A DNA stretch of 64,000 nucleotides, from positions 3,906,001-3,970,000 of the forward strand of contig CP053154.1 in the NCBI GenBank assembly GCA_014607495.2. The letters are read 5' to 3'. Below the pieces are notes generated by a model. It saw only the letters and a program-made list of their open reading frames with translations, had not been told where the DNA came from and made no database searches. Of the stretch, positions 1 to 64,000 are shown in pieces; within the stretch, counting starts at the first letter, position 1; every line of letters begins with the position of its first letter. Source of the stretch: Carposina sasakii (lineage: Eukaryota; Arthropoda; Insecta; Lepidoptera; Carposinidae). The position numbers were made by a program, and so were the translations under genes.

Positions 1-3000
1 GAGGGAGTCCGCCCTCATCCTACTCCAGACCGTGCCTACGCATATTCAAGTAAGATTACTATGGACAGTTCTGACCGTTACGCATAAAAGTTTAGTCAGT
101 CCCTTTGCACCCTTAATATAAATGGCTGAGACAGAAAGTAGGACTAATTTTAGGTTTCAGTGTGAAGGTCAGAATCGACAATATTACCTCCATGGATGGT
201 TATTTATACATCCACCGATACCGATCCAATTCAATGACATCTAGAGGTGTAAAAGTAACGAATAAAAGCGTACCCGTATGTATTCGTTACTTTGACCAGG
301 AGTACTCGTTACTATCGTATCGTTACCGAACTCGTTACCTCTGATGCCGCATATGGTACCTATAGTACCTATGTAGTATGGTACCTATTCGTAACGAGTA
401 GAATCGACGTGAACTGTCGACGTAATATACCAAATTCGCAATGGATTTACTATTTAGAAATTTTAACCACAAACTTAAATTATATTACAAAGAATAGTAC
501 AAGACAGTAAAAAACTTTGACGATAAAAAAATATATAAGTACTTTAAAGAAACCTAATCAACGTTCTTTGAAATAAGCTATTTAAATGATCCGCATCACG
601 CGCATTGGTAGAACATACGATCAAAAACAAACTTATCAATACACCATTTGCGATCCGAAATAGTGTATTATACGAAAAATACCCATGATACGAAACATGC
701 GAGTAACGAGACGAATTCTTGGGTAACGTTTCGTTACTCGGTACTTGATGCAGTACCCATTACTCAGTAACGAATACATACGGTTTGTTACAGCTTTAAT
801 GACATCGTCGACCAATGAATATGCGTAGTGGATATCACGTAGTATCTACCTTTCTTCTCTTATTTGCTTTTTCACTTATGTATTCATACATACATACATA
901 TAATCACGCCTTTATCCCTTACCTACGAGGTAGGCAGAACACCAAAGACCGATAGAACCACATGGTGCCACTTCTGACCAATTTTGAGGGTATAGTTGAG
1001 ATGTACAAGTTCCGTTAGTAGTGACAGGTGGTCAGCCCATCGCCTACAAAACACCAAGACCCTCTTGTCCCTCTACTGGCTTGTACAGTATGCTAGGGAA
1101 GAGTAGCAGCTGTAGTATTATACTTTTTTTTTCACTCCCATAGCAGCATAGAAGGAATTCTAGTCTTATGTATTAACCTGATAAAAATTTTATGTACTTA
1201 GGAAATATCAAAGAAAATTGAGCAAATGTACGTACCTACATTTCATAAAGATTACAAACAAAATGCATGCGAATGTGACTTCCGTACGTTCTTCGTTCTT
1301 ACAATGTTGCTAAGAACAATACAATATTAATCTTTCACGATTACAGGAGTTCGTTATCTAATTTGGTAGAGGACTCGTGAATGCGATAATATGAACGGCC
1401 CAGGGCTCAAGTAGTGTCTATAAGCACCTCTCATCTAAATATCTATACATACATATAAACATTACGCAGACGGAGTCGCTTGTTGTATATATAAACTTTT
1501 AATTATTAAAGCCTTTGAACACTGTGTTATTTTCCTTGTAGTTTGCGTTTTCAAAGAATACAACCTTAACATTGTACTATCTGTGGGGTAAGCACGAACC
1601 TTTTAACGCGGCGTAACGCTAGCGATTCGCTAGCAAAATCTATGTGATTTGACAGACGATAGCGTTACGGACTATCGAGAGGTTCGTGCTTACCCCTCTG
1701 ACTATGTTTACGGTAGGTAATTCCTATATCCTAGTGCTTTACGTAAATCTGTATAAAATTAACAATCTCCATTTCGGTGACAATGGGCTCCGATTTTCAC
1801 GGAGTCGAATGCAGTGCGCAGTAATTTACAAAATAACATTGAATTCTTTCATTGAAAATCTTTTGTACCTAACAGGGGAGACCATATAAAATTATGATTT
1901 CACGCCAAAAATAAAAATATGTTTCACAAGATTGTTTAAGGAATTATTCATTCGTACAAAATTAATAGTTTTGAATTGGTCGCACTCGCAGGATTCACAT
2001 ATTTCAATATGTATATGAATAACAGCTTCTCGGAATTAACCGCGTCGACAGACACAAGGTGTTTTACTGTTTATTTTATAAATGTCTGCCTAACCCAACC
2101 CGTCTCTATATTTTTTCGACCATATACTATATGTATGGGTAGATTACATCAGCATACAGTGTGCGTACAGGTACAGGTATGCGGCCTTCTGCCTATAGTA
2201 ACAAAACAAGAACCTAACTAATGGTACATACAAACAAGTATTACATATTTACAAAATACGTAAAAAGGGAATATTCTACTTTCGCATTTATATTTTAGTT
2301 TTTTTTAATGTTTAATATTACCCAGTCGTTAGTGAACTTGTATAATATTAAAACATAAAAAACTATGTAACCTGATTTTTCACGGCTTCTGTCTGTACGC
2401 AGAAGGAAGGGGATTTATTTACTGATTAACAAAAGTAAATAGTACAATCTCCTGTGTTACTTTACTTGCCTTATCATATATATAATATTTGCATAGTCTA
2501 TTTTAAACAAACGTACCGAAAAATCAATTTGACGCGGAGACAGCGAACTTGTCATCAAACTTGGATGAATCTTATCTTTTGCAATGTCAAATGTTTAGTA
2601 CTATGGCCCTAACAAATGCTGCCAATGGCGTACTTCTAATGGCTCCTCCATACAATGGGCGAACTCTGACGAACTCGGGCGAACTCCATTGTGTAAAGGG
2701 CAGGTTTGTCGGTTTTTCTTGCATACATCAAAGGGATTCGACGGTCGATTCGTGGAGGTGCCACACGTTCGTCGATCATTCATATAAACTAATGTACTCT
2801 GTGCCGTCGACAAACTACAACGTGTGGATGTGTGTGGATGATAGTGTCGAATTGAGACAAACCAAGGCGAACTAACATCGCCGATTAGGAGGAGCCATAA
2901 GGTCGCATTGAACATAGTCTAGGTCCCTTTAGATTTTTCAACTTATGTTTGTAGTATGTACATACTTCTTTGGCACGTTTGAGAGGTTAAATTCCTCTTA

Positions 3001-6000
3001 GTTGTGAGAGTGACACTGGGTAAAATTTTTTACGCAGTCGCATATGTAGTTTTTTTTTCTATCATATGTACCTATTAAAACTAAAACGATTCTTTTGTAT
3101 AATATACACATGTTATAATATAGTAATAGATTATTGTAGATACAGGTGTACCTGAAAGGGACCAAATATTTTTTTGCCATGGAAAAGTCTCTTTTTGCTA
3201 CATTCTATATAGTGTATGTAGTATACATTATGTTATTCTTATAAGAGACAGGAATAAGCTAACTATAGGTATAAGATAGATATCACAAATCATTAGAATT
3301 ACATTCATATTCAACTCGCAGTAGCGTTAAAATGGTGGGTAATCGCCAGGCAGACTAGCCTAGTACCTATAATGCATTTACTATGGGTAGCACGAAACTT
3401 GTAACTCCCTTGAGCATAGTAACTAATCGGCGAACTGCAATATATTTTTAAAGTAACAAAGTCAACATTTGTTGGGTGTATTAGAAAACGATGTAAACAT
3501 CAGTTCCTATCTAACAGAAGGTTTATTATCTCCCCCCTTATAGTTTACATATCTATGACACGTGTGTAACTCAAACTAAAACTAGTGTGTATGTTATTTG
3601 CATTAATCTTTATTTTATATAGACATTATGTTATATGTAACCTGTCGATTAAATGTGTGCCAAAAGTGTGAAGCACCACTGACAAATTTAGATACCTCCT
3701 ATGGATATATGTATACCTTGATTTGAAGAGCAACTTCTTTATTTTAGGTATATGAGTGACCTATATCCGATGTTCCATGTAAACACTTATGATGGACAGC
3801 CTATAACGCCCACACGGTTCTAATAATTATGAGTGGAGTTTCGTATACGTAGATTCTTTACGTATACGTAATAAACAGCGAGTGACAGCCAGGCAAATAC
3901 TGAAATGCCGAACAAGTACCATAGTGTTGAGTTATACGATAGTATAATAATCATGGTCTATAGTCAGCATATCAGTATTTGCCTGGCTGTCACACACACC
4001 CTGTATAAAACCGCCAATAACTACCAAACTAGCCCGTAGATGTACGATGTATGTTGACCTTGACTATTAGCTAATATCCATAGAATCTGACAGTGGGTTC
4101 CCACGGTGCGTGATATTACGGACGGACGCGCACCAGCCCGCACCACGGATCGTGGGAAACGGAGCGTCCGTGGTAATATAGACGCGTTCGTGGTGCGCAT
4201 CAGTCCGTAGCCGTCGGTGCGTCCGAGTCCGTCCGCGAAATCACTCACCGTGGGAACCCACCTTAATATCATAGGCACGATACATGATAGGTGTGTTTGC
4301 GCAGGTGGACGCGATACAGAGGCGTCTGTTGGAGAAAGTGGACGGGGTGCTCGCCGTCCACGAGTTCCATGTTTGGCAGCTGGCCGGCGACAGGATTATA
4401 GCCAGCGCGCATATTAGGTGAGATTATTTACTAACTAGCGACGGGTGCAACGCTGATACTATACGCATATAAACCTTCCTCTTGAATCACTCTATCTATT
4501 TCAAAAAACCACATCAAAACCCGTTGCGTAGTTTAAAAGATCTAAGCATAGATAGTGACAGACAGACAGCGGAAAGCGACTTTCTTTTATACTATGTTAT
4601 GATTGTTATTTGAAATATTTCAATTGAAATAGCTAATTAGCTATTTCGTCTCTGGTTTTTACCGGCCAACCAATCACTATCCATGACTTGGTTAGATGCT
4701 AGAAAATTCGCAGTAGATACGACTTTAATAGGACAGTTCAAGAGAGATGTCAACTCTTGTTACATACATATACATACACATACACCCTGTAGTACAGTGC
4801 GCCCTTTCTTAATCAGTCGTTTGCGAGTTAAGTTTAATTATTGGTGTTATGTTAAGCTGTCTCCTAATATGCATAAGAGCGAGTAAAAGCTATGCAGTTT
4901 AGGTAAGGATTGAGCGAGAAGCGTAAAGCGTTGAAGAGAATAATGTAAATACTTGGTTTGCCTCTACCACTATACAGGGTGATTTTGGGTCGTCAACGTT
5001 CCCGAAAACTACGGAATCTCCTCATCATCACGATCATTTTCCTCCATGGAAGCATACCTGGGAAGTGTCTAGTTCCCATGATATTATGGTCCAAAGTTGA
5101 GTAAATAGACTGCGTTTTTCTGCATAAATGCACATAGACGCGCGTAGCAAGATTTTTTCACGAGAGAAAGAATTAATATCTGTCTATGATAAAACTAGCA
5201 TAAACACTGGACACTATAAATTTCGCCCGATCAAGAAATTTAAAAAAATTAAATCGTTTCCTTAGAATTTTTTTGGGCATAAACTTGCTTTATTTGATGT
5301 ATAGAGTACGTACCCCTCGTTAAGGGTGGCAACGGAAAAACATCCTGTATGTCTATTTTTAGCCACTTGTCTCTGATTGTTTGTGTATTTTAATATAATC
5401 TTTAGTAATTACCTATAGGCACTTATATCTGTCAATAAAACTTTAAGATGTCGTCATTAGTGTGTGAGATATAGATAAAATGAAGCCTTGTGTTATCTTA
5501 CTATAACGAATATTGGAGCATGTTGCTTAGCCCAAAATATAATTCAGTAACAGTGCCCCTCGAATCCGCCTCCTTTCAATATTGTTCAATATAGACAAAG
5601 GAAATCAAAATTTGTTTACTGCTGATACGGGGATTCACTAGAATTCATCAGCTACTCTATCCGTGCATGTCGTAAGAGTCGACGACTGAGGAAATCAGGG
5701 GCGTATTCTCAGACTAATAACTTTTAATTGATCTTAAACACCTGACCCCGCTATACTCTCCTAATCCTGCAGGTCTAAGTAGGAGCCTCTGTTTTGGGAA
5801 CTGAGCTTTGAGGCGTGAGCATAATATTGACATGATGACGTGATGAATTCCAACTGGTATTGGTGAAAATGGTTCGCTAACTTTGCGAAGTTCGCTGTCA
5901 CCCTTAAAATTGTTACATAGACTAAGGCCCCGGGTTTGTTAGATTTATGAATTCAACTCGGACAAGCTTCGGGCTCTTACTGTTCAATAGTATCGCCTGT

Positions 6001-9000
6001 TCATTTTGCGCTCGATGAATTTTTGCTTTAAAGTATTCTAAATCTGCTCCCTGGCTTGAATCCAAGGTAAACTATTCTTTGTCCGCGAATCAGTGTCGTT
6101 GAACTAAAACTATTTTATTTTATATTTCTGTTTATTACCTGCCTCTCTTCCCTCGTAATATTTGTTAAAAGTACAAAATAAGCTTAGTACCATGGAAAAA
6201 AATTAATTGAAATGAATTAATTGAAGTACTGTATTATCCTTATCTGTGACCGAAGTAAAGAAAACCACACGTATATAGGTCAGTATTTATATTATTACAA
6301 TACGTCATTGTTAGAGTCCGTTTCGTAGAACTCTCGTGTATGATTGAATTAACTATGCAGTTACACAGATAATGTCGTTCACGAAACCACTAGCGCTAAT
6401 GTTTAATTCAGGGAACCATTTGATGAAAAGCACTCTATACATATAGTACATAGTTTTCAAATTTATGGACTTAATTGTGATTGTGAAATCAATCGACGAA
6501 CTTATGCCTATAATTGGGCAGTACGTGTCCATAGAGTCTATTCTTCTAAGTATATTCTTTCATAACATAATAAATAATCAATGAATCTTGCGCACTGTTA
6601 CGAAGTCAGCTACTACGAAGTAAGTAAATATGCAAGTAAGATCGTAGGGATTAACGAACTTGTCGACAAACGCGAGCGATCGGCCGACCTAGTTTCACTA
6701 ATCGATGTCAATTGTCACACAATTCGGTTTATCGATTGTTTCATATTTAAAAAGAGTACACGATAGTAGCATTGTGTGATTTTGTACTCGCAATAATTCG
6801 AATGCATAAACGTATTCAGTTTTTCAATAGAGAGCATTATGTTGTTAAGTATAGGGTCTTGAATATAATTATCTAAATTGGATAGGTTGTAGCTACTTTT
6901 TGCCAAAGATTTTAGGGATCCTAATATGGGAGTGTATATATATATCCTAATATAGTTCATACGTATACGTCATACAGTTGGAGAGAATTGACGACAATTT
7001 AATAAAAGTTTATGACTGATATTTTAATTTCAATTCACTACGTTTTCCGCTGTATCCATAAGCGAGCGGTATTATGCAAAACAATGAAGGTTACAATTAT
7101 TTAATGTCCCTTTGTTACTTAGCGCAGTATTGTTCGAGATTGTCGCTTCTCACAATATTTTAAGAACACCGCCGAATTATTAATAACAAATTTGATATGC
7201 TTGATGACCTGCCAATACGAAGATGGTCACGCGGTCTTTCCGATGTACTTAGAGGAAATAGAAGCTGCATTCACATTACAGCTTCGCTCACTTTTTAACA
7301 TTAGCATGGGATCTCTAAGAACGAAAATAAATCGTCATCATCCTATCCTTTATTTATTGGCTTTTGTTTTACGGCCGGTTTCTGCCTGACGCCAACCCTC
7401 CTCGTGTATAGCAAGACAATTTTAGTATATTAAAAAGGAGAAATAATTATCTTATTCACAAGACTTGCATTTTGAAATTAAAAGTCCGTTTTTAATTCAA
7501 GAGTAGTAATACTCGTATAAGTCATTATTTTTTATACTAGAAATGTTATTTAGGATTAGGGTTCAAATGAACAAAAATAAAAAATAATAACCATAACAGA
7601 AGGGGTATGTTAAGCGAAAAGCTGTATAAATAGCCCACTATAGAGAACCTATTTCCAAAATTTGAGACTCGAAATCACATTTTTATTTTTCAAGATTGTA
7701 TGAAAAGTCCTGAGATATTTAAAAATTCTCCATACTATCGGGAAAAATAAACATGTGATATTTTAATTTCAATTCACTATTTCGGATCTCAAATTTTGGG
7801 GATAGGTTCTCTATAGTGGGCTATTTATACAGCTTTTCGCTTAACATACCCTTTTTGTTACATCCTGTATAATCGTACTGTCTTGCGAAGGTTATATTTA
7901 CAATGGTTTGTTTTGGAAACTGCTATCTCGGTGCACTGTGCGCTTCTTTGTGATAATTTCGCGAATATGATTCACGCTGAGCTTGTAGCGTTTTAGGATG
8001 TTTATTTTGAATTCCTACTCCGCTGATCGCACATGGCGTGTTCGCTGTTACCACTCTATTTTAGTATGTACATCCATACAGTTGATCAAGATTAATAATA
8101 GGTATCGGAAAACATCGAAAATAATCGTACGCTCCAAAAACTGTTTTCAAAAAGCAAATAAGTCTTAAAAACACTCAACTATGTCACAAAGATAGAATAT
8201 TCTTTCTTTCTTTCTTTATTCTTTATTGTAGACAGAAAATATACAGCAGGTAAGTATATAACATAGATAATGTACAAAGGCTAATAATATCAATGTCATT
8301 TGTATCAATGTCGATACGGATCTTGATGAAATTAAAAGGGGTATCTAAAGGGAACGAGAGATATACAATGTATACTATACATGCTACAATATATATATAC
8401 TATACATAGGTACAGCCCTGCTTACCATACGGCCAGATATACAGGATGATTTTTGGTCGTCAACGTTCCCGAAAACTACGGAATCTCCTCATCATCACGA
8501 TCATTTTTCTCCATACCTGGGAAGTGTCTGGTTTCCAAAATATTAGGGTCCAAAGTTGAGTAAATAGACTGCGTTTTTCTGCATAAATGCACATAGACGC
8601 GCGTAGCAGGATTTTTTCACGAAAAATAATTAATATCTGTCTATAAAAAAACTAACATAAACACTAGACACTATAAATTTCGCACGATCAAGGAACTTAA
8701 AAAAAAATTCAAAAAAAAAATAATCCCATTTTTTTTGGCATAAACTTACTTTATTTGATGTATAGAGTACGTACCCTTCGTTAAGGGTGGCCACAAAAAA
8801 ACATCCTGTATATATCGATGTCGATCACTGACAAGTTTTAGCTCATCGTCTGAAAGAACGAACCTGAGTTCGTTAGTCTACTCTTACGACATTAATGGAA
8901 GGAGAAGCGGCATGGTGGTGCATTCTAGTGAAGCTACAAATCAGCACAGGAGAAACGTAAAAAAATAATTTGCCGAGATTTGGCTAGTGTATAGCTATCG

Positions 9001-12000
9001 GGATGAAAAATAACGTTGCCAATATGTAATTTAGAAAAAAGATGGTAAAATTTGTCATCCGAGTAATTGACACGGTAGCTTAGTGGGTTAGAGCGGCTGG
9101 CACGGTTTGCAGTGGTCGTGGGTTCGATTCCCACTCGGGTGAAGAATTTTTTCCATTTTCTTTATTAATAATTTTATAATAAAAAAAATAACTTTAAGTA
9201 CAACATATTGACCTAGTGCCACTCTAAGATTTCAAAGGCCTTGTATGCATTTATTGCATTTGTTTATATAGTGCAAAGTATCGGTATAATAAATGTGAAA
9301 TCTTGTTACAGGTGTAGAAATTTGTCAGAATACATGAAGATAGCAGAGAAGGTGAAGGAGTTTTTCCACAACGAGGGTATCCACTCTACGACAATACAGC
9401 CCGAGTTCGTCGAATTACCACTAGATGGCAATGAGGTAAAATCTGCTTTACAATTCCTACTACATAGTATCCTACTAATATTATAAACGCGAAAGTTTGT
9501 AAGTATGGATGGATGTTTGTTACTCTTTCACGTAAAAACGACTGGAGCGATTTTAATAAAACTTGGTATAGAGTTAGCTGCCACCCTGGATTAACACATA
9601 AGCTACTTTTTATCCCGGATAATTTCGACATTTTGTTTTTTCGGCAGTCCAAGTCCAAGAACCAAATAATGTACATAATAAAAAAACTGAAAAGAAAAAA
9701 ACAAGCACTTAGATGTCCGGTGGTCTACAATTCTATAATATTATTATGGAATTAATACTATTGAAGAACATAAAATATTTTCTAATGATGTAACATAACA
9801 ACTGAACAGCCAGGATCCATTGAAATATTATTAGCTTGGCTGTCGGATAATGGATCCGACTGTTCAGTTGTTATTTTACGATTATTAGAAAATATATTAT
9901 GTTCTTCAATAGTATTAATTCCATAATAATATTATAGAATTCTAAGTGCTTGTTTTTTTTCTTTTCAGTTTTTTTTATTATGTGTACATTATTTGGTTTC
10001 TATTTTAAGCAGTCGGGTTTTTGGATTTTTTTAAATTATGTTTTTTTATTTTATACTTTTTTGTTATGAGTACATAGCTACTAATAGGTACGCTTCAAGA
10101 AACACGCTCGGCAGCAAGAAGTTTTCGTCTTGCTGCTGTCTAAATACTTATATGTGAGAATGGTTGTTACGCAACTTTCAATCGATATAGATCCTAAACT
10201 GTATATAGGTTAGTTGAATCGAAAAATGTTGAGAGAAATCTAAAAATGATTTTTAAATACCTATTCAATGATACCCCGCTCGATATAGTTTGTCGACTTA
10301 AATTTTTTTAAATTTTACAAAATTGCGTCCAGTAGTCGCCATATTGGATTTTCACTAACGTCATGTCTTTGGTGACACTCGCCGGACTAAGAGGAATCGA
10401 TTGACGTATGAATCATAAAAATCGGCCGAGGAGTTTGGTCTATGTAGTGCTTCAAAGGAACATACATACATACATAGGCTGTTAAACACAATACCGCTCC
10501 TTTGCGTCGCGCAGTCGGGTAAAAATATGCAGATATATTTTACTTTTGGCTTATACAGATACACAGACAACACAAATCAAGAAAATAAATTTATTTAGGA
10601 GATATGAGACAATAATGAAATTATAACAATTAATACTGATGCCCTTCTAAGTACTCCCAACTAATTTAGGTACCTACTTATGTAAAAAATTCAAGAAGAT
10701 TGTTTGAGTTAATAAAGGGCGAAGAGGCGACAAGCTGTGAGGTTGCCTTACTACAAGCCTGATAGGTATTCTACAAATTCATGCAAGTTGAACCATTTTC
10801 GTTCCACTCACGTTCGTTCGTTCATTCGGCCTGAAATTAAATATTAAAGTTGGCCTACCTAAAATAGGAACTAAACTTAGAACTACTAGGTAAGTAGGTA
10901 GGTATAATGATATTATTTACTTATTTCTGAATGGATAACTTTGTGGCATTATACTTTTGATTGAATTCGCGGCTCTCTGTGGTTTTGTACAATTGGAAAT
11001 CATGATAACTGTTGAGTTTTTTGATGCCAATACGGTTACACCGTTGAAAATTGATGTAACTGTGCCTTAGTATTTCGAAAACTTTCTGTTTCGTTTACAC
11101 GTGTAACGCCATTCGTTGTATTCGTTACCGGTTCTCTAGATTGTTGTTTTTTTTTGTGCCCGTAAAGCGATGGCAGGCTCACTTACCACTTGATGTAATT
11201 TTGCACACTTATGTTTAACTCTGTCACGTGCATGACGTCTTATAAAATTATTTGCAAGAGTTTTTTTAAACTTAAGTGAGGGGCTTCCCCAGAGCATGCG
11301 CTGCATGGGCTGCTTCATGCTAGAGCACACGTGTCTAACACGTAACACTGCATCTCCTTCCACACATGTCGTTCGTGAGAGTCCACAAAAAACTCACGGA
11401 TGTTCTGCCACCTAACAACTTGCCATTGAACTGTTACATCTGACCCCCCTATGCTAAACATCATCATCATCAGCCTATTGCAGTCCACTGCTGGACGCAG
11501 GCCTCCCCCAGGGCACAAGACTGCCATGGGGGGTATTTGCCCATAGTTACCACGCTGGGCTAGGTGGGTTGGTGACCGTAGTTTGTATTTTGGATTATGT
11601 TGTCAACACGGGAGACGCTGCAGCCCACCGCCCGGGAACCCTTAATCGCCTCGTACGTTACCCACGGGCAGACATGGGGTGGTACGAATTCTACTCTGCC
11701 GGCACCGCGCGGCGGCTGTAGGACACCCTCTCATTGTTCTAAAATTTTGGCAACCCCATTATGGTAACACTGCTGTGTATTTACGAGTATATGTAAAGGC
11801 AAAGAAAACCATGTCCATACAGCCCAGTTCATAAGACTAAGTAAGAATGCTACACAACTGTTGTTTTTTTTTTTAGGTATTAACCGGCGCGTCAGCAGAA
11901 GCCCCATGCGCTCTCCACTGTCCGCCCAACAATCTCTGTCATAATGCGACCTGCTGCGGACCAAACCAACAGGTTAGTGTGAACGCTGTGATGGAGTATG

Positions 12001-15000
12001 AGGATGTACATATACACATACAAGGTTATCTGGCGACTGTGTGGTATAGGCAGAATTAGTAGACTTCGCCTCGGCAAGCGTAGCGTTGGACACCCACCGG
12101 CCAGATGGATATGTAAGGTGTTTTCAAAATTAGTGATTTGCTTTTGAAAACGACGAAACTAGGTAGGTAAAAAGAAACAACTTTGAAAAAAAAATCTGCT
12201 GTTTCATACATTTCAGTGTAGTAATTATTCAAGATTGTATGGACAGCTGATTTTTTTTCACTATTTCGGAGTTGGTCCCATAGTGAAAGTTGTTTCTTTT
12301 TACCTGCCTAGTTTCTTCGTGTCAAAAGCAAATCACTAATCTTGAAAACACCTTATATAACTTGAAGAGAGCGGCTGGTAGTGACTGGATGGCAAAAACG
12401 GGAGAATGTGCTCTGGGAGAGGCCTACCTCCAGTAGTGGACTGTAATAGACTGATTTGTGATATTGAGGTGGTTTGGGCACATAAATGAATGTAGAATGG
12501 CCTAGGTGTATAATGAAAGATTTTGGAAGGGTAATCTTGTTAAACATTTACTGACTAAATTGGAGAAGCAAAAAATGAAGGTAAACTAAGGGAAAGAAGT
12601 GAGTTAAGGGACCCTGTCGCAAAGGGCAGTTCGTGATATCAGCCTACTCCACAAAAATGGTTAATGCATGATCAGAATGAGTGGACGAAGAAAAGTGGGA
12701 GGATAAGAGTAGAAGAAAATATACATTTTTTTAAAACACGTGATACATGCTCAATCAAACATATCTATGAATTTAGCTGTACAATAATTTAGTTCACTAC
12801 ATATAGAATTTGTGAACATATTTTTTAAAAACAATATGCTGATGAATACTACTTAACTATTCCCCATTCCTAAGATACTTAACACTCAAGTGTGTATTTT
12901 TTTTACTAAAATTCGTGATTTTTTCATTCATCTTTTCTGTTCGGTATTTTCCAAAAATATGTTTGTATACTTTTTGTTTATTGTGTCCTCTTCTTACCTT
13001 TAATGTACATTTAAATATGGCCATTGCCAATAAACCAAAACTAAAGCAAATTATATACGCTTCGCGATGTACCTACTCAGTATTAGTGTTGGGAATTCTA
13101 AATATTATTTTGTTAACACTTGTGATGAATTTACGTAGCTATGATTGAATTTGAAAATTTGAATAAGTACCAATAAGTAAATTATTTCTGTACATAGAAG
13201 ATATATGAGAATGAATTAAGTACCCAAAGAAGATACGTCAAGCTGCTTCTTTTATTATAACTTTTTTTTAAGCGATTGACCACCTTTTGGTTTTTTGGCA
13301 CCATGTGGTTCTATCGGCCCTTGGTGCTCTGCCTACCCCGTAAGGGATAAAGGCGTGATTATATGTATGTCGATTTGTCTGTGCGTTTGTGCACGCTAAT
13401 CTCAGAAACGGCTGAACCGATTTCGATGCAGTTTTCAGGAATATAATGTGACAGGTCCCACTTCACATATAGGCTACTTTTTATCCCAAGAAAATGTTTT
13501 TATCCTGGATAATTTCGACATTTTGTTTTTTTCTGTAGTCCACGCGGACGGAGTCGCGGGCGTCCACTATCTAAGATATAGCTGTTGTCGTGCAAAATAA
13601 ACTATAGGCAGACGTACATACATTGTGTGATACATAACATACTATATATTTTGTGAGCTACATCATCATCATACATTCTTCACTGCTTACGTTTTCGTGT
13701 AATGTTTTACTATATGTATGTATGGTGGATTACACTATTACAAATGTCTTATGAAATCAACTTTATTGATTATTTTATCCCATCGAAAGTTTTTTTAAAC
13801 TTTTTTTAAATTTCCATTTCAGTTTGTCAGTTTAGAGACGATAAGCGTTTGGTAATATTTTTCAAGGAAATGCTATCGCCGAGGTATTATGGACCGAACA
13901 AAATCGCAGATCCATGAAAAAAGAACGAACACTTTTTGATAAAATTTATAAATGCTTGTGATACGTAACTTTTACGATCGTATATCTTATCATGTAATTA
14001 TGTATAAATTAAGTTGTTATGTTAATATATTGAATTAGATTTTGTTCACGAAAGAAAATATGATTTGAAAAAATTAAAAAAGAAACAATTTTGATGTCTT
14101 TTTTTATTGGAAGAATGATAGTTATTTGTAGACTAGTTCAGATATCTACGTGAAAGCATTTTTACCACCTTCTTTTCTAAATTCATAAAAAAAGAGATAC
14201 ATATTACGTGGTCAATATAGATAGGATCAATTAAAAATAAAGATCATGTTCTATATTATAACCATGAAGGTTTAGGTACTTAATAAAAAACATTTTAATT
14301 TTTTCATTGTCACTCGGACCAATACAGTAATACCCCGCTTTACGCGAGGGATACGTTTCGGAAAAAATCGCGTTAACTGAAATTCACGTATATCAAGGTT
14401 TATGATTAAACATATTCAAAATTTAATCTTTGCCATAGAACAAAGTCGTAGTACGGGGAATCCTCAGTTCTTCAATCAGAATGTTCAGAGGACGCGAGGA
14501 TTCCCGCGACCAAAGGGGAGTTAATGACTAAATTATATTTATACACATTCTTTCGCATTATGCGAAGCATTTAAACGTGAATTTTAAAATTCGCGTTATA
14601 GTGAAACCGCGCATAACGGGGTCGCGTAAAGTGGGGAATTACTGTAGTTCAGTGGGCTTAGCACATACGAAAAAAAAAAATAGACGGACGTCATAAATGT
14701 TACCTCATGCATACAAAGTACAACTTCTACAAGATCGGTTATTCAACAAAAATTGAAAATAAAGATGACGTCGTCGTACAGAAAGAATACGGTATCCGCA
14801 AAATGTCAATAAATAAATGTCCAATTGAAGTACATATTTAATGATTGTTTGTCAGCGGTCGCGTCGACCTGTATTTACTTACCTTCTGTAGAAATTGTCT
14901 TCAAAAGAGCAACTGTATTTGCATGAAAATGGCCTGTTTATTGAAAGGTAATTCCAATTTGTTTGTCCTACTTTATTGTAGTTTTCTTTGGAAGTATGTA

Positions 15001-17507
15001 GTTAGCGGTTGTTTAGTGTAGATAAGTAATTATTATGATTGATTGACGTTTTTCTATATAATAAACGACTAGCTGTTCCTGTGACTCCGTCCGGTTATTT
15101 TAGCTACTATATTATCCAATTTCGTGTTCTTAACCTAACACCATATAAGATGAGAAAGTTTAATTAATGATACTTTCCTGTTTCACAACTATCTGAGGGA
15201 TCTATAATTTGAAATAATTACAATTAAGTTTGTTATAAAATTATTAATAAAGAAATGGAAAAAATTCCTCACCCGGGTGGGAATCGAACCCACGACCTCT
15301 GCATTCCGCGTGTCAGTGCTCTAACCAAAATTCGTCATCCGAGTAATTGACCCGGTGCTCAGTGGTTAGAGCACTGACACGCGGAATGCAGAGGTCGTTC
15401 GATTCCCACCCGATGAGGAATTTTTTCCATTTCTTTATTAATAATTTTATAATATATAATATCTTGACTAAGATAAATTTATAAAAACACTTCTCCATTA
15501 ATATAATCAATTAAGTTTGTGTCAGTCTAAGTCTGAAAACAAAATTCATGACGACATAGTGATTGGGTTCCTTCGGCCGGTCGCAATAAACAGTAATCCA
15601 GGCAATATTGCTTTTAAATTAATATACAATAATTATATGCCACAAGGAAGTACTTATATTCTAATCTTGTATGGAAATAGTATTTGAATTTGATGACTGT
15701 TGAATTTGATGAATTTGATGAATGATGGGCACTTATTGTTACAATGTTTAATATCGGATACTGATAAAATCTTAATGTTAATATATTGATGTTATTGCTA
15801 GATATTATAATAATAAAATTAATATACTACATATTACTTAGTGCTAACATTACAGGAGCCAGCCCGCCTAGCATGACCACGTATCGTGGATATCGTATCG
15901 TTTCTATACAAAATTCAACAAAATTCAACGATAAATATAGCTATCGTTTTTTGACAGGCTAAATGGCGATAAATCGGTTTATCATATCGTGTTTCGCAGG
16001 GCTTGCTACTTATGCAGGTTCAGAAACCTGAATGAGTTAGACAAAGTAACGTTATTTCTCGAGCGAATCGATAGTCGTCCTGACTCGTTTGCTCCAATAG
16101 GAATGCTTCGATGTCACGTTATTAAGACTTGCCGCCATTCTATTGGTGGTAGTGTTACGGCAATGAACGTCGATACAAAACATATCATTTTTGCCCGCCA
16201 CATTAAGCGCCCAGTTTCATAAGAAGTTTTTATTTTCTATCCCATTGTACTTGTTATTCTTTCTGCTATGTTACAGGAATAATTAAACATTTGTCTAACG
16301 AGATGTCGCTCATTACTGCTGATTGCAAAGTCTGGTTTTCAAAATGGAAATCATTTCTGCTTTGTTGATGTTTTATAATATTAGTATGGATAGGATAAGA
16401 TGGCTATACATACAGTATATCTATACAGTATAGCCACTTGAAATATTTTGCTGTATCATTATTCATTATACTGACAATCGATTTAAGGCTAATTTGTTTG
16501 TTGCAAGGCCTATACAGGTGTTACTAGTTTTAGATTAGATTATTAAATTTAAACGTAGAGATCGAATTTATATCGATGAATTTTAAAAATGTTGTATGCA
16601 CTGTCAGGTAGATAGTTCGCAAGCAATATTTAATTTCATAAAACTGTTTACTTTGTTGGTACTTCATTCAATTATTCCTAATTTTTAGAGCTATACGTAC
16701 ACTGGAGATTCTTAGAGTACCTATATTAATTATTCAAAAAAAAATAAGTAATTTTACAGTTTTTGAAACATTTAATTTATTGTTTATAAATCTCTGGCCA
16801 ACCTTTATATAAACAATACTAATACTTATTACAGGAACGCAACACCCCGTCGCCGGCGGTGACGCCATACTTATGTAGGCAACGGACGATGGGCTCGCGG
16901 ACAGAGTCCCAAAACTCTACCTTGGCCCCCGGCGCCCCTGGTAACAATTCTACGAGGAATCTTGACGCTCTGGAGTGCGGGTAAGACTTATTCTTTTCTT
17001 TGTTTGACACCAATAAGTAGACAATAGTTCGTTTCATATAATTCCAGTGCCCGTTACACAGATATGTAATACATAATATGCAGAACAACTAGCGCCATCG
17101 TTCAAAGGGTGATTAGTGAAACGCACTATATCCTAACTCTTAAAAAGATTTCTTCTCGAATCCTATCTACTGTAAAATAAAGCTAGATTATATTTGTAAA
17201 AACTTTTAAGCATAAGAAAGATTACTAATAATTTGTTTTTTGTACTAAGCTTGTTAATACTGATTTTAGTAAGTTTATAACTATTACTTATATTTAGATT
17301 TGATTATATTTTTGAGTTTGCGTATACTACATTTTTTTAATACGGCTCGAAGGACCAAATCCCTAAATTCTAGTATTAAAATCCATATCGTGCTAAATAC
17401 TGCCTGTTTTTTACCAAATTATATTATGGATGTGGATCGTAAATGCAAACATTTGTTTTAGCTCCCTTTTACCTGCGACGATTGGCGACAGTAGACTCAG
17501 CGTTTGA
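1..17507 (+). CDS. SLC30A1: Zinc exporter, SLC30A1/ZnT1-like (3' part, six exons)
   Basis: Cation diffusion facilitator family: moves cytosolic Zn2+ out of the cell. Exons: 1-49, 4305-4417, 9312-9435, 11877-11972, 16835-16980 and 17462-17507 (stop TGA). All junctions are GT-AG and the frame is continuous, giving 190 visible residues. The first exon ends RESALILLQTVPTHIQ, the standard entry to the cytosolic C-terminal domain. It continues with VDAIQRRLLEKVDG, AVHEFHVWQL, RIIASAHIRC and EGIHSTTIQPEF, which match the ZnT1 C-terminal domain closely. After this fold comes a Cys-rich stretch (CALHCPPNNLCHNATCC), also typical of ZnT1, then a Ser/Thr-rich tail ending DSRLSV. The six-helix membrane part with the zinc-binding His/Asp residues must lie left of the window. 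The large introns (up to about 4.9 kb) are filled with transposon debris. Insect orthologue would be ZnT63C. Family call is strong; the paralogue is less certain. Confidence 0.9.
88..182. repeat. Partial copy of a ~140-bp MITE (family also at 21632 and 57812)
   Basis: Shares the core with two fuller copies: a 'TTTAGTC..TCCCT' block, 'AAATGGCTGAGA' and a 'GGACTAA..TTTAGG' block, ending near a degraded GTCAGAATCGAC. The left terminal inverted repeat is missing or too diverged. It lies just inside the first ZnT1 intron seen here. Confidence 0.55.
230..800. repeat. Element with clustered GTAACGA/TCGTTAC motifs in both orientations
   Basis: About nine copies of the heptamer GTAACGA or its complement occur in two clusters (250-400 and 700-775), separated by ordinary AT-rich sequence. 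Short ORFs here are by-products of the repeats. Subterminal clusters of a short motif suggest a non-autonomous DNA transposon with transposase-binding sites, but I could not define terminal repeats or a target duplication. Confidence 0.4.
903..1012 (-). repeat. Dispersed SINE-like repeat (copies at 13288, 18740, 42840, 48950)
   Basis: The block CACGCCTTTATCCC..GGTAGGCAGAACACCAA..CATGGTGCCA..TTGAGGGTATAG is preceded by a CATA microsatellite. The same text occurs in the opposite orientation at 13288-13367 and 18740-18860, and in shortened form at 42840 and 48950. A CATA-rich end next to the CACGCC motif recurs at each site, as expected for a retroposed element with a simple-repeat tail. Confidence 0.6.
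1585..1696. mobile_element. 112-bp MITE with GGGGTAAGCACGAACCT termini
   Basis: Terminal inverted repeat GGGGTAAGCACGAACCT at the left and its complement at the right. The interior contains CGTAACGCTAGC and AGCGTTACG, so it is nearly palindromic. A second copy lies at 28948-29063, and an end fragment is visible near 38838. Confidence 0.75.
2639..2897. mobile_element. 259-bp MITE with ATGGCTCCTCC termini
   Basis: Left end ATGGCTCCTCC and right end GGAGGAGCCAT are exact complements. The interior repeats GGCGAACT, CGTCGA and CACACGT motifs in both orientations. Open frames of about 100 codons on both strands here are by-products of the inverted repeat. No clear target duplication seen. Confidence 0.65.
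3882..3993. mobile_element. 112-bp MITE, GTGACAGCCAGGCAAATACT termini
   Basis: The first 20 bases (GTGACAGCCAGGCAAATACT) are repeated as an exact inverted copy at the right end, enclosing about 65 bases of unrelated AT-rich sequence. No target duplication was recognised. Confidence 0.7.
4093..4261. mobile_element. GC-rich 169-bp MITE immediately upstream of a ZnT1 splice acceptor
   Basis: Ends GTGGGTTCCCACGGT and ACCGTGGGAACCCAC are exact inverted repeats; the interior is rich in CCGTCCG/CGGACGG. The right end stops 43 bases before the exon at 4305, so it abuts or occupies the branch-point region of that intron. A run of open frame on both strands is caused by its GC content. Confidence 0.7.
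4973..5350. mobile_element. ~370-bp repeat ACAGG(G/A)TGAT..CATCCTGT, copy 1
   Basis: Begins ACAGGGTGATTTTGG and ends AACATCCTGTA, giving short terminal inverted repeats. The interior (GTCGTCAACGTTCCCG, GACGCGCGTAGCA) is shared almost base for base with copies at 8440-8811 and 53822-54186. No coding capacity, so a non-autonomous element. Copy 1 is the most diverged of the three. Confidence 0.75.
7594..7869. mobile_element. Palindromic MITE of the ACAGGATGTAACA family
   Basis: Left arm GGGTATGTTAAGCGAAAAGC..TATAGAGAACCTAT is mirrored by the right arm, which ends TTGTTACATCCTGTAT, over about 75 bp. Related copies lie at 21086-21237, 22907-23144 and (partial) 26248-26330. The first bases of the left terminus are missing. 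Confidence 0.75.
8440..8811. mobile_element. ~370-bp repeat, copy 2
   Basis: Same family as 4973-5350, with complete ends ACAGGATGATTTTTGG and AAACATCCTGTA. Very similar to copy 3 at 53822-54186, suggesting the two spread at a similar time. Confidence 0.8.
9056..9180 (+). repeat. tRNA-derived SINE, monomer
   Basis: CATCCGAGTAATTGAC precedes a tRNA-like head: an A-box-like stretch (TAGCTTAGTGGGTTAGAGC) and a perfect B box (GGTTCGATTCC), followed by GAATTTTTTCCATTTTC and an AT-rich tail. Head and tail both recur in the inverted dimer at 15233-15452. I do not call a functional tRNA because the acceptor stem does not pair and there is no clear anticodon arm. Confidence 0.7.
9481..9655 (+). repeat. 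Dispersed lepidopteran repeat (CCCGGATAATTTCGACATTTTG family)
   Basis: Contains GCTACTTTTTATCCCGGATA and TTCGACATTTTGTTTTTTC, shared with 13365-13565 and 48165-48352; a complementary fragment lies near 51340-51400. The fuller copies end in GGAGTCGCGGGCGTCCACT, a very common repeat end in butterfly and moth genomes. Confidence 0.65.
9660..9999. repeat. Long hairpin: ~340-bp inverted repeat
   Basis: The arm starting at 9660 (ACCAAATAATGTACATAATA) is mirrored by the arm ending at 9999. Matching blocks include GAACATAAAATATTTTCTAA, CAACTGAACAG and GGATCCATT. The left arm has an extra ~17 bases (near 9715) absent from the right. A transcript through this intron could fold into about 150 bp of double-stranded RNA. 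No terminal motif of a known transposon family was recognised. Confidence 0.75.
11458..11728 (+). repeat. Dispersed repeat CATCATCAGCCTATTGCAGTCC.. (partial copy at 49658)
   Basis: A GC-rich block starting CATCATCATCATCAGCC, with CAGTCCACTGCTGGAC, AGGCCTCCCCCA, GACTGCCATGGG and CTCTGCCGGCACCGCG. This text is extremely common in Lepidoptera and behaves as a short retroposon or the 3' part of a LINE. Fragments are seen at 49658-49743 (5' part) and near 40835-40880 and 41312-41357 (3' part). Confidence 0.65.
12114..12355. mobile_element. 242-bp MITE, TAAGGTGTTTTCAA termini
   Basis: Arms of about 65 bp are inverted copies: TAAGGTGTTTTCAA, AGTGATTTGCTTTTGA, ACTAGG(T/C)AGGTA and AAAGAAACAACTTT all recur in reverse at the right. 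The centre holds CAAGATTGTATGGACAGC. It lies 142 bp downstream of the ZnT1 exon end at 11972. Confidence 0.75.
12395..12720 (+). pseudogene. Degraded 3' end of a non-LTR retrotransposon
   Basis: One frame reads ILRWFGHINECRMA then a stop, then VYNERFWKGNL. This is the recognisable C-terminal 'LRWFGH..RM' tail of LINE reverse transcriptase polyproteins. Downstream are degenerate remnants resembling KEWMIRMSGRRKVGG. The in-frame stop and lost frame show it is dead. Confidence 0.6.
13288..13565 (+). repeat. Two joined dispersed repeats
   Basis: 13288-13367 is the SINE-like TTGGTGCTCTGCCTACC block (compare 903-1012). It runs through a short GTATGT stretch into the TTTGTCTGTGCGTTTGTGC..TTCGACATTTTG repeat, which ends GGAGTCGCGGGCGTCCACT. 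The second part is nearly the same as 48165-48352. Confidence 0.65.
14325..14644. mobile_element. 320-bp Tc1/mariner-type MITE with TA duplication
   Basis: Termini CAGTAATACCCCGCTTTACG and (complement) CAGTAATTCCCCACTTTACG, flanked by TA at both ends. The CAGTAAT..CCC start with a TA target is characteristic of pogo/Tigger-like members of Tc1/mariner. The interior has no coding capacity. Confidence 0.8.
15233..15452. repeat. Head-to-head inverted dimer of the tRNA-derived SINE
   Basis: The left half is the complement of the element seen singly at 9056: tail TTTATTAATAAAGAAATGG, B-box complement GGAATCGAACCC and the complementary tRNA-like head. The right half repeats the same in the forward sense (CATCCGAGTAATTGACCCGG.. 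to TTTCTTTATTAATAATTTTA). The right head has lost four bases next to its B box, and the left head lacks the start of the tRNA-like region. Confidence 0.75.
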
Positions 17508-18640
17508 CAGCCAGCCGCGCTGCACCGCGCCACAACGGGATAACTCGCGGCTCGGCATACTTGTGACAAGCGTCGCGATCGTTACCTAGTATTATTCGGA
17601 ACACTTCCAAATTATAGTCGTAGAATATCATGTGCAGGAAGATTGGACAGTGGTGTGCGTTACGCCACCTAGTGACGGGTATAAAAGTGATGTCTTTCGG
17701 AACTAACAGTTTTTGCGTAGGTATTTTGTCTTTCCAACTGTACCAATATCGTGCAATAATAAGCTGTTCGGCTTTGAATATATTTTGATGACAGTTTAAA
17801 GTAATTTTAAATTATCGCTTTCGAAAAGTTTGCGTCATGCGATTGTTGATTACTTTCATAAAAATATACTAGGGCTGTACCTATGTATAGAAATTTATCG
17901 TTTTTTTTTTCTTAAAAAGGCGAGAATCGCTGCACGTTCCATGGCTTTTATTGTGATGTGATATACATACATAGAAGCTACTGAATATGGAAACCGAATA
18001 TGTTAGTGTGAAAGTTATTACTTTATTTATTTTTATTTGTAATATATTTTGGTCCCTTAAACGTCAGCAGTGTATAATTTTATCCTAACTGTTTCCGCCT
18101 TTTCATGTACACCACATCAATAAAAATAACATCTAAATAGAGCTTGGAATAACAGTCTTAGAAATTCTATCGAATTCGTGTGTATCAACAAAGTTTTTAC
18201 TTTTTAATATGTTTGCAATAGAATTTTATTTCTAAATTCATACATTTCTTGACTGAAATCAAGTAAAATTTTGCAGATTTTTTTAAAATACTTGCGTTAA
18301 TAAGTTTAATTTATGTCTACAAGATATCGTTTTTTTTTTAACGTAATACCATAACACAAATATATAATAATATGTGTAGTTTAATTATTTAAATCAATAT
18401 TATTTTATAATCGTATTATTTAGGAAGAATCTTTATAATCCTACCTTGTGTAATCATAAATCAAGATTTTCGTCTTAATTTTTTAATTCGTGTCTTAATT
18501 CCAAGTACAATATAATATAATAATAAGCATATTTTTACTAAAGTTCTTGGACAATATCAGAACAATTTCAGTTTGGCGGCACGCGTTACGTGTACGAAAA
18601 TATTTGTTTTCCAGACAAATTGAATGACTACTGACTAGTT

Positions 18641-19081
18641 CAGGGGTGGCGAACCAATGGCATGCGACTCAATATTTTGTGCACGTCACTGAGATCAGGT
18701 AAATCATTATACACCAAGAAAGAAGTGTGAAGTAAGAAAGTTGTACATCTCAACTATACCCTCAAAATTGGTCAGAAGTGGCACCATTTGGTTCTATCGG
18801 CCCTTGGTGCTCTGCCTACCTCGTAAGGGATAAAGGCGTGATTATATGTATGTATGTAAGAAGTGTGAAACCCGATTGCGTAAACATTTTGACATAGGGT
18901 CACTCTCACGACTAAGGCGAATCTACCTCTTAAGCTCAAATGCGAAAAGCTGTTTAGGCTCTAGCTGGAGAGTACCAAAGAAATATATAGATACACACGT
19001 ACACTTGAAAAACATAATCTTCCATATGGCGTAGTCGGGTAAAAGTATAGGCCGTCGATGCATAAAGGTTCCCCTACCCTG
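18641..19081. mobile_element. hAT-type MITE, CAGGGGTGGCGAACC termini, hosting a nested SINE-like repeat
   Basis: Ends CAGGGGTGGCGAACC and GGTTCCCCTACCCTG are imperfect inverted repeats. The flanks GACTAGTT (18633-18640) and GACTGGTT (19082-19089) match at 7 of 8 bases, the hAT target-site length. The SINE-like block at 18740-18860 interrupts it, so it inserted later. Confidence 0.75.
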
Positions 19082-20293
19082 GACTGGTTTGAAAGGATTC
19101 ATATTTTAATATAATACCGGTATACTAAAGTGACACGCCTTTAGTAATATTAGACCTTGGGGGCCATTGAACTATAATCCGTGGACGTCGCAATATTATC
19201 TTATCTAATTATCGTTTTAAGTATGTACTGCTCGTAATATAATTTCCAGGCAGGAAGATACTTCAGTTTAAAGTGCTAAAACAACATTGTGTCAAAAATA
19301 CGTAGTTTCGTACCTATTCTAGAACTGTGTCACGGAAGTTTTTTGGCATTTTCTTTACAAGTTTTCTTATTTTGGTTTAGGTCACCAAATAAGAGAAATT
19401 AAGGGGCTATAGCCGCTTAAGTAAGATTGCAAAGAACACACTCTTTACATCTTAAGTCCTATCTCTCTCATATTAAATTAAAAAGAAAGAGAGAAAAAGC
19501 ACGAGAATTCTAACATTGTCACATCATAGATATTATTGGAATTCGCCCGAATGTTCTTCGATGCAGTTTAGCTGTCTGTCGTAACTCAGTGAGATATTTA
19601 TATATAATCCCCGATTAGCTTATAATAATTCAGCAAGAAACGTAAGTGTTCATAAAGTATATAAGAAATATGTAAGTATATACCTATATATTATACCTCA
19701 GAAAAGGTGAAAAATAGAAAGCAATATAAGCAAACATACTATAAATATTAACTTATATTAATAATGTACTTTGACTATTGAACTTTTGATTTACTTATAA
19801 GAAACTCGTGTTTATAAGTAGCTAGGTAATTAGTAGCATTTCACAATTTTTCGTACAAAAAAATTCACATAAGTATCTATTATTTTTGCCAACCGAACTC
19901 TCATCACAATAATTTAGGCAATAGCAATTAGCCCGAAAATATTGGCTTAACGGCTTTTTTGATAATAAAATTCTGACGAAAAAAGTGATTTAGTAGGTTA
20001 ACTGCTTTTATTACATACTTAACAAATTGTGATCATATACTAGAGTTTAAGTAGACAATCACCAAGGAGAGCTAGCATTTATAGGTACTGTTCTTAGATA
20101 GGCGCGTACGGAGCGGATATCGTTGCAATATGTAGATAGTTCAATTATCAGGAAACGGCTTGACAATCAGTACACGGCAGTAAATATCGCACGTAAACTT
20201 CTGGTTTACTACTGGTTTTGGTACTGGCACGTTTACTTCTGGTTAAAACTAATTTAGTCTAAAATACAAGTAAGAGACATTTTTTTCCAATGG

Positions 20294-20566
20294 TCAGGGG
20301 GGCAATTCTTGAAAATTTTTGAGCCCAAACGCAACCACTAACGAACCGTTAACGAAATGCGGTGCGAAACAATATATACTTACCGCTTCAGTAATAATGT
20401 ATATTTGAGCACGCATCGGTCGCGAGTGTGTCAGAATAAAAACAAATATCTGTCTCGTGCTGAAATGTGTCTAATTTCGTCACCATAAAATGATTATTGC
20501 TATGTTCTGAGCGTGTACAACGGTACCGTTTCGGCTTTGTTCCAACTCGAGACTTTTTAAGAATTG
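20294..20566. mobile_element. ~270-bp MITE (GGGGGGCAATTCTTGAAAA), copy 1
   Basis: Shares inverted homology with 45422-45690: GCAATTCT(T/C)GAAAA, AACGAAATGCGGTGC, CAAATATCTGTCT and GTGTCTAA blocks. Terminal inverted repeats are short and eroded. Confidence 0.6.
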
Positions 20567-21085
20567 TATTAGGCTACCTGGTCGGAACGGTCTCGCTCGA
20601 ATATAGGATAAATTTGATGTCTTCCTCTAAAAGTTCATCAAGATAGACAGCATCGACTATAGGCATCGACATAGGCTACCCGGCCATTGGAAATATTGGC
20701 CCTTAATTACCTATAGAGTAGTCATGATTTTTCTGGACAGTTAGTGCTTCGTACGACTGGGATGGAATGAGCCTATGAAACTAAAATTAGCCGTTTGTCC
20801 CAAACCAAAAGTCTATGTTATGCGCATTATTTATTGCCGAGTATTTCTAGTAGTAAATTAGCAATGATCTTAGATTATGCTTTGTTTCACTTATAACAGC
20901 ATGTAAGAGAGAGATACACATATATTATCATCGTACGAGTTAGATCTTATAATTGTAGAAAAAAGTGAGATTCCTACTACCTATTTGCTTCCAAGTAGTC
21001 CAGTTATAATTTATTAGATTATTCAAAAGAAAGCCCTATAGATTCATCGTAGATTTTTGCAATTTTTACATAATTTAAAAGAGTG

Positions 21086-21237
21086 TACATGGTGTAACAG
21101 AAGGAATACGTAAATCGAAATGCTGCTATAAAAGCCTATTACAGAGAAAGTGTTTAACGTAGATACAGTCTTGAAAAATATGTGTATTAGTCTATGTACA
21201 TAGTATTGCGTTTATAGCCCTTCTGTAACACCTGTAT
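21086..21237. mobile_element. Short deletion derivative of the ACAGG..TGTAACA MITE family
   Basis: Starts TACATGGTGTAACAGAAGG and ends CCCTTCTGTAACACCTGTA. Same termini as 22907-23144 but a shorter interior. Confidence 0.65.
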
Positions 21238-21631
21238 AAACAAAATACTAAACACAGATAACCACATTATAAACATAGGTCAGTAGGATGCTACTTTACA
21301 CACAAATCTTATGAGAATACTAAGCTAGGTAGACGTAATTTACTTATAGAATATATTTAATCATACCCGAAGTTCTGTAAGCTATAGTTTGATGCACATC
21401 TTTGCTGTCTCTTTAGTTCTTGCCACGCTTTTGATTTCATGATATCCTATTTTTAATTACCCGGGCCTTAATTGATCTTGCTCATTCACTTTGTCAACCA
21501 ATAAGTATTTGTGGCTCGACTGATTTCAAAAGTCATAAATTTATCTTGTAGTGTTCACTTATTCTGAACTATATTCTAGTTTCCAATATAAACTGGTAAT
21601 TCATTAAAACTCGAGGCATAAGCAAGCATTA

Positions 21632-21773
21632 GGGTCGTTTCCGGCAGTCACAATTAAACCTAATCTTAGTCAGATCTATCTCTCTCCGTTCTTAACATAA
21701 ATGGCTGAGAGAGAAAAGGACAGGTAGGACTAAATTTACGTTTAGATTTAAGTGTGACTGCCGGAATCGACCA
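21632..21773. mobile_element. 142-bp MITE, GGTCG(T/A)TTCCGGCAGTCAC termini
   Basis: Left end GGTCGTTTCCGGCAGTCAC and right end GTGACTGCCGGAATCGACC are inverted repeats, with AAACCTAA/TTACGTTT continuing the arms. A second copy is at 57812-57948 and a partial copy at 88-182. Confidence 0.75.
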
Positions 21774-22666
21774 TATTGATTAAATTATAATTGATTTTTG
21801 TGACGAAAACCTTAAAAATCGATTGTAATTGTTCATTGTGAGTAAAACATTTTTATATTCTTAGAAACTGGAATTTATTCCGAATTTATTTTAATTGTAC
21901 CAAACGATGTTTATAGTGATTACATAATTATGATGTATTTATATAGATGAGTATTTACGCAGAGTTATTTATATAGGGCGGTGCTGCCGCTCAGATTATG
22001 AAATTGTACCTATGTATATAATGTATGTATGTACAAAATGTAACAGTGTTACTGCAAGGCACAGCCTTTCATGTATGGTTTGAGTTTGCTTGACTTTCCC
22101 GCTGTAGTTTGGCGTTTTATCTGTGCTCATAATTTGAAATTACTTTGAAAAAAATCATAATTTGAAGCAAGAAAAACACAACGTCGGATTGCACCGTAAA
22201 AGTACAGCTCACTTATATGGATCCATTGAAACTATATAAATTTTAAAGAGTTGCAGTTTTCAACATTAATATGGTTGGCTCAATGAAAGATTAATCGATT
22301 GGTCTGGTAACACACTAAGATATTTTGCTGGAAGAAATCTCTGTTACAAATGAGCTTGCCTTTACTCATTATCTTTGTTAATGAATATTCAATGCCAGCT
22401 TATTTGCAACAAGAGATTTTTTTCTTCAAGTTTTTTTTACAATAAACAATACGGTCACGGGTTACCAAAAATTCGGCTATTCCTTTATTGTAATTACAAA
22501 TACTGTTTTCATTGAGGCTTTTGTGTTGAATATATTTTCACGTCGAAGAAATATTGTTGAAATGGATCCATTAGTTTTTATTTATTAATAAGTTTTATGT
22601 CGTGATAAAATATTTTTCTTCATGACTTAGTTGACGCTATAGCTCCCGCCACATTGCTATTTAACT

Positions 22667-22905
22667 ATAGTCCGTACCAAATGGAACTGTCCGAGGTGTC
22701 AACAGCAATGCCTGCCATGGATTTGTGACTCGTAATTTTAAACAACGCTGTCAATGTCACCGTTGAACATAAATTGGTTGGAATCAGTAAAGGGCAAACA
22801 GTAAATACTGATATAGTGAGCGGAGTTATAGATGAAAATAACGACGATCAGTTGGCTTGTTATGTGTTGTTGACAGAATATTCATGTCTGGTTGGGACGG
22901 ACTAT
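22667..22905. mobile_element. 239-bp MITE, ATAGTCCGT(A/C)CCAA termini
   Basis: Left end ATAGTCCGTACCAA pairs with right end TTGGGACGGACTAT; internal GACAGC..TGTTGACA blocks are also inverted. It directly abuts the next MITE at 22907, so one probably inserted at the edge of the other. Confidence 0.7.
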
Positions 22906-22906
22906 T

Positions 22907-23144
22907 TACAGGGTGTAACAAAGGGGGTATGTTAAACGAAATGATGTGAAAAAACCCCCACGATAAAGAACCTACCTACAAGTTTTTTGCATTTGCAAGT
23001 ATGGAGAATTCCTTAACTATTTAGGAATGTTCATACAATGTTAAAATTAACATGTGATATCGAGTCTCTAGTTTTATAGATAGATTCTCTATAGTGGGCT
23101 AAATTCATAGCATTTTTCTCATACCCTTCTGTTACACCCTGTAT
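22907..23144. mobile_element. 238-bp MITE, TACAGGGTGTAACA termini
   Basis: Starts TACAGGGTGTAACAAAGGGG and ends CCTTCTGTTACACCCTGTA, with TATGTTAAACGAAATG mirrored near the right end. Best-preserved termini of its family in the window. Confidence 0.8.
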
Positions 23145-24359
23145 ATACATTCAGTGTGGCGGCGCCGGTGGCTTAATTCTATGTCCAGTATAGGATTTTA
23201 TAATTGAGTGTAATTTTATAAGTTTGCTCAGTTTGTATTGTTTGTGACTAAGTCACGAATGTTTAGCTGCATTCAAACTTGCTTACTTGGTGAAATACCA
23301 GCCTTAAAAACATAGCTATAATCGTTCTGTTAAAATAATAACAAGCATGCCGCAGTGTCGGTTTTATAATCCAAGCTGTATGGACGGACATATAGGTAGT
23401 TTCTTTTGCCTGTCCTTCTGGAAAAACTAAATTTTAAAATCCACTTTCTAGACCATCGACTCTGGCGGCCAATTCACTCTCGGCTTCTAATGGGAGGAGC
23501 TTAGTCCCTCGCTTTTTCGTCCGGATACTTGATCGCTTTGACTCTCTCTAACAATGTTTTCAAGTCCATGTCAAAAAGAACGACAGCTCGCGATTTTAGG
23601 CTCTGTCCATCTCGCTTAAATCCATCAAGGACTCAATTTGCCAAAGTGAGCCAGTAGATTTGTGCATTACCTATCTCCAGATTAGCAAGTCTGAATACTG
23701 CTGTTTGTTTTACAAATGGAACGAATGTTGAATCATGAATGTTAGATTGTGGAATATTATTTTCACGGTTATATAAAAATATGTAATTATAATGCACGGT
23801 TTTTATTTCAATACCAGTTAATTTTTCTACATAGAATCTGCCCCTTATACATATAGTGCATTGGTGACTTTTTGCAATCTATTCCTATCAGTATAAACAT
23901 TAATATAATAACGTATAATGAGTATGTTTACTTTATTAAGAGTATTTATTACGTACTTTATTCTAAAACTTGCTTAATTAATGTTATACATTACAATTAA
24001 TTATTAAAAAAGGTGCTTATTATTCCTTTGAGGTATTATACAAGTGCTTACATAAATCAAGATACCCGACTTCTTCGCTTTATTGTTGGTAAAAAAAATC
24101 TTTTGCTATTTAGCTTGTTATTACAAAACTGCGACTCAAATCTCATTTATAGAATCAATGTTCAATTAAGTGTATTGGCCGTGTCGTCTAGTGCAAAAAT
24201 GCCAATTTTTTGTTGTGACGACAGATTGTCGTGACAGTGGGAACCGATAGAACAACAATGAAAACAGTAAAATTTACGACAGTCATTATGATGGGAACAG
24301 TAGTTGTCCAGCCCAACGGCTAAAACCGCCTTGCTGACTCCCCTAATCTTCATTTCGTT

Positions 24360-27300
24360 CTACCGGTAAAGAAACGCCGACGGTGTCCGTACAGGTATCA
24401 ATCTAGAGTCTCCATTGACGGTATCGACCACCCAATATTCCCTGCCATTCACAATTTTCTTCGTAGAGTTTTCCGTTTTGTATTTAGAGGATTTCCCGAA
24501 CAGTGCATCGTAAGGAGGCGGGTGTGCATCGTCGTGCTCGTAAAATCGAATCCGTTTGTTTGTTTTCTTCTTTTTAGGTTTATCGCCTTTGTTTTTCCTG
24601 ATCTTAATGTGGATGTAACGTTTGAAGACTATCTGAAAGTAAATTATAAAATTGAAACTGTTCTGTCGCACAAAGTCGTAACTTGTTCCTTGAGAAACAA
24701 GTCGGGAGAGCAACTTGATGTTTGTAAGCGCTTCTGTGCTGATGCGGGTCTTTAGGTAAGTACTACAATACATCAGCTGCATCTCCTTCCGTGCATGTCG
24801 TAAGAGTCGACTTACGAATTAGGGCTAATGCTGAACGTGGCGATCTCCTTTGTGATGCTGCTGTTTTGGCTACCCTATTTCGGGAACATAGACGTGTGTT
24901 TATGTACGTAGGTATGTAGCGAGTGAATGACATAATTTATTATTATACGCCAATTTCTTACGACTAGCGTTTTTGATGAGGTTTTCTGTAAATTTGTGGC
25001 GCTAGGATAACTACATAGACACTGTGGATAACCAGTAGGTTAAATAAAATGTAGGTGGGTATAATTGGTAGGTGGCGCTGCGACCGGACTTCAGCTAACC
25101 ACTAGTATTAAAAAAATGGATAAGTAACCTCTCCAATAAACACCGCAGCAGCCGCCGACAGTCCAGTGATCATGATCATGTACGTCATCATCAGGTCACT
25201 GTTCCGAAGCTGCCTGTCCTTGGACTGTAAGTCTAGAGGACAAATCTTCGTGCTGGGCAGGTCACGGTTGGCCAGGAACTTTACTATACCCGCCTGCACT
25301 AGGTGTGCTAGACTGGAAAGTAAATAAATACCTTTTGAAACGTTACTAAGTGTAGGTAGGTACCTATATGTGGGAAGGAGAGGTCTTTTCTCTCTCGTCC
25401 ATCTACATCAGGGGTTCCCAAACTTTTTTCTCATAGACCCCTTTCAAAAGTTAACTGTTTCTGGTGGACCCCCTACAAGCCATACTTACATACAAATTAA
25501 TTGTGAACCCCCATTTTTTCACGCCAACGTAGACCCCCATTGAGTCTCCTGTGGACCCCTGGGGGTCCACCTGGACCACTTTGGGAACCACTGATCTACA
25601 TGGTCTCTATCTTTATTATGCACAATACTCAACATAATATATTTGTGTTAGCGCCGGCCCAGAATTAAAAAGCGTAGCGTGTTTGGAACCTAGGTTTATA
25701 CCGACGAGTTCCTATGTACCTACTAACTCACTTTCGCAGACATGTGAAGCATCCATCACTTCAATAATCGATTATTACTAGGAAGAAATAAAAATCTAAA
25801 ATACTTACACGGGATCAAACAACACATTCAACTTGCTGCCAATAGGATACGCGAAAGCTCTGATTTTCGACATAAAAGCGTTCGGGGCGACAACGTACGT
25901 GCATCTGTCCGATTCAACCACACCTGCCTTCGCTTTTACCAAATAATCTGTGTACATCAGATGGTCTACCGCTATTCTTTCTTTGACCAACACTGCTCCA
26001 CCAACAACCAGGGGTAGATAGTCTACGGACTGCGATAGGCTTCGGAACTCTGCGCGGCCCTTTTGGACCATTTGCTGAAGGTAATGAAGTTCTTCATTCG
26101 GCTGTAAAGCAAGAGTTGATCTTTTGTTAGATTTGCTTTCATCGACACGCTCTCTATATTGTTTTAAGAATTTTAGCTCAACATACATTATACTTAGTTT
26201 AATGGATTTATCGCTAGGACGTTAGCGCCAGAGCCTGATTCAGAGTTACACAGGGTGTAACAAACGAGATATGTTAAGCGAAACAGTTTGAAAATGACCC
26301 TCTACGGATAACGGCCTCACCAAATCGCTCAATAAAATTGATTACTTTCAAGTTGTATTAAACATTTCCCATTAGTTTAAAAATATATTCGTACAAATAC
26401 TACAATCTAGCTACCGGTAACGAATCCAATAGGTATTGGTCCCCACTCATTCTAAATAGGTATTTTAAGCCATTAGCGTCAGGTAGGGTGCACCGCGGGG
26501 AGGTGAAGTTGACTTTAGGTCATGAGACCGAACCTACTTACACCTCACTTACATTCTGTATAATAAACTGCACTGCACCACCCTCTTGGGCCACCCATCT
26601 GTAATTCTTCTTGTACAAATCGTGTGCATATTCTATGTCCAAAGTAAACCTGGATAGGGTAAGGAAAGCAGTCAGGTTAGCCGTGTAGAACGCGGATAGT
26701 AGGATTATAAAGATCCACCAGGTGGCGAAGAGGACTCGGGTTGTGTCTGTAAAAGGAAAGTAAGTTAATTTGAATATATTAACATAAAAGCTGCTAGTAC
26801 TCAACAGTTGTTTAAAAATAACATTTCTATCAATTTTGTTAAAATAGGTACTGTCAAAATTACATAATGTTTAGCTCAAACCGTTTTTATAATAAATAAC
26901 ACGGTTAAGCGGTGATAGCCCAATAGACTTGTGTCTTTCACCATGTGACAAATTCAGAGTACCTAAGTACCTCTATCTACCTATGACCAGCTAAGTAGTT
27001 ATACATGTTATTACTAATTCATAGCCACATATCTAAGAAAACCTTTTTAATTTCAGGGCCACCAAGGTAACTATTTGTTACCATTAATCGTAAAAACCTT
27101 CTAGTTTCTCATTACTATGATTATTTCGGTGTCCGTCATTACTACCTATAGAAGGCGGTTATTATGATAAACAGTCACACGAGGTGATGGATGTGGTAAC
27201 CTATTAGGTACACGCCTATTAGCGATAGCATCAGCGGCGTGACACGACATGAACTAAAACATGTGACATTTTAGGAAACATTATTAAATGCACCTAACCT

Positions 27301-30300
27301 AATCTAATCCGATGATGGTGGCGCTGAAATCTATGGAAAAACTAAACAGATTGGTTTGGCTACGTGAGTTCCGTTTTTCCGCCGCAGCAGTTGGCCAGTC
27401 TTGTGGTATTAAGGGGCGGATTCTCACGTCCGTCGACATAGTGTCGACATATTTGTTTTCATTATCTTGGAATACACTTCCGTAACACTCGTATAGACAG
27501 CTGAATTTGATACGTGCCCCTTTAGTATCCAATTAAGATTTCGGATAACTAAAAATTTCGCAATATTCCACTTTTTCATCAAACTTAAATTTAGTCAAAG
27601 CCGGTATGTAAGATGTAAGTGACCATCACGTCGTTTCACCCAGGTTTCACCTGTCCCGTTGTCTTGCAAGTTAAATTTGATCAACTTCCCAGTTTCCGTT
27701 TAGGCCAAAATATTACATGCATGTATAAATCGGATGATAATGCAATATTATTATGACATAGAGCTGAACTGATAATGGATCTAGAAGGCGGCATTAAAAT
27801 TCCGTAATCAAACGACGCAACCCTATCGAGTTTGGGCTCGTTTGTTTGTTTGATCAGTTGATTTTTAAAGAAAGGTTTTTTAAACGGAAGCTTTTTTACA
27901 TATTTAGTACTGACTTAACTATGCGCAAATAGATAACTGTCGAATGTAGAAATGTATCGAGAGATTTGAGGATCGCAGCCTAGAACCTGTAAACATTATC
28001 AACGAATGAAATTGGTAGATATGTTATTTTATAACAGTATACTATATGTAGGCGGTTTGTACAAATATTTAGATTGGTACTGGATGTACTCGTAATTTAC
28101 TAATGTATTTGTAAGTAGATGAAACTAACAACCTGGATACTTGATGAATCAAACATTTTCATGACAAGTACTCAAGAATACTCGTATATATAATCATAAT
28201 ATAATATAAGTGTTGTTTTAGCCCCAGAATTTTCATCGGTTTTTTTCAATAAAATTTATGTACTGCACTGTACTTGTAGCGTGCTACGACTGCTACGAGC
28301 TACGTTCGCACGACGCAATTTTACACAGATTTTCATAAATTGATGTTTTCTGGGTCATACTGTTTAAGAATTATTATTTGCATTAGTATTTTGTTTAGTT
28401 GGGCATAGGTACTAACTAATTAAAATTAAATAGATAATACTTATGTACTAATACAGTCATAAGAGTCGACTAAGGAAATTAGGGGCGTTCTCTCAGGCAA
28501 TGAGCCAGCAACTTGTCACTGACCATTTACATCTGACCCCGCCATGCTAAACGTGGCTGTAGAATCCCCTTAGATATCCTGCAATAGTGTGTACCATTTT
28601 AGTATAGTATGTAAATACTTTGACCTGCACATTCTACAAAGTTTAGTACCCTTGCGTTATGAGTGTTATGATCCTATCGCAGTAGTTTGTCCATAATTAC
28701 CGCGGGAAGCGAATATGTTGGAATAAAACAAATGGTTTTCTACAGTAATCTACGTGCACTAGATTACTAGACGTAATTCGTTGAGCCGCATGGCGTGATA
28801 TATGATGCATATCATTAATACCTGCAGACGGTTTGATAGATTACAACACGTCTACGCGTCTATAATAACCTGGGTATGTTGAAGCCAAATTATAATACTT
28901 ACCTATACAGTTGGTAGCGTAGAAAACAGAGGTAAACCGCCCCCTGTGGGGTAAGCACGAACCTTTTTACGCGGCGTAACGCTAGCATCTCGATAGCAAA
29001 ATCTATGTGATTTGTCAGTTGGACGATAGCGTTACGGACTATAGAGAGGTTCGTGCTTACCCCTCTGATTACCTAATTTGAAATAGCTAAGCCGAAGCAA
29101 AGCGATAGCGAAAATATTCGCCTTGAAATGTCAAAGTTCCTTTGAAATTCATTTTACGTAATACGAATTGGACAAGCAATCAGCGATTTTTGTACAATTT
29201 TCGCTATCGCTTTGCTTTTGCTAGTTAGGTAATAAGGGGGCCGGTTTGAGTACTTAGATGATAAAAATTACTTACACTAGACAAAAGTTGCAGAGTCCGT
29301 CGCCCCTTGATGATGATAACATTCAAAATAAGGTGGAAAATTACGACGCATTGCTACGAGCTATGAAGAGTTTTTGGAAAGCGTTTAGTCTAGTATATAC
29401 ATATGTTAGTTATTCCATAAATGTATAAAGGTATCTTATATTATTCCATAATATTATACCTGCTTATTTATTATTTGAAAGTGTAATTATGAACCCTGTT
29501 TTACAATGGCTTTGCAAGTTTATAATGTTACACCTGTGTGTATATTTATTGTGTAAGTAGCTACCTACAATAAACTGTTTTTATTTACCTCCCCATAGCC
29601 TCTTTTTAATGTTCTATAGAGGGGTTTGGGGAGTGGATGCAACAAGGTAAACAGTTTTTAAAAGTATCTACCTACTCACTCAGAAATCTCTTTTAATTTA
29701 AACACTGAGTCACACTTTACGTAGGTATCGTGACGCATGTTGGCCAAAGCAATGGTTTCCTAGGATAGCGTCCAAAATAACAGCCATCTTTTGGCGTCTG
29801 ACGTGGCCTCGGTCTAGAATCCTTAGGGAGGCAGCAGCGTAGGTGCGAAAAGTAAAAGAAAGTTCTGTGGTTGCACACAATATTCGAATCAATGTCACAT
29901 CCGGTACACATATTTACATAGGATAGTTACGTGTTTCTTCACGACCGCTTTATAATTGCCCCGCTATCCTACCACAGCTTAAGCAAGAAGATGATGAGGA
30001 ACAGACAACAGATCCTATCCTAGACTTACTAGCATCTGGAGCCAGAGTGGTGCCTTGCTTGATGAACGCTCCGTAAACGAACCAGAAACTTGGGGAGAGG
30101 TTGATGCAGTAGTTGTCGTCTTTTATGATGTTGGCCCGGATCCTTGTGAGCAGAGTGATGCAGGGTCCGTAGCAGAGGACCGCTGCTAACGTCATGTACC
30201 TAGTAGCAGGAAGAGTGGATTAAGACAGAGGGATTTTTCATTTTAGGGATGAGTAGCAGACGTGCGTTTTGCCACAGGTTACCTATATAATTTGCTATTG

Positions 30301-33300
30301 CGCCGACCCTAAATGATTTATGGGAACAGGGTACAAAAAAGAACTAGGAATTTAAAATAGGCCTACTCATGGCCACAATAGACGCACATATTATTTACAA
30401 CTAGAAACGTATTTTTTTTAGCTGGAACTGCGAGGTTATGAAATGGATCCTAGTTAAGCCCCGTTTAACATAGCGGGGCAATTAATTAATCTCATATCAG
30501 CTTTCTGCTTTATCAGACGATGAAATTATAGTGAAGCCATAGCCACAGGAGTACCTACACTATTACTTGGTACTTATTTTCCTTATACATAGCTACTTAC
30601 ATATAATGTGAAATATGAAATGTTACGTAGTTACCAGACATGATTTTTAAATGGTGCAAGCAAGCCAGATCCGGTTGCAGACTCCTTGGGCCTCTTTAAC
30701 ATCATGACCCAGGTTCCCTCATCAAGCACCGTGGAGAATGTGACCTTCTGACGGTACCTCGCAAGTGTTGGGAGGAACGCGGCCGCCATGTCTACCATCT
30801 AAGTTAAGAGTTAATTTGTTAGGTGGTGAAGCTCATCATCCCTAAAAGTATGTACCTATAGTTACTACGTACTTTTCAGTTGCAGTTGATTGATCGGACG
30901 ATCAAGGACGGTCTAGGTTTGGCCTCAGTCACGGGATGTAGTTAGGTAGGCTACTACTCTTATTTAATCTTAGTATTTTAATGTTATGAGATTGTGATTA
31001 AGATATTCCCATGGAGGATTGTCGTAAAGCAGCCAGCCATATAAGAGAACATACCAATGGATGTCTAATGTTTGCCCGAAAATTATATGCACGAATACTC
31101 ATATGCCAGAATTTTACTTGCCCGAATTTTGTATTTGCCATAATATTTATGAATATCACTTGCCCGAATTTCATTTGCCTCAATTTTGTAATTTGCCATA
31201 ATATTTATGTGCCATACTCTTTGTTTGCCAGAAAATTAGATTCCATAATACGTAGATACGTCATACGAAAACGAAAAAAAAAAACATTGAAGCGTATAAA
31301 TAAAATTAATGAGATATTATCTAACAAAGGCAAGAGGAAGAATTTTTGTGTGTTTTAGCATCAAATTTGTATTTGCACTAAGGAAAAGTTAATTTTATTA
31401 AATTTATGACAGTATGGTGCTGCCGCGGCACGCTCGCTTCGCTCGTTCGGCTTGTACGTTGTTTGTCATACTCTAACTCAGGGGTCTCCAAACTACGACC
31501 CGCGGGCCAAATCCGGCCCGCCAGTGCCATCAATCCGGCCCGCGACAGCTTAGGACTTACTACTAGGTGTTACTTTATTTCACAATGGGCAGTTTAGCTT
31601 CCTTCGCCTTTCCCACGCAAACTGACTCGCAATGGCGCCGCTAGCCTTTTATACCTATGTAATTACTGCCATCTAGAAGTGATCGTAAAAACTATCCAGA
31701 ACCAGAACTTTCTCGAACCAATGCGGAAATTCCCAAATATGCCACCTGTTAGTGAGTAGTTGAAATAGATAGTACATACTATTACTGCATAGTATCACTA
31801 CTCGCCACTTACGTGTCACAATATACCTACTGAATATAGTATATTCAGTACACTATCAATAGTAATTGAAATGCAAAAAAGCCTATGTTTGCTTAGGTGG
31901 GCAGAAAAATTAAATTTGTTTTGGCACTTGGAACATACCGAAAAAAATATTATGGCCCTAAGGCTTCTTGGAGACCCCTGCTCTAACCTAGCCCAACATA
32001 AACCTATTCATCGATTAGTTTAAACTGATTTTATGCTTTTTTTTTAGATGCAATTTCAATAGCATATGATAATTATGGCTTACCTACTTAAAATTGTTTT
32101 TATTTCTAATACTTACCTACTTATCACTATAATCGAGCCTTTAGCATTCTGGCACATCGCTGGCCAGCTTGCTCGCTTTGCTCGCTCGGCTTGTGCGTTG
32201 TTTGTCATACTCTAACCTAACCTACCCAAACCAAAGCTACACCTACCTATTCATCGGTTAGTTTAAACCGATTTTATGCTTTTTTCTAGAATCAATTTCT
32301 ATGGCAAATGATTTTATGGCATATGATAATTATGCCTTACAATGATTATGATATGACAAATGATGTTATTGAAATTTACTTTATGGAAAACAAATTTTCT
32401 AGCAAATGACTACTATGGCAAACAATTGAGTATGATATATGAAATTATGAGAAACAATATTATGTCTGTTGACCATTATGGCAGATGAAATTATGGCAAA
32501 TGAAATTCTGGCAAGTGGAGGTATCCCGATTAGATTTTCAGTTTACCTACTAGTAGTTATGAAATATTAGAAGTTGTAAAATATAGCTAGGTATTTGAAC
32601 TTACGCTGTTATTCACAAGTCCGATTAGGCTTTCTTCTGGCCTCGTTCCTCCGACTTCAAAGTTCTTCTCAGGTCTGACGACATCGTACGTGAAGTTAAA
32701 CTTCTTGCTAAGAATATTCACCAGCATGAAGGCCACTCCTTTGCCCACCAATGTCCCATTGTCTCCTTCGTCAATCCAACTTAGTGGAAAATTCTGATAT
32801 AATGAAGGGACACACTTGAATTCCTTTAAATTGTTTTATGTGATACTTAGGGTTACCAGATGAAAAAATCAAAAGACCGGGGAAAAGGCCTGATTTCCAT
32901 GGAAAAGTCCTGAGATTTTATGCAGCTTAAAAATTTTCTCTCCAAAACGTATTATTTTCGTTTTATACACTGCGGATCTAGCTCACGCGTTGCAACTTGC
33001 ACATCGCACTCGAAGCGGCGCGGCGGGGCGGGGTTGTTATTTTAGTTTGTTTCACTTGGATAAATAAGTATTACCAAAAGAAGATTATAGTTAGTTGGTA
33101 GAGATTTGCAAAATCCGGCCGCAATCCTGAGAAAAGTCGAAAAATCCTGAAATCTCAGGATAAATCCTGAGATATGATTACTAGGTAGTCCTAAATTCTT
33201 AATTTGCTATTCCCAAAGGATTTTAGCGTGAGACAGGCAGGCACCTGCGTTTCGAAAGAATGAAACCAGTAGTAAGTTATTGGGCACACCATCCCAATTT

Positions 33301-36300
33301 TGGGTGTGCCCAATAACAGCAATTAATTTTGATTGACTTACATAGCTCCCTCGTCGAAGCGTGCCACCATTGTATCACATCACCCATGTTTACATTTCTG
33401 TAATTTTAAAACAGTAATAGTTATTTTATGTTAAAATTCAGAACAGCTATTAAATTACAACATAACATCTATTACGATATCAGCTGTGTAGAAAGAACTA
33501 GAAATTTGTATTCCAAATTGCTCACGCCTTTCACAGTTAAATAAAAAAAGATCTGTGATCAGATTGACTCGAAGACATTTATTTCAACTATCAAAATTTA
33601 GATCAGATCGACTCGTCATTCTACAGAAAAATATAATCTCATCTTTAAATAATAATCTGCGACCAGATAGGCTCGAAGACACCAGAATTTCAAATTTAGA
33701 TATTCTGATCAGATTGACTCGTGTCGTTCCACAGAAAACAAATATATTTTTATTATTACCATATTTCTGTGACCAGATAGGATCGAAGACACCAGAATTT
33801 CAAACTTAGATATTCTGATCAGATTGACTCGTGTCATTCCACAGAAAACAAATATATTTTTATTATTACCATATTTCTGTGACCAGATAGGATCGAAGAC
33901 ACCAGAATTTCAAACTTAGATATTCTGATCAGATTGACTCGTGTCATTCCACAGAAAACAAATATATTTTTATTATTACCATATTTCTGTGACCAGATAG
34001 GATCGAAGACACCAGAATTTCAAACTTAGATATTCTGATCAGATTGACTCGTGTCGTTCCACAGAAAACAAATATATTTTTTATTATTTCCATATTTCTG
34101 TGATCAGATAGGATCGAAGACACCAGAATTTCAAACTTAGGTATTCTGATCAGATTGACTCGTGTCGTTCCACAGAAAACAAATATATTTTTATTATTTT
34201 AATGATTACCGCAATTCTGTACCAGATTGGCTCGAAGACATCAGATTACCTCATGTCGTTCCACAGAAAACATATATTTTTATTATTTTAATGATTACCA
34301 CAATTCTGTACCAGATTGGTTATACCATTCGCATCGGTTCGGCTCGAACGACGCGTTGCGACGCTAGTCGACGGTAAAACGAGCCGTTTGCCGATTAGCT
34401 GATTGCATCCGTACGGTGTTGAATCTAGCGGAACGTTTCCGATTGCTTCGGAGACGTTTGAACGGCGTTCGACGTTATCTCAATAAGTTATGACTATTAA
34501 TGAAGATTATTATCTCTCACAACATCGTGATTATGTTTAAATCCTATAGGTACTAGACACATCATATATTTATCTATATTGATAGCTGAGATTTAGTTAA
34601 AGGCGGCAGCAAACAGTGAACGTTATTAACACGCGGTACAGCGTTAACGTTTAAGGTCTTCCAACATTTATCGACACGGAATCAGCTAACACCACTCAAA
34701 AAAGCCTTTATGTCTATGAAATAAGGATGTTACTAATAACAATCGCATCGGTTCGGCTCGAACGATGCGTTGCGACGCCAGTCGACGGTGAAACGAGCCG
34801 TTTGCCAATTAGCTGATTGCATCCGTACGGTGCTGAATCTAGCGGAACGTTTCCGATTGCTTCGGAGACGTTTGAACGGCGTTCGACGTTATCTCAATAA
34901 GTTATGACTATTGATGAAGATTATTGTCTCTCACAACATCGTGATTATGTTTAAATCCTATAGGTACTAGACACATCATATATTTATCTATATTGATAGC
35001 TGAGATTTAGTTAAAGGCGGCAGCAAACAGTGAACGTTATTAACACGCGGCACAGCTTTAACGTTTAAGGTCTTCCAACATTTATCGACACGGAATCAGC
35101 TAACACCACTCAAAAAAGCCTTTATGTCTATGAAATAAGGATGTTACTAATAACAATCGCATCGGTTCGGCTCGAACGATGCGTTGCGACGCCAGTCGAC
35201 GGTGAAACGAGCCGTTTGCCAATTAGCTGATTGCATCCGTACGGTGCTGAATCTAGCGGAACGTTTCCGATTGCTTCGGAGACGTTTGAACGGCGTTCGA
35301 CGTTATCTTAATAAGTTATGACTATTGATGAATATTATTGTCTCTCACAACATCGTGATTATGTTTAAATCCTATAGGTACTAGACACATCATATATTTA
35401 TCTATATTGATAGCTGAGATTTAGTTAAAGGCGGCAGCAAACAGTGAACGTTATTAACACGCGGTACAGCGTTAACGTTTAAGGTCTTTCAACATTTAAC
35501 GACGCGGAATCAGCTAACACCACTCAAAAAAGCCTTTATGTCTATGAAATAAGGATGTTACTAATAACAATCGCATCGGTTCGGCTCGAACGATGCGTTG
35601 CGACGCCAGTCGACGGTGAAACGAGCCGTTTGCCAATTAGCTGACTGCATCCGTACGGTGCTGAATCTAGCGGAACGTTTCCGATTGCTTCGGAGACGTT
35701 TGAACGGCGTTCGACGTTATCTCAATAAGTTATGACTATTGATGAAGATTATTGTCTCTCACAACATCGTGATTATGTTTAAATCCTATAGGTACTAGAC
35801 ACATCATATATTTATCTATATTGATAGCTGAGATTTAGTTAAAGGCGGCAGCAAACAGTGAACGTTATTAACACGCGGCACAGCTTTAACGTTTAAGGTC
35901 TTCCAACATTTAACGACGCGGAATCAGCTAACACCACTCAAAAAAGCCTTTATGTCTATGAAATAAGGATGTTACTAATAACAATCGCATCGGTTCGGCT
36001 CGAACGATGCGTTGCGACGCCAGTCGACGGTGAAACGAGCCGTTTGCCAATTAGCTGATTGCATCCGTACGGTGTTGAATCTAGCGGAACGTTTCCGATT
36101 GCTTCGAAGACGTTTGAACGGCGTTCGACGTTATCTCAATAAGTTATGACTATTGATGAAGATTATTGTCTCTCACAACATCGTGATTATGTTTAAATCC
36201 TATAGGTACTAGACACATCATATATTTATCTATATTGATAGCTGAGATTTAGTTAAAGGCGGCAGCAAACAGTGAACGTTATTAACACGCGGTACAGCGT

Positions 36301-39300
36301 TAACGTTTAAAGTCTTCCAACATTTATCGACACGGAATCAGCTAACACCACTCAAAAAGCCTTTATGTCTATGAAATAAGGATGTTACTAATAACAATCG
36401 CATCGGTTCGGCTCGAACGATGCGTTGCGACGCCAGTCGACGGTGAAACGAGCCGTTTGCCGATTAGCTGATTGCATCCGTACGGTGTTGAATCTAGCGG
36501 AACGTTTTCGATTGCTTCGGAGACGTTTGAACGGCGTTCGACGTTATCTCAATAAGTTATGACTATTGATGAAGATTATTGTCTCTCACAACATCGTGAT
36601 TATGTTTAAATCCTATAGGTACTAGACACATCATATATTTATCTATATTGATAGCTGAGATTTAGTTAAAGTCTTCCAACATTTATCGACACGGAATCAG
36701 CTAACACCACTCAAAAAGCCTTTATGTCTATGAAATAAGGATGTTACTAATAACAATCGCATCGGTTCGGCTCGAACGATGCGTTGCGACGCCAGTCGAC
36801 GGTGAAACGAGCCGTTTGCCGATTAGCTGATTGCATCCGTACGGTGCTGAATCTAGCGGAACGTTTCCGATTGCTTCGGAGACGTTTGAACGGCGTTGGA
36901 CGTTATCTCAATAAGTTATGACTATTGATGAACATTATTGTCTCTCACAACATCGTGATTATGTTTAAATCCTATAGGTACTAGACACATCATTTATTTA
37001 TCTATATTGATAGCTGAGATTTAGTTAAAGGCGGCAGCAAACAGTGAACGTTATTAACACGCGGTACAGCGTTAACGTTTAAGGTCTTCCAACATTTATC
37101 GACACGGAATCAGCTAACACCACTCAAAAAAGCCTTTATGTCTATGAAATATGGATGTTACTAATAACAATCGAATCGGTTCGGCTCGAACGATGCGTTG
37201 CGACGCCAGTCGACGGTGAAACGAGCCGTTTGCCGATTAGCTGATTGCATCCGTACGGTGCTGAATCTAGCGAAACGTTTACGATTGCTTCGGAGACGCT
37301 CGAACGGCGTTGGACGGCAGTTGAATAATCAGCTCACATGCCTTCATGCCAAACGGCGTCGGGGACGGCTGAGTACCGATGGTGGTGATGATGGTGCTCG
37401 CGATTGCAGCCAGTTGAGTGTCTATAAAAAAAATAAAAATCTAACGCCATAGCTCCGCTCACACGCATGCCCCACTCTTAGGGATGAAACGATACCATAG
37501 AGTCATCGATACTTTTACTCGATACAGTATCGGTTGTCAAGTATCGATACTTACTCGTATCGAATAGTTTTTGTAAAATTTAGAGTAAAAACCGTAACAA
37601 GTATTATTGGCATTCTTTATTATAATTTTTTTGAAATATTTCCACACACTAGACTTCGGACGCCCCATTTTCAATAACTCACGAAATTAAAAACCAAAGA
37701 AACACCTGAAATACCGGCTAGTAAGATCAGCAGGACGCGGAACAGATCAACATTGAAACTGTCAGTCACTGACATAGCGACAAAATATTATGGCGGCGCA
37801 GTGACCAGGGATTACGACGTGATTACGGCGACTTCAGATGACGGCAACTGACGGTTTTTTTTTTCAGGCAAACAAGCTTGCCAACTCAACTACACCAAAT
37901 TAGGACTAGGATGCGTTCAAAAACTTAAATTTAAATTGTGTTATTTTTTTATTATTGCTGAAATGAAATAACTATATTGACATACTGATATGAGTACTTT
38001 TGACCGATACCTACTCGATACTTCATTTTAAAGTATCGATACTAAAGTACTTGGTATCGAAAAAAGTATCGAGTAAAGGCTGCTTATACACCTGAACGGA
38101 TGACGGACCGCCACAAAACGGAAACCTTGTACACTTATAAATCTTTTCAACGGATGAATGGCATATCAGAGATTACATACATGCGATAATAATATATCGA
38201 ATATTAAGAATGAGTTTTATTTACAACAATTAGTAGGTGGAAAGTACCTATATGAAAAATAAACTTTAACACCTCAGTTATTATGAAATTATTCTTAGTT
38301 CAAAATAAGCTTTATCTTTATAAGTATTTCATGCATTTGAAAACAGTTGATCAATTTTTGATGTTAAAGACGTCGCCAAAAGTTTAACTTATCTAATGTA
38401 GAATACATTAGACCATTTCTTTTGTTCATGAAACGGGTTTAAATCCATTAACGTCTACAAGCACCCATTCTTTTCGCGGTCCGTTGTCCGGTCAGGTCTA
38501 CAAGGGGTCTAATTCATACCGTTCATAACGCTAGGTCAGAGCGTGGCGAACACGTTCTGTTTGACGAAATAGGTATGCTTTAATGCTCTAACGCATGTTT
38601 TACGGTTTTATCATTTTATCTTCTATATATCTACTGTATTTGTAATACTTTCTTAATGCATACTTAGTATGATGAAAAGAAAGCAATAACAATTATAACA
38701 GGATAACTATTTATTTTAATAAGAATGTTATATTGCTCGCGAGTATTAGTCGTATTACTAATAGACTTAGCCCAGGCGTTCATACTTCCATCAGATACAC
38801 ATAATCACATCTCGCTTCCACTAACAATCCTATTTTGGAGTTCGTGCTTACCCTAGGATCAGTAAAACACAGAGAGCAAAAATTTTAAAATTTAAATGAG
38901 AACCAAGTTTTAACGACAAAGAAGTGAAATCTAAATGGATGTCAAGTTCCAGTGATGTATAAGATACTCTATACAAAGTATCGGAAATACACGATGCAAG
39001 ATACTTTCAAAAAAGCATTGCAGATACCAGATACAAATATTTTTTGTAAAAAGGTATCTGAAGTACTAGATACAAAATACCTATCTTTCAAATACTTCTA
39101 AACAATAAAATACTTTTGTAAGAAAACATCATTTAATTGAACTGAAATTTATTTTTTCGAGAAAACTATTTTCGAATAGATCGCGTTGATAACAAGGGTC
39201 AAACAAATGGGAGAAGACAAAATATGAAGATATTAAAATTTATACTTTTAATCTTTATGTTTTAATTGAGATTTGAGTAAAACTAATTCCTCAAACATAT

Positions 39301-42300
39301 TATCATTCACCTTCCTTTGATGATGCCTCATGATCATGCTCCCAAAGGAGAAGAGTCGCTCCACAGGGGCAGTATCTTCAAAATACTAAGATACTAGAAT
39401 AAAGTATCTAAATTAGATTCAAATTAAAAAGTAATTCAATCAAATACAAGATGTAAATACGTATTTTGTCTATTGAGGGATCGTCCGCCACCGGGCCCTT
39501 CCTATACGTATTTTGTATCTTATATCTATATTTCAGATACTTTTATCTAAGATAAATCACATCTCTGCCAAGTTCAATGGTCAGTCCTGAAATTTATTTG
39601 TAACATCATAAAATATCATTTCTTCTTATAACTTTGAATAGTACATTGTAGTCTCAGGTCTGACTTGGCTAATTTCTAGCATCAATCTAAATTTTCAGAC
39701 TAATAAATAATAGGTAAACGATAGGTAACAGGTTTAGAACTTGCGAAGGCTATTATAAGTATAATTCGTATATAAAAAACTAGCTAGTTCTGCTACCTGG
39801 AACTTGGTGTGATCTACCGCAATAAAAGGTAGACTTGATCCTTTCTAAGGCTCTAGACTATTTGTACACCAAATTTTATTCAAATCGCTTCAATAGTTTT
39901 TGTTGTGAAAGACTGACAAACATATACACCTTCGGCGAACTATTCTATCGGCGAACAGTATTTCGACAGACCGTTGCAAGCTCGCTGTGGCCATTTTCAG
40001 ACTATGTTAGAGGACACGGGAGGCGCTTCTGCCTACCTCGCGGAAACCTTATAGACATGAGTTATATTTATCGATTTGCGTAACAAGGCTTCAATGTACA
40101 TACTTCCATTAATTCGTACCAGACGTAAGAACCCGGTTTTTCTAGATACTTTGAAGTATTTTTAACTACGTAGGAAATTAATCTTTATCGTGACTGTGAT
40201 AAGGAACATTATGGAGATTGGGCAGCTAAACACATTAAACACTTAATTCTTTCATGTACCTATGTTGTAGAAAATTTTAATTAAGGTATGTAATCAATAA
40301 TCATAATCATATCATATTGCTATATAAATAAGATTTAAAATCATACACCACAACTCACGTATAGCCATGCTTCATATTTCGAATTTGCGGTACAAAGTTG
40401 TCACTTTATAAGGTTTTTATAGAAAAATGAACCTAGTAATCTTAAACATAAAGAAAATAATCGCACTACAAAATAACTACCTAAATAGTTTCCTAGAATT
40501 CTACGGGCTGCCCCGAGCACTGGCGCCAATGGCTACTAAAGTATTGTATAGAAAAATAGTTCTTATTTCAATAAGCCTGCGTGTTATAATCGCGTTAGCC
40601 AATCTTATTTACTTTGAAATTATTTTCTTTCACATAGCCCGATTATACCTATACACTTTAGATATATAAATGTAAGGCTTAATTTTGGATTCAAACTATT
40701 ACTATGATAGGTGCAACGTTTTTGAGGTTGCACTGTATCGCTAACCTAATACTTTCAAAATCTTCTACATATTTCGGTTCGTTCTTGGTTTACGTACTTC
40801 CAAGTAAAAACCAACTCGCGTAAATATGTACCATCCTTACCCTTAATCGTCTCTTACGATACCCATATGGGCAGACATGAGATACGTCCATACGCATTTA
40901 GTTAAAAAGTTGTTTCATATTGCAAACAGACACTACAGTTTTATTTGTCTGTGTAGATCATACATTGTTATTATTAAAAAATACAAACATCCTCCAAAGT
41001 TGATAAATGATAAAGACGTTATACTAACCGTTTACATTCTTATTTCAATAAGCCTGCGTGTTATAATCGCGTTAGCCAATCTTATTTACTTTGAAATTAT
41101 TTTCTTTCACATAGCCCGATTATACCTATACACTTTAGATATATAAATGTAAGGCTTAATTTTGGATTCAAACTATTACTATGATAGGTGCAACGTTTTT
41201 GAGGTTGCACTGTATCGCTAACCTAATACTTTCAAAATCTTCTACATATTTCGGTTCGTTCTTGGTTTACGTACTTCCAAGTAAAAACCAACTCGCGTAA
41301 ATATGTACCATCCTTACCCTTAATCGTCTCTTACGATACCCATATGGGCAGACATGAGATACGTCCATACGCATTTAGTTAAAAAGTTGTTTCATATTGC
41401 AAACAGACACTACAGTTTTATTTGTCTGTGTAGATCATACATTGTTGTTATTAAAAAATACAAACATCCTCCAAAGTTGATAAATGATAAAGACGTTATG
41501 CTAACCGTTTACATTTTTAAATTCATATACCTACATTAATACTGATCGCATCAACTATGAAATAAGTTACAGCTAATAATCCATTACAAACACTATTAAA
41601 CCCTTTTCAGAAACAATACGCAATCAAAAGAACCTTAGAAAGTTCTAGTTCCGAATTGCGTACAATCAATACATTACCGCCTCTGTGCTCTTTGTGATAT
41701 TGTTCTGGTTGGTTAGAGTGTTTGCTCTAACCGACTTGAATATCTAAATAGCGAAATGATTCTGCCCTTTGTAAGGCAGACGAGGTTAAAGTAATAAGAA
41801 CCATCATCAAATAAATAGGTCTTCACGACATTAGAATCATCTCCCATAAGAAAATAACTGAGGAAACTAATAGCATCACCACCACTTACAAAAATAGACA
41901 ACAAAGGTATACATAATTATGTATTATCACTCTTGCTATCCTCAGGATAACTATTGTTTAGACAATTCAATGACAGTGCACAAACCGGGATGTTAGATGA
42001 ATTGCTATTAAATTAGCGCAGGCTTTCATAGCTCATCATGTATTATTTCGATGTATACGCTATATTAATGTGAAGTTTCATTAAAAAGGGTTGTAAGTGG
42101 CTTCGACTAATACCTTGGGACCCTAAGTCAACCTCACTTGCCCATGGTATACTCTGCTATTTAACGAACGAGGCTCTGACGCTAAATAGCTTATAATACC
42201 TATTTTGCACGAAAACATTTCCTTGGATTCGTTAGCGGTCAAAGTTATCTAGGTATTTTTAAAAAGTAAACTATATCATATAAAAACTAGGAATTTATTT

Positions 42301-45300
42301 TAAAGAAAAAGTAATAAGTAAGTACTTAAAGATAACATATATTTAAAACATAACCTACTTAAAATTAATGTTAGAACTATAAAAAACGGGCTCCGATTCA
42401 TTAAAAAGTTCATGCGTGACGTGCATAAACGATTGCAGCTTACGCCACTGCGGAGAGTCTTTGTTCAGCTGCACCTTCAGCGCGATCAACGCTTTTTTCC
42501 AGCGGTCCGTCGGACGAAGGGAGGCTGCATCAGCGGTATCGTACACCTTGATTTCCACGTAATGTGTTCCTGTGACCGACGATGTACGTCGCACCTTCCC
42601 GTTTGCGACGAGGCTGACCAGCGAGCACGTCAACTCCTCCTTCGAGGATGTAGTCGTCAATGACGTCCCCGCCTCCAACCCGAAGATGTCGTCGTTCCCT
42701 CTAGACGGCGCTGTCTTCTTTTTTGAGTCACTATAAGAAAAACAGAATAGTTTACTAACATGTACGTTACAAATATAAACATTATAACTTAAAAATAAAC
42801 AGGGACATCTGTGTTTTGAAACTCTATACATACATACATATACATAAAAATCACGCCTCATTCCCTGAGGGGTAGGCAGAGATCACAGATCTCCATTTGC
42901 TACGAACCTGACACACCTCTTTCGCTTCATCAGCTTTCATGATATTCTTCATGCACGCTCGTCGGTTAAGGGTACTCTTGACCTGACCTTTCTCTAGAAT
43001 TTCTTTAGAAACCCTATAATATGTAAGTATTTACGCACTAGGTAAGTATAATGAATAACCGTACCGGGTAATCGAACCCGAGGGTTTATCGTGACTTATG
43101 AAACATGAATTAAAATATCTTTGGAATAAACAAAGTTATTTATCACTATGGTAGGCTTGTCTTAGGAATTGAACCGAGACACCGCGTTTAGATAACAAAA
43201 TGTTATTTACCTTGAACTCGGTTCCGTTGAATTCTTGCGCTTGCTTGAAGTCTTTTTCTTAGGCTGAACAGCTGCTACCACCTCATGTTCACGCTCGGAG
43301 TCAGACATTTTTAGGTTCTTGCTAGACTCAGCAGATAAGTAGGTATGTACCACTTTTTCGACGAGTGAACTCGAGGATTCAAAATTAATCCGAAGAATGA
43401 TGAAAAATTTAAAAAGTGTTCCAATTTATTGTAATATTGGTGTTTAAGGTAGAAAAGTCATATGTCATTACAAATAATACAAATCATAATTCATTTTTCA
43501 ATTCATATCAATCGAAACCTTTGCATTACCAATATTGCTGACGCGAGCGCACGTGTTTTAGAGATCCGTAAGTAAATATTAATCGAACCTAAGTGAATTA
43601 AATGGTTTGAAACCTAAATTTTATACAATACTTTACAGCCTCTGTGGTCTAGTAGTAAGAGTTTAACTTTCTACCCGGAGGTTATGGGTTCAATTCCCAC
43701 GGAGTGCTTTTTGTGAAATTGTCTCGAATGCAAAGAGCAAACAACTTGAATATCTAAATAGCAAAATGATTCTACCCTTTGCAAAGCAGACGAGGTTAGT
43801 CATCATCATCATCACAAAGATAAATAGATCTTCACGATATTAGAATCATCTCCCATAAGAAAATGTTATACTTATTTAATATCCATTATGTTTATCAAGT
43901 TATGAGCTCTAGATAACAGAGGAGACTAATAGCATCGCCACCACTAACAAAAATAGATAACAAAGGTATACATAACTATGTATTATCACTCTCGCTATCC
44001 TTAGGATAACTATTGTTTAGATAATGCAATGACAGTGCACAAACAACTAAATGAGAAAGAGCGCCAGCCAAAAAGTAACAATAATCGGGATGTTAGATGA
44101 ATTGCTATTAACTTAGCGCAGGCGTTCATAGTTCATCATGTATTATTCCGATGTATACGCTATATTAATGTAAAGTTTCATTAAAAAGGGTTGTAAGTGG
44201 CTTCGACTCATACTTTGGGACCCTAAGTCAACCTCACTTGCTATTTAACGAACGAGGCTCTGACGCTAAATAGCTTATAATACCTATTTTGCACGAAAAT
44301 ATTTCCTTGGATTCGTTACTGGTCGCTAGATTGTCATATTGGTGCTCGAAAAGCGGTGGTAGGCTCACCACTTACCACGTAGGGATAGGGTAACTGATGA
44401 AAAGTGGGTGTGTAATTTGCATACCTCTGCCCAACCTCCTTAGGAATAATGGGTATGATCTTTATGTACCTATCTACCTATGTATTCACTAAAATCCATT
44501 CAGTAGGTTTTATATGAAATAGTAACAAACATCTATCCATACTTACAAACTTTCGCGTTTATAATAATTATAGTGAACACCCGTGACTCTGTCCGCGTGC
44601 GCTCATTCGTTTTATTATGTTTCTGTATGTGTAGGTATGTGTAGGACCTGTCACTATATTTTCCTGAAAACTGCATTGAAAGAGACTAGCGCGCACAAAC
44701 ATACATACATACATACAGATATGAAGACATACGGACATGCGGTCATACAGATATACAGACAAAATGGAAAAACATTGTTTTAGGTTCTCTTACGTGAATA
44801 AGGACCACCCATTATAATGTTTTTAATATATTTTCCATGTACATAAATCGATCCGTTACAATTTCATTATATGTATCTTAGGTAGATTTGTAGGATGATG
44901 CTCTTGTTTCATACTATAATACGATAAAGTAGTAACCATCAACAAGCAAAGCCATACGATTTAGTTTACTTGCTTAGATATCGTTTTACGATTTCACAAT
45001 ATCCTGCCCGCGTCATAACAACTCACAAAGGCGAGAGTTTCATATTACATTCTGCAAGCTGTTTTAGTTTTATGTACAGTCGAAGATAAAACTAAAACAG
45101 CTTGTAGAATTGCGAAGATAATACAAAGATGATGGTAGGTACTTTCTAAGTATGAATACTGGGTTCTAATACGGATAGTCGTTGGGATGACTTTTTCACC
45201 GACTTCATTTAATACGATATGATAATATGATATGTATGTAAGTAGATAATTTTAAATATATTTTTACGTATACGCGTTAGAAATACAGTTGTAAGTCACA

Positions 45301-48300
45301 AGATTGAACATAAAGTCATATCTGAAAAATAACGGTGTAACAGAATTATTAATTAAACCTACCCCGCTTCCTACGGCATTAGAAGACATTTATTCGTGTA
45401 CGTGACTGTACTTGCTTCAGCTCTGGGGCCAATTCTCGAAAAGTTTTGAGTTAGCATGAAGCCAAAACGGAACCGTTGTAGACACTCAAAACAAAGTTAG
45501 ACATACATTTCAGCACAAGACAGATATTTGTTTAATTCTATCATACTCGTGACCGATGCCTGCCAAAATATACCTTACTACTCAAGCGGTAAGCATATAT
45601 TGCTTGCACCGCATTTCGTTAACGTTCGTTAGTTGTTGCGTTTCGACTTAAAAATTTATAAGAATTGACTCTCCCTGATATGTTACATAAAACTGCAACG
45701 TAGTAGAATATTAGTATTTAGTGATGTGCAATCATAATGTGCTGATTCGCAATAACTCGAGTTAAAATTCGAATAGGTGCTAAACTCGATTTGGAGGTTG
45801 GACTTAGGTATATGACGTAGGTAGGCACTTAAGACCATAACAATGAATTAAAATGATATAGCTAGTGATGAAAGAAAATCATTTTCAAAAATATTTTTAT
45901 ACTCTGATGGTATGTAGATAGATAAATAGGTACTCTATGTTTACACTAAACTGATGTTTAAAGTGATTCTAAGCTAATCTATCTTTGCTCATTAGTTATA
46001 TAATATGTTTCGTTGACATCCTAAAAACCATTCAGAACCTGAGTTCCCGAGTATCCAACTCGATGCGGGACGTTACTCGTCTGTCCCATCACTATTTTTT
46101 TCATTCATTATTCATTCGATGTATTATTTTTTACCACTGACGTGTTAGAAGTCTAGTATACAAGTTGTTGATAAATTTCTGATGGATTTAGTGTTTATGC
46201 GTAAATTTGTGGAATAACCTGAGACAATCTGTCCAGAATTTTATCCCTACTTTCAGTAAGTAATAGTTATTTTATGTTAAAAGCATGTTCAGAACTCAAT
46301 TATAAATGTAACACTATGCGGTACCTATATTTTGTAGAAAGATAAAAGTTAACCTGATAAGAAATTTAATAATTTCAAAATTGTGGTGTTCTTTCATTAT
46401 TAAAATATAATTTCTGTTTTCTGTGGAATGACATGAATTTTAATTGTTGAAATTCTGATATCTTCGAGCCAATCTCGTCACAGAATTGTTATTTTCTGTG
46501 GAACGACACGAGACAATCTGGTGTCTTCGAGCCAATCTGGTCGCAGAAATGTGGTAATAATTTATATTTAAAAATAATTAAATGTTTTTGTGGAACGACA
46601 CAAGTCAATCTGGTGTCTTCGAGCCAATCTGGTCGCAGAAATATAGTAAGCATTGAAATTTTAAAATAATTTATGTTTTCTGTGGAACGATACAAGTAAT
46701 CTGGTATCTTCGAGCCAATCTGGTCGCAGAAATGTGGTAATCATTAAAATAATAAAATATATATGTTTTCTGTGGAACGACATGAGGTAATCTGATGTCT
46801 TCGAGCCAATCTGGTCGCAGAAATGTGGTAATAATTTATATTTAAAAATAATTAATGTTTTTGTGGAACGACACAAGTCAATCTGGTGTCTTCGAGCCAA
46901 TCTGGTCGCAAAAATATAGTAAGCATTGAAATTTTAAAATAATTTATGTTTTCTGTGGAACGATACAAGTAATCTGGTGTCTTCGAGCCAATCTGGTCGC
47001 AGAAATGTGGTAATCATTAAAATAATAAAAATATATTTGTTTTCTGTGGAACGACACGAGTCAATCTGATCAGAATATCTAAGTTTGAAATTCTGGTGTC
47101 TTCGATCCTATCTGGTCACAGAAATATGGTAATAATAAAAATATATTTGTTTTCTGTGGAACGACACGAGTCAATCTGATCAGAATATCTAAGTTTGAAA
47201 TTCTGGTGTCTTCGAGCCTATCTGGTCGCAGATTATTATTTAAAGATGAGATTATATTTTTCTGTAGAATGACGAGTCGATCTGATCTAAATTTTGATAG
47301 TTGAAATAAATGTCTTCGAGTCAATCTGATCACAGATCTTTTTTTATTTAACTGTGAAAGGCGTGAGCAATTTGGAATACAAATTTCTAGTTCTTTCTAC
47401 ACAGCTGATATCGTAATAGATGTTATGTTGTAATTTAATAGCTGTTCTGAATTTTAACATAAAATAACTATTACTGTTTTAAAATTACAGAAATGTAAAC
47501 ATGGGTGATGTGATACAATGGTGGCACGCTTCGACGAGGGAGCTATGTAAGTCAATCAAAATTAATTGCTGTTATTGGGCACACCCAAAATTGGGGATGG
47601 TGTGCCCAATAACTTACTACTGAAACCACATTACGTCGATCTCATAAATAATAATGAAATAAGGGCTGGTGAATGATAATCTATCTATAGCTGTTTCCAG
47701 GGTCGAGAGGTATAAAACAATGTCATTTGCAATGGTGACTATTCTGCGTTGGAGCTTTAGGACTTTTACTTACACTGTATGAGGCGATTTTGAGACGCTT
47801 CCCATTGACTTCCCGAGCCAACTCCCGTAGTACATTTTGGTGATGGGATAGCTGTTGTTCTGTAACAATAAGAAACAATTTCTATATACCCTGTCCGTCT
47901 CATGATCTCATCCGATATCGCGGCTGGATAGAGGTAACAAACACAGAAAATCCTAGGGGGAATAAAGTTGTAGGTACTTAGGTAACCTACTTCCAAAATA
48001 ATTATGTAATCGTCTATACCTATCTAGGTATACATGCTTATCATAAAAATGTAACGGATCGCTGTCTGTAGGTACATGGAAGATATATGAGAAAAAATAT
48101 TATAGGAGACCTTTATCTACGCAATAGTAGGTACCCAGAAGAATGATTTTTGGAATTTTTGTCTGTTTGTCGGTTTGTCTGTGCGTTTGTGCAAACTAAT
48201 CTCAGAAACGGCTGAACCGATTTCGATGCAGTTTTCAGGAATAACACTTAACATATAGGCTACTTTTTATCCCGGGAAAATGTTGTTATCCCGGATAATT

Positions 48301-50707
48301 TCGACATTTTGTTTATTCTGTAGTCCACGCGGAGCGAGTCGCGGGCGTCCACTGGTCTCAATTAAATTGGGAAAAAGATAAGTACGAGTAATTATTAGTG
48401 ATAGGCCGACTATGGTATTTGCTAATGACTAACCGACTAGCCGACTTATCGGTTTAATCGGCAATGCCGATCATTTCTTGTCGGAAGTATTCGGGCTTTT
48501 TCGTCATCATTTGGCTTAGCCAACAAGCGGCCGTCCGGCCGCTGAGCATGTTGTGATGTGTTTGTTTACATTTTTAATTTGTTCGTTTTATGTTTGCTGC
48601 GCTGCCGGTATTATTAAATCTAATCGAATTTAATAAAAAAGTGCTGTTTGTAGTATCACGAAATTTCGAAAAAGAAATTGTGTGTGCGGACATTCTTTGA
48701 TGATGTTGAAGATGAACCGTCAAAAGTGCTAGGGACTCATTTCACGCAGCGGTCAAGGCAGAAAAGCAAATACGACAAGTATTACGAATCACATTAAATA
48801 TAAGCACAATAAGTTGATGCCTCAATAGGCTATTTCACTGATTTTTAAAATCTATTTTATATTTTTCCGTTGAGGTATAAAAACCCAGTAAAAGTTGTAT
48901 TTTAAAATTTTGGTGCATACAAAAAAAAAAATATAAATAAAAATCACGCCTCTTTCCCGAAGGGGTAGGGAAGGGAAAGATCATTCTGGTACTATTATAT
49001 TTACTAAATAATATCAAACTAAAAGTTTAATATTTAAATAGCGAGTCATCCACATACATTTAAATGTAAACACAAAAACGAGGTTTACAAGCTGGTGACG
49101 TCATAATAAGCCCGACCTACCGACCGGCGCGCACAGTGTTCCGAAGACCCCGAAAAATGGACATATCTAGCTGTTCCAGTACATATATCGACGTAGTTCG
49201 ACGAGAGAAACAATTCGCCTATCAATTATTGATAGTTGCCGAGATTTTTTTTTATTAAAGTAGCTAGTTTTTGGTGGGTCGAAAAATTAAAAAAATTGTA
49301 TTGTACTTCTATTAATGGAGTTTTAGACAAAATTTATTTATTTATACTATAATATTTCATCGTATTGCGCATATATCGGTCTAAATTACAATCATCACTA
49401 GGTATGAAGGTGATTTAAATAAATTTTTAAAAATTGCACAACGTGCACAATTTCAGAACGTAATTTTTTATACTAATAATTACTCACTATTATGTCTATC
49501 TACAGAAAAAAAATCAGCACCGTACTTACCTCGTGGATAATAATATGAACTTTGCTATTCTTTCTTATTAGGCACCTTAGGTGCTGACATATGAAATCGC
49601 AAATATCTCCAGTTATTCACGAGATACCGTGCTGATTTTTTTTCTGTAGATAGTCATAATCATCATTATCATCATCAGCCTATTGCAGTCCAATGCTGGA
49701 CGTAGGCCTCCCCCAGAGCACGCCACAAGACTGCCATGGGGCCATTTAAAAAATATTACCTAAAATTTGATTTTTTTTTTTAAATTCTTTAAACCACCTG
49801 CATATTAGATGATTGTAATTTAGACTGAAATATGCGCAATACGATGAAATATTATGGGATAAATAAATTTTTTGCCAAACCCTATTAATAAAAGTACAAT
49901 ATAATTTTTTTTTATTTTTCGACCCACCAAAAACTGGCTACTTTAATTTTTTTTATCGGAAACTATCAATAATTGATAGGTAGTTTGTTCTAGCGAATTG
50001 TTTCTCTCGTCAAACTACGTCGATATACGGGAGTAGCTAGAGATTTCCATGTGTCGGGGTCTTCGGAACACTGCGGCGTTTTGTTTCACGTGACAAAAGT
50101 TAAAAAATATGCATTTTTATTTCCGGATTTTCAAGTAAATATTTTTCCAATTGTCAAATAGCCTACTGGCAGGTTATACTCATCAAAAGTAGTAAGTGAA
50201 GACTGTAACTTTAGATAATTACTCTAGGTAATGTTTCGAAATTATAAAACAAGTACAGATTATTTGTTTTATTTCATTTGTTATGCGCCGATTATAATCG
50301 GCTTATTTTGCCGAATAGTCGCCGACTGCAAATGATGCCGAATAGTCGGCTTTCCCGACTAGTCGGCGACTAGTCGGCCCATCTCTAGTAATTATTGGTC
50401 TACCAACTGTGTTTTATTATAAAATGTCGTGTGATATAATAAAGTATTATTCAGTACTACCTAACTATAGTTTAATCTAAGAATCTAGTTAACTAATCCA
50501 AGCGATTCTCGTCGATATAAAAACATTGTACCACCACAAGTTTTCTAATAATATTTAAGTAAGTAAGTACCTACCTATGTCTCTGATGGATTAATTTAAA
50601 CCTGAAATTTTATAAAAATCCTTACCCACAAGAGGGTTGTCGTAAACATTTTCGCAGAACGTGGCATTGCAGATCGAGGATATGATGAGAGCTACTCCGG
50701 TGTCCAT
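24360..50707 (-). CDS. IR76b: Ionotropic (glutamate-receptor-like) chemosensory receptor, IR76b-like, nine exons
   Basis: Ligand-gated cation channel of the insect IR family, placed in the membrane of sensory neurons. Exons in transcript order: 50707-50626, 47859-47774, 32793-32605, 30798-30635, 30199-30030, 26746-26553, 26101-25809, 25312-25129 and 24632-24360. All junctions are GT-AG and in phase, giving 544 aa. The S1 half of the ligand-binding domain starts VNGKRLKIASYS (about residue 45) and includes GKGVAFMLVNILSKKFNFTY. M1 is about 172-194, the pore loop SPSFWFVYGAFIKQGTTL about 207-224, and M2 with FYTANLTAFLTL about 232-262. The S2 half has RWVAQEGGAVQF and SKIRAFAYPIGSKL. M3 is about 432-456, followed by a basic cytoplasmic tail. 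The short N-terminus without a large amino-terminal domain fits IR76b. IR93a is the main alternative and would need upstream exons I do not see. The ATG at 50707 is chosen because a weak signal-peptide-like segment follows. Intron 2 is 14,980 bp, almost all of it one transposon. Confidence 0.85.
25409..25593. mobile_element. 185-bp hAT MITE with perfect 8-bp target duplication
   Basis: Starts CAGGGGTTCCCAAAC and ends GGGAACCACTG. Flanked by ATCTACAT at 25401-25408 and 25594-25601, an exact 8-bp duplication. The interior repeats TGGACCCCC-type blocks. It sits in the intron between receptor exons at 25312 and 25809. Confidence 0.9.
26248..26330. mobile_element. Partial ACAGGGTGTAACA-family MITE
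   Basis: Begins ACACAGGGTGTAACAAACG and carries ATATGTTAAGCGAAAC. The right terminus is not recognisable. Confidence 0.55.
26410..26525 (-). repeat. Diverged fragment of the direct repeat flanking the cargo gene
   Basis: Reading the minus strand, this resembles part of 42100-42238 and 44220-44322. GGTAACGAATCCAA, AATAGGTATT and TTAGCGTCAG correspond to TTGGATTCGTTA, AATACCTATT and CTGACGCTAA. So that repeat also exists outside the giant element. Confidence 0.5.
28948..29063. mobile_element. 116-bp MITE, GGGGTAAGCACGAACCT, copy 2
   Basis: Same termini and interior as 1585-1696 (GCGGCGTAACGCTAGC, AAAATCTATGTGATTTG). Differences are a few substitutions and a short indel. Confidence 0.75.
29068..29233. 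mobile_element. 166-bp MITE, ATTACCTAA..TTAGGTAAT
   Basis: The arm with AGCAAAGCGATAGCGAAAAT is mirrored by ATTTTCGCTATCGCTTTGCT, closed by ATTACCTAA/TTAGGTAAT. It begins five bases after the preceding MITE ends. Confidence 0.7.
31060..32525. repeat. Degenerate element with TTTGCCATAAT/ATTATGGCAAA clusters at both ends
   Basis: The left part (31060-31260) is dense in (C/T)TTGCC(A/C)(G/T)AATTT and TTTGCCATAAT. The right part (32290-32525) carries the complementary ATTATGGCAAATGAA words. The clusters therefore face each other like subterminal repeats of a DNA transposon. An intact hAT MITE (31479) lies inside. A CTCGCTTCGCTCG(T/C)TCGGCTTGT block occurs at both 31431 and 32169. The receptor exons on either side are intact. 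Confidence 0.45.
31479..31980. mobile_element. 502-bp hAT-type element, CAGGGGTCTCCAA termini
   Basis: Starts CAGGGGTCTCCAAACTACG and ends TTGGAGACCCCTG. Flanks CTCTAACT (31471-31478) and CTCTAACC (31981-31988) match at 7 of 8 positions. Contains ATCCGGCCCGC repeats but no transposase frame. Confidence 0.85.
32850..33193. repeat. Probable MITE with AATCCTGA/TCCTGAGAT repeats
   Basis: TTAGGGTTACCAGAT at the left and the complement TTAGGACTACCTAGT at the right match at 11 of 15 positions. Both sides carry TCCTGAGAT(T/A) words. It lies between receptor exon 3 (ending at 32793) and the giant element. Confidence 0.4.
33261..33268. repeat. Target-site duplication TGAAACCA, left copy
   Basis: Exact octamer adjoining the giant element's left end; the partner is at 47621-47628. 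Confidence 0.85.
33278..33319. repeat. Hairpin inside the left terminus
   Basis: Nine bases from the element's end, TTATTGGGCACACC is followed after a short AT-rich loop by its complement GGTGTGCCCAATAA. The right terminus (about 47570-47611) has the same hairpin with one extra base in the loop. Confidence 0.8.
33590..34330. repeat. 110-bp tandem array in the left inverted repeat
   Basis: The word TATTCTGATCAGATTGACTC recurs at 33701, 33811, 33921, 34031 and 34142, a 110-111 bp period. Two shorter variant units follow up to 34325. Each unit contains GACTCGTGTC(A/G)TTCCACAG and CAGATAGGATCGAAGACACC. Open frames here are repeat by-products. The same units, inverted, build 46400-47330. Confidence 0.9.
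34331..37313. repeat. 414-bp satellite array, seven units plus a partial one
   Basis: GCATCGGTTCGGCTCGAACG starts units at 34331, 34745, 35159, 35573, 35987, 36400 and 36759; a variant starts at 37173. Spacings are 414, 414, 414, 414, 413, 359 and 414; the 359-bp unit carries an internal deletion. Each unit opens with a near-palindrome centred on TTCGGCTCGAA and carries GTCGACGGTGAAACGAGCC and GGCGGCAGCAAACAGTGAAC. Units differ by only a few bases, so the array is young or homogenised. It adjoins the 110-bp array directly. Confidence 0.95.
37478..38078. repeat. Element with GTATCGATAC motifs at both ends
   Basis: Both ends carry repeated (A)GTATCGATAC and TACTCGATAC words (37500-37565 and 38000-38075) around a neutral middle. 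This resembles a non-autonomous hAT-like element with subterminal binding motifs. Exact termini were not defined. Confidence 0.5.
38090..38497. mobile_element. 408-bp MITE, ACCTGAACGGATGACGGACC termini
   Basis: ACCTGAACGGATGACGGACCG at the left is mirrored by CGGTCCGTTGTCCGGTCAGGT at the right, with two mismatches. The interior is AT-rich and non-coding. Confidence 0.7.
38950..39567. mobile_element. 618-bp hAT remnant nested in the giant element
   Basis: Starts CAGTGATGTATAAGATAC and ends TAAATCACATCTCTG. Flanks TCAAGTTC and CCAAGTTC match at 7 of 8 positions. Many AAGATAC/GTATCT words lie near both ends. It retains a transposase tail on the minus strand (39248-39379). Confidence 0.8.
39248..39379 (-). 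pseudogene. hAT transposase C-terminal fragment
   Basis: The minus strand encodes EDTAPVERLFSFGSMIMRHH and then NDNMFEELVLLKSQ before a stop. The P-(V/A)-E-R-L-F-S motif and ND.M.E.L..LK tail belong to the hAT dimerisation domain. Only about 43 residues survive, with no upstream RNase-H-like part, so it is inactive. Confidence 0.85.
40561..41514. repeat. 477-bp tandem direct duplication
   Basis: 40561-41037 and 41038-41514 are near identical; I noticed only single-base differences, such as ATTATTAAAAAATAC against GTTATTAAAAAATAC. The junction word TTCTTATTTC is shared by both ends. Short open frames (61-89 codons) in each copy read the same peptide; they have no recognised domain and are repeat by-products. 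Each copy carries a fragment of the 11458-type dispersed repeat. Confidence 0.9.
41690..42238 (+). repeat. Direct repeat A downstream of the cargo gene
   Basis: Matches 43740-44322 at roughly 90 percent: CAACTTGAATATCTAAATAGC, ATAACTATTGTTTAGA, GGATGTTAGATGAATTGCTA, AGGGTTGTAAGTGGCTTCGA and TTTCCTTGGATTCGTTA occur in the same order. Its tRNA-like head is rearranged relative to copy B. Confidence 0.85.
42294..42299 (-). promoter_or_regulatory. Polyadenylation signal AATAAA of the cargo gene
   Basis: The canonical hexamer on the minus strand, 56 bases beyond the TAG stop. Confidence 0.55.
42355..43308 (-). CDS. Unrecognised two-exon gene carried inside the giant element (157 aa)
   Basis: Exon 1 is 43308-43211 (ATG preceded by AAAA). 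Exon 2 is 42730-42355 (stop TAG). The intron has donor AG|GTAAAT and acceptor TTCTTATAG, and the frame is preserved. The protein starts MSDSEREHEVV and has a Lys/Ser-rich basic N-terminus (PKKKTSSKRK; SSSDSKKKT), likely disordered and possibly nuclear-targeting. A compact C-terminal part of about 105 residues follows, with NDDIFGLEAG, GTHYVEIKVYDTADAA, DRWKKALIALKVQL and FMHVTHELFN. I recognise no family. A polyadenylation signal lies 56 bases after the stop. Direct repeats of about 600 bp flank it. It could be a captured host gene or an element-specific accessory protein. The intron contains SINE fragments with tRNA-like B boxes. It lies in the same orientation as the surrounding receptor gene. 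Confidence 0.65.
43640..44322 (+). repeat. Direct repeat B upstream of the cargo gene, with tRNA-like head
   Basis: The head GCCTCTGTGGTCTAGTAGTAAGAG resembles an A box, and GGGTTCAATTCCC matches a B box, so it is SINE-like. The body is colinear with 41690-42238, with insertions near 43865-43918 and 44046-44085. The two copies face the same way on either side of the gene. Confidence 0.8.
45049..45110. repeat. Short hairpin, 25-bp stem
   Basis: ATTCTGCAAGCTGTTTTAGT.. pairs with ..ACTAAAACAGCTTGTAGAAT with one mismatch (wobble-compatible) around a 12-base loop. This could be a pre-miRNA-like fold or a minimal foldback; nothing else supports either. Confidence 0.6.
45422..45690. mobile_element. 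~270-bp MITE, inverted copy of 20294-20566
   Basis: GGGGCCAATTCTCGAAAAG starts it, with GCACAAGACAGATATTTG and CACCGCATTTCGTTAACG in the opposite order to the copy at 20294. Confidence 0.6.
46256..47620. mobile_element. Foldback end unit: right inverted repeat plus a truncated opposite arm
   Basis: 47620 down to about 46400 is the right inverted repeat, with the 110-bp units and shorter 82-95 bp variants. At 46256-46370 the subterminal sequence appears again in the opposite orientation: AGTAATAGTTATTTTATGTTAAA, a TTCAGAAC block and TTGTAGAAAGA. It lacks the outer ~140 bases with the terminal hairpin. So the right side alone looks like a complete but end-truncated foldback element. Confidence 0.75.
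47621..47628. repeat. Target-site duplication TGAAACCA, right copy
   Basis: Exact match to 33261-33268. Confidence 0.85.
48165..48352 (+). repeat. Dispersed repeat, same family as 13365-13565
   Basis: Contains CGTTTGTGCAAACTAATCTCAGAAACGGCTGAACC-type text in short matching blocks, ending GAGTCGCGGGCGTCCACTGG. Nearly identical to the copy in the ZnT1 intron. Confidence 0.65.
49134..50073. mobile_element. 940-bp nested element with ~200-bp inverted repeats
   Basis: CAGTGTTCCGAAGACCCCGA at the left is mirrored at the right. The arms continue through GACGAGAGAAACAATTCGC, CTATCAATTATTGATAG and TTTTTGGTGGGTCGAAAAAT. Target duplication unclear: CGGCG adjoins both sides, but further bases differ. 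Confidence 0.75.
49488..49743. repeat. Third-level nesting: small MITE plus dispersed repeat fragment
   Basis: TATCTACAGAAAAAAAATCA and its complement close a ~170-bp inverted-repeat element (49488-49661). Directly after it is the CATCATCAGCCTATTGCAG fragment, related to 11458. Confidence 0.65.
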
Positions 50708-50926
50708 GACATGACGACGGTCACATGCGACTCTGGCCAGTGATGGAGAGCCAATGACGGGGTGTATGTGGTGGCGTCAAAGGGTCAGCCCCGCCCACCC
50801 CATTATGCACGATGATGAGTTATTGTGGATAGGGTACTAAAATATGAAAAACGTATCGGTTATTAGGTGACATGATTTCATGTAAGTACGTACTTAGGTA
50901 AATTGGTACCTAATCTTATGCATTAT

Positions 50927-50990
50927 GTAGGTAGGTGAGTGTAACTACGCAATAGTTCAAACTATTGCGTAGTTACACTCACCTACCTAC
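50927..50990. repeat. Perfect palindrome, 31-bp arms with a 2-base centre
   Basis: GTAGGTAGGTGAGTGTAACT.. (50927-50957) is followed after CA by its exact complement (50960-50990). It ends about 220 bases upstream of the receptor start codon. Confidence 0.9.
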
Positions 50991-51582
50991 CATGTTTATT
51001 GCTATACTAAAGATGTTTTTAAGGCTGACTGCCTGCTTGACGCTAACCGTCCTTGGGTTACACACCCTGTCCAAAGAATATACCTAGGTATATACTTCAA
51101 TTAAATTTTGACCTATAGGTACTCTCAATTCTCGCCCTCTCTCGCCCTGTCTGATTCTGAGTAAAGGAGCAAAGAAACATAGACTATGCTCTGACGCAGC
51201 TCACGTCAAACAATGGTAGTAGGTAATAAATGGTTTCGGCCAGAAAATGGCCCTCGTGTATTTGTTATGTTAAGAAGTGTCAAATAAGTAAGAATAACTC
51301 AGGAACTAATGGAATAACTTAACACAGATGCCCGCGACTTCGTTCATAGTGGACTGTAAAAACAACAAAATGTCGATATTTTCCAGATTTTTTAACGAAA
51401 TAAAAAGGAGCCCATGTAATTTCTCATGCTCTAGACTATCTGTGTACCAAATTTAATTTAAATCAGTTCAGTATTTTTGGCGTGAAGTGGAAACAAACAA
51501 TTTTTACGTCCGTCTTTATATTAGTTATGATTAGTACAAGACATATTTTTCATTGAGGGGTCGCCCACCACAGGGCGACACC

Positions 51583-51869
51583 CAGTGACGGATTTACCAG
51601 CAGGCTGAGTAGGCTCGAGCCTAGGGCGGCAGATTTTGGGGGCGGCAAATTTGGGGAACGATTTTTTTTTTTTTTTTTTTACCTCATAGAAATCAAAAAT
51701 ATTTTTCTATGACGGTTTTCTGATGTCTTACAGATAGAAGTCTGCAACAAATTTTGTCGATGACTTTTCTCTCTATAATGTAATAATAATGTATGATATG
51801 ACAATTGTTGAGGCAAGGGCGGCAAAAACTATTCAGCCTATACCTTGAAAATTTGTAAATCCGCCACTG
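51583..51869. mobile_element. 287-bp hAT MITE with perfect 8-bp target duplication
   Basis: Starts CAGTGACGGATTTACCAG and ends TGTAAATCCGCCACTG. Flanked by GCGACACC at 51575-51582 and 51870-51877. Contains GGGCGGCA repeats and a poly-T run. Confidence 0.9.
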
Positions 51870-52632
51870 GCGACACCCTCCGATGACCCTCGGATCTGTC
51901 GACTCATGGTCACGAACATACAAGGGCGGATCCAGCTTTGGCGCCAGGAGAGGGTCACATAGTCGTGGTCAAGTCAAAAACTTATAATTTAATTTTGATA
52001 ACAATAGATACAAGTAAAAAGTAGGTATTTTATTAATGTACGTAAGTACTGTACTCAAAAATATTTATTCTATATTGTACACTTGAAAAACTTAACTGCA
52101 GAAAAAACAGCATATGTGTTAATCCAGGGTGTCAGCTTACTCCATACAAAATTTTATTAAAATCGCTCCATCCGTTTGTAGACGTGAAGAAGTAAGAAAC
52201 ATACACACTCAAAAATTTACGCCTTTAAAATAGTGTAATAGTTTAGTGTAATAAGTAGTCGCCGGCACTGAATGTGTAAAAAATGTACAAAGAAAATATT
52301 ATAGCGCGAGCGTAGCGAGCGCAATATTTTTAGGGTTTTTTTGCACACTGTTGCCATTTATTTCTCGAAAATGCAGGCTCTATCGAGAATTTGTGACGAT
52401 CGCTAATGCATCATGGTAATGCTGATGCAGGTATAGCGAACGATAATTATTAGCCATTTTCTACTATTAAAGGTTCGATTATTTCTTTGTAAAAAATAAC
52501 ATTTTTACTATTATATTTTATTATTCTCACACAAGAATTTTGTGTTAGGCCAGAGGGCCCGTATTATTGTGAGGTAGGTACGGCTGACGCGGCGCAGCTA
52601 CGTCCCTAATACATAGAGCAGGATGAGCGGAG

Positions 52633-53408
52633 TGTGGGGGTGGTGAAAAGGGCAGCGCTTCCGGCCCCACTGGGCCACTAGTCGTTGTTTGGCCCATGTA
52701 TATATTCCAATCATTGTAAGAAACTTCGATATCGCGTTCTAGGATTTTGCATTAGATTGTGGTTCTCTCCTGCATTCGATAGATGGCTCCGCTACATTAC
52801 TCCCCTTCCAGACCGGAGGTCGATATGTCTTCGGCAGCACCCAGCGTGTATTCTCATAAGTATGCATTCGGGTCAGTGAGTCGACCGGAAAGTGTTGCGA
52901 CGAGCGTGCAGGAGAGATGCGTTCTGGTCGGTGAGTCGACTGGGAACGTGTTGCGGCGATGCGTTCTGGTCTTTGAGGCGACTGGGAACGTGATGCGGCT
53001 AATGTGTTCTGGTCTGCGCTTGGAATGGGATCATGTTGTTCCGTGATGCCGATGCGTGCGTGCGTTGCTAACAGGTCCAGGAAGCTGTCATGGCGGCTTC
53101 TTATGAATCTGCTGGCTACTGGCGTGCTGCTGCTGCTGTCGTGGAAGAAGAGGAAAGGTGATGCTGTTGTGTGATACCTTTGCTGCGGAGTGCTGCGATG
53201 ATGGTGAAGTTCCTGAAGACTGGAGGTTGCGTATGTCCAGTTCACAGGTGTCACCAATGTGGGGTTGGTGAAAAGGGAAGCGCTTCCGGCTCCACCGGGC
53301 TACTAGTCGTTGTTTGGCCCATGTATATATTCCAAACATTGTAAGAAACTTCGATATCGCGTTCTAGGATTTTGCATTCGATTATGGTTCTCTCCTGCAT
53401 CCGCTATA
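52633..53408 (+). mobile_element. Miniature LTR retrotransposon (TRIM-like) with 5-bp target duplication
   Basis: Direct repeats 52633-52781 and 53258-53408 (about 150 bp) both start TGTGGGG(G/T)TGGTGAAAAG and share ACTAGTCGTTGTTTGGCCCA and TTCTAGGATTTTGCATT. CGGAG flanks the whole at 52628-52632 and 53409-53413. TGGCTCCGCTACATTA, starting three bases after the left repeat, is a candidate tRNA-primer site. The ~480-bp interior has repeated CGACTGGGAACGTG-type blocks and no gag or pol. Long open frames here (87-172 codons) are by-products of GC-rich repeats. Confidence 0.8.
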
Positions 53409-53821
53409 CGGAGTAGGGCGGCTTCATTTGATTCACCAATTTTTTTTTACTATAAAATGTCGTAATTGCCAAACATATCCATCTATCAAGTTAATCAGAT
53501 TTCCCCTGACATAAAAAGTGTCCGGGTTTTATGGATGGCAGCCTTCTGCGGGCGTCACATCTAAGTTTATCCTACTAGAGTGAGCGAACAACTTCGAGAA
53601 AAGCAAGAGACGAACTCACGTTCCATTTCATGGCGTATGCGTTTGTATCGTATTATACGAAATGATTAAGGATACAATACACTGTCTGATTATACATATT
53701 TTGTATTCATTATACGATCTGTCAGCCCTGTGCTAGAAGTTACGTAGCTGACACAAGTGTGGCGCGGTAAAATTGTGCTCGTTCCCAAACGTTTGCCATC
53801 ATACAAAGTTATTATACTACA

Positions 53822-54186
53822 TACAGGATGATTTTTGGTCGTCAACGTTCCCGAAAACTACGGAATCTCCTCATCATCACGATCATTTTTCTCCATGGAA
53901 GCATACCTGGGAAGTGTCTGGTTTCCAAAATATTAGGGTCCAAAGTTGAGTAAATAGACTGCGTTTTTCTGCATAAATGCACATAGACGCGCGTAGCAGG
54001 ATTTTTTCACGAAAAATAATTAATATCTGTCTATAAAAAAACTAACATAAACACTAGACACTATAAATTTCGCACGATCATGGAATTTAAAATAAAAAAA
54101 TCCCAGCATTTTTTTGGCATAAACTTACTTTATTTCATGTATAGAGTACCCTTCGTTAAAGGTGGCCACAAAAAAACATCCTGTAT
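53822..54186. mobile_element. ~370-bp repeat, copy 3
   Basis: ACAGGATGATTTTTGGTCG to AAAACATCCTGTA; almost the same as 8440-8811. Confidence 0.8.
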
Positions 54187-54603
54187 ATTAAATTAATTAA
54201 ATATTAAAGGTATGTAGTTACATAAAATATGTATGGTGACAAAATATATAAATAAAATCATTGTGTTCAATTAGTCGTCCACCTAAGTCCTGGAACCAGC
54301 TCAGGGGGGGGTCATGACCCCCATGACCCCCCCCCTGGATCCGCCGTTGCGAACATAAGACACTACTGTCGCAATGAGAATCCAAGCACCTAGCATGCAA
54401 CCAAAAAACTGCTAATCCGAACACCAATTAAAATTTTAAATATTTAAGACATATTTTGGCTGTATGGGTGTCACATTTCCTTTGTCTCACTTAACACTAG
54501 AATAGAAAAAACAAATTATAACCTAAAAACAAACATAACCTCAACATAATTTTTTTTTTTCAATTTTACTTCGGTGAATATAATATTCATCAATTAATTC
54601 AGA

Positions 54604-57039
54604 ATGAAAGACCTCTTACTCTCCAATTGTGAGAAAAACTTCCTAAAAAGAATTATTTCTGAAGGTTATGTGAGTATTACAAAATTTCATAATATTTGCA
54701 ATTATTGTTTTGTTTAGAATGTTTATTTATAAAACTTCCTGTTTGCAGCGTTTAGACGGCCGAAATTATAATGAAAGCAGAAAACTTGATATATCCTTTG
54801 GATCCGAATACGGAAGCTGTATAGTATCTTTGGGAGAAACAAAGTAATGTACTTTCCTAAAAGTATTTCAATGTCTCAAGTTTCAGTACGAAGCAGTAGT
54901 AACTATGTGCTCCTCCTGCTAAATATTATATTTACAACTGCATCTTATCTTATTCCAGGGTATTGGCTCAAGTATCATGTGAAGTAGTACAGCCTAAACA
55001 AATACGGCCAAATGAAGGTATTCTTTATATTAATGTAGAAATCAGTTCAATGGCTGGCCCACAGTTTGAATCAAACAGGCAAACGGATCTACTAGTTTAC
55101 CTAAACAGGCTATTAGAGAAATGCTATAAGGATTCTAAGTGTATTGATTTAGAATCGCTTTGCATTGTTGTGGAAGAAAAGGCAAGTAATTATCTAAATA
55201 TATTTTGTATTAGTACTTACCTACTTATTTAATAAATACTTTAAGGTTCAGTTACTTACTCAATAGTTTATAGCTGAGCTAAATTGTGTTATACAGATGT
55301 TTTCAGTTTATAATTTAATTATTAAATAAAATTTCAGGTGTGGTCCCTTAGAGTTGACTTAAAAATTCTTAATCATGCCGGTAACCTCATAGAATGCACT
55401 AGCATTGCAACCCTGGCTTCTCTAGCACATTTCAAAAGGCCTGATGTCACCCGTAGCGGGGACAAAGTTATAATACATACAATTGCTGAAAAGGATCCTA
55501 TTCCAACTGTTCTATACCATTATCCAGTGTGCTTGAGTTTTGCTATTTTCAATCAAGAGTAAGTGTTAAGATTTCAGTTTTTTCTAAAAAGTGCAATGGA
55601 TGATCAGATCAAATCTCCTGGCTTCTTACAACATAATCTTGTGTTTTAGTGATGAGCTAATTATGATCACCCTTTTTACCAAGAAAAATATCCTAAAAAT
55701 CTTATTAAGATTCTTACTTTTTACAGCAGAAGTAAGTTACCCCATCTATGTCTTTGCCGCCCATGTCACCAATCTTCAATATGCGCAATTTACAATTTCA
55801 GTGTGCTGTTATCAGACCCTAGTTTTATGGAGGAGTCAGTCTGCAATTGCAACACGGAGGAAGGCACAAACACATCAGGAGCTCTGCTTGTGGTTGGCAT
55901 GAACCAGTATAAGGAACTATGCCTATTTGACCTTACTGGTGGTGCTGTCAACAACTCCAACTTAGTTCATAAAGCCATTATAAGTGCAGCAGAGAGAAGT
56001 AAACAGATTGTGGATACAGTAAAGAGTGTTATTATAGGAGATGATACTCTTAGGTAACTGTTATTATTTGTTACTCTATATATTATATAATTAATGAAGT
56101 ATGCTCTATTTTAGATTAGTTTGCAAGCAGGTAAGTATTGCTTATACATACTACCTCTTTTACTTTATCATCATAGCTAACAAATAATTAAACAAATCCA
56201 GGCATACACAATTAAATATTCAATTTGGCAGAAGAACTACAGAACTTTATTTACTATCTTATGTAGGATAATCTTGTATAATATTAGTAAGTTACTGTGT
56301 TCTGTAATATTATGTATAAACAAAATAAGCCAACTAACATTCCTATTTTTTTGTGCCTATTCCCATGTGAACATAAAGCCACAAAAATATAACTGCTGCC
56401 TGATTATTAACACCCACATATAATTTTGTTATAGGTACATACATGAATAAGTAATTACACAATAATGATTTAAATATTTATATTTCCAGACAAAAACGCA
56501 CAAAAATCAATTTTTCTAGTATAATAACTCAGGAGCATTTACTGTCCCTAAGCCGTAAAGATCTGAGTATTCGTCTGAAAAATTATAATGTAGGTGATAT
56601 CAATAAGCAAGATGAGGAAATGACAGATGATGATGATATTATGGAAGTGGAGATGAGCAAATATGATGGTAATTATTTAAATGAGTATGACTATAGATCA
56701 AAGATTTTATAGTAAAAAGTAAAAATAAATAATTTGACAGTCTTTATTTATAAGTAAAGTGGGATAATTCACTATCGAAATTAAGAATAAATAATTTAAT
56801 ATTTGTCATATTTTAAAACTAATATTAAACTTGTGCACTATTAAGTAGGCACCTGTGAATCTTAAATTGCACTTGTGACATATATTGAGATTGATCCAAA
56901 ATCTACAGGATTGTTATAATTTGAAAACATATTTTTTCTAGTTCTACCAACACATCCACAAACTGCTGAAGTTATTACGAAGAAAGGAGCTTCTACGTGG
57001 ATTGAAATATCTTCAGAATCAGAAGAAGAAGTTCTATAA
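54604..57039 (+). CDS. EXOSC9: Exosome complex component RRP45 (EXOSC9), seven exons
   Basis: A non-catalytic RNase-PH-fold subunit of the RNA exosome ring, which feeds RNA to the 3'-5' nucleases in nucleus and cytoplasm. Exons: 54604-54669, 54749-54843, 54959-55181, 55338-55558, 55802-56053, 56490-56668 and 56942-57039, giving 377 aa. Diagnostic blocks: RLDGRNYNESRKLDISFG (from residue 23), ETKVLAQVSCEVVQP, EGILYINVEISSMAGPQFE, EEKVWSLRVDLKILNHAGNL and HFKRPDV, all typical of Rrp45. The C-terminal part of the domain has GALLVVGMNQYKELC and NLVHKAIISAAERSKQ. An acidic tail follows (EMTDDDDIMEVEM), ending WIEISSESEEEVL, which resembles a SUMO-interaction motif. Intron 3 starts GCAAGT rather than GT; using the nearby GT would lead to an early stop. 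Polyadenylation signals follow at 57165 and 57182. Confidence 0.96.
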
Positions 57040-57164
57040 ATCATACACAATTGTATAGTTTAAATTGTAATTAAAATTACATTTTCAAATTTACTGTTAT
57101 AATAATCTCTCTTAAAACAATAATTGAATCATTTTGACACAGCAAGAAGATACATAAAGTTCAT

Positions 57165-57187
57165 AATAAATATACAACTATAATAAA
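57165..57187 (+). promoter_or_regulatory. Two AATAAA polyadenylation signals for EXOSC9
   Basis: AATAAA at 57165-57170 and 57182-57187, about 130 bases after the stop. They imply a short 3' UTR that stays clear of the convergent SAP30 coding end at 57488. Confidence 0.65.
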
Positions 57188-57487
57188 TAGCTCTTTTTGA
57201 AAATTGGAGTTCATTTTCATCAGATTTCATTGTTATTGACTGAAGCAAACCTAGCCACATTGTAACTAGGTAAAATGTTCTAATTTTGCAAACATCCTGT
57301 TAGTCAGATTTCAAATATCATACATGACAATCTTCAAGGTATACAAGGGAATTATACTGGCCAACATACTAACATTTTCTGACAAATGACATGTATGTGA
57401 CAACATTGTTAGTTGGTGTTAAATCTAATAATAAACTAAACCTAATTTAATACACTACACATTATCTCACAGTCTTTAGTCTGAGAA

Positions 57488-58918
57488 CTACACTGAGTCA
57501 GAATTCAATCCATTCCTTTGATCCAACTTATTCCCATTTGTTTTCACCATGTAGATAAAGTAAGTCATGATTTCTTTCTCATTTACTGGCAATGTCTTAA
57601 AGTGCTTCTGGATAACCTGGAATGAACATAAAGAATATTTATTAAACTAGATAGATACTTTGTTAATGGGTTTAAATTTTTACTAGTAATATTCTTTATT
57701 GTACACAGAGAAAAATAAGCATAATAAACGAATTAATAATAAAATTGTACATGACACATAATAATGTGTAAAATACATTAGACAACATTAGAGAATAATT
57801 AAATTGACATTATGGTCGATTCCGGCAATCATACTTAAACCAAAATCTAAATTTAGTCCTAACTGTCCCTTTCTCTCAGGCATGTTAAGAACAGAGAGGG
57901 ATAGACCTGACTAAGATTGGGTTTAGGTGTGACTGCCGAAATCAATCCTAATATGTTGATTTTTTTTAAATTTTAATTGATAATACCTATGACACTTACA
58001 TCTGCTAAATGGGCCTTGTTCAACCCAGGCCTGGTGGGTATTTTGTAATGTCTTTTATAGCGTCTTAAAGTATTAACTTGAAGTTGGAACCAATCCACTT
58101 CCGGGGAATCCATGTCCGCCTCATTACTGTCATTATCAGAATCTCTGGGCCTCCTCTGCTTTGTCCTTGCACACTGTATCATGGTTTTATGATAATCACA
58201 GATGTATGTGTGCCTCGCCTAAAAGTAAAGCATTTTTATTATTTAATGTGTAGTCCTTTCCATTTTTATTATGATGCTGTTGCAATTTATTCAGCAAGAT
58301 CTATATTGTAAGTATACTTTTTATTTTTGTTTGTATATTAGAAGCTAGGTACAACCTAATGTTATAAATGTGAAAGATTTAAGTGCTGTTAAATATATTT
58401 TTTTAATAAAAAGAGAATCTTATTATATTTGGATGTATGTTAGGCACTAACATCAATTTCTTCCACACATTATCAACCAAACATAGTTGATGAAACTATA
58501 CTTAGTTATAATTTAGAGTCACACAGATAAAGTTATGGGCATCAGCTAGTGAAACCTTGTAGAAATCAACATCAAAGTGAATATTTTGTTTGTGCATATA
58601 GAGAAAACACATTTTTCTTAGCAATTAGTTAACAACATAGTAATAACATAATATATTTACTTATTGCATTGAAATAGCTTATGATATACATACCTGTTGA
58701 TCGATGTTTAATTTAAGCCTCCTTTGCGCCACAGTCTTTTGTATACGCTTGCTGTATGAGGCATTGCCCGCAGGTCGTCTACATCTTTCGTTGTCATCTA
58801 CCAGACAACATATTTGATCGGAATTGCCACGAGAATCTTCTTCTCCTGTACTAAACCCGTTGTTCATTTGATACTCGCGTTGAATCATATATGACGAATA
58901 AATTTTACTACTACTCAA
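57488..58918 (-). CDS. SAP30: Sin3-HDAC complex subunit SAP30, three exons
   Basis: A bridging subunit of the Sin3/HDAC corepressor, acting on chromatin. Exons: 58918-58694, 58218-58000 and 57616-57488, all GT-AG and all phase 0, giving 190 aa (human SAP30 is about 220). The N-terminal zinc finger uses [10 protein letters not shown] (Cys37/38/46) and ICDYH (Cys82, His85). Between them lies the conserved [20 protein letters not shown] helix. A polar linker follows ([16 protein letters not shown]). The C-terminal Sin3-binding part reads [20 protein letters not shown], then [18 protein letters not shown] and [13 protein letters not shown]. This is the only SAP30-family gene in the window and is convergent with EXOSC9. 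SAP30L-type naming is possible because insects have one family member. Confidence 0.96.
57812..57948. mobile_element. 137-bp MITE in SAP30 intron 2, copy of 21632-21773
   Basis: Starts ATGGTCGATTCCGGCAATCA and ends TGACTGCCGAAATCAATCC. Interior TTTAGTCCTAACTGTCCCT matches the family. It lies 52 bases downstream of the exon 2 donor (intron 57999-57617). Confidence 0.7.
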
Positions 58919-61875
58919 GACTTCGCACCAGGCGAAATAGTAAATACTACGTATTCACAAAGACGCACAGTTGAGGTTAGAATTCGATCAAACACAAAAC
59001 ATTTATATTAAATGAATTAATGAAATACATTTCAAGGTTTACCAGGCTGAATTATATAGAATTCTTCTTAATACAACAGTTTAATAACACTTTAATCATT
59101 GCACAGGTATAAAAAATACCATAGCGACACTGTCGATTTTTAACTATCAATTACCACTCTTTCACTGACCACTGTATAGTTTTTACTTTGAAAATAACAA
59201 GAGTATATTCAAATAGATTAACAGTTTCGAGCAAATCCGTATTAAATCATAAATTTCATTGTAAACGGCAAGCAAACAGTTCCGCACCGATCGCCATTGG
59301 ATTAGTTTTTTTTTTATTTGTTGGCCGCTGGCCGCTGTCAGTGTTTAGTTTTTTGCTGTTGTGTTGTCAGTCACTCACTCACTCAAACAAACTATTAACC
59401 CTCCACTGGCTACTACGAGACTACTAAGCCTACCTACTACTAGCCAGTTAGCCAAAGTAATTCACACTCGGCGCAGGTATGTACCAAAAATGTTAACATA
59501 GGTACATATTATTGCTTATATTGAATTTTCTTTCACCATACGTAATAGGTAGACCGACACTTCTCTGTCTACTCTACCTATAGAATAGATGGATACACGC
59601 ACACATTAAGAAAATTATTGGTAGTTACCTATGTGTGAAATAGTGTTGTATTATAACATAACATCTTGCAACTATATAGATGTAGTACAAAAAATAAAGC
59701 AACGCTAGTTTAGTGATTGGTTGCGGTTTCGCGGGACATTCAAATGCAGCCAATCAAATGATAATGCCGCTGACAGCGACTGCTCATGTTATTCATTACG
59801 GTGAATGCGAAGTTCCCTACGAAATAAGCACTGAAATCGTGTGCTCGTTGTTATAAACATTATACTCGGTGAGTTTTTATTATTTTTTGCATTATAAAAT
59901 TGTGGAAAATGTACATTCGTAAGTAATTACTTTATAACAAAAGTTTTTTTTATATATTGCTGCCAGTGTTACATCTATGATTATATTTATAGTCCAACAT
60001 TCTAAATTTGTAAGCAAATGGCTGCCGACGTAAAGTGACACTATACGCATAACTACCTATACAAAAGTAGGTAAGTAGAAAATCTGTCTATGTGGGAGTG
60101 CCTGTAAAATTAATATAAACAGAATAATAAGTACATACATCATACTAAGGGCAGTAGGTAGATGCATGTTTAAATGTTGAATGTGTCGGTTGTTTAGATT
60201 TTTTATATAATTATGTAGGATAATTTACCTACATTATGTAATAAATAACTAACTAGGTGCTAATAATGAAATTAGTGAGTATGGAATAGGAATTTTAATT
60301 TTACAATAGTATTTTTTTGAGAGAGTAAATTTTTTACTGTTTTGTTTAGTTGTGGCAGTACAATAAAAATTTAATTGTAATTGAATTTACATTCATGTTA
60401 ACACGTTAGCACTTTCCGTAGGTATATTTATAAAAGTGAAAATACTATTTTGGGGACATAAATAGCCCTATACTAGAAGTACCCAACGTCAAATTTCAAT
60501 ACTAGAGAAATTTTTTGATTCCTAATTTTAAATTTGGTATAGGTACCTACTAGGTACTACTTAAAGGAATTGACGATAAAATCTGAGATATGCATAAAAT
60601 TTTTCAAGATCAGTTATTAAAATTTTTACTTACTTTTTTTATACATGGTTACCTACAGTGGGTCGATTTAACCTGTGACCCTGTATAACACATAATTTTT
60701 TAAAAGTTTTAAAAAATTTATTACAAAAATATTGTTTTAAAATTATTTTTTCTTAGAATGAATTAAAAAAATGTCTTTAGGTAAGTAATTTCTTAATTAA
60801 TTAGTAATCTCACATCGACATAAGCGGTACTCTTAGCAAAATGTATGCAATACCTACTACCTGAATTTTTAAAATTCTAATTACTTTTACCTACCTTGAT
60901 ATAGTTAATTTTACAGTTAGATCTTATATACTTACCTACTTAAATTTTAAAAACTTTCTAAGGCCGATAAGATATTCAGTTGATTCTTTTTTTCATCGTC
61001 TTATTTCATCAAGGACGTGGGAAATAAATATATAATGCGTAGCGTACTTACCTACTTAATCATGTTAAGTAACCGCAATCTGTTTTATCTAGATAACATG
61101 ATTGTATTTATTTAAAAAAAAATATATAATTGAAACAAGTTTGAAATTGTACACTACAGTAATCAATAAGTAACTAGATAAGCCGATCTTTACCTAGGTA
61201 TAATATATGTTTCTAATAAAAAAAAAAGTATAATTAATAAAAATATGTACCAAAGTGCTTTTATCATGTTATGAGGTATCTAATATGAAACGAAATTATG
61301 AAAGTATCCTTTTAAGATTGATAAGATTCAGTAAATGTTTCTTCTAAAAATGAATAACTGAGCGCGGCGCTAATCATCTTATTGACCGGTTACTGGACGA
61401 GCTTGTTGCCGCTTCGTGCATGTTCGGGTCCTATTCGGATCCTATTCGTGTTAAATCGAACGTTTTCGTAGTCACCGCTGCGTGTTGAGGGCGCCTATGT
61501 GCACTTGTTTAGCGTCTCATTGTGCGACGTTGCCAAATGTATTGACTCAAGTAGGAACGAAGACAAAACGTACGCGCGTGTTACTTACTGCCGGTAGCTT
61601 TTTGCTATCTATACAGGAATGTTGTGAATTTTGTTATGTGATGACTGTTTATAAGTAAAATTGTATATGTTTTTAACATTCAATGTAACTCTTTGTGACG
61701 ATAATCCATTGTGATCAAATTATCAGTGCTTTATTTGTGAACGTTGAGAAATTCTTGTGTTTTTCTGCGATCCCATATTATTCAGGAGATGTTTAATAAA
61801 ATATCTGAAAAGTAAATCATATTTCGAAAGTACAAAAAGACATAAAGGAACTGGTTCGAAAGCTGCAGTTGTAAG
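58919..61875. other. Divergent spacer: SAP30 promoter side and 5' region of the next gene
   Basis: 59180-59470 and 61380-61560 are more GC-rich than the rest and may include promoter or untranslated exons. Near 59800-59868, GCACTGAAATCGTGTGCTCG.. ends at TACTCG|GTGAGT, a plausible donor of a non-coding first exon for the gene at 61876. The remainder is AT-rich with no gene. Confidence 0.35.
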
Positions 61876-62193
61876 ATGGGGGAACAGGGCGCGACGGGGG
61901 GCGCTTGGGGTGCGCGCGACGAGGCCTCGTGGTGGCAAAGTGGCGCAGGTGAACTGCAGCAACAACAAATGAATGAAGAAATTGCTAGGAGTACTGCAGC
62001 TAATACTCATCAACTTTATACATATAAAATGACTGATGGTTTCTCCAATAATAGCACTACTACGGATAATACGCCTTCGACAAATTACGAGTATCGTATT
62101 ATGTCAAACTCTAATAACAGAGGAGCATCTACTCAGCAGACATGGTGGTATGCCTCCGGATCAGTCGACGCACAACAAAATTCATCACCTTCG
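61876..62193 (+). CDS. First coding exon of an unrecognised gene (106 codons seen)
   Basis: ATG at 61876 (context AAGATGG) opens an in-frame stretch that reaches a plausible donor, TCG|GTACGA, at 62194; reading on through the donor meets a stop soon after. The peptide starts MGEQGATGGAWGARDEASWW, is Gln-, Ser-, Asn- and Thr-rich, and contains two similar Trp pairs (ASWWQSG and TWWYASGS). Composition suggests a disordered N-terminus of a larger protein, such as an RNA-binding, transcription or trafficking factor, but I recognise no family. Downstream exons must be beyond the LINE insertion, outside the window. The upstream spacer has GC-rich stretches consistent with a promoter. Confidence 0.6.
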
Positions 62194-63098
62194 GTACGAT
62201 CTCTATTAGTTTTTTTAGTGTAGATTAATAAAATGGATTTAATAAGATTACAATTTGGATTAATGTTTTGATTATTATATTAATAAGCACTTAAGTATAT
62301 AAACTTGCATGTAAAATAACTGAAAACAGGTATATTGCGGTCCATTTTAGATGCAAAAATAATAATTAAATGATGACATTAAATTCTTAGATTGGTTATC
62401 CTAAATATATTAATCTAAAAATATAATAATTTATGTACGTGGTTACTCTACCCCAAAACTGTAACTAAATTCATATTAAATATAAGTAGGTAAGTACCTA
62501 TTTATTTATACATATACAAAATAATTAGGTACCTACCTATACTTTATAAATTCTACCAGTGGGGAAAAAATTTGTTATATCTTTAGAACTGTGGGTGAAG
62601 CAAACTGGATGAAATAGTAATCCCCTGCAAAAGGATTTTTCCAGCTCGTCATATTATGTAATAAGATAAAAAAAATGTCCAAAAACTTCTGATTAAAAAA
62701 AAAATTGACAAAAAAGATCTGAATTCATTTTCAGCTGGTTTCCGAGATTTTTTGATAACTACTTTCATGTTTCTAAAATTAATCAATGCATTTCACGGGT
62801 TAAGCTCGAAGAATCGATCGCCGCCGTTGACATTTTAATTAGGCTCACTCCGTCTGGACTCCACGTTGACCTATAGCTTCTTGTGTTTTTATTTTTCTGA
62901 GGGACGTGCGGCTTGCGGGACTTCCGTTGCTTTTTTTAAAACATGGGGATGGGTTTTTGTAGGTAGGAAAAAACATCAACTTTTTTTGGCGGGAACGCTT
63001 AAATGAAAAGACGTATTTTTATTTGGAAATTAATTTTATTTATTATTTATAGTTTAAATACCTATAATTGTTGTTGTTTTGCGTAATGTTAGTTGAAA
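62194..63098. other. Intron and likely 5' untranslated region of the LINE
   Basis: 62194-62780 is AT-rich. About 62790-63098 is more GC-rich (GAATCGATCGCCGCCGTTGA; CTGGACTCCACGTTGACC) and leads directly into the LINE ORF1. It may contain the element's internal promoter. The exact 5' end was not determined. Confidence 0.4.
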
Positions 63099-64000
63099 AT
63101 GGATGACGTAATTGAAAATTCACAATATAGTGAGTTAAATGACTGCGATTTAATGGAGGAAGAAATTATTATAGAAAGTGAGCAACAACTATCAGAAAGT
63201 CTCCCATTACTCATAGATGCGGAAAATAATTTAGTTCAGAGAAATCGAGTACCTGAGAAACGACCCCGACCCGACAGTGATGAAAGTTTTGGGAATGATA
63301 ATGACGGGTTTACGTTAGTAAAGCGAGGTCAGAAACGAAGGTTTACAACGAATTTGGCAGAGAATAAAATAAATGTCGAAGCAGAAAAGCAAAATCTGGG
63401 AAGAAATATAGTATGCATTACTTCTAAGGAAGTTCTACCGAAGCAATTTGGCATGGCAAAATTACTTAAATCTCAGAATGTGCAGAATATAGTTAAGATT
63501 CAATATAAAAACCCGTACAGAGTTTTGATACAATTTGACAACAAGGCGGATGCTGGCAATCTAGTTACTTGTGAAAAGATGCAGAGTTTAGGATATAGAT
63601 GTCAAATGATTGATGAGGTAAATCTGTCATATGGTATAATTAAGAGGGTGGACTTAGACATGGAGGAAAATGAAATGAAGGAAATACTATCCTGTGAGTA
63701 TGATATAGTTTCCATAAGAAGATTAAAACGTTTGTCTCAAGAAGGTATTTGGGTCAACAGTGAAACGGTGCGCTTATGCTTTAAAAGTTCTTCTCTGCCT
63801 TCATATGTAGTCGGTTATGGATGTAGATTCCAAGTTGAAGCATATACTTTCCCTGTTACCCAGTGTTCTGGATGCTGGAAATTCGGGCATCTTATACGTT
63901 CATGCCCGACAAGGAAAATTAGATGCCCAAAGTGTGGACAGGGTCACGCTAACTGTGAGACTCAAAATTTCAAATGTTTAAATTGTGATGGGAATCATAT
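63099..64000 (+). mobile_element. Jockey-like non-LTR retrotransposon, ORF1 (gag-like), open at window end
   Basis: An ATG at 63099 opens a 300-codon frame with no stop before the window edge. The N-terminus is acidic (EEEIIIESEQQL), followed by a basic patch (VKRGQKRRF), then an RRM-like region with PYRVLIQFDNKADAG. At the C-terminal end lies FPVTQCSGCWKFGHLIRSCP, a Cys-x2-Cys-x4-His-x4-Cys knuckle, followed by RCPKCGQGHANC and FKCLNCDGNH. This zinc-knuckle set is typical of ORF1 from the Jockey clade. The protein coats the RNA and carries it to the nucleus. The frame is fully intact here, so the copy is young; ORF2 (endonuclease and reverse transcriptase) would lie beyond the window. Confidence 0.88.

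What the first reader, a model, noticed from the sequence alone, without database searches (positions are those of the whole stretch)
33269..47620. 14.35-kb foldback-like unit with perfect 8-bp target duplication fills a chemoreceptor intron
Seen: identical TGAAACCA on both sides, near-identical inverted ends of about 560 bp that grade into 110-bp tandem repeats, and receptor exons intact on both sides. Subtracting it leaves a ~620-bp intron. Known: Foldback and Galileo elements have long inverted ends made of tandem repeats; 8-bp duplications occur in hAT, P and KDZ/Zisupton transposons. The GTAGTAAG terminus fits none I know. Inference: a recent insertion of a large, possibly undescribed element class.
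Basis: partly seen in the sequence, partly recalled or inferred. Interest (0 to 1): 0.9.

Follow-up and report, generated by a model that had tools for sequence, protein, structure and literature searches.

The report
Gene-poor satellite of a moth provirus
The 14-kb insert in this receptor gene is a stripped-down copy of a virus-like transposon (a Maverick, or adintovirus) that lacks the replication, integration and capsid genes of its full-length relatives, keeps one small gene, and has apparently been copied around the genome and recombined with those relatives.

Summary
The insert is real but not a new element class. With the termini shared by the copies, its ends are AGTAGTAAG...CTTACTACT and the target duplication is 6 bp (GAAACC), not 8; 18 of 18 paired copies agree. 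These are Maverick/Polinton hallmarks. Six pairs (P-type, 17.1-17.9 kb) carry PolB, integrase, PLA2, hexon and weaker ATPase- and protease-like matches; the hexon is 80% identical to that of Spodoptera moth adintovirus 1. The window copy belongs to a non-autonomous set (W-type): 12 pairs of 12.1-15.8 kb plus two single-ended copies. In five read in full, none of ten P-type proteins matches; one small spliced gene remains, its exon 2 without stops in 14 of 14. Its predicted fold resembles densovirus NS2 (fold only). The window copy and two others at different sites share one junction: W-type sequence to 43837, then 3783 bp that in the window copy equal a P-type element. So W-type elements were most likely mobilised in trans and recombined with full elements. 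Packaging, and a role of the NS2-like gene, are inferred; a size-compensation test was negative.

The parts
33262..33267 (.). left target-site duplication GAAACC
47622..47627 (.). right target-site duplication GAAACC
33268..33863 (+). left terminal inverted repeat, starts AGTAGTAAG; holds a 15-bp hairpin stem at 33276-33317
   Evidence: hairpin z -6.3
47025..47621 (-). right terminal inverted repeat, ends CTTACTACT; three differences from the left one
33656..34319 (.). left 110/89-bp tandem array; 33268-34319 matches, in pieces of 80-98% identity, the inverted right end of a P-type element
46492..47232 (.). right 91/110-bp tandem array
34322..37030 (.). 414-bp tandem array (one unit pair 359 bp apart), non-coding filler
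37031..42238 (.). W-type interior without recognisable genes; its part 38200-39100 was tested and occurs at 14 places at 94-100% over the whole probe, elsewhere only in short matches; includes a 477-bp tandem duplication 40560-41519
   Evidence: (40 of 113 candidates scored)
42355..42730 (-). exon 2 of the retained NS2-like gene, stop codon included
43211..43308 (-). exon 1 of the retained NS2-like gene (ATG at 43308-43306; splice donor GTAAAT at 43210); splicing predicted from sequence
43839..47621 (.). right arm identical over 3783 bp to that of a P-type element; junction at 43838
32587..32793 (-). receptor exon downstream of the insertion; lower bound is the end of the open frame, true exon end not fixed
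47774..47881 (-). receptor exon upstream of the insertion; upper bound is that of the open frame
29950..30216 (-). further receptor exon, Lig_chan match
   Evidence: E 5.9e-6, below Pfam's own cut-off

Best explanation
The insert is a non-autonomous ('gutted') Maverick/adintovirus element. It keeps the terminal sequences of full-length relatives, one NS2-like gene and several kb of repetitive filler. SHOWN: it shares termini and 6-bp duplications with full-length elements in the same genome; no match to ten of their proteins was found in five W-type copies; W-type copies sit at many sites with target duplications; and a W x P recombinant arrangement is present at three different sites. INFERRED: full-length elements supply PolB, which copies the linear DNA from protein-primed ends (the doubled AGT allowing the jump-back step), and the integrase, which inserts it. 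The two DNAs meet during replication and exchange arms. The NS2-like protein probably acts in the nucleus on expression or replication. Packaging of W-type DNA into P-type capsids is possible but not shown.
For: Termini and duplications 18 of 18. P-type genes: rve integrase 5.1e-10, PLA2 2e-11, DJR hexon 1e-110, all over Pfam's cut-offs; ATPase, protease and chromodomain matches below them; PolB frames of 1174-1176 aa in 6 of 6; 58 of 60 gene-copy pairs uninterrupted for ten proteins, read from the first Met of each frame, in six copies. Hexon 80% to Spodoptera moth adintovirus 1. The ten proteins give no match in five W-type copies at E 1e-4, while the NS2-like gene does; its exon 2 has no stop in 14 of 14 W-type copies. 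Junction: against one P-type copy the window has 0 differences in 3783 bp right of 43838 and 36 in 1050 compared bp left of it; two further W-type copies with other duplications carry the same junction.
Against: No activity was observed; everything is inferred from copies in one assembly. Seven of the 12 paired W-type copies were read only at their ends (right arms too in two) and by probe searches. A Pfam scan of the PolB frame listed Endonuclease_7 just below its cut-off and not DNA_pol_B_2, although the DNA_pol_B_2 model matches the same place at 93 bits; I cannot explain the difference. Between W and P the NS2-like exon 2 shows dN 0.021-0.025 and dS 0.023-0.060, so constraint is weak. Coding sites change less than adjacent non-coding ones (10/478 against 23/353, p 0.002), but this sums both branches, and within W both kinds of site vary little. 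No sign of length compensation (permutation p 0.78; 0.58 without the longest copy).
Confidence: 0.87

Rival explanations
1. It is a Foldback, Galileo, hAT, P or KDZ element, or a new class with 8-bp duplications.
For: Long inverted ends grading into tandem repeats; an apparent 8-bp duplication in this one copy.
Against: 0 of 18 paired copies have a duplication longer than 6 bp once the shared termini are used; the termini are those of full Mavericks; in 6 of 6 P-type copies the inverted repeat is about 200 bp, so I infer that the foldback arms arose within the W-type line.
Confidence: 0.02
2. The W-type elements are dead relics, spread by segmental duplication or already immobile.
For: None of ten P-type proteins matches in the five copies read in full.
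Against: Twelve of 12 paired W-type copies have precise 6-bp duplications, ten different 6-mers, the two shared ones in different flanks; three copies, the window's included, are identical over the 901-bp interior probe; the W x P junction is found at three sites.
Confidence: 0.06
3. The helper is not the resident P-type copies but an exogenous adintovirus that infects the germ line; resident P-type copies are its other footprints.
For: P-type copies are mostly 98.5-100% identical to one another by aligned segment, which fits recent repeated infection as well as transposition.
Against: No free virus was seen; two scans of viral contigs gave no relative, but these were strict patterns in a collection not aimed at insects.
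Confidence: 0.3
4. The 12-16 kb length is kept because shorter DNA cannot be packaged stably, so the repeats act as stuffer.
For: None of 18 paired copies is shorter than 12,065 bp; vertebrate Maverick lengths vary by about 10%, read by the authors as a constrained size (PMC8097293, passage).
Against: W-type copies look like descendants of one founder, so this is one observation, not twelve; segment lengths show no compensation.
Confidence: 0.3

Closest known systems
Polinton/Maverick elements (Polintoviricetes)
   Same: 6-bp duplications, (AGT)2//(ACT)2 ends, inverted repeats; full-length relatives with PolB, integrase and hexon
   Different: none of those genes was found in the window copy; longer repeat-filled ends; filled with satellite-like repeats
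Moth adintoviruses: Spodoptera moth adintovirus 1, Sf Maverick 1 and 2 (PMC5803895)
   Same: P-type hexon is 80% identical; similar gene set and, like Sf Maverick 2, PolB on the opposite strand (passages)
   Different: the small spliced NS2-like gene is not among the nine ORFs named in the passages I saw, and no non-autonomous partner is mentioned in them
NS2 of densoviruses
   Same: predicted fold of the retained protein: 19 BFVD matches below 1e-3, 11 named NS2, 18 from densoviruses or other parvovirus-like sources, 1 without a name
   Different: 11-24% identity, TM-scores by query length 0.42-0.65, rmsd 6-24 A, fold comparison only; here the gene sits beside PolB in a dsDNA element, whereas in a bidnavirus NS2 mostly lies within NS1 (PMC11768917, passages)
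Helper-dependent satellites (phage-inducible islands, virophages; gutless adenovirus vectors, recalled)
   Same: cis-acting ends kept, helper functions supplied in trans
   Different: packaging by the helper has not been shown here
Foldback and Galileo elements
   Same: long inverted ends made of tandem repeats
   Different: different duplication length and Maverick termini

Membership tests
Polinton/Maverick | 6-bp target-site duplication | tested here: met
   18 of 18 paired copies, window included
Polinton/Maverick | terminal repeat motif, (AGT)2//(ACT)2 | tested here: met
   18 of 18; motif from PMC8097293 (passage)
Polinton/Maverick | protein-primed PolB, rve integrase, packaging ATPase, protease in the element | tested here: not met
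   no match in the window copy and four other fully read W-type copies; in six P-type copies with the same termini PolB and integrase are clear, ATPase and protease weak by Pfam. Filed as a non-autonomous derivative only.
Adintoviridae (P-type relatives) | adintovirus hexon, PolB, rve integrase with chromodomain | tested here: met
   hexon 80% to Spodoptera moth adintovirus 1; rve 5.1e-10, Chromo 2e-4 but below Pfam's own cut-off; PolB by the DNA_pol_B_2 model, not listed by the Pfam scan of one frame
hAT, P or KDZ transposon | 8-bp target-site duplication | tested here: not met
   0 of 18 paired copies
Foldback/Galileo | their duplication lengths (9 and 7 bp, recalled) | tested here: not met
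   6 bp in 18 of 18
Foldback/Galileo | MULE-type or P-type transposase | not tested
   not searched for
Densovirus NS2 protein family | NS2 fold | tested here: met
   AlphaFold2 model, pLDDT 79, 70 of 126 residues at 90 or more; BFVD best 2.3e-7; no PDB match better than E 0.99
Densovirus NS2 protein family | sequence-level homology | tested here: inconclusive
   no shared Pfam family among 31 members, best E 0.02; no NS2 sequences were at hand for a profile comparison
Virion-packaged satellite | DNA found in helper particles | not testable with these tools
   sequence only

The most novel reading that the evidence does not exclude
Mavericks of moths have true satellites: gene-stripped elements that keep an NS2-like regulator and stuffer repeats, are replicated, integrated and perhaps packaged by the full virus, and repeatedly swap arms with it. 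The NS2 gene of densoviruses and bidnaviruses, whose origin was left open for bidnaviruses, belongs to the same family as this Maverick gene beside PolB.
Probability: 0.35. Interest if true: 0.85.

Novelty: new variant of a known kind. Interest (0 to 1): 0.62.

Why it matters
Defective Maverick copies are well known as decayed fossils (PMC8097293, passages). A large, recently spread, non-autonomous set that recombines with its full-length relatives would show trans-mobilisation of a virus-like transposon and give a handle on whether such elements still make particles. The retained gene is also a candidate answer to a stated open point: the origin of bidnavirus NS2 was marked unclear, and a small gene next to the inverted repeat was suspected, without sequence similarity, to come from a polintovirus (PMC4061559, figure legends; whether that small gene is NS2 I did not check). 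A search for six exact phrases on non-autonomous, defective or derived Mavericks/Polintons found no paper in the held library, and none holds both 'adintovirus' and 'NS2'; absence there is not absence from print.

Tried and rejected
(1) hAT/P/KDZ/Foldback/Galileo: rejected on duplication length. (2) No PolB in the family: a first impression from ORF lists of two halves; wrong, PolB spans the cut between the halves. (3) 'Several independent PolB-less families keep NS2': held, dropped when one search showed PolB beside NS2 in two of those families and one search showed that the Pfam-based search had undercounted PolB. (4) Host-DNA capture as source of the W-type interior: no full-length counterpart outside W-type elements for one 901-bp probe (40 of 113 candidates scored); short remnants of Maverick non-coding strips instead. 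(5) Length compensation: negative. (6) Relatives in viral contigs: none. (7) Structure from five sequences: useless (pLDDT 46); with 31 usable. (8) Chromosome-end bias: five of 22 elements within 200 kb of a contig end (binomial p 6e-4, threshold chosen after looking); KS over all distances not significant (p 0.14).
Full report
Observation. The window holds one insertion of 14,354 bp at 33268-47621, with inverted ends of about 596 bp grading into 110- and 91-bp tandem arrays. It lies in an intron of a receptor-like gene; the intron is 14,980 bp long and would be 620 bp without the element and one duplication. That the gene is an ionotropic receptor rests on a Lig_chan match of 5.9e-6 that stays below Pfam's own cut-off and a weak iGluR match, E 0.66.

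The duplication is 6 bp. The terminal 152 bp gave 40 matches in the genome of the window (399 Mb, 31 contigs) at 97-100% identity (40 of 43 candidates scored). Thirty-six form 18 pairs 12.1-17.9 kb apart; four stand alone. With that border 18 of 18 pairs carry a perfect 6-bp duplication and none a longer one; mismatched pairings agree in 4 of 306 cases, due to two 6-mers that each occur at two sites with different flanks. The 8-bp reading is GAAACC plus one chance letter on each side. AGTAGT//ACTACT ends and 6-bp duplications are those reported for vertebrate Mavericks (PMC8097293, passages).

Two kinds of copy. Six pairs (P-type, 17.1-17.9 kb) carry a moth Maverick/adintovirus gene set. In the copy scanned, integrase (rve 5.1e-10), PLA2 (2e-11) and DJR hexon (1e-110) pass Pfam's cut-offs; ATPase (4.5e-4), protease (1.4e-3) and chromodomain (2e-4) do not, and five of the ten frames scanned, the NS2-like one included, have no meaningful match. 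PolB frames are 1174-1176 aa in 6 of 6; the DNA_pol_B_2 model matches there at 93-95 bits, yet a Pfam scan of one frame listed only Endonuclease_7, just below cut-off, and a trivial match. Of ten proteins in six copies, 58 of 60 matches are uninterrupted. The hexon is 80% identical to that of Spodoptera moth adintovirus 1. A similar gene set, with PolB on the opposite strand, an endonuclease VII match in PolB and likewise weak ATPase and protease matches, is described for Sf Maverick 2 (PMC5803895, passages). The other 12 pairs (W-type, 12.1-15.8 kb) include the window copy. Five were read in full (the window copy and four others); the four match the window copy over most of their length, with unmatched stretches of up to about 1.2 kb and internal rearrangements. 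Seven were read at their ends, which are of the long-repeat kind on both sides, and two of these also along their right arms. A probe, window 38200-39100, occurs at 14 places at 94-100% over its full length, the 12 pairs plus two single-ended copies; other matches are short (40 of 113 candidates scored). None of the ten P-type proteins matches the five W-type copies at E 1e-4; in the window interior a relaxed search gives only matches with E of 0.25 or worse. The remaining two single ends, on C8 and C30, lie near NS2-like (95% and 87%) and hexon pieces and look like incomplete P-type relatives.

What W-type copies keep. One gene survives: two predicted exons on the minus strand, 43308-43211 and 42730-42355, 158 codons with the stop. 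In P-type copies it lies just upstream of PolB in the same orientation. Exon 2 has no stop in 14 of 14 W-type copies: 11 at 100% identity to the window protein, 2 at 99%, and 1 at 98% over residues 1-119 of 126. P-type copies have an extra intron-like stretch with GT...AG ends at the start codon that the window copy lacks precisely (one P-type copy against the window). Several moth homologues seem to run into an intron end at the same place, so I infer that W lost it. A profile search found 30 proteins at E 1 or better; those whose name gives an organism are from moths and butterflies. The AlphaFold2 model (31 sequences, pLDDT 79) has no PDB relative (best E 0.99). In the viral library it has 19 matches below 1e-3, best 2.3e-7: 11 named NS2, 18 from densoviruses or other parvovirus-like sources, one unnamed; identity is 11-24%, TM-score by query length 0.42-0.65 and rmsd 6-24 A. 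The function of bidnavirus NS2 is described as unknown, with a nuclear localisation signal and an effect on viral promoter activity (PMC11768917, passages), and its origin as unclear (PMC4061559, legends).

Evidence of recent trans-mobilisation. The window copy equals a W-type copy base for base over 2567 bp up to 43837, and a P-type copy base for base over 3783 bp from 43839 to the terminus. Left of the junction that P-type copy differs at 36 of 1050 compared positions, right of it at 0 of 3783. Two other W-type copies, with duplications GATGCA and AAGGTC, show 0 differences from the window left of the junction and 6 and 0 differences right of it, while four further W-type copies differ on the right at 76-122 positions, many in the terminal arrays (bases inserted relative to the window are not counted). 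Two other P-type copies differ from the window's right arm at 7 of 3783 positions each; I compared three of six P-type copies this way. In one search a fourth, C10b, is about 1% off and close to one W-type copy in places, so right arms are mixed between the two kinds more than once. I take the window's right arm to be of P-type origin: a W-type element recombined with a P-type element, and the product is found at three sites. As no integrase or polymerase was recognised in it, those were most likely supplied in trans.

Mechanism. From the literature: in adenoviruses and tectiviruses, end repeats allow jump-back during protein-primed replication, and the same is expected in Mavericks (PMC8097293, passage). 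Inferred here: P-type copies, or an exogenous relative, replicate and integrate W-type DNA because it carries the same ends; replication brings both into contact, hence the exchange. The NS2-like gene may be kept because it favours its own element. Selection on it is only weakly supported: coding sites differ less between W and P than flanking ones (10/478 against 23/353, p 0.002; six such comparisons gave p 0.001-0.012), dN is 0.021-0.025 against dS 0.023-0.060, and within W both kinds of site vary little. Packaging is possible, but the length test was negative, and the W-type copies look like descendants of one founder.

Limits. One assembly, species not named; no reads, no expression, no other individuals. 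Counts from the genome search are lower bounds. The NS2 assignment rests on fold comparison alone.

Noticed in passing
genome G000: The genome holds many recent Mavericks: 105 hexon match rows (some loci give several; 103 of 154 candidates scored) and 39 PolB rows (39 of 224 candidates scored), in several families of near-identical, mostly open copies.
   Followed up: partly
L060 (C22:396000-404000): Possibly a second PolB-less kind: part of PLA2, protease, the 246-aa frame, hexon and the 174-aa frame match P-type proteins at 92-99%, with no PolB or NS2-like match in the 8 kb read. By hand count, 29 full-length hexon rows at 96-98% besides the P-type ones; 6 have a listed PolB within 10 kb.
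   Followed up: partly
window 43306/43307; L010:4334-4531: A P-type copy has an intron-like stretch splitting the start codon of the NS2-like gene; the window copy lacks it exactly, with a 2-bp GT repeat at its borders.
   Followed up: partly
C17, C11, C18 and C25 (two), 34-177 kb from contig ends: Five of 22 elements, all W-type, lie within 200 kb of a contig end (p 6e-4, threshold chosen after looking; KS test not significant).
   Followed up: partly
window 33276-33317: The terminal 60 bases fold into a hairpin with a 15-bp stem (z -6.3) next to the end motif.
   Followed up: no
C23:23805-27257 (L035): A P-like PolB 94% identical with eight stop codons, a decayed relative.
   Followed up: no
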